Assembly (NCBI GenBank): GCA_015489295.1
Contig: WGAB01000027.1
Coordinates: 1 to 24,156, forward strand
Length of the DNA stretch: 24,156 bases
Source: Caldifarciminota bacterium
GTDB lineage: Bacteria; WOR-3; Hydrothermia; WGAB01
Direction of reading: 5' to 3'
Shown: in pieces, positions 1 to 24,156 of the stretch
Layout: every line of letters starts with the position of its first letter
Numbering within the stretch: position 1 is the first letter of the stretch
Made by a program: the position numbers and the translations under genes
The notes under the pieces: generated by a model
Databases searched by the model: none
The model's input: only the letters and a program-made list of their open reading frames with translations
Told to the model about the DNA's origin: nothing

Positions 1-360
1 CTCCAGAAGCAGGTCCGTGGCTTCGGTCAGGACCAGGGCGAAGGCGGTGTCCACCACATCCGAGGAGGTGAGGCCGTAATGGATCCAGCGGCCCTCCTCG
101 CCCACGCGCTCCTCGAGGGCCATCAGAAAGGCCACCACATCGTGGTGGGTTTCCTGTTCCAGTTCCAGGGCGCGGCGGGCCAGGTCTTCCGGGGGCCAGT
201 TGCGGAGCCGTTCCTCCACCCGGGCGAAGGTGCCCTTCGGAATCCGGCCGTGTTCCTCCAGCACCTGGAGCACGGCGAGTTCCACCCAGAGCCAGGTCTG
301 GTACCGGTGCTCCAGGGTAAACAGCCGGGCGATTTCGGGCCGCTGATACCGGGCGATCAC
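1..360 (-). CDS. purB: Adenylosuccinate lyase, N-terminal 120 residues (3' end outside window)
   Basis: Adenylosuccinate lyase acts twice in purine synthesis: it releases fumarate from SAICAR and from adenylosuccinate in the cytoplasm. The visible N-terminus (MIARYQRPEI) matches the family opening, and residues 94-105 carry the conserved HYGLTSSDVVDT segment that helps build the active site. The signature loop and the rest of the protein lie beyond position 1. The start is a GTG at 360-358 whose last two bases form part of the TGA stop of the upstream mscS gene (GTGA overlap), so translation is probably coupled. It is the last visible gene of the minus-strand operon that begins with ctpA. The sister enzyme gene purA is about 12.6 kb away on the other strand. 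Identification is confident despite the truncation. Confidence 0.93.
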   Translation of the reverse strand, partial: MIARYQRPEIARLFTLEHRYQTWLWVELAVLQVLEEHGRIPKGTFARVEERLRNWPPEDLARRALELEQETHHDVVAFLMALEERVGEEGRWIHYGLTSSDVVDTAFALVLTEATDLLLE

Positions 361-1202
361 GGGGCTTTCGCCTCTTCCAGGGGGTTGACGATATGCACCA
401 CCCGCTGGGGATACGGGATGGTGATGCCAGCCTCATCCAGCGCCTTTTTCACGCCGCCCACCAGGGTATCCTTGGCACGCAAGATGTCGGTGCGTTTGAT
501 CCAGACCATCACCTTGAGGTTGACGGAGGAATCGCCCAGGGACGAGACCATGATGATGGGCTGGGGTTCCATGAGGAACACCGGGTTTTCGTCCAGGAAC
601 CGGCGGATGACCTCCTTTGCCCGGTCGATGTCGTCTTCGTAAGAGATGCCCACCTCCAGGTCGATGCGGCGGATGTCGTAGGCCGTAAAGGTTTTTACGG
701 TGCTCTTGAGGATGTTCTCGTTGGGCACCCGGAGCAGTACGTTGTCGAAGGTGCGCAGGCGGGTGGAAAGCAGGCCCACCGACAGCACGATGCCGGTTTG
801 GCCGTTCACCTCGATGACGTCGCCCACCGAAAACGGTCGTTCAAACAGCAGGAACAGGCCGGAAATCAGGTTGGACACCGAGGTTTGGGCGGCGAAGCCG
901 ATGGCCACGGAAAACAGGCCCAGGGCGGTAAAGATGCCGGCCGGGTTCACGCCGAACACGGCCAGCACCCACACCGCGGCCACGAGGTACACCGCGTAGC
1001 CGTAGAGGGTTTGGATGAGCACCCGGGTGTGGGTGGCAGCCTTGCGGGTGAACCGGGGGATCAGGCGTTTGCGGCCGAGTTTGTCGGCAATCCGGGCCAG
1101 CAGGAAAATGAGGACGGCCCACAGCAGTTTCAGGCCCCAGCGGACCAGGAACAAGCCCGCGGCCCGGAGCCAGGTTTCACCGGAAAGCCACAGGTTTTCC
1201 AT
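357..1202 (-). CDS. Small-conductance mechanosensitive channel, MscS family
   Basis: The 281-residue product is a compact MscS-type channel that would open under membrane tension to release osmolytes. Hydrophobic segments lie near residues 12-37, 65-86 and 90-120. The last is the pore-lining helix, rich in Gly and Ala, and leads into the conserved stretch FAAQTSVSNLISGLFLLFER. The family's beta domain follows (RPFSVGDVIEVNG, then RVPNENIL), and a soluble alpha/beta domain ends the protein. The start ATG at 1202 is preceded by a GGGAG-like ribosome site and lies one base after the stop of the DUF432 gene. Its stop overlaps the purB start. The combination with DUF432 suggests a functional pair. 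The length is typical of a minimal three-helix MscS. Confidence 0.92.
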   Translation of the reverse strand: MENLWLSGETWLRAAGLFLVRWGLKLLWAVLIFLLARIADKLGRKRLIPRFTRKAATHTRVLIQTLYGYAVYLVAAVWVLAVFGVNPAGIFTALGLFSVAIGFAAQTSVSNLISGLFLLFERPFSVGDVIEVNGQTGIVLSVGLLSTRLRTFDNVLLRVPNENILKSTVKTFTAYDIRRIDLEVGISYEDDIDRAKEVIRRFLDENPVFLMEPQPIIMVSSLGDSSVNLKVMVWIKRTDILRAKDTLVGGVKKALDEAGITIPYPQRVVHIVNPLEEAKAP

Positions 1203-1203
1203 G

Positions 1204-1938
1204 TCAGATCAACTCCCGAAAGATCAGGCTTTTCAGGGTTCGGCTGGCCACCCGGGCGAGGCCGCGTTTCCGGACGTTTTCCAGACCTCGGCGGATCTCG
1301 CGGGCCTTTTTGTCCGGAGCCCGGTCGGTATAGCGGATCTCGATGCCGCCGTCGCGAACCATATGGACTTCCACCACCTCAGCCACCAGGAGGCCCTCCC
1401 GTTCGTACAGGGAGAGCTGATAGGAGTCCACCATCAGGTGGTCCAGCACCTGCTCGGTGCCGGAGGCATTGTAGAGTTCCAGGGGCAGGGCCACGGTGCC
1501 CGCAGGGATCCGGTCGGCGGTCAGAGTACGGAACACGGGGGCCAGGAAGTAGTAGGCCAGTTCCCCTTCGGTGGGCGGGCCTTCCCAGGAGGTTTGCAGG
1601 TCCAGGGGGCTCAGGCTGCCCAGGAGAATGCGGTGGTTCCCCTTTTCGACGAAGATCTCGTACTGCACCGGCAACAGGGTGTACAGGGTGGTGCGGGTGT
1701 CCACCGGCACCTTCAGGGGTTCTTCAAAGCGGATGAGAACCGGCAGATCCAGGTAATCGGGCAGGGCCACCAGGGTGTAGCCCTCGAGTTCGGTGAGCAC
1801 CACCCGGGCGTCCAGGACCTCGCCGCTCTGGTCTTCAAAGCGTACGCGCCAGAGTTCCGGGTCGCGGCGGGTGAGCACCACCCGCCGGCGACCCAGGGTG
1901 AGTTGGGTTTCCGGAGCCTGGACAGGTTGGCGGATCAT
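1204..1938 (-). CDS. DUF432 family protein
   Basis: This 244-residue protein has no signal peptide or membrane segment. It is dominated by beta-prone stretches (for example LVALPDYLDLPVLIRFEEPL) and ends in a basic helical segment with many Arg and Lys. Its overall pattern matches my memory of DUF432, a family first noted in archaea and often encoded beside MscS channels; no biochemical function is established. Here it sits directly upstream of an MscS gene with a one-base gap. Its ATG overlaps the stop of the MBL-fold gene by four bases (ATGA), so all three are probably co-translated. A role as a cytosolic modulator of the channel is inference from context. Family assignment is by eye and should be confirmed with a profile search. 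Confidence 0.72.
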   Translation of the reverse strand: MIRQPVQAPETQLTLGRRRVVLTRRDPELWRVRFEDQSGEVLDARVVLTELEGYTLVALPDYLDLPVLIRFEEPLKVPVDTRTTLYTLLPVQYEIFVEKGNHRILLGSLSPLDLQTSWEGPPTEGELAYYFLAPVFRTLTADRIPAGTVALPLELYNASGTEQVLDHLMVDSYQLSLYEREGLLVAEVVEVHMVRDGGIEIRYTDRAPDKKAREIRRGLENVRKRGLARVASRTLKSLIFRELI

Positions 1939-2648
1939 TCGGCCGTTTCGCCGGGGTTCAACACGATCAGGCGGTCCCGGTATTCCGGTGCCAGGGCGTT
2001 CCGGAACTCCTCGGGGGTGCCGGTGAGCACCGGGAAGGTTTTGTAGTGCATGGGGATGATCCAGCGGGGCTCCAGTTTCTTGACCACGTAGGCGGCCTCT
2101 TCGGGCCCCAGGGTAAACAGCGAGCCAATGGGCACGAGCAGGAGGTCCGGATGGTACAGCTCCCGGATGGCGTCCAGGGTGCCGATGAGGCCGGTATCGC
2201 CCATGTGGTAAATGCGGAAGCCGTTTTCCAGGGTGAGGATGACGCCGGTGGGATCGCCGCCCGGGATCAGGGTGCCGTTGTCGTCGATGGCCGAGGAGTG
2301 GGTGGCTTCTACCATGGTCACCGCCAGGTCACCGTGCCGGTAGGTGCCGCCGATGTTCATGCCCACGAGGTTCGTGAGGCCCTTTTTGGACAGGTACAGG
2401 GTGATCTCGTAGATGGCCACCACGGTGGCACCGGTGTTCCGGGCGATTTCCACGGTATTGCCGATGTGGTCGCCGTGGCCGTGGGTGATGACGATGAGGT
2501 CGGCCTTCTGGAGGCTCTCCTTGGCACCGGCGGGGGCCGCCGGATGGTCCAGCCAGGGGTCGATCAGCACCACCTTGCCCCCCGGCGTTTCCACTTTAAA
2601 GGCCGAATGGCCGTACCAGGTAACCTTTGCACCTTCAAGCCTTGCCAT
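1935..2648 (-). CDS. MBL-fold metal-dependent hydrolase (UPF0173 type)
   Basis: The 237-residue protein shows the metallo-beta-lactamase fold. An opening WYGHSAF strand is followed by the metal motif THGHGDHIG at residues 55-63 (His56, His58, Asp60, His61), then EATHSS, HMGDTG and a late PMHYKTFP histidine. The length and the first strand match the UPF0173 group, which is annotated as hydrolases related to L-ascorbate-6-phosphate lactonase; the true substrate is generally unknown. The start ATG at 2648 has a strong AGGAGG ribosome site. It lies 19 bases after the apgM stop and overlaps the DUF432 start by four bases. No signal peptide is present, so it is cytoplasmic. The fold is certain and the specific reaction is not. 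Confidence 0.9.
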   Translation of the reverse strand: MARLEGAKVTWYGHSAFKVETPGGKVVLIDPWLDHPAAPAGAKESLQKADLIVITHGHGDHIGNTVEIARNTGATVVAIYEITLYLSKKGLTNLVGMNIGGTYRHGDLAVTMVEATHSSAIDDNGTLIPGGDPTGVILTLENGFRIYHMGDTGLIGTLDAIRELYHPDLLLVPIGSLFTLGPEEAAYVVKKLEPRWIIPMHYKTFPVLTGTPEEFRNALAPEYRDRLIVLNPGETAE

Positions 2649-2667
2649 GGCTCACCTCCTGTTCCGG

Positions 2668-3885
2668 CTACGCACCGAACTTTTTCAGACGGCCGGCAGC
2701 GGCGAGCAGCAGGGGCATCACCTCCAGGGAAGAGAAGATGCCCAGGGAGCCCTGCCGGCAGGTTTTTTCGTTGAAGGTCTCCAGGCCATCGATGCCGGCG
2801 TAGCCGTTGCGGCTATAGAGCAGAAAGGGGTTCAGGTGCCAGGAGTGGCTTTTGAGCAGGCACGGCGTAGGGTGATCGCCGGTAACGGCGACCACGTCGA
2901 AGCCAAGGTCCAAGAGTTCGGGCAGGTAGGCGTCCAGTTCCTCGATTTTCTTGACCTTTCCGGGGAAATTGCCGTCCTCGCCCATCTTGTCGGGGTCCTT
3001 GAAGTGAAGATACACGAAGTCGTAGTCGGCCCCGTGGTCCCGGAGATAGGCCACTTCCTCGTCGAAGGTGTTGAGGTTCAGGGGAGTGTCCATTCCCAGG
3101 AGCCGGGTGACCCCGCGGTACATGGGATAGGCGGCCAGGGCCAGGGGCCTGAGCTGGAACCGCTCCGCAAAGGGTTCCAGTTTGGGCAGGCTGGCAAACC
3201 CCCGGAGCAGGATGCCGTTGGCCTTGGGCTCGTCCTTGAGCACCTCCCGGGCCTTTTTCAGGAAGGCCTTGACCACCCGGGCGGTTTCCCGCGACTTGAA
3301 GTCGCGGCCCTGGGGCTCGATGGGAAAGGCGCCCTCTTTTTGGGGATCGGTATCCGGCAGGTTGGCCCCCAGGCCCTCGCCCCGGAACACCACCACGAAC
3401 CGGTGCTCCTTGCCGGGTTCCAGCAGGATTTCCACGTCTTCGATATGGCGGATCTGGGCCCGGAGCTTGTCCACGAGGCGTTTGCACTCCTCGCTGGAAA
3501 TGCGGCCGGCGCGGCGGTCGATGACCCGGCCCTCGGCGTCGAAGGTGGCGAAGTTGCCGCGGGCGGCCACATCGCCGGGCCGGAGTTCCATGCCGATGCC
3601 GTAGGCCTCCAGCACACCGCGGCCGATTTCGTGCTCCACGGGATCGTAGCCAAAGAGGGCGAGGTGGGCAGGGCCGGAACCCGGGGTGATGCCACGGGCC
3701 ACCGGGATCGTGAGGCCCAGGGCGGAACGGGAGGCCAAACGGTCCAGGTTCGGGGTTTGGGCTGCCTCCAGGGCGGTTTGGTTCCCGAAATCGGGGTGGG
3801 GCACACCGCCCAGGCCGTCGGCCACCACCAGCAGGATCCGTCCCCCCTGGCTCTTTAAAACCTCCTTCAGCACGCGCCGGTCCAC
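2668..3885 (-). CDS. apgM: 2,3-bisphosphoglycerate-independent phosphoglycerate mutase, archaeal type
   Basis: This enzyme interconverts 3- and 2-phosphoglycerate in glycolysis and gluconeogenesis. The 405-residue length fits the short archaeal-type family rather than the ~510-residue GpmI. Visible alkaline-phosphatase-superfamily features are the metal site VVADGLGG (Asp23), the probable nucleophile Ser70 in TPGSGPAHLALFGYDP, a central DFVYLHFKDPDKMGEDGN segment, and the C-terminal metal site VTGDHPTPC followed by SHSWH. The start is a GTG at 3885 with an AGGAGG site seven bases upstream, 34 bases after the ctpA stop, so it belongs to the same transcript. Archaeal-type mutases are also found in scattered bacteria, many of them thermophiles. 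The identification is strong. Confidence 0.94.
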   Translation of the reverse strand: MDRRVLKEVLKSQGGRILLVVADGLGGVPHPDFGNQTALEAAQTPNLDRLASRSALGLTIPVARGITPGSGPAHLALFGYDPVEHEIGRGVLEAYGIGMELRPGDVAARGNFATFDAEGRVIDRRAGRISSEECKRLVDKLRAQIRHIEDVEILLEPGKEHRFVVVFRGEGLGANLPDTDPQKEGAFPIEPQGRDFKSRETARVVKAFLKKAREVLKDEPKANGILLRGFASLPKLEPFAERFQLRPLALAAYPMYRGVTRLLGMDTPLNLNTFDEEVAYLRDHGADYDFVYLHFKDPDKMGEDGNFPGKVKKIEELDAYLPELLDLGFDVVAVTGDHPTPCLLKSHSWHLNPFLLYSRNGYAGIDGLETFNEKTCRQGSLGIFSSLEVMPLLLAAAGRLKKFGA

Positions 3886-3919
3886 GGCACAGCCTCCTTC
3901 TTTTTGGTTTGCGGCCTCC

Positions 3920-5491
3920 TCAGCGGAGGGAGATCTCCTGAAAGAGATCCTGGGTGGTCCGGGCCTTGCGGAGCAGGTTCTCCGCGGTGGCCAGTACCGG
4001 ATCTCGCTTCAAGGCAAAGCGGTAACGCCCCTGGATGCCCCAGTACTTCTCGGCGATCTCCAGGGAGAGCCAGTAGCGGAAGTCTTCCCGGGCCTCGTCG
4101 AACTCCTCGTCGGTGAAGTCCAGGTGTTTTTCCTCCCGCAGGTAGGTTTTGAGATCCTCCAGGTCGGCATCGGTGATCCGCAGGTCCTCGTCCCGTTGGA
4201 TTTCGGGATGCTTCTGGGAGTACCGGACGGCGAAGTCAAACAGCGCGCCCTTGGTAACAGCTTCCACCACCGGTTTGGGAGGCTGCGGGGGCACAACCAC
4301 CGTGTCGGGGGTGATGCCTCCGCCCCCGTACACCGGGCGCTTCAGGCGGAGGGTGTGGTAGGTGAGGGTTTCCAGGGTATCCTGGTCCAGGGTGTCGGTT
4401 TCCAGCGAGTCCAGGTCGTTGAGGCTCTTGCGGGGGCGGTGGATACAGCGGCCCGAGGGCGTGTAGTAGTAGGCGGTGGTGAGTTTGAGTTCGTACCCGT
4501 AGCCCAGGGGATAGATGCGCTGCACCGAGCCCTTGCCGAAGGTGGTATCGCCCACGATGAGGGCGCGGTCCCAGTCCTGCAGGGCACCGGACACGATTTC
4601 CGAGGCCGAGGCAGAGCCCCTGTTGACCAGGACCACCACCGGCAGGGTGTCGGCCACCTCTGGCCCGAAGGGGGCCCGAAGCACGGTATCGGCCTCGGGG
4701 ATGCGGCCCCGGGTGGACACCACGATACTGCCCTCCGGCAGGAACAGGCTGGACACCCGGAGGGCTTCCCGGAGCAGGCCGCCGGGGTTGCTGCGCAGGT
4801 CCAGCACGAACCGTCGGGCACCCTGGGCCAGCAGGCTGTCCAGGGCGGCCTTCACCTCCCGGCTGGCCATCTCCGAAAAGGTGGTGAGCCGCACGTAGCC
4901 GATGTGGTCGTCGAGCAGGGTGTAGAAGGGCACGGCATGGATCTCGATGATGGCCCGGGTGATGGTGACATCGAAGGGCTCGTCCAGGCCGGGCCGCTGG
5001 ATGGTGATGGTCACCTTGGTGCCCGGACGGCCGCGCAGGAGCTTTACGGCCTTCTGCAGCTTGATCCCCCGGGTGGATTTGCCCTCGATCTTGATGATTC
5101 GGTCACCGGCCCGGAGTCCCGCCCGGTAGGCTGGCGTGCCTTCGATGGGCGCGATGATGGTGAGCCAGCCGTCCCGGATGCCGATCTGGATCCCCAGGCC
5201 GCCGAACCGGCCCTGGGTTTGCACCATCCACTCCTGGGACTCTTCAGGCGTGAGCAGGGCCGAGAAGGGGTCCAGGTCCTGCACCATCCCCTGGATGCCC
5301 GATTCGATCAGTTTCACCGGATCCTTTTCGGTCACGTACTTCCGCTCGATCTGCACGAGGGCGCGGGTAAAGACCTCCAGCATTTGGCGTTTGGTAACGG
5401 TCCGCTGGTAATTGTCGTACAGGGTGGCCCCAAGGGCCCCGATGACCAAGGCGAAGAGAAGTCCTGCGGAGTTTCTGAGACGTCGCTTCAT
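3920..5491 (-). CDS. ctpA: C-terminal processing peptidase, S41 family
   Basis: A 523-residue envelope protease that cleaves substrates near their C-termini. An uncleaved-looking N-terminal membrane anchor (residues 9-25) is followed by a PDZ domain at about 90-175 and the S41 catalytic domain at about 190-345. The catalytic Ser lies in GSASASEIV (residues 292-300) and the catalytic Lys is Lys320 in FGKGSVQ. A PSGRCIHRP segment follows. From about residue 360 there is a long tail with GGGGITPD and then charged helices, an arrangement I associate with Bacteroidetes-like CtpA homologues. It is the first gene of the minus-strand operon. Its ATG lies nine bases from a TAAAAT box and has no clear ribosome site, pointing to a very short leader. 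Confidence 0.94.
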   Translation of the reverse strand: MKRRLRNSAGLLFALVIGALGATLYDNYQRTVTKRQMLEVFTRALVQIERKYVTEKDPVKLIESGIQGMVQDLDPFSALLTPEESQEWMVQTQGRFGGLGIQIGIRDGWLTIIAPIEGTPAYRAGLRAGDRIIKIEGKSTRGIKLQKAVKLLRGRPGTKVTITIQRPGLDEPFDVTITRAIIEIHAVPFYTLLDDHIGYVRLTTFSEMASREVKAALDSLLAQGARRFVLDLRSNPGGLLREALRVSSLFLPEGSIVVSTRGRIPEADTVLRAPFGPEVADTLPVVVLVNRGSASASEIVSGALQDWDRALIVGDTTFGKGSVQRIYPLGYGYELKLTTAYYYTPSGRCIHRPRKSLNDLDSLETDTLDQDTLETLTYHTLRLKRPVYGGGGITPDTVVVPPQPPKPVVEAVTKGALFDFAVRYSQKHPEIQRDEDLRITDADLEDLKTYLREEKHLDFTDEEFDEAREDFRYWLSLEIAEKYWGIQGRYRFALKRDPVLATAENLLRKARTTQDLFQEISLR

Positions 5492-5500
5492 ATCGGCCCA

Positions 5501-5530
5501 ATTTTACGCCGTCCGGCGGCATCGGGGCAA
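5501..5530 (-). promoter_or_regulatory. Predicted promoter of the ctpA operon, near-leaderless
   Basis: On the minus strand TTGCCC (5530-5525), an 18-base spacer and TAAAAT (5506-5501) form a sigma70-like promoter. The -10 box ends nine bases before the ctpA ATG, so transcription would begin about three bases before the start codon. No Shine-Dalgarno sequence is visible. Confidence 0.6.
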
Positions 5531-5563
5531 ATGGCGACGGCCACGAAACGATCCCGGAGCGCC

Positions 5564-5590
5564 GGAGAAAGTCCGGAGGCCGGTTTCTCC
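5564..5590. repeat. Inverted repeat GGAGAAA/TTTCTCC upstream of the xanthine dehydrogenase operon
   Basis: Perfect seven-base arms at 5564-5570 and 5584-5590 flank a G+C-rich centre that contains two CCGG blocks. The right arm falls where a -35 element for the TATAAT box at 5608 would lie (17-base spacing). This makes it a candidate operator for the divergent ctpA/xdh region. No regulator gene is adjacent, and G+C-rich DNA produces such arms by chance, so support is modest. Confidence 0.35.
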
Positions 5591-5607
5591 CTCCCCGATG
5601 CGAGGGC

Positions 5608-5613
5608 TATAAT
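5608..5613 (+). promoter_or_regulatory. TATAAT -10 box of the xanthine dehydrogenase operon (leaderless)
   Basis: A consensus TATAAT ends seven bases before the ATG at 5621. The predicted start site (about 5620) therefore nearly coincides with the start codon. There is no ribosome-binding site in the interval. The -35 region (TTCTCC at 5585-5590) is weak. Confidence 0.65.
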
Positions 5614-5620
5614 AGGCGTA

Positions 5621-7849
5621 ATGGATCACGTGGTGGGAAAGCCTGTCCGCCGGCGGGACGGCCGCGAAAAGACCGCCGGCATCCTGCGGTACGTGGCCGA
5701 TCTGGAGGTGCCCCACCTGCTCCACGGTGCCATCTACCGGTCGCCTGTGCCCCACGGCCTCCTCAAAGCCATCCACCTGGAGCCCGACTTTCCCTGGCAC
5801 GAGTTCGTGGTGGTCACAGCCCGCGATATTCCCGGCGAAAACCGGAACCCCATGATCCTGCCCGACCAGCCGTTTCTGGCCGAGGACCGGGTGAAGTACA
5901 TCGGCGAGCCCGTGGTGCTCCTGGCCCATTCCGATCCCCGGAAGGTTCGGCAGGCCCTGGAGCACATCCACCTGGACATCGAGCCCCTGTCCGCGGTGTA
6001 CACCATCGAAGAGGCGCTGGCCCCCCAGGCCCCTGCCGTGTACCCGCCCGACAACGTGTTTGTGCGGTACGAGATCCGGCAGGGCGACCCCGAACCGGTG
6101 TTCCAGGACCCCGAGGTTCGGGTGGTGGAAGCCGAGTACCGCACCGGGTTTCAGGAGCACGTGTACCTGGAACCCCAGGGAATGCTGGCCCTGTACCGCC
6201 CTGGCGACGACATCAAGATCGTGGGCAGCATGCAGTGCCCCTTTTACGTGCAGAACGCCCTGCGTGCCCTGACCGGTGGCCGGGAGGTGGAGGTGGAGCA
6301 GGCGCCCACAGGTGGGGGCTTCGGCGGCAAAGAGGAGTATCCTTCGCTGCTGGCGGCCTACGCGTACCTCCTGGCCCTGAAGGCCCGGCGGCCGGTGCGC
6401 ATCCTGTATGACCGCCATGAGGACATGGCGTACACCACGAAACGGCACGCGTCTCTGATCCGCCACCGCACGGCCCTGGGCGCCGATGGCCGAATCCGGG
6501 CCATGGAGATCGAGGTGTACCTGAACGCCGGGGCCTATGCCACCCTGAGCCCGGTGGTGCTGGCCCGGGGCATCCTCCACGCCACCGGCGTGTACCACAT
6601 CCCGAACGTGGTGATTCGGGGATACGCGGTGGCCACCAACCTTCCTCCCAGCGGGGCCTTTCGCGGCTTCGGCGCGCCCCAAACTCTCTTTGCCCTGGAA
6701 CGGCACATGGACCTCCTGGCCCGGCAGGTTGGCGAGGACCCGATCACCTTCCGGGAGCGGCACCTCCTGCGCACCGGCCAAACCTTTCCCACCGGCGAGG
6801 TGGTGCGCCAGGGTGAACGGATCGAAGCCGTGTTCCGCCGGGCTTTGGAGGTTTCGCGATTCCGGGAACGCCGTCGGGAGATCGAGGCGGCGAACCGAAG
6901 GAGCCCCAGGGTCCAGCGGGGGATCGGGCTGGCGCTGTTCCTGCACGGCGCTGGGTTCACCGGCAGCGGCGAAAAGAAACTGGCTTCCCGGGTACGGCTT
7001 GAACTGCACCCCGACGGCGCCCTGTGGATCCGCATCGGCTCCGTTGACATGGGTCAGGGCACCCTGACGGTGTTAAGCCAGATCGTGGCCGATGCCGTGG
7101 GCGCACCGCTGGACCAGGTGCGGTACGCCACCCCCAACACCCGGTACAACGAGGACAGCGGCCCCACGGTGGCTTCCCGTACCGTGATGGTGGTGGGTGG
7201 CCTCCTGGCCCAGGCTGGCCGGAGGATCCGGGCCGAACTGGAAACGGCCCTGGGGCGTCCTGTGACCTCCCCTGAAGCGTACCGGCAAGCCGTACAGGCC
7301 CTCTTTGCCCGCCGTTCCGGAACCCTTGAGGTGGTAGAACAGTTCCAGCTGCCTCCGGAGGTGAAGTGGGACGAGGAACGGTTCCGGGGTAAGGCCTACC
7401 TGGATTACGCCTGGGCCTGCTATGTGGCCGAGGTGGAGGTGGATCTTGCCACCTACCGGGTCAGGCCCACCCGGTTCGTGGCCGTCCAGGACGTGGGAAC
7501 CGTGGTGAATCCGCTGCTGGCCGAGGGCCAGGTGCACGGCGGTGTGGCCCAGGGGATCGGCTTCGCCCTGATGGAGAACCTGCAGGTTCAGGACGGCCGG
7601 TTTGTCCAGAGCCGGTTGGCGGAGTACATCATTCCGACCGCGCTGGATGTGCCTTCGGAGTTTGAGGTGGAGTTCCTGTACCAGGAGGGTGATCCTCCGC
7701 GGGGGCTTGGGGAATTGCCCATGGACGGCTCGGCTCCGGCCGTGATCAACGCCGTGGTCCACGCCCTGGGAACGGAGATTTTCCAGATCCCTGCCACGCC
7801 CGACCGGCTTTGGGCATGGCACAAAGCCGCCAGGGAGGCCTCGTCGTGA
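5621..7849 (+). CDS. xdhA: Xanthine dehydrogenase-type molybdenum hydroxylase, molybdopterin-binding subunit
   Basis: The 742-residue catalytic subunit hydroxylates a purine or similar heterocycle at a sulfurated molybdenum cofactor. The N-terminal hammerhead domain starts at GKPVRRRDGREKTAG. Active-site landmarks are PTGGGFGGKE (Glu238), ARGILH (Arg316), GAFRGFG (Phe350) and GLGELP (Glu698). These align by eye with Glu802, Arg880, Phe914 and Glu1261 of bovine xanthine oxidoreductase; the Glu/Arg pair distinguishes xanthine dehydrogenases from aldehyde oxidases. The CO dehydrogenase motif AYxCSFR is absent. I chose ATG 5621 because the hammerhead begins there and a TATAAT box lies just upstream. 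The frame stays open far upstream, but that stretch is antisense to ctpA. It is the first of four overlapping genes; its stop overlaps the next start. Confidence 0.93.
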   Translation: MDHVVGKPVRRRDGREKTAGILRYVADLEVPHLLHGAIYRSPVPHGLLKAIHLEPDFPWHEFVVVTARDIPGENRNPMILPDQPFLAEDRVKYIGEPVVLLAHSDPRKVRQALEHIHLDIEPLSAVYTIEEALAPQAPAVYPPDNVFVRYEIRQGDPEPVFQDPEVRVVEAEYRTGFQEHVYLEPQGMLALYRPGDDIKIVGSMQCPFYVQNALRALTGGREVEVEQAPTGGGFGGKEEYPSLLAAYAYLLALKARRPVRILYDRHEDMAYTTKRHASLIRHRTALGADGRIRAMEIEVYLNAGAYATLSPVVLARGILHATGVYHIPNVVIRGYAVATNLPPSGAFRGFGAPQTLFALERHMDLLARQVGEDPITFRERHLLRTGQTFPTGEVVRQGERIEAVFRRALEVSRFRERRREIEAANRRSPRVQRGIGLALFLHGAGFTGSGEKKLASRVRLELHPDGALWIRIGSVDMGQGTLTVLSQIVADAVGAPLDQVRYATPNTRYNEDSGPTVASRTVMVVGGLLAQAGRRIRAELETALGRPVTSPEAYRQAVQALFARRSGTLEVVEQFQLPPEVKWDEERFRGKAYLDYAWACYVAEVEVDLATYRVRPTRFVAVQDVGTVVNPLLAEGQVHGGVAQGIGFALMENLQVQDGRFVQSRLAEYIIPTALDVPSEFEVEFLYQEGDPPRGLGELPMDGSAPAVINAVVHALGTEIFQIPATPDRLWAWHKAAREASS

Positions 7850-8313
7850 AGATCCGGTTCAAACTGAACGGCAAATGGGTGGAAACCGAAACCTCGCCCC
7901 CGGAACGGGCCCTGGACGTACTACGGGACCGTCTCGGCGTCATCTCCGTCAAGGAAGGCTGTGGCGAGGGGGAGTGTGGGGCCTGTTCCATCCTTTACAA
8001 CGGTCGCCAGGTGCTTTCCTGCCTGTTGCCGGCGACCCAGCTGGAGGGGGCGGAGGTGTGGACCGCAGAGGGGCTTCAGGACACCGAGGTCTTCGAGGCG
8101 TTCCTGGAATCCGATGCCCTCCAGTGCGGCTTTTGCACCCCGGGGTTTCTGGTGGCAGCGCACGCCTATGTGCTTCAGGGAGGATCCGCAGAGCCCCAGG
8201 CCATCCGCGAGGCCCTGGCAGGCAACCTGTGCCGGTGCACCGGCTATCTGCATATCGTTCAGGCCATCCGCAAGGCCCTGAGGAAACGCCATGCTGCACA
8301 TTCCCCGGAGTGA
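7846..8313 (+). CDS. Xanthine dehydrogenase-type iron-sulfur subunit (two [2Fe-2S])
   Basis: A 155-residue electron-transfer subunit that passes electrons from molybdenum to FAD. The plant-ferredoxin-type cluster uses Cys39, Cys44, Cys47 and Cys59 (GCGEGECGAC, then LSCLLP). The second, helical-domain cluster uses Cys94, Cys97, Cys129 and Cys131 (CGFCTPG and CRCTGY). The size is normal for the separate small subunit. The start is GTG 7846, which overlaps the Mo-subunit stop as GTGA and is preceded by a GGGAGG ribosome site at about 7833-7838. Extending to an upstream ATG (7810) would run inside the Mo-subunit gene without family similarity. Gene naming differs between species, so no symbol is given. 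The 3' end overlaps the FAD subunit by 23 bases. Confidence 0.94.
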   Translation: MKIRFKLNGKWVETETSPPERALDVLRDRLGVISVKEGCGEGECGACSILYNGRQVLSCLLPATQLEGAEVWTAEGLQDTEVFEAFLESDALQCGFCTPGFLVAAHAYVLQGGSAEPQAIREALAGNLCRCTGYLHIVQAIRKALRKRHAAHSPE

Positions 8314-9124
8314 AGCAGAACTCCTCGAGATTCTGGATCGGTACCCGGTATGGGGGTTCTGGGCGGGTGCCACCGATCTCCAGGTGGCCTGGCAGCGGGG
8401 ACAGGTGCCGTGGTCTCCGGAGGTCCACCATGTGGACCTGTACCACCTGAAGGATCGGTGGAACGAGATCCGGGTGCGCCACGACCACCTGGAAATCGGT
8501 GCCCTCGCGACGGTCACGGATCTGCTCGAATCTTCGTTGATCCAGACCCTTGCGCCGGTGTTGCACGCAGCCGCCCGGGTTTTTGGCAGCCCGCCGATCC
8601 GGAACATGGCCACGGTGGGCGGCAACCTGGCCAATGCGTCGCCGGCCGCAGACCTGTGGCCGCCCCTGCTGGTGCTGGAGGCCCAGGTAGAACTGCTGTC
8701 GCCCTCGGGAAGCCGAAGGGTGCCCCTGGCCGGGTTTTACACCGGGTACCGGCAAACCGTTCGGACGCCCCACGAGGTGATCCGGCGGGTGCGGATCGCC
8801 CCGGATTCTCTGGAACTGCCCTTCTATTACCGCAAGGTGGGGCTGCGGCAAAGCCAGGCGATCGCGGTGGTGTCCCTGGCCGCCGTGCGGACGGCCGAGG
8901 GCCAGCTTCGCCTGGCCGCCGGAGCCGTCAACCCCACGGTGCAGCGGTTGGCCTCGGTGGAACTTCTGGTCAACTCGGGCACCTCGCCGGATCCCCAGCG
9001 GTTACGGGAGGCCCTGGCCGCGGATATCCATCCGATCACCGATCTTCGGGCCACCGCCGAGTACCGGTTTGACACCACCTTGAGCTTTGTACAGGAGGCC
9101 CTGGAGGTGTTGCGCCATGCCTGA
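8291..9124 (+). CDS. xdhB: Xanthine dehydrogenase-type FAD-binding subunit
   Basis: A 277-residue flavoprotein of the CoxM/XDH medium-subunit family, which transfers electrons to NAD+ or another acceptor. The N-terminal FAD motif reads WAGATDL where AGGTDL is usual. The second FAD signature is IRNMATVGGNLANASPAADL, which is textbook. The C-terminal CO-dehydrogenase flavoprotein domain follows (FYTGYRQT, FYYRKVGLRQSQAIAVVSLA). The four-cysteine [4Fe-4S] insertion found in some benzoyl-CoA reductases is absent. The start ATG 8291 lies inside the end of the iron-sulfur subunit gene and the stop overlaps xdhC by eight bases, so the operon is translationally coupled throughout. Family assignment is secure; the electron acceptor cannot be read from the sequence. 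Confidence 0.92.
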   Translation: MLHIPRSEAELLEILDRYPVWGFWAGATDLQVAWQRGQVPWSPEVHHVDLYHLKDRWNEIRVRHDHLEIGALATVTDLLESSLIQTLAPVLHAAARVFGSPPIRNMATVGGNLANASPAADLWPPLLVLEAQVELLSPSGSRRVPLAGFYTGYRQTVRTPHEVIRRVRIAPDSLELPFYYRKVGLRQSQAIAVVSLAAVRTAEGQLRLAAGAVNPTVQRLASVELLVNSGTSPDPQRLREALAADIHPITDLRATAEYRFDTTLSFVQEALEVLRHA

Positions 9125-9944
9125 GTTTCCCTGGCTGGAGGAGGCCCAGCGCCTGCTGCGGGAACGGAAGCCCTTTGTGTTGGCCACCATCGTGGAGAAA
9201 AAGGGACACAGCCCCCGGGAACCCGGCACCCGCGCCATCGTGCTGGAGGACGGTACCCTGCTGGGCACCATCGGCGGCGGTGAAACCGAACAGGCCGTAG
9301 CCCGGGATGCGATGGAGGTGTTCCAGACCCGCCGGTCCCTCCTCAAAACCTACACCTTTGCCCATGGAGGCTGTGGGGGTGTGATCACCGTGTTTCTGGA
9401 ACTCTTTGAGCCAGCGCCCCTTCTCTACATCTTCGGAGGCGGGCACGTGGGCCGGGCCCTGGCCGAAGCCCTGGCCGGCACCCGGTTCGAGGTGGTGGTC
9501 ATCGAGCCCCATGCCCGGCCCCTGGATCTTCCAGGCGTGCAATGGATTTCCCGGGGGGCCGAGGAGGTGCTGCCCCGGCTCCTTTACCACCCGCGATACA
9601 CCTATCTGGTGGTCACCACCTATTCCCACGAGATCGATGAGACCATTGCCCGGGAGGTGTTGCCGCGCCCCTTCCGGTACCTGGGCATCATCGGGAGCGA
9701 GAGCAAGTGCAAGGGCTTGAAGATCCGGCTGCGCCGACTTGGGGCCACCGAGGAGCAACTGGCCCGGATCCGCTGCCCCATGGGCTTGTTCAAGGGGCGG
9801 CAGCCCAAGGAAGTGGCCATCAGCGTGGCTGCCGAAATTCTGCAGGTAGCCGGTGAAGACGCCGCCCCTCAGGCTCCGACGGCTGCCCCGGACCCCACGG
9901 GTGTGGAAATCCGGCCGCCGGAACCCCGGCCCTCATCACCGTAG
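9117..9944 (+). CDS. xdhC: XdhC/CoxI family molybdenum cofactor maturation factor
   Basis: XdhC proteins bind molybdenum cofactor, promote its sulfuration and hand it to the apo-dehydrogenase; they are not part of the mature enzyme. The 275-residue product has the N-terminal XdhC/CoxI domain (ATIVEKKGHSPREPGT, GTIGGGETE) and a C-terminal Rossmann-type domain (YIFGGGHVGRALAE). A conserved YLGIIGS segment follows, and then CPMGL and PKEVAISVAAEIL. The start ATG 9117 is preceded by GGAGGT and overlaps the FAD-subunit stop. The last ~25 residues are Pro-rich and nonconserved. No MobA-like cytidylyltransferase or cysteine desulfurase is encoded nearby. It ends 59 bases from the convergent dsrE2-like gene. 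No convincing intrinsic terminator with a T-run is visible between them. Confidence 0.93.
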   Translation: MPEFPWLEEAQRLLRERKPFVLATIVEKKGHSPREPGTRAIVLEDGTLLGTIGGGETEQAVARDAMEVFQTRRSLLKTYTFAHGGCGGVITVFLELFEPAPLLYIFGGGHVGRALAEALAGTRFEVVVIEPHARPLDLPGVQWISRGAEEVLPRLLYHPRYTYLVVTTYSHEIDETIAREVLPRPFRYLGIIGSESKCKGLKIRLRRLGATEEQLARIRCPMGLFKGRQPKEVAISVAAEILQVAGEDAAPQAPTAAPDPTGVEIRPPEPRPSSP

Positions 9945-10003
9945 GCTTTCCTGTATGTGCTTCGCGCTGCCCTTTGGGGTGTTTCCTGGCCCCAGTGGCC
10001 GCT

Positions 10004-10507
10004 TCAGATAAAGATGATCTGGGCCCCTTCGGTCATCTCGATGAAGTCGCCGGCGGTCACGATGTCGTCGACCACCTCCAGGAAATCGTCCTTGGTCAGG
10101 CCCATCATGTCCACGGTCATCTTACAGGCGTAGAGTTTGGCGCCGGCGTCGTGGAGCATCTGGAGCATTTCCCGTACGGGCGGGGCGTCCACCTCGGCGA
10201 TCTTTTTCTTCATGAGGGCGGTGGCGATCTCGGTCATTCCGGGCAGGACCCCCATCCACTGGGGGATGCCGAAGTCGATCGGAAAGCCCATCATGCCCGT
10301 GCGCATGCTGGCGTTGCCCACCGGCGGCAACTTGAGGTGATCTACGCGCTTCTTGTTGATGAGGTCCAGGCCCCAGAAGGTGAAGAAAATGATGACGTCC
10401 ACGCCCTCGGTGAGGGCAGCCCACCCCATGATGAGGGCGGGATAGGCCATGTCCAGGTTGCCCTTGGAGCAGATGAAGGCCATCGTGCGGGTTTGTTCCT
10501 CGGGCAT
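10004..10507 (-). CDS. DsrE/DsrF/DrsH-like (DsrE2-type) sulfur carrier
   Basis: A 167-residue protein of the DsrE2 group, small sulfurtransferases that carry sulfur as cysteine persulfide. The conserved landmarks are FICSKGNLDMAYPAL (Cys13), VIIFFTFWGLDLI, MGFPIDFGIPQWMG and LYACKMTVDMMGL (Cys128). Cys128 aligns with the cysteine conserved across the family. The hydrophobic stretch at about 24-50 has been read as membrane-associated in some relatives; here it looks like buried beta-alpha structure. The start ATG 10507 has an AGGAGG site at the right spacing; an in-frame GTG three codons upstream is less likely. It is the last gene of the sulfur operon, 61 bases after the DsrC-like gene. No TusA or rhodanese partner is in the window. 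Confidence 0.88.
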   Translation of the reverse strand: MPEEQTRTMAFICSKGNLDMAYPALIMGWAALTEGVDVIIFFTFWGLDLINKKRVDHLKLPPVGNASMRTGMMGFPIDFGIPQWMGVLPGMTEIATALMKKKIAEVDAPPVREMLQMLHDAGAKLYACKMTVDMMGLTKDDFLEVVDDIVTAGDFIEMTEGAQIIFI

Positions 10508-10525
10508 GGAGACCACCTCCTTCTC

Positions 10526-10568
10526 GGGTTATCGTCCTGCCCCAGGGAGGTCGATAACCCTCAGGGTT
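10526..10568 (-). promoter_or_regulatory. Two mutually exclusive RNA hairpins between the DsrC-like and DsrE2-like genes
   Basis: Perfect nine-base arms at 10526-10534 (GGGTTATCG) and 10552-10560 (CGATAACCC) can extend past one mismatch by three more pairs. The stretch AACCC at 10556-10560 can instead pair with GGGTT at 10564-10568, just after the DsrC-like stop codon. The two folds exclude one another. No T-run follows on the minus strand, so this is not a classical terminator. It may set transcript stability or attenuation within the operon, or be a protein-binding palindrome. Confidence 0.55.
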
Positions 10569-10883
10569 TTAGATGCATCCGGCCGGTTTGGGCACCCCGG
10601 CAATGCGGGCCACCTTTTTGGCCGGACCCTTGGGAAAGAGCTTGAAGAGTTCCTTGGTGGGGATGCCCGTGCCCGTGCTGATCTGGCGAATGGTCGGCGA
10701 AGCGCCGTGTTCCTGGTAGTAGTTCCGGACGAAATGGATCACCTCCCAGTGCCGATCCGTGAGGTCGATCCCCATTTCCTGAGCAATGGCCTGGGCGATC
10801 TCCGGGGTCCAGTCCTGGGGGTTCACCAGGTACCCCTCATCGTTGACTTCAACTTCTTTGTTGGCAATCACCCGGGTTGCCAT
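10569..10883 (-). CDS. DsrC/TusE family sulfur relay protein, single-cysteine form
   Basis: A 104-residue protein of the DsrC/TusE/DsvC family, which accepts persulfide sulfur on a flexible C-terminal arm. The family core is clear (DEGYLVNPQDWTPEIAQ, LTDRHWEVIHFVRNYY, TGIPTKELFKLFPKGPAK), as is the penultimate cysteine in GVPKPAGCI (Cys103). The second cysteine of true DsrC, eleven residues earlier, is replaced by Ala92. The protein therefore cannot form the DsrC trisulfide used by dissimilatory sulfite reductase. This groups it with TusE-like or other single-cysteine carriers. Its context with SQR and DsrE2 rather than TusBCD and MnmA argues for sulfur oxidation or trafficking rather than tRNA thiolation. 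The start ATG 10883 overlaps the DUF1641 gene by 16 bases, and an AGGAGG site precedes it. Confidence 0.93.
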   Translation of the reverse strand: MATRVIANKEVEVNDEGYLVNPQDWTPEIAQAIAQEMGIDLTDRHWEVIHFVRNYYQEHGASPTIRQISTGTGIPTKELFKLFPKGPAKKVARIAGVPKPAGCI

Positions 10884-11593
10884 GATCCTACCTCCTTGTT
10901 TTCAACGGATTTCGGCGAAAACGCACGAAGAATTTTCAAAGAAACCACAAGCCCTCGGCGCACCGAGGGGTCCCGCAAAAGCCGAAGCAGGGTTTTCAGG
11001 GAGCCGTCGGCGGCCTGGGGCTGGTTCCGGGCCTCCTGCAGGGTTCCGGTGGCCTCGCGCAATACGTCCAGGAGTTCGGGCTGCGTGAGGTCCTGCAGGG
11101 TGTCCAGCAGGAGGAGAACCCGGTCTGCCAGGCGCCGGAGTTCCTCGGGGGAGTACCGGGTGACCACGGTATCGAGAACCCGGGCAGCCTCCCGGAAAAA
11201 GGCGAAGTAGCCCCGTTTCTCCATCCGGTCCATGGCGTCGATAAGGGCGGGCACAGCCTCGTCGGCAACGCGGCTCAGGTCCTGGGACAGGTTCCGGAGG
11301 CTTTCCAGTTGTTCCAGCAACCAGATGAAGTTGCGCACGTTGCGCAGGACCAGATGGCCCAGGTGGTACAGGTCTTCCAGTTGAACGAAGTTTTCGAGAT
11401 CCTGAAATTCCCGCTGGAGCACCTCGTAGAGCTGTTCCAGTACCGGAATCAAGTCTTCCATCAGGCCGGTGTGGGCTGCCCGCTGTCGTTGCTGTTCCCG
11501 CACGTAGTCGGCAATGAGGCGTACGTCGCGGGACAGGGCGTCCAGCCGTTCTTCCAGTGAGGTTTGCTGCGGTGGAACTTCGGGGTTTGCCAT
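10868..11593 (-). CDS. DUF1641 family protein
   Basis: A 241-residue, almost entirely helical, soluble protein. The N-terminus has an acidic/basic coiled-coil-like region (SLEERLDALSRDVRLIADYV), and the central part is rich in Leu and charged residues. The DUF1641 core is the segment around LADRVLLLLDTLQDLTQ. No Cys or metal motif is visible. DUF1641 proteins accompany oxidoreductases; one (ForE) is, as I recall, the partner of a menaquinone-linked formate dehydrogenase in Bacillus subtilis, which suggests an adaptor or quinone-coupling role. Here it lies directly behind the SQR-like flavoprotein. I chose ATG 11593, nine bases after the upstream stop and preceded by GAGGGG. An ATG at 11611 overlapping the SQR-like gene is the alternative start. 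Confidence 0.78.
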   Translation of the reverse strand: MANPEVPPQQTSLEERLDALSRDVRLIADYVREQQRQRAAHTGLMEDLIPVLEQLYEVLQREFQDLENFVQLEDLYHLGHLVLRNVRNFIWLLEQLESLRNLSQDLSRVADEAVPALIDAMDRMEKRGYFAFFREAARVLDTVVTRYSPEELRRLADRVLLLLDTLQDLTQPELLDVLREATGTLQEARNQPQAADGSLKTLLRLLRDPSVRRGLVVSLKILRAFSPKSVENKEVGSWQPG

Positions 11594-11601
11594 GGTGCCC
11601 C

Positions 11602-12834
11602 TCACACCCATTTGCCTGCAATGGTCATCTGGGCCGGAATGGGAATGGGTTTGCCCTTCAGGAGCACGTTCCAGTAGAACCAGCGGAACAGCAGTTTCCC
11701 CCAGTGGTTCACGCGGGACTCGGCGAGCAGCGAGAAGGGCCCCACTCCTGGCAGGGGGAACTTGCCGGGAAGGGCCTCGGTTTCGTAGTTGAAGTCGATG
11801 AGGATGGCCTTGCCAAAGCCCGTCTCGATGTAGCAGTTGGAATGTCCGTCAAAGGTGGGCAGAAGATCCAGCCCTTCGATGTACCGCAGGAAATTGGGCA
11901 CGAAGACGTCCACCATGAAGTGGGCTACGGAGCCGGCCTTGGAGGTGGGCACGTTGGTGGCATCGCCCAGGACAAAGATGTTGTCAAAGTTTTGGGCCTT
12001 GAGGGTGTGCTTGTCGGTGGGCACGTAGTTGAGATCGTCGCCGATGCCCGAGCGCTGGATGGCCTCGCTGCCGAAGTGGAGCGGGATCGTGACCAGAAGG
12101 TCGTAGGGAACCTCTTCTTCCTCGTAGGAGATGAGCACCTTCCTTTCCGGGTCCACCCGTTCCACATAAAAATCGGGTACCAGCTGGATGTTGCGTTCTT
12201 CCAGTAGGCTGCCCAGAACCTGGGAAGACTTGGGTTTGGTAAAGGCACCGGAAAGAGGGGTGACGTACACGATCTCCACCCGGTCGCGGATGCCCCGTTC
12301 GTGGAAGTACCAGTCGGCCAGGAACAGGAACTCCAGGGGAGCCACCGGGCACTTGATGGGCATGTCCACCAGGTTGAGCACCAGGCGACCGCCCTCAAAG
12401 TGCTCCAGGGCGTGGTGGAGGGCCAGGGCTCCTTCCAGGGTGTAGAAGTCAAAGATGCTCTTGTGCCAGGCCTCGCCCAGGAGGCCCGGGGTGTGGTCGG
12501 GCCGGGGATGGGCGCCGGTGGCGATGATGAGGAAATCGTAGGGCAGGGCCTTGGGGTTTCCCCGGAGGCGTACCCGGTTCCGGTCGGGCTCGATGGCCTC
12601 GATTTCGGTTTGGATGTAGCGGACCCGCGGAGGGAAAAGGATTCGCCGGGGCTTGATCACGTCCCGCTTGTGGTAAATGCCGAAGGGCACAAAGATGAAC
12701 CCCGGCTGATAGTAGTGGACCGGGTCCGAGTCGACGATGGTGATGGACCATTCCCGTTCGTCCAGTTCCTGCATCAGGCGGTGGGCCACCATGGTGCCCG
12801 CGGTGCCGCCCCCTAAAATCACCAGCCGCTTCAT
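11602..12834 (-). CDS. Sulfide:quinone oxidoreductase-like FAD flavoprotein
   Basis: A 410-residue member of the SQR/FccB branch of the disulfide-reductase superfamily. The FAD site opens with LVILGGGTAGTMVAHRL (residues 4-20). Further motifs are DFLIIATGAHPRP (100-112) and the second FAD contact NIFVLGDATNVPTSKAG (285-301). Only two cysteines exist: Cys162 in MPIKCPVAP, at the position of a catalytic SQR cysteine, and Cys334 in SNCYIETG. The third cysteine of classic SQRs, near residue 128, is missing. The C-terminal segment HWGKLLFRWFYWNVLL is amphipathic and suits monotopic membrane binding to reach quinone. It is the first gene of the sulfur operon, with a GGAGG site before ATG 12834. It could reduce quinone with sulfide; a polysulfide- or other sulfur-acting role is also possible. 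Confidence 0.87.
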   Translation of the reverse strand: MKRLVILGGGTAGTMVAHRLMQELDEREWSITIVDSDPVHYYQPGFIFVPFGIYHKRDVIKPRRILFPPRVRYIQTEIEAIEPDRNRVRLRGNPKALPYDFLIIATGAHPRPDHTPGLLGEAWHKSIFDFYTLEGALALHHALEHFEGGRLVLNLVDMPIKCPVAPLEFLFLADWYFHERGIRDRVEIVYVTPLSGAFTKPKSSQVLGSLLEERNIQLVPDFYVERVDPERKVLISYEEEEVPYDLLVTIPLHFGSEAIQRSGIGDDLNYVPTDKHTLKAQNFDNIFVLGDATNVPTSKAGSVAHFMVDVFVPNFLRYIEGLDLLPTFDGHSNCYIETGFGKAILIDFNYETEALPGKFPLPGVGPFSLLAESRVNHWGKLLFRWFYWNVLLKGKPIPIPAQMTIAGKWV

Positions 12835-12892
12835 CGTGGTTTCCTCCGTTGGTTCAAGGGTCGAACTCGAGGAGTTTTTGCGTGAATTTGAT

Positions 12893-12903
12893 TAACCGGG
12901 TTA
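12893..12903. promoter_or_regulatory. Palindromic operator candidate on the SQR start site
   Basis: TAACCGGGTTA is a perfect inverted repeat around a single central base. It begins one base beyond the -10 box and covers the predicted start site (about 12897). Binding here would block transcription of the sulfur operon. TAACCC/GGGTTA half-sites recur in the hairpin region at 10526-10568. The regulator is unknown and not encoded next to it. Confidence 0.45.
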
Positions 12904-12933
12904 GTATATACGGCCTTGTTGAGTTTGTTTCAA
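12904..12933 (-). promoter_or_regulatory. Promoter of the sulfur (SQR) operon
   Basis: On the minus strand TTGAAA (12933-12928), an 18-base spacer and TATACT (12909-12904) form a good sigma70-type promoter. The predicted start is near 12897, giving a leader of about 60 bases with a GGAGG ribosome site before the ATG at 12834. This is one of the few well-formed -35/-10 pairs in the window. Confidence 0.7.
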
Positions 12934-12937
12934 GGCC
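12912..12937. repeat. Seven-base inverted repeat over the SQR -35 region
   Basis: GGCCTTG (12912-12918) and CAAGGCC (12931-12937) are perfect arms around a 12-base centre. The arm at 12931-12937 overlaps the -35 hexamer of the SQR promoter, and the whole lies in the divergent SQR/purA intergenic region. It could be a second regulator site or a transcribed hairpin if purA is also read from farther upstream. Confidence 0.4.
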
Positions 12938-12961
12938 AAGGAGTCCGGGGAGCCGTGCCCT

Positions 12962-12967
12962 TAAAAT
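12962..12967 (+). promoter_or_regulatory. TAAAAT -10 box of purA (leaderless)
   Basis: TAAAAT ends six bases before the GTG start at 12974. A start site seven bases downstream of the box would fall on the G of that codon. No ribosome-binding site lies between, and no convincing -35 element is visible. Confidence 0.55.
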
Positions 12968-12973
12968 AACCCC

Positions 12974-14239
12974 GTGAACACCGCGGTGATTGGCCTGCAG
13001 TGGGGCGATGAGGGCAAGGGCAAACTTGTGGCCCTGCTGGCCGAGGAACACGAGATCATCGTGCGGTTCCAGGGCGGCGCCAATGCCGGCCACACCGTGT
13101 ATGTAGAAGGCAAGAAGCAGGTGTTCCACCTGGTGCCCTCCGGCCTGCTGCATCCCGACAAAACCGGCGTGCTGGGGCCCGGGGTGGTGGTCGACCTGGA
13201 GGTGCTGGGCCGGGAGATCCAGGCGCTGGAGGAGGCCGGAGTGCCGGTGGAGGGACGCCTGTGGATCGACGCCCGAGCCCACCTGGTAATGCCCTATCAC
13301 CGGGCTGAAGACGGTTGGGAAGAGGAACTCCGGGGCGGCGTGGGCAGCACCCGCCGGGGCATCGGCCCCACCTACCGCGACCTCTATGCCCGGTTCGGCC
13401 TCCGGGCCGGCGACCTGCTGTACCCCGATACCCTGTATCGAAAGCTCAAAAAGAGCCTGGAATGGAATAACCAGATCCTGGCGGCCCGGTACGGCAAACC
13501 CCCGTTCCAGATCCAGGACATGATGGACCTTTTAACGGCCTGGGCCGAACGGTTTCGCCCCATGATCACGGATACCCTGGTGTTGCTTCGCCGCTGGGAC
13601 CGGGAGAACCGGCCGATCCTCTTTGAAGGAGCCCAGGGAAGCCTTCTGGACATCTTCCTGGGCACCTACCCCTATGTGACCTCTTCGCACACCGTGGCCG
13701 GAGGGATTCCGGTGGGGCTGGGATGGCCCCCGCACCGGCTGCACCGGGTGGTGGGGGTCACCAAGGCGTACACCACCCGGGTCGGCAAAGGCCCCTTTCC
13801 CACCGAGGCCCATGACGCCCTGGGAGAACGGCTCCGGGAACGGGGCGGGGAGTACGGCGCCACCACCGGCCGACCCCGGCGATGTGGCTGGCTGGATCTC
13901 GTGGCCCTGAAGTACACCGCCTGGCTCAACGGCATAACTGAGGTGGCCGTTACCAAGGTGGATGTGCTCGCGGGGTTTCCGGAGGTCCTTGTGGCCACGG
14001 CGTACCGGCTTCGGGGGGAGACCCGCACCGAGTTCCCCGCTACCCTGGAGGATCTGGAGCAGGCGGAACCCCGGTACGAACGCCTGGAGGCCTGGCCTGC
14101 ACCTCTGACCGAGCAGGGAGACCTGCATCCCCACCTGGAGGCCTATTTGCAGTTCCTGGAGCGGCACCTGGATGTGCCCGTTCGTCTGGTTTCCTATGGC
14201 CCCAAGACCCATGAAGTGGTGGTTCGGAAGCCTGCGTAA
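12974..14239 (+). CDS. purA: Adenylosuccinate synthetase
   Basis: This cytoplasmic enzyme couples GTP hydrolysis to joining IMP and aspartate, the first step from IMP to AMP. The 421-residue length is normal. The GTP-binding N-terminus reads AVIGLQWGDEGKGK with the catalytic Asp in WGDEGKGK, followed by VRFQGGANAGHTV. Further family blocks are GIGPTYRDLYARFGLRAGDL, LFEGAQGSLLDIFLGTYPYVTSSH, TRVGKGPFPTE and GRPRRCGWLDLVALKY. The start is GTG 12974, which gives the expected family N-terminus and sits behind a TAAAAT box. Its 3' end overlaps the PASTA-protein gene by about 29 bases. It runs divergently from the sulfur operon, sharing a 139-base intergenic region. Identification is certain. Confidence 0.97.
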   Translation: MNTAVIGLQWGDEGKGKLVALLAEEHEIIVRFQGGANAGHTVYVEGKKQVFHLVPSGLLHPDKTGVLGPGVVVDLEVLGREIQALEEAGVPVEGRLWIDARAHLVMPYHRAEDGWEEELRGGVGSTRRGIGPTYRDLYARFGLRAGDLLYPDTLYRKLKKSLEWNNQILAARYGKPPFQIQDMMDLLTAWAERFRPMITDTLVLLRRWDRENRPILFEGAQGSLLDIFLGTYPYVTSSHTVAGGIPVGLGWPPHRLHRVVGVTKAYTTRVGKGPFPTEAHDALGERLRERGGEYGATTGRPRRCGWLDLVALKYTAWLNGITEVAVTKVDVLAGFPEVLVATAYRLRGETRTEFPATLEDLEQAEPRYERLEAWPAPLTEQGDLHPHLEAYLQFLERHLDVPVRLVSYGPKTHEVVVRKPA

Positions 14240-14840
14240 CCGCTGGCGTTCGATCCCCTGGTGGACCTGGCTCGTGACCGCCCTCGTGGCACTGGTCACC
14301 CTGGCGTTGCTGAGCCTGGCCACGCTGGCCCTGGTGATCCGGGTGGTGTTGCCGCTCTACGTGCGGACTCCGGAGGTCCGGGTGCCCCATATCCTCGGCC
14401 TTCCCTCGGAGGAGGCCCTGGATTCCCTCAAGGCCGCTGGACTCCTGTATCGCGTGGTTTCCACCGTGTACAGCGATGCCCCTGAGGGGACGGTGCTCGA
14501 GGCGTCACCGGCTCCGGGGATGAGGGTCAAGCGCGGGCGAACGGTGGAACTGGTACTCTCCCGGGGGCACCGGCTGGTGCCGGTGCCCGACGTGGTCAAC
14601 CTGGAGTTTGAGGTGGCCACCGAGATCCTGACCCGGGATGGCTTCCAGATCGGCGATGTGTCCTATGTGTTCTCGGACAGCGTGCCGCGGTACCGGGTCA
14701 TTCGGACCGATCCGCCGGCCGGGGAGATGACCGAGCCGGGCACTCCTGTGCACCTGGAGGTGTCCCTGGGGCCGTTGCAGGTGTTCCCGGATTCCCTGTT
14801 CCCCTCCGGGGCCTCGAAGGGCCCGGAGGACTTGCGGTGA
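14211..14840 (+). CDS. Membrane-anchored protein with two PASTA domains
   Basis: A 209-residue protein with a short Trp- and Arg-rich cytoplasmic start, one transmembrane helix (about residues 17-47) and two extracytoplasmic PASTA domains (about 53-117 and 119-187). The domains begin VRVPHILGLPSEEA and VPVPDVVNLEFEVA. Each has the expected DPPAG- or SPAPG-type turn before the last strand. PASTA domains bind peptidoglycan or muropeptides and are best known from Ser/Thr kinases and penicillin-binding proteins; neither enzymatic domain is present here. The likely start is ATG 14211, inside the purA 3' end; ATG 14196 is also possible. The link to purA is probably only co-transcription. The function is unknown beyond an inferred cell-wall-binding role. 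Confidence 0.85.
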   Translation: MKWWFGSLRNRWRSIPWWTWLVTALVALVTLALLSLATLALVIRVVLPLYVRTPEVRVPHILGLPSEEALDSLKAAGLLYRVVSTVYSDAPEGTVLEASPAPGMRVKRGRTVELVLSRGHRLVPVPDVVNLEFEVATEILTRDGFQIGDVSYVFSDSVPRYRVIRTDPPAGEMTEPGTPVHLEVSLGPLQVFPDSLFPSGASKGPEDLR

Positions 14841-14860
14841 TGCCGAAAAGCGTGGATAAT
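14832..14860 (+). promoter_or_regulatory. Predicted feoAB promoter
   Basis: TTGCGG (14832-14837), a 17-base spacer and GATAAT (14855-14860) overlap the end of the PASTA gene. The predicted start site near 14867 lies downstream of the in-frame TTG at 14860, so it supports ATG 14893 as the feoA start. I do not see a convincing Fur box, although GATAATTGA resembles a half-site. Confidence 0.5.
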
Positions 14861-14892
14861 TGACCGAAATACTTGCTTTCTTTGCCACCATC

Positions 14893-15162
14893 ATGAAGAA
14901 AGCCACGGTTTTTTCCGAACGTTCGCTGAAGCCCCTGGCCCTTGCCCCCCTTGGTCGCCGGGTTCGCATCGTGGAGATCCAGGGCGGTCGGCACCTCCGC
15001 AGCCGCCTGGCACAGATGGGGCTGTTTCCCGGAACGGTGGTGGTGGTCGAACTCCGGGAAGCCCACGGCCCGGTGGTCATCAATCGAGGGGGCGTGCGAA
15101 TCGGTGTGGGCACCGGCATGGCCCGGAAGATCCTGGTCCAACCCGATGAGGCGAGTTCCTAA
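14893..15162 (+). CDS. feoA: FeoA ferrous iron transport accessory protein
   Basis: A small cytoplasmic protein with an SH3-like fold that supports the FeoB iron channel. The 89-residue product has the FeoA pattern: PLGRRVRIVEIQGG, then LRSRLAQMGLFPGTVVVV with the conserved RL.QMGL.PG block, and a final VGVGTGMARKILV-like strand. I prefer ATG 14893 over the in-frame TTG 14860, because a promoter-like GATAAT ends at 14860 and would place the transcript start downstream of the TTG. Neither start has a strong ribosome site. The 3' end overlaps feoB by 17 bases, consistent with a coupled feoAB unit. The assignment is secure and the exact start less so. Confidence 0.9.
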   Translation: MKKATVFSERSLKPLALAPLGRRVRIVEIQGGRHLRSRLAQMGLFPGTVVVVELREAHGPVVINRGGVRIGVGTGMARKILVQPDEASS

Positions 15163-17200
15163 GCGGAAGGACGCGAAGCTCCGCGTGCTTCGGGTCGCCA
15201 TCGCCGGCACACCGAACTCCGGTAAAACCACCCTCTTTAACGTTCTTACCGGCACCCACCAGGAAACCGGGAACTGGCCCGGGGTGACCGTGGAAAAGAA
15301 GGAGGGGGTGTTCACGGTCCAGGACGTTCGGGTGGAACTCGTGGACCTCCCGGGTGTTTATGGGCTCAGCGCCTATACCACCGACGAACGCATTGCCCGC
15401 GACTACCTGCTCCACGAGCATCCCGATGCCGTGATCGTGGTGGTCGATGCCGCCAACCTTACCCAGGGCCGCCTGCTGGTCCTGCAGATCCTCCAGCTGC
15501 GGGTTCCCACGGTGGTGGCCCTCAACATGATGGATCAGGCCGAGCGTGAGGGCCTGGAGATCGACACCGAAGAGCTGGAACGGGTGCTGGGGGTGCCGGT
15601 GGTGCCCCTGGTGGCGGTGAAGGGCCGGGGGGTGGCGAAACTCAAGGAACGCCTGCTGGAGGCCGCCCGGCAGGTTCCGCCCGAGCCCCGGATTCCCGTC
15701 GACCCCCGCTTTGAGGAAGCCCAGCGGCAACTGGAAGAAGCGATCAGTGCCACCACCCCTGCCCAGCAGTACCCCAAAGCCTGGCTGGCCCAGCGGCTTC
15801 TCGTGGAAGACCCCTGGGCCCTGACCCTGTTTCAGAAGGACCCCGCCTACCCCCGGATCCGGGAACTCCTGGACCGCTGGCTCCCGGAACTGCGCCAGCG
15901 CCTGGGGCCCGACCTCGAAGTGTACCTTGTGGAACAGGCCTATGCCTTGCTCCACGGCCTGGTGCAGCGAATCGTCCACCGGAAAACCACCCTGCGCAAA
16001 CGAATCGCCTTTACCCAGCGGGTTGACCGCTTCCTGCTCAACCCCTGGTTCGGGCTGCCCCTGTTTGCCCTGGTGATGGCCCTCACCTTTGAGGCCACGT
16101 TCCAGCTTTCCACACCCTTTGTGGATGCCATTGCGGCCTTTTTTGACCTGCTGGGCAGCGGACTCCGCCAGGGGCTTGCGTCCACCGGGGTGCCCTCCTG
16201 GATCGTTTCCCTCCTGGTGGACGGTGTGCTCTCCGGGGTGGCCTCAGTGCTGACCTTTGTGCCCCCCATCTTTCTGCTGTTCGGGTTCATCGCCTTCTTT
16301 GAGAACACCGGCTACATGGCCCGGGTGGCCTTCGTGATGGACCGGTTCATGCACGCCCTGGGCATCTCCGGCAAGTCTTTTATCCCCATGGTGCTGGGCT
16401 TTGGTTGCAACGTGCCCGCCATCATGGCCACCCGCACCCTGGAAAGTGAGAAGGACCGGCTGATCACCATCCTGGTGATTCCCCTCATGTCCTGCAGTGC
16501 CCGGTTGCCGGTTTATGTGCTGTTCGCTTCGGTGTTCTTCCCCGGCCGCGAGCCCGTGGTGGTACTGTCCCTGTACTTTCTGGGCATTGCGCTGGCGCTG
16601 ACCCTGATCAAGGTGCTGCAGCGCGTCCTGTTCCATCGACGGGAACCCGAATCCTTTGTCATGGAGCTCCCGCCCTTCCGCATGCCGTACCTGCGCAACA
16701 TCCTGTTGTACATGTGGATGCGGGGCAAGGTGTTCGTAAAAAACGCGGGCAGCATCATCCTGGTAGCCTCGGTGATCATCTGGATTCTGGCTTCGCTGCC
16801 CCCCGGTGTGGAATACGCCGGGCCGCATTCCGTGCTGGGCTGGATCGGCAGGATCCTGGCGCCCCTGTTGAAGCCCGCGGGCTTCGGCTTCGCTGAGGCC
16901 GCCATCGCCCTGATCACGGGGGTGATGGCCAAGGAACTGGTGGTGGGCACTCTGGGGACCCTTTTGGCCGGGGGCAGCATCGAGGGGCTGCAGCACGCCC
17001 TGCACCAGTACTTCACGCCCCTCTCGGCCTATGCCTTTCTGGTGATGACCCTGATCTATGTGCCCTGCATGGCCACGGTGGCCGTGATCAAACAGGAAAC
17101 GGGCTCCTGGAAATGGGCGGCTGTGGAGGTGGCCATGACCATCTCGTTGGGCTACACCCTGGCCGTTCTGGTGTACCAGGTCGGACGCCTGCTCGTGTAA
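15146..17200 (+). CDS. feoB: FeoB ferrous iron transporter
   Basis: The 684-residue inner-membrane transporter imports Fe2+. The N-terminal G domain has the P-loop GTPNSGKTT (residues 21-29), WPGVTVEKKEG as the switch I region, VDLPGVY (G3) and LNMMD (G4). A helical guanine-nucleotide-dissociation-inhibitor-like region follows to about residue 290. The membrane half contains two gate motifs with conserved cysteines, GFGCNVPAIMATRT and PLMSCSARLPVY, and ends with PCMATVAVIKQETGSWKW near the C-terminus. The start ATG 15146 overlaps feoA; GTG 15185 is a possible alternative just before the G domain. No FeoC is present. The stop is one base from the stop of the convergent alanine dehydrogenase gene. 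Confidence 0.96.
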   Translation: MRRVPKRKDAKLRVLRVAIAGTPNSGKTTLFNVLTGTHQETGNWPGVTVEKKEGVFTVQDVRVELVDLPGVYGLSAYTTDERIARDYLLHEHPDAVIVVVDAANLTQGRLLVLQILQLRVPTVVALNMMDQAEREGLEIDTEELERVLGVPVVPLVAVKGRGVAKLKERLLEAARQVPPEPRIPVDPRFEEAQRQLEEAISATTPAQQYPKAWLAQRLLVEDPWALTLFQKDPAYPRIRELLDRWLPELRQRLGPDLEVYLVEQAYALLHGLVQRIVHRKTTLRKRIAFTQRVDRFLLNPWFGLPLFALVMALTFEATFQLSTPFVDAIAAFFDLLGSGLRQGLASTGVPSWIVSLLVDGVLSGVASVLTFVPPIFLLFGFIAFFENTGYMARVAFVMDRFMHALGISGKSFIPMVLGFGCNVPAIMATRTLESEKDRLITILVIPLMSCSARLPVYVLFASVFFPGREPVVVLSLYFLGIALALTLIKVLQRVLFHRREPESFVMELPPFRMPYLRNILLYMWMRGKVFVKNAGSIILVASVIIWILASLPPGVEYAGPHSVLGWIGRILAPLLKPAGFGFAEAAIALITGVMAKELVVGTLGTLLAGGSIEGLQHALHQYFTPLSAYAFLVMTLIYVPCMATVAVIKQETGSWKWAAVEVAMTISLGYTLAVLVYQVGRLLV

Positions 17201-17201
17201 A

Positions 17202-18317
17202 TCAGGCCTTCAGCACCTCTTCCAGAGGAGTGTAGGGGAGACCAAAGGCCTCGGCCACAGCCTTGTAGGTGAGGGCGCCGTAGGCCATGTTCACGCCCCT
17301 GGCAATTTCCGGATTTTCCCTGGCGGCCCGCTCCCAGCCCTTATCGGCGAGTTCCAGAGCATAGGGCAGGGTAACATTGGTCAGGGCGTAGGTGGACGTG
17401 CGGGGCACGGCCCCCGGCATATTGGCCACGCAGTAGTGCACCACGCCCTCCTCGATGTACACCGGATCGCGGTGGGTGGTGGGGCGGGAGGTTTCGGCGC
17501 TGCCGCCCTGGTCGATGGCCACGTCCACGATGATGGCGCCCTCCTTCATTTCCCGCAGCATGTCGCGGGTGATGAGCTTGGGAGCCCGGGCACCGTGGAT
17601 CAGCACGGCCAGGATGACCATATCGGCCTGTTTGACGCACTCCCGGATGTTGTACGGGGTGGACATCATGGTCTTGACCGTGGGGAAGATCTCCGACAGG
17701 TAGCGGAGCCGGGCCGGGTTGATGTCCATGATGGTGACATCGGCGCCCATGCCCAGGGCGATTTTGGCGGCGTTGGACCCCACGGTGCCGCCACCGATGA
17801 TGAGCACCTTGGCCGGGGGCACCCCCGGCACACCCCCCATGAGGATACCGAGGCCTCCCTGGGGGCGTTCGATGTACTTGGCGCCCTCCTGGGGGGCCAT
17901 CCGGCCTGCCACCTCGCTCATGGGAATGAGGAGGGGCAGGGAGCCGTCGGCCTGCTCCACGGTTTCGTAAGCCACGGCAACGATTTTTTTCCGGAGCATG
18001 GCCTCGGTGAGTTCCTGGGAAGCCGCAAAGTGGAAATAGGTGAACACCACCTGACCCTCCCGGAGCAGGTCGTATTCCGGCGGCAACGGTTCCTTGACCT
18101 TCATGATCATGTCGGCCCGCTGGAACACCTCTTCGTGGGTTTCCACGATTTCGGCCCCTTCCCGGCGATACATGTCGTCGGTGATGCCGCTGCCCAGGCC
18201 TGCGCCCGATTCGATGATGACCCGGTGCCCGTGGTCGACCAGGCTATGGACACCGGAGGGGGTGATGGCCACGCGGTACTCCTCGGTTTTGATTTCCTTG
18301 GGGACGCCAACGATCAT
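17202..18317 (-). CDS. ald: Alanine dehydrogenase
   Basis: A 371-residue NAD-dependent enzyme that interconverts L-alanine with pyruvate and ammonia. Family features are the N-terminal GVPKEIKTEEYRVAITP, MIMKVKEPLPPEY, FTYFHFAA, and AYETVEQADGSLPLLIPMSEVAG, followed by the Rossmann motif IIGGGTVGSNAAKIALGMGA and DINPARLRYL. Later blocks include VDVAIDQGGSAETSRPTTH and YCVANMPGAVPRTSTYALTN. The start ATG 18317 has AGGAG seven bases upstream. A weak four-base stem (CTCC/GGAG) could mask that site. It is a single-gene unit behind a TAAAAT box, convergent with feoB at one-base spacing and 44 bases downstream of the sugar-transferase stop. Identification is certain. Confidence 0.96.
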   Translation of the reverse strand: MIVGVPKEIKTEEYRVAITPSGVHSLVDHGHRVIIESGAGLGSGITDDMYRREGAEIVETHEEVFQRADMIMKVKEPLPPEYDLLREGQVVFTYFHFAASQELTEAMLRKKIVAVAYETVEQADGSLPLLIPMSEVAGRMAPQEGAKYIERPQGGLGILMGGVPGVPPAKVLIIGGGTVGSNAAKIALGMGADVTIMDINPARLRYLSEIFPTVKTMMSTPYNIRECVKQADMVILAVLIHGARAPKLITRDMLREMKEGAIIVDVAIDQGGSAETSRPTTHRDPVYIEEGVVHYCVANMPGAVPRTSTYALTNVTLPYALELADKGWERAARENPEIARGVNMAYGALTYKAVAEAFGLPYTPLEEVLKA

Positions 18318-18351
18318 CACGCCTCTCCTTGTTTGGAGTCTTGGATGCCAT

Positions 18352-18357
18352 ATTTTA
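18352..18357 (-). promoter_or_regulatory. TAAAAT -10 box of ald
   Basis: TAAAAT on the minus strand lies 34 bases before the ald ATG and just after the sugar-transferase stop codon. The predicted start is near 18345, giving a leader of about 28 bases with a proper AGGAG site, unlike the leaderless cases in this window. The -35 region is weak. Confidence 0.5.
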
Positions 18358-18361
18358 GGGC

Positions 18362-19783
18362 CTAATAGGCCCCCTCACCCTTCAGGATCACCCACAGGGT
18401 TTTGATCAGGATCATGAGGTCCAGCCAAAGGGACCAGTTGCGCACATAGTACTCGTCCAAAAGCGACCGCTCCTCAAAGGGCACTTTGCTGCGGCCAGAC
18501 ACCTGCCACAGGCCGGTGATGCCCGGTTTGACCGAGGTGATCACCCGGATGTCGCGCGACAGATGCGGCAGTTCGGATTCCAGGTAGGGCCGGGGTCCCA
18601 CCAGGCTCATATCGCCCCGCAGCACGTTCCACAGCTGGGGCAGCTCATCGAGGCTGTATCGCCGCAGGAACCGGCCCACCGGGGTTACCCGGGGGTCGTT
18701 GGGCAGTTTTCGGTAGGTTTCCCATTGACGACGGGCTTCGGGGTTTTCCCGGAGCATGCGTTCCAGCCGTTCTTCGGAGTCCAGGTACATGGTGCGGAAC
18801 TTGTAGCAGGGGAACACCTTGCCTCCCAGCCCCACCCGCGGTTGCACGTAGAACACCGGCCCCCGGGAGGTCAGTTTGATGGCCAGGGCGATCACAACGA
18901 ACACGGGCAAAAGCACCAGCAGCGAAAGGCTGGCCACCACGAGGTCGAAGAGGCGCTTCAGCACCAAGTTGGGCCGGGTCAGCAGGGGTTGCCGGAGTTT
19001 CAGCACGGCCACCGAGCCCATCTGGCCCACCTCCATGTTGGCGATCCGAAGGCCCCGGAGATCGGGCACCAGGATCACCTCCTGCACCCTCGGGGCCAGG
19101 GATTCCAGCATCTGGAGCACCTCGGTGCGGCCGGCCAGGTCTCCGGAAACCAGCAGCGCCTCGGGACGATGGATCTCCAGGAGCTCCGGAAGCTGGTCCA
19201 GGGTTCCGAGACAGGGCAACCCCGGAAGCGCGCACGGGGCGCCCGGGGCTGGCGCCACCACGCCCACCAGCTGGTACCCGAGTTCCGGGTGGCTCTGCAG
19301 GTGCTGCACCAGGCGCCGGGTAAAGCGGTCCATGCCCAGCACCAGGGCTCGGGATTGCCAGGTTCCCAGGAGGATCAGGAGCCGCTTGGTGATGCTGCGG
19401 AACAGGGGTACCAGCAGGGCCGAGAGAATGAAAACCTCCAGGATCAGCAGCCGGGACACCAGGCTGCCCCGGATGTAAAACAGGGCGGTGGCGGCCAGCA
19501 GGGTGGCGATGGCCGAGCCCCGGAGCACCAGCAGGGCCTCTTCTTCAGTGGGATGCTTCCGCCGGTACAGGCCCTCATAGGCAAACACCAGGGGCCAGAG
19601 CAGCAGCAGGAACCAGAAGTGCTGCAGCTGCGACAGGGGGATGACATAGCGGGACACGGGCAGGAAGCGGGGGAACACCGTGGCCCGGAGGATCTGCCCC
19701 AGGATCACCGAGGCAAACACGGCAACCAGGTCGGAGACAAACAGGGCCAGGAAGTTGACCAGGGCTTTGTGGGGCGATTTCAC
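18362..19783 (-). CDS. Polyprenyl-phosphate sugar-1-phosphate transferase (WbaP/WcaJ type)
   Basis: A 473-residue membrane enzyme that starts exopolysaccharide or O-unit synthesis by moving a sugar-1-phosphate from a nucleotide sugar to undecaprenyl phosphate. The N-terminal half has about four transmembrane segments (residues 8-135) and a cytoplasmic nucleotide-binding-like domain ([17 protein letters not shown]). The C-terminal catalytic domain begins at [20 protein letters not shown]. It carries [40 protein letters not shown] and [14 protein letters not shown], all complete. The start overlaps the GT2 gene by four bases (ATGA), so the two are translated together. The sugar donor cannot be predicted. 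No flippase, polymerase or chain-length gene is present in the window. Confidence 0.95.
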
Positions 19784-20658
19784 TGGAACACCACCTCCCA
19801 GGCTTCCAGAAACAGGTACAGGGCCAGGCTATAGGCGAACCCCAGGGCAAGGAGGGCCCGGAGGGGTACCGGGTATTGCCCGTGTTTGCGGAGGAACAGG
19901 AGCACGGCCTTCATGCGCCAGTATCGGGGCCGGGCGCGGGCGCGGCGCCGCACGGCGCCGTGGTGGTGCAGGAGTTCCACCTGGGGCAGCAGCACCACCC
20001 GGTACCCGGCGTTCCAGATCCGATAGCAGAGGTCGGAATCTTCGGAGAACAGGAAAAACTCAGGATCGAACCCGCCGAGGCGTTCAAACAGGTCCCGGCG
20101 TACCATCAGAAAGGCCCCTACCGCCACCTCGATCTCCACGGGCTCGGTGGCCTGGAGGGTTTCCAGGGCCAGGAACTCCCGTGTGAACCGGTTCCGGGGC
20201 CACAGGCGGGATAGGGGCGACACCCGCCCGAAGAGGAGATAGGGGAGTCGGTGGAACCGACGGGCAGAGGGCTGTTTTCGGAGCCCCTCGGGCGTGGGAT
20301 TCACGTACTGGGGAATCACGGCTCCCACCGTGGGATGATCGTCCAGGAACTGGGCCAGGCGGAGCACCTCCTGGTCGCGGAACTCCAGGTCGGGGTTGGC
20401 CGCCACCAGGTAGGTTCCCCGGGCGTACCGGGCGGCCCGGTTCACGGCAGGCCCGTAGCCAATGTTCCGCGGGAGTTGAAGCCAGCGAACCCCCCACTCC
20501 TCGGGAAACGCCGGGCGAACCTGCGGCACGGAGCCGTTGTCCACCACCAGGATCTCGACCTGGTCCGGGGGATGGGTGTTCCGGAGGGACGACACTGCCC
20601 TTTGCAAAAGGTCGTAGGAGTTGTGGTTCACGAAGATCACGGAGACCCGGGGCGCCAT
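19780..20658 (-). CDS. Family 2 glycosyltransferase (rhamnosyltransferase-like)
   Basis: The 292-residue product has the GT-A fold: VSVIFVNHNSYDLLQRAVSSL, ILVVDNGS, RNIGYGPAVNRAARYARG, the NPDLEF metal-site variant, and FLMVRRDLFERLGGFDPEFFLFSEDSDLCYRIWNAG-type acceptor residues. This pattern is typical of WbbL/rhamnosyltransferase-like GT2 enzymes. The last ~40 residues are hydrophobic and probably anchor it to the membrane (ALLALGFAYSLALYLFLEAW). The start ATG 20658 has a TAACAT box ten bases upstream and no ribosome site. It is co-transcribed with the initiating sugar transferase, so it probably adds a sugar to the lipid-linked product. Donor and acceptor are unknown. It runs divergently from mltG. 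Confidence 0.91.
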   Translation of the reverse strand: MAPRVSVIFVNHNSYDLLQRAVSSLRNTHPPDQVEILVVDNGSVPQVRPAFPEEWGVRWLQLPRNIGYGPAVNRAARYARGTYLVAANPDLEFRDQEVLRLAQFLDDHPTVGAVIPQYVNPTPEGLRKQPSARRFHRLPYLLFGRVSPLSRLWPRNRFTREFLALETLQATEPVEIEVAVGAFLMVRRDLFERLGGFDPEFFLFSEDSDLCYRIWNAGYRVVLLPQVELLHHHGAVRRRARARPRYWRMKAVLLFLRKHGQYPVPLRALLALGFAYSLALYLFLEAWEVVFQ

Positions 20659-20668
20659 ATGCCTACAA

Positions 20669-20674
20669 ATGTTA
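20669..20674 (-). promoter_or_regulatory. TAACAT -10 box of the GT2/sugar-transferase unit
   Basis: TAACAT on the minus strand ends ten bases before the GT2 ATG, implying a leader of about four bases. No ribosome site is visible and the -35 region is weak, so this is an inference from spacing shared with other genes in the window. Confidence 0.4.
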
Positions 20675-20677
20675 TGG

Positions 20678-20729
20678 GAAACCGGCCGGGGAGGGTAGCG
20701 GGCGCCTCAAAGCCCTGGAAGCCGGTTTC
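20678..20729. repeat. Inverted GAAACCGGC/GCCGGTTTC pair between divergent mltG and GT2 promoters
   Basis: Perfect nine-base arms at 20678-20686 and 20721-20729 are 43 bases apart centre to centre, about four helical turns. One arm lies just upstream of each -10 box. The same GCCGGTTTC occurs at 5579-5587 upstream of the xanthine dehydrogenase promoter. It may be a shared regulator site. Confidence 0.35.
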
Positions 20730-20751
20730 TGCTTTCTCCGGGATCATGGTC

Positions 20752-20757
20752 TAAAAT
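20752..20757 (+). promoter_or_regulatory. TAAAAT -10 box of mltG
   Basis: TAAAAT followed by TTTT lies 31 bases before the mltG ATG. The predicted start near 20764 gives a leader of about 25 bases, which contains the hairpin at 20761-20783. The -35 region is weak. Confidence 0.5.
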
Positions 20758-20760
20758 TTT

Positions 20761-20783
20761 CGCTGCGTTCGAGAAACGCGGTG
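20761..20783 (+). promoter_or_regulatory. Leader hairpin masking the mltG ribosome site
   Basis: Bases 20761-20769 can pair with 20775-20783 around the loop CGAGA (nine pairs, two of them G-U). The 3' arm includes the GGTGG (20780-20784) that would serve as the ribosome site for ATG 20789. Folding could dampen mltG translation. The first three bases may lie before the transcript start. Confidence 0.35.
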
Positions 20784-20788
20784 GCGCG

Positions 20789-21889
20789 ATGCGGTTGAAT
20801 TCACTGGTTCTCGGCATTCTGCTGTTCTGGTACTTCGGCTGGAACTACCTGGTGATGCCCGCCCTGTTCAACGAACGGGTGATCTTCGAGGTGCACCGGG
20901 GAGAGTCCCTGGATTCCATCCTGCAGCGGCTCCATGAACGGGACCTCCTGGACCATCCCACCTTGGATGCCTGGATCCTCCGGCTGCTGCATCGAGACCG
21001 GGATCTTAAGGCCGGCCGGTACCTTCTGATCCGGGGGTTGCCGGATTACTACACCCTCCGTACCCTCCTTCGGGGCAGCGAACTCGGCACCCGGGTGACC
21101 CTTCAGGAGGGGGTTACCCTCCGGGAGATCGCCCGCATCCTGGCCCGGGAGATCGGCGTCGACTCCCAGGCCTTTCTCCAGGCCGCCCGCGACACCGCTC
21201 TGATCCGCAAGTTGTTCGAGGAGTACGAGTTGCCAGGGCCCCTGCCGCCCTCCCTGGAGGGCTTCCTGTTTCCGGACACCTATTACCTGCCCCGGGGGGT
21301 GGACCCCGAGATTGCGCTGGAAATCCTCTTTCGGAACTTTGCCCGTCGGATCCGGCCCCTGCTGCCGAGGATCGACAGCGTGGGGCTTTCCCTGAAGGAT
21401 GTGGTCACCCTGGCCTCCATCGTGCAGAAGGAGGCCCAGTGGCGGCGGGAAATGCCCGTTATCGCCTCGGTGTACTGGAACCGGCTGCGCCGGGGCATGC
21501 GCCTGGAGGCCGATCCCACGGTGCTTTACGCCCTGGGGCGGCACAAGAGCCGGGTGACCTATCGCGACCTGCAGGTGGATTCTCCGTACAACACGTACCG
21601 GGTCAAGGGATTGCCGCCCGGGCCGATTTGCTCCCCGGGCATGGCGGCGATCCGGGCCGTGCTGTATCCGGCCGATACCCCGTACCTCTACTTTGTGGCC
21701 CGGCCGGATGGCACCCATCACTTCAGCCGCACCTATGCGGAACACACGCGGGCCATCCGGGAGCTTCGCTGGCTTCGACGGCAGCGGCGGGCCCTGGAGC
21801 CTACGCCGCCCCTTTCAGCAGATACCCTTGAAGTGCTGCCGCCCTCCGAAACACCGGCACCCCCTCCGGAGGCGGCACCGGGGGATTGA
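20789..21889 (+). CDS. mltG: Endolytic murein transglycosylase MltG (YceG-like)
   Basis: MltG cleaves nascent glycan strands in the periplasm and is thought to end peptidoglycan elongation. The 366-residue protein has an N-terminal membrane helix (about residues 4-22) and a LysM-like region around FEVHRGESLDSILQRL. The YceG catalytic domain carries the catalytic Glu215 in ASIVQKEAQW, then VIASVYWNRLRRGMRLEADPTVLYALG, SPYNTYRVKGLPPGPICSPG and LYFVARPDGTHHFSRTYAEH. The last ~35 residues are Pro-rich and nonconserved. The 3' end overlaps the convergent HAD gene by 89 bases. Transcription seems to start at a TAAAAT box at 20752, with a short structured leader. Identification is strong. Confidence 0.95.
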   Translation: MRLNSLVLGILLFWYFGWNYLVMPALFNERVIFEVHRGESLDSILQRLHERDLLDHPTLDAWILRLLHRDRDLKAGRYLLIRGLPDYYTLRTLLRGSELGTRVTLQEGVTLREIARILAREIGVDSQAFLQAARDTALIRKLFEEYELPGPLPPSLEGFLFPDTYYLPRGVDPEIALEILFRNFARRIRPLLPRIDSVGLSLKDVVTLASIVQKEAQWRREMPVIASVYWNRLRRGMRLEADPTVLYALGRHKSRVTYRDLQVDSPYNTYRVKGLPPGPICSPGMAAIRAVLYPADTPYLYFVARPDGTHHFSRTYAEHTRAIRELRWLRRQRRALEPTPPLSADTLEVLPPSETPAPPPEAAPGD

Positions 21890-22448
21890 AGGCCACCACC
21901 CGCATTCCCGCAGCCTGAGCGGCCCGGATTCCGTTGACCGAGTCTTCTACCACCACGCAGGAGGCGGGGTTGCATCCCAGGCGCCGGGCCGCTTCGAGGA
22001 AGATGTCCGGGCTGGGTTTGGAGCGGGGAACCTCTTCTCCCGATACCACGGCGTCGAAGAGGTCGCGAACCCCGAGTTTCCGAAGGATGGTTTCGATGTC
22101 GTGCCGCCGCGACGACGAGGCCACGGCCAGGCGGCACCCCTCGTCTTTCAGGGCGCGAAGCAGCTCCGGAATACCCGGAAAGGGCTCCAGGGGCCGGGTT
22201 TTGACCAGTTCGCTGTACACCCGGGCCTTTTCTTTGATGAGGGGCTCAGGGGAAAGCCCGTGAAGTCCGAAGTGCGCCAGCAGGGCAGCCCAGTATTCCG
22301 GATCGGCCAGCCCCATGAACCGCGCGTTTTCCTCCACGGTGAGGTGTTTCCCAAAGCGGTGCAGCACCCGGTTGGTGGCCTCCACGTGGAGGGGCTCGGA
22401 ATCCAGCAGCACCCCGTCCAGGTCAAAGATCACGCAACACGGCCTCAT
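21801..22448 (-). CDS. HAD-superfamily phosphatase/phosphomutase (subfamily IA, PGMB-like)
   Basis: A 215-residue cytoplasmic HAD hydrolase. Motif I is FDLDGVLLDSEP with the nucleophile Asp9 and acid/base Asp11. The helical cap contains EATNRVLHRFG. Motif II is AVASSS, motif III is the Lys in SKPSPDIFLEAARRL, and motif IV is VVEDSVNGIRAAQAAG. The pattern matches beta-phosphoglucomutase-like and 2-deoxyglucose-6-phosphatase-like enzymes; substrates of this group are broad sugar phosphates and cannot be predicted. Its ATG overlaps the stop of the upstream secreted-protein gene by four bases (ATGA), suggesting coupling. Its C-terminal 89 bases run antisense through the mltG end. It appears complete. 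Confidence 0.9.
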   Translation of the reverse strand: MRPCCVIFDLDGVLLDSEPLHVEATNRVLHRFGKHLTVEENARFMGLADPEYWAALLAHFGLHGLSPEPLIKEKARVYSELVKTRPLEPFPGIPELLRALKDEGCRLAVASSSRRHDIETILRKLGVRDLFDAVVSGEEVPRSKPSPDIFLEAARRLGCNPASCVVVEDSVNGIRAAQAAGMRVVAFNPPVPPPEGVPVFRRAAALQGYLLKGAA

Positions 22449-24156
22449 GGAAGCAGAACGAAGCGAACCGTGCGGTGATGATTGCGCAGGAGATAAACCC
22501 CTCCTGGCAGGGAGGACAGCGACAGGGTAACCGAAGAGGCTCCCCCTGCAGCTTGCCGTAGCACACGGCGCCCGAGGATGTCGTAGATTTCCAGGGTCCC
22601 CGGCGCCAGGCCCGTTACCCTCAGGCGATGCCCGGCCAGCATCTGTACCCGAAGGGGCTGAAATCGGGCCGTCGGGTACCCCTCCTGGACGGCCGTGGGA
22701 TTGCTGTACTGGATTTCCACGAATTCGTACACGTAGTTGCCCGAGCCGGAGGCATCGGAGAACTCGGTGATGAACAGGCCGCCGGGCCCGGAATCCGGGA
22801 GGTCTACCGTGCCCGGGTTGGCCTCGGTATCGGGTCGGATCAGCCAGGCCGCCGGGTCGTCCGCGGGTAGGCTCCGGGAAACCCTGCGGTAAGTATTGTG
22901 GGCATCCAGGGCCACGGTGGGGCCGTCCAGGGTGTCGCCCTGGTCATTGACCAGGGTGAAGGTTTCGCCGCCGTTGATCACCGGAAAGGTGCCGCCCGAA
23001 TTGATGTAGAGCACATTGGACCCCAGGGTGACACCCCAGAAGTTCTCAAAGTCGCTTTGCGTAGCGTTCCGGGCCACGATCAGGATATGGTTTTCGGGCA
23101 ACGTGATGTCGCCGAAGGTGTAGGTGCGGCTGGAATTCTGCTGAATCAACTGGTAACCCTGAAGCGAGACCCCGCCGGTGGCGTTCACTGTGTAGGAGAA
23201 GGTGTCGGACAGGGTGACGGCGCCGGAATCGTCCACAGCCCGAACAAAGTAGGACACCGGGGTTCCCTCGGGCTCGGCCCCGATGTGGAAAAAGAACCAG
23301 TCGCCGGAGGTGGAATCCGGATCCGAGGGGTTCCAGGGGCCGCTGGCCACCGACACCCAGAGTTCGGCAAGGGCCACCTGGCTGTCGTCCGAGATCTTGG
23401 CCTTGATGAGGACCACATCGGCGGCCGTGGGGAAGGGAGGGTTTTGTACGATGTCGGCGATATAGGGGGGCGTGTTGGTGCCCGCGGCGGCCAGCCAGAG
23501 GCAGGCGTTCAGAAAGGCCACGTTGTTGTCTTCGCCCTCGGCGGTCCAGCCGTTGAACAGGTTGTTGCCGGGCTGGCCGGTGCCGTCGTCGGCCGGTGAA
23601 CTGTCGCCGATGCCTACGATGCGGCCGTTGCCGTAGCGGGAGGAGGCCAGGGTTACCCGGCTGGTGCCGTGGCTGGCCCCGGTCATCCACACATGGCCCT
23701 GCACCTGGGCGTTGTAGGAGGGCCAGAGGGTCATGGCGGTGCCGGCATAGTAGCCGATGGCCCCCACGGTGCCCGCAGGACCGTGGATGATGGGATCGCT
23801 GGGGTCCGGGGTGACGTTGGAGTCCGGATGGTCCCAGATGTTGTTGTCCGGTTCCCCGGTGACGTTGAAGTGGATGCCGAACAGGGTGTCGAAGCCGGCG
23901 GCATTGAAGATATGGGGCGAGTCCCAGCCGTTGTTGTTGCGGTCCGAGGCGTTGTGGTTGGCCACGAGGAACAGGCCGCCGCCGTTCTGCACGAACTGGA
24001 CGATGGCCTGCCTTTCCTGAGGGGTCAGGGGGTCCTGGGGTTCACACAGGATGAAAACGTCGAAGTGGGAAAGGTCCAGGCTGTCGGAGGTGTTGCCGTA
24101 GGTGATGGCATGGCCCGGCGGCAGGGTGCGCACCCGGTGCCCCATCTGATATAGGT
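22445..24156 (-). CDS. Large secreted protein with C-terminal type IX-type sorting domain (5' end outside window)
   Basis: The frame is open to the window edge, so at least 569 residues are present and the N-terminus with any signal peptide is missing. The first ~220 residues resemble a class I glutamine-amidotransferase-like/ThuA-like fold (HFDVFILCEPQDPLTPQER, VQNGGGLFLVANH, GRIVGIGDSSPADDG), without an obvious Cys nucleophile. An Ig-like or fibronectin-like segment follows (AELWVSVASGPW, PVSYFVRAVDDSGAV), then a lamin-tail-like stretch (FITEFSDASGSGNYVYEFVEI). The final ~60 residues match a T9SS type A sorting domain: LRVTGLAPGTLEIYDILGRR, then LPGGVYLLR. It overlaps the HAD gene by four bases. 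The substrate is unknown. The protein is Asn-, Asp- and Gly-rich, as expected for an exported product. Confidence 0.82.
   Translation of the reverse strand, partial: LYQMGHRVRTLPPGHAITYGNTSDSLDLSHFDVFILCEPQDPLTPQERQAIVQFVQNGGGLFLVANHNASDRNNNGWDSPHIFNAAGFDTLFGIHFNVTGEPDNNIWDHPDSNVTPDPSDPIIHGPAGTVGAIGYYAGTAMTLWPSYNAQVQGHVWMTGASHGTSRVTLASSRYGNGRIVGIGDSSPADDGTGQPGNNLFNGWTAEGEDNNVAFLNACLWLAAAGTNTPPYIADIVQNPPFPTAADVVLIKAKISDDSQVALAELWVSVASGPWNPSDPDSTSGDWFFFHIGAEPEGTPVSYFVRAVDDSGAVTLSDTFSYTVNATGGVSLQGYQLIQQNSSRTYTFGDITLPENHILIVARNATQSDFENFWGVTLGSNVLYINSGGTFPVINGGETFTLVNDQGDTLDGPTVALDAHNTYRRVSRSLPADDPAAWLIRPDTEANPGTVDLPDSGPGGLFITEFSDASGSGNYVYEFVEIQYSNPTAVQEGYPTARFQPLRVQMLAGHRLRVTGLAPGTLEIYDILGRRVLRQAAGGASSVTLSLSSLPGGVYLLRNHHRTVRFVLLP

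Follow-up and report, generated by a model that had tools for sequence, protein, structure and literature searches.

A conserved gene cassette of sulfide quinone reductase, DUF1641, DsrC-like and DsrE2-like proteins and its probable role in respiratory sulfide oxidation

Four genes, encoding a sulfide quinone reductase (SQR)-type flavoprotein, a DUF1641 protein, a single-Cys DsrC/TusE-like protein and a DsrE2-like protein, form a conserved cassette. The unit is probably a respiratory sulfide-oxidising module in which DUF1641 acts as quinone helper of the SQR, and DsrE2 and DsrC serve as sulfur carriers. The cassette was analysed in a window of 24,156 nucleotides from a Caldifarciminota bacterium (contig WGAB01000027.1), and no description of it was found in a search of the open-licence literature.

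Results and Discussion

All four open reading frames reported in a preliminary description of this DNA are present and tightly packed on the minus strand. The SQR-type gene (11602..12834) encodes 410 amino acids, with Cys162 and Cys334 as the only two Cys. The DUF1641 gene (10868..11593) encodes 241 amino acids without Cys from the likely ATG at 11593, in a frame that opens at 11611; with this start the spacing to the SQR gene is 8 nt. The single-Cys DsrC/TusE-like gene (10569..10883, 104 amino acids, penultimate Cys103) overlaps the DUF1641 gene by 16 nt, and the DsrE2-like gene (10004..10516) encodes 170 amino acids from a GTG or 167 from an internal ATG at 10507. A hairpin of 9 bp (-24.3 kcal/mol) precedes the DsrE2 start within the 52 nt gap that separates this gene from DsrC (10517..10568, minus strand), and with a z of -1.6 it is alone not significant; the same gap position in locus L001 holds a stronger hairpin (z -5.1). 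A short divergent region (12835..12973, minus strand) separates the SQR gene from a plus-strand ORF starting at 12974 and is presumed to bear the promoter. The well-formed promoter of the preliminary description was not recovered: a scan of 9850-13050 detected a single sigma-70-type site, which lies inside the DsrE2 gene, and none ahead of the SQR gene. A TTGAAA...TATACT run does occur upstream of the SQR gene, and a promoter there is still conceivable because its spacing of 19 nt lies outside what the scan accepts. The genes and their families stand as first observed; the promoter is less certain.

The locus scan covered 80 loci, the best among at least 591 relatives. Both DsrC and DsrE2 are kept in 68/68 of these loci with at least 2.1 kb downstream of the SQR gene, and all four genes occur in 63 of the 68, invariably in the same order (63/63). 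The remaining 12 of the 80 have less than 2.1 kb downstream and were left out of this count; they do not contradict conservation because they end early, and six still show all four genes. Loci with all four genes represent nine named phyla. Loss of gene order in relatives had been set beforehand as an outcome that would speak against the unit, and the order is kept across many phyla. In a quick tree, the 14 no-cassette SQRs (about 40% identity) group together on one side of a branch with a support of 86, the cassette side having 96; duplicates (L081, L085, L086) and loci cut off downstream (L006, L013, L030, L032, L049, L089, L097) were omitted. DsrC and DUF1641 are absent from all 14 no-cassette loci within flanks not exceeding about 1.5 kb. 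Genome G001 carries a second, distant SQR-like gene followed by DUF1641 (L082), and this pair adjoins a TtuA-like tRNA thiolation gene.

The identity of the flavoprotein is firm. The family model NF049943 (type III sulfide quinone reductase, selenoprotein subtype) matches it over its full length (residues 2-408) with 638.9 bits against a cut-off of 525. Cys162 and Cys334 align with the Cys of human SQOR, which is also the best structural match of the model (TM 0.87, 25% identity). The Cys pair is found in 81/81 SQRs, a count for which the scan patterns themselves contained these Cys, and both are likewise present in 13/13 cassette and 14/14 no-cassette SQRs that were found with no Cys-containing pattern. 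The window protein is thus a two-Cys SQR of the human-SQOR fold. Human SQOR acts by itself and uses small-molecule acceptors, whereas the window SQR is encoded in a four-gene cassette. The window SQR differs from the selenoprotein subtype, for which the listed motif is HxxU (PMC13188914, as far as the accessible part of that paper goes), in having Cys334 in the only HxxC of the protein, encoded by TGC and not by the selenocysteine codon TGA. A one-mismatch pattern revealed no TGA at the HxxU place in 400 Chloroflexota genomes and only 16 TGC/TGT near-matches. The accessible part of PMC13188914 makes no mention of the four-gene cassette.

Both putative carriers belong clearly to the families first named for them, with 129.9 bits for PF04358 (cut-off 24.9) in the DsrC-like protein and 119.3 bits for PF13686 (cut-off 25) in the DsrE2-like protein. 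Cys103, the single Cys of the former, is kept in 77/77 cassette rows. DsrC proper has a second Cys (CysB) 11 positions upstream of CysA; at this place, column 92 (Ala92 in the window), the 77 rows have Ala (60), Ser (14) or Thr (3) and never Cys, so that the protein has the PF04358 domain and the penultimate CysA of DsrC proper but not its CysB. The DsrE2-like protein scores below the DsrE2 equivalog NF047629 (112.1 bits, cut-off 210). Its Cys131 is found in 73/73 rows with a letter there, two of the 75 being gapped, and its Cys16 in 49/75. The Cys128 of the preliminary description is this Cys131, since the ORF starts at the GTG upstream of the internal ATG. The pairing of a DsrE-family with a DsrC-family protein resembles the Dsr and Tus relays (DsrEFH-DsrC and TusBCD-TusE); the cassette differs from these in that its DsrC has CysA only and its partner is an SQR.

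Host context was assessed in 50 hand-picked cassette genomes (49 of the 80 loci and L083). The dsrA gene scored above cut-off in 2/50 and TusA in 12/50, suggesting that the carriers usually work without the dsr and TusA systems, gaps in metagenome-assembled genomes allowing. These data also bear on whether the unit serves detoxification and assimilation instead of energy metabolism, with SQR lowering sulfide and DsrE2 and DsrC feeding persulfide to tRNA thiolation or Fe-S assembly in the manner of TusE. The resemblance of the DsrC-like protein to single-Cys TusE and the TtuA-like gene beside the distant SQR-DUF1641 pair of G001 are in keeping with such a role. TusA starts the Tus relay, however, and most of the picked genomes had no TusA above cut-off; the TusE equivalog NF008562 was missed with 91 bits against 191, and no tRNA thiolation enzyme is encoded in the cassette itself, though one may occur among recurring neighbour genes, whose clusters are mostly without annotation. 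We consider a role in detoxification and assimilation unlikely. The COX1 family was above cut-off in 41/50 picked genomes, which points to respiratory hosts and argues against a reverse use in anaerobes, in which quinol would reduce protein-bound persulfide or polysulfide to sulfide, as does SQR chemistry, which favours sulfide oxidation with quinones. Such reverse use would fit the nine picked genomes with no COX1-family match above cut-off and the many Anaerolineae and Bacteroidales described as anaerobes, but it appears very improbable. Sulfide oxidation remains the preferred direction, and to call the route self-contained, as was done initially, is too strong because the cassette holds no enzyme consuming the carried sulfur.

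The DUF1641 protein passes PF07849 narrowly (21.9 bits, cut-off 21), and its weak, all-helical model (pTM 0.34) found no structural match in Foldseek, where one row was returned at E 9.9. A profile built from 64 relatives clearly matches ForE1, a quinone-coupling subunit (E 9.6e-9), and by this sequence comparison DUF1641 is related to ForE, in agreement with its initial placement with the partner of a quinone-linked formate dehydrogenase. The same profile gives weak matches to YjlC (E 0.0026) and to an 'NDH-2 membrane coupling protein' (E 0.005), both outscored by a designed repeat protein (E 2.3e-5). When the DUF1641 protein of L082 served as query, only ForE1 (E 0.0054) and one designed protein were retrieved. 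YjlD, an NDH-2, oxidises NADH and differs from the cassette in this and in having no sulfur carriers. It is nevertheless an SQR-superfamily flavoprotein with a partner, compared here by entry and molecule names (PDB 9snk, 9pxk); the SQR profile (A1) matches its residues 3-123 (E 2.8e-10) and chain B of the YjlC-YjlD model 9a63 resembles the SQR model (TM 0.69), the kinship of the partners being insecure.

In the accessible part of the B. subtilis study, the DUF1641 subunit of ForC-ForE, a formate:menaquinone oxidoreductase, lies in an operon with a soluble dehydrogenase and is needed for menaquinone binding (PMC8808070); the catalytic partner there is a Mo enzyme, in the cassette an SQR. Without ForE1, according to the same text, the benzyl viologen kcat of ForC1 is 2 versus 96 per second, most bound menaquinone is lost and there is no menadione activity (PMC8808070). 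Part of the ForE effect is therefore structural, since most benzyl viologen activity disappears, and DUF1641 could in principle be a plain assembly or stability factor of SQR with no quinone or membrane role, as might also be read from its being dispensed with in some lineages. The loss of most menaquinone and of all menadione activity speaks against this, as does HucM of the Huc hydrogenase, which is described in the available part of its report as a hydrophobic tube to the membrane, able to hold menaquinone (PMC10017518). HucM matches the window protein weakly (E 0.0096) and is absent from the DUF1641 profile matches up to E 1; from what could be seen of its system, it differs in having a hydrogenase partner and in oligomerising the whole complex. 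A purely stabilising DUF1641 seems decidedly unlikely to us, and a role in quinone access is preferred.

DUF1641 is not the constant partner that it was first taken to be. Its profile found no match in 10/10 cassette genomes without an adjacent DUF1641 gene and matched 12/12 genomes with one, nine of which had supplied profile rows. The carriers are kept in these ten loci (DsrC in 10/10, DsrE2 in 9/9 with room). SQR columns 363, 378 and 382 deviate in 7/10 DUF1641-less rows each, and in 0, 0 and 4 of 79 DUF1641 rows; the scan omitted the rows left out of the tree, L082 and the 14 no-cassette rows, and neither DsrC nor DsrE2 yielded a column of this kind. A cluster of three within 25 residues, a span chosen after the result was seen, occurred in 0/500 random and 0/1000 clade-matched sets, and three deviating columns anywhere in 48/1000 clade-matched sets. 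Residue 378 opens a model helix (378-391) in a C-terminal segment modelled at pLDDT of about 65. A caveat is the small number of DUF1641-less rows and their relatedness, with four in one clade and three basal; they have also diverged somewhat further than the long-branch control (mean identity 58% vs 62%). In six of the ten the usual residue class persists in at least one of these three SQR columns, and in L025 it does so in all of them. An aromatic residue 378 is not DUF1641-specific, because it is found in 10/14 outgroup SQRs that also lack DUF1641. Conserved order, SQR identity, ForE kinship and kept carrier Cys of the initial interpretation were thus upheld; the constancy of DUF1641 and self-containment were not.

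In the mechanism that we propose, sulfide would attack the Cys162/Cys334 site of SQR, electrons would pass via FAD to (mena)quinone and Cys334 would be left as persulfide. The sulfane sulfur would then move to the DsrE2 Cys and on to DsrC Cys103, and the physiological acceptor would hence be a protein and not sulfite, cyanide or free polysulfide; co-location is no proof of such direct hand-off. DUF1641, presumably cofactor-free, may sit against the C-terminal segment of SQR (about residues 361-391) and help it reach membrane quinone, by analogy with ForE and ForC, as an accessory missing from some lineages.

Conclusions

A wider reading is put forward tentatively, as one that we find plausible without quite favouring it: a widespread respiratory complex, so far undescribed, that would oxidise sulfide in nine phyla or more, for the most part in the absence of dsrAB and TusA. 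In it SQR would have its own DsrE2 and single-Cys DsrC as physiological acceptors and gain access to membrane quinone through DUF1641, a general docking adaptor common to SQR, NDH-2, formate dehydrogenase and hydrogenase. The usual view of an SQR is of a single enzyme that either releases polysulfide or relies on small acceptors. That two sulfur carriers accompany the SQR in all 68 roomy loci among the best 80, drawn from at least 591 relatives, speaks for a route on which the sulfur stays protein-bound, which would concern organisms annotated only as having 'SQR'. The cassette makes testable both the fate of SQR sulfur in bacteria without dsr and the possible role of DUF1641 as a common quinone-docking adaptor.

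Results

The preliminary description had placed four tightly packed minus-strand genes at 10004-12834, and family scans bear this out: they encode an SQR (NF049943, 638.9 bits, cut-off 525), a DUF1641 protein (PF07849, 21.9 bits, cut-off 21), a DsrC-like protein (PF04358, 129.9 bits) and a DsrE2-like protein (PF13686, 119.3 bits). The flavoprotein is thus an SQR by family membership. The DsrC-like protein belongs to the DsrC family but lacks the CysB of canonical DsrC and scores below the TusE cut-off, and the DsrE2-like protein likewise scores below the cut-off of the DsrE2 equivalog. The unit holds no other gene and is flanked on both sides by plus-strand genes, an XdhC-like gene ending at 9944 and an ORF starting at 12974 which, by eye, we take to be adenylosuccinate synthase. 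The well-formed promoter described earlier was not recovered by a promoter scan, which placed no site ahead of SQR. Elsewhere in the window, 5600-9944 (plus strand) encodes xanthine dehydrogenase/CO dehydrogenase-type large, small and medium subunits and the XdhC-like protein, and 1935-2648 (minus strand) a metallo-beta-lactamase-fold hydrolase of the Lactamase_B_3 type.

Conservation of gene order had been set beforehand as a test. A contig scan with A1, an alignment made from 30 SQRs, confirmed at least 591 relatives, and gene order was compared in the best 80 loci among them, in which the nearest titled SQR is that of a candidate division WOR-3 MAG (82% identity). Room for the cassette, taken as at least 2.1 kb downstream of SQR, was present at 68 of the 80 loci. 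In every one of these 68, SQR is accompanied downstream by DsrC and DsrE2; the complete set of four is present in 63, always in the same order (63/63), and DUF1641 is missing from L025, L045, L056, L063 and L078. The other 12 loci end early, six of them nonetheless showing all four genes, for a total of 69/80. By titles and tree labels the four-gene loci fall in Chloroflexota, Bacteroidota, Ignavibacteriota, Calditrichota, Fidelibacterota (Marinimicrobia), Actinomycetota, Acidobacteriota, Verrucomicrobiota and Caldifarciminota (WOR-3), and in KSB1 by title, although individual placements may be wrong because nearly all loci are MAG contigs by title. A close SQR occurs in just 2 of 147 genomes of the WOR-3 phylum, one being the source of locus L001, so that the cassette was likely acquired there by lateral transfer. 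Among Chloroflexota, 62 of 301 genomes gave an SQR match with an E-value of 1e-60 or lower. The matches listed include 30 loci, 16 at 50% identity or more and 14 at about 40%; of the former, 14 have room and all 14 carry DsrC and DsrE2.

Two further features were observed at cassette loci. Hairpins of unrelated sequence lie between the DsrC and DsrE2 genes, 14 of 73 gaps reaching z < -2 when compared with simple shuffles; against dinucleotide shuffles z was -1.6 in the window (10517-10568) and -5.1 in L001 (5697-5756). They are possibly an mRNA processing or stoichiometry element. A regulator cluster lies directly upstream of the cassette in 27/81 loci (e.g. L079, 7213-8004), the one member scanned combining HTH_17 with a PocR sensory domain; other clusters, with ArsR, Crp and MerR members, are present in 12, 11 and 11 loci, respectively.

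The unit was initially seen as one of four genes, and this holds for three of them, DUF1641 being optional. Ten cassette SQRs lack it, namely three basal rows of the tree (L096, L098 and L099) and seven others, four of which share one clade. A search with the DUF1641 profile A3 matched none of these ten genomes, whereas it matched 12/12 control genomes with an adjacent DUF1641 gene, nine of which had supplied A3 rows and three of which (G055, G155 and G194) had not. The constant core is therefore SQR-DsrC-DsrE2.

Absence of DUF1641 tends to go with changes in the SQR. Among columns whose residue class is conserved in at least 93% of the 79 DUF1641-positive rows, 363, 378 and 382 deviate most, each in 7/10 DUF1641-less rows, with 0, 0 and 4 exceptions among the positive rows; columns 384 and 316 follow, each with 4/10. 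Ten long-branch positive rows, a control whose divergence is a little lower (mean identity 62%, vs 58% in the DUF1641-less rows), gave one column (386) with four deviations and two with three. Three columns with at least four deviations within 25 residues, a span chosen post hoc after the result was seen, were found in 0/500 random sets of ten positive rows, and anywhere in 1/500. In clade-matched sets of seven (each made up of a row, the three closest to it at under 80% identity, and three drawn at random), three deviating columns fell within this span in 0/1000 and anywhere in 48/1000. The same columns still lead when the three basal rows are removed (382 in 6/7, 363 and 378 in 4/7), and no such column was found in the DsrC and DsrE2 alignments. 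The C-terminal part of SQRs, in which these columns lie, meets quinone and the membrane. In the AlphaFold model residue 378 starts helix 378-391, within a stretch with pLDDT of about 65. The three columns may be read as a surface for contact with DUF1641 that has become relaxed or altered. Counting against this, at least one of the three positions still has its usual class in six of the ten DUF1641-less rows, and all three do in L025; moreover, residue 378 is aromatic in 10/14 outgroup SQRs, which lack DUF1641 as well.

The DUF1641 profile, built from 64 relatives, clearly matches ForE1 (E 9.6e-9). Weaker matches are YjlC (9snk; 0.0026) and a chain of 9pxk named "NDH-2 membrane coupling protein" (0.005), with designed helical proteins scoring between these and ForE1, one at 2.3e-5. 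HucM, which according to passages of PMC10017518 builds a hydrophobic tube that connects Huc with the membrane, is absent from the profile matches down to E 1 and matches the single window protein at E 0.0096. In view of the intervening designed proteins and the absence of HucM, ForE is the secure relative, while YjlC, the NDH-2 coupling protein and HucM are leads. The 9pxk structure also contains, as chain C, the NDH-2-type flavoprotein YjlD, which the SQR profile matches in its N-terminal part (2.8e-10), and the SQR model superposes on NDH-2 structures with a TM of about 0.68 (0.69 for the YjlC-YjlD model 9a63, chain B). The WOR-3 relative G001 has, at L082 (1501-4036), another SQR-like gene of distant relationship, with first DUF1641 and then a TtuA-like tRNA thiolation gene behind it. 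This DUF1641 protein (PF07849, 54.6 bits; hhalign probability 96 against A3) retrieved from the PDB solely ForE1 (0.0054) and one designed protein. At least two SQR groups, distant from each other, thus include an SQR-type flavoprotein that DUF1641 adjoins.

On the sulfur side, SQR Cys162 and Cys334 align with cysteines of human SQOR and are invariant in 30/30 A1 rows and in 81/81 SQRs from the scan; since the scan patterns contained these cysteines, the fair count is 13/13 cassette and 14/14 no-cassette SQRs from a protein search. NF049943 is named, according to passages of PMC13188914, for a selenoprotein subtype with the motif HxxU. The sole HxxC of the window SQR lies at Cys334, and the Sec place would thus most likely be that of the persulfide-bearing cysteine. 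A pattern search of 400 Chloroflexota genomes, which catches close relatives only, found no TGA at this place. The penultimate Cys103 of DsrC is present in 77/77, its CysB place never being Cys, and DsrE2 Cys131 in 73/73 rows with a letter there.

In 50 cassette genomes picked by us, 45 gave a single DsrC match; in three, an extra, full DsrC shares a contig with a dsrA match. Matches passing the cut-off were found for dsrA in 2/50, TusA in 12/50 and COX1 in 41/50, counts that MAG gaps lower. Usually, therefore, the carriers would supply neither DsrAB nor a TusA relay. Most of these hosts carry a COX1-family respiratory gene.

Fourteen distant Chloroflexota SQRs (L100-L113, about 40% identity) have neither DsrC nor DUF1641 within flanks of at most about 1.5 kb, and ten have a DsrE2-like neighbour. 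In a quick tree a branch separates them from the cassette SQRs (support 86 for their side, 96 for the cassette side). A reasonable history would have SQR with DsrE2 first, DsrC added next and DUF1641 last.

Discussion

Most likely, and with moderate confidence overall, the cassette SQR would oxidise sulfide with quinone as electron acceptor, and sulfane sulfur would be loaded onto DsrE2 and DsrC. We are more confident of the SQR-DUF1641 partnership, in which the DUF1641 protein may work like ForE, and less so of the order of sulfur transfer. No description of this cassette was found in the titles and abstract openings of the open-licence papers searched, or in the passages named above. Its single parts are of kinds already known.
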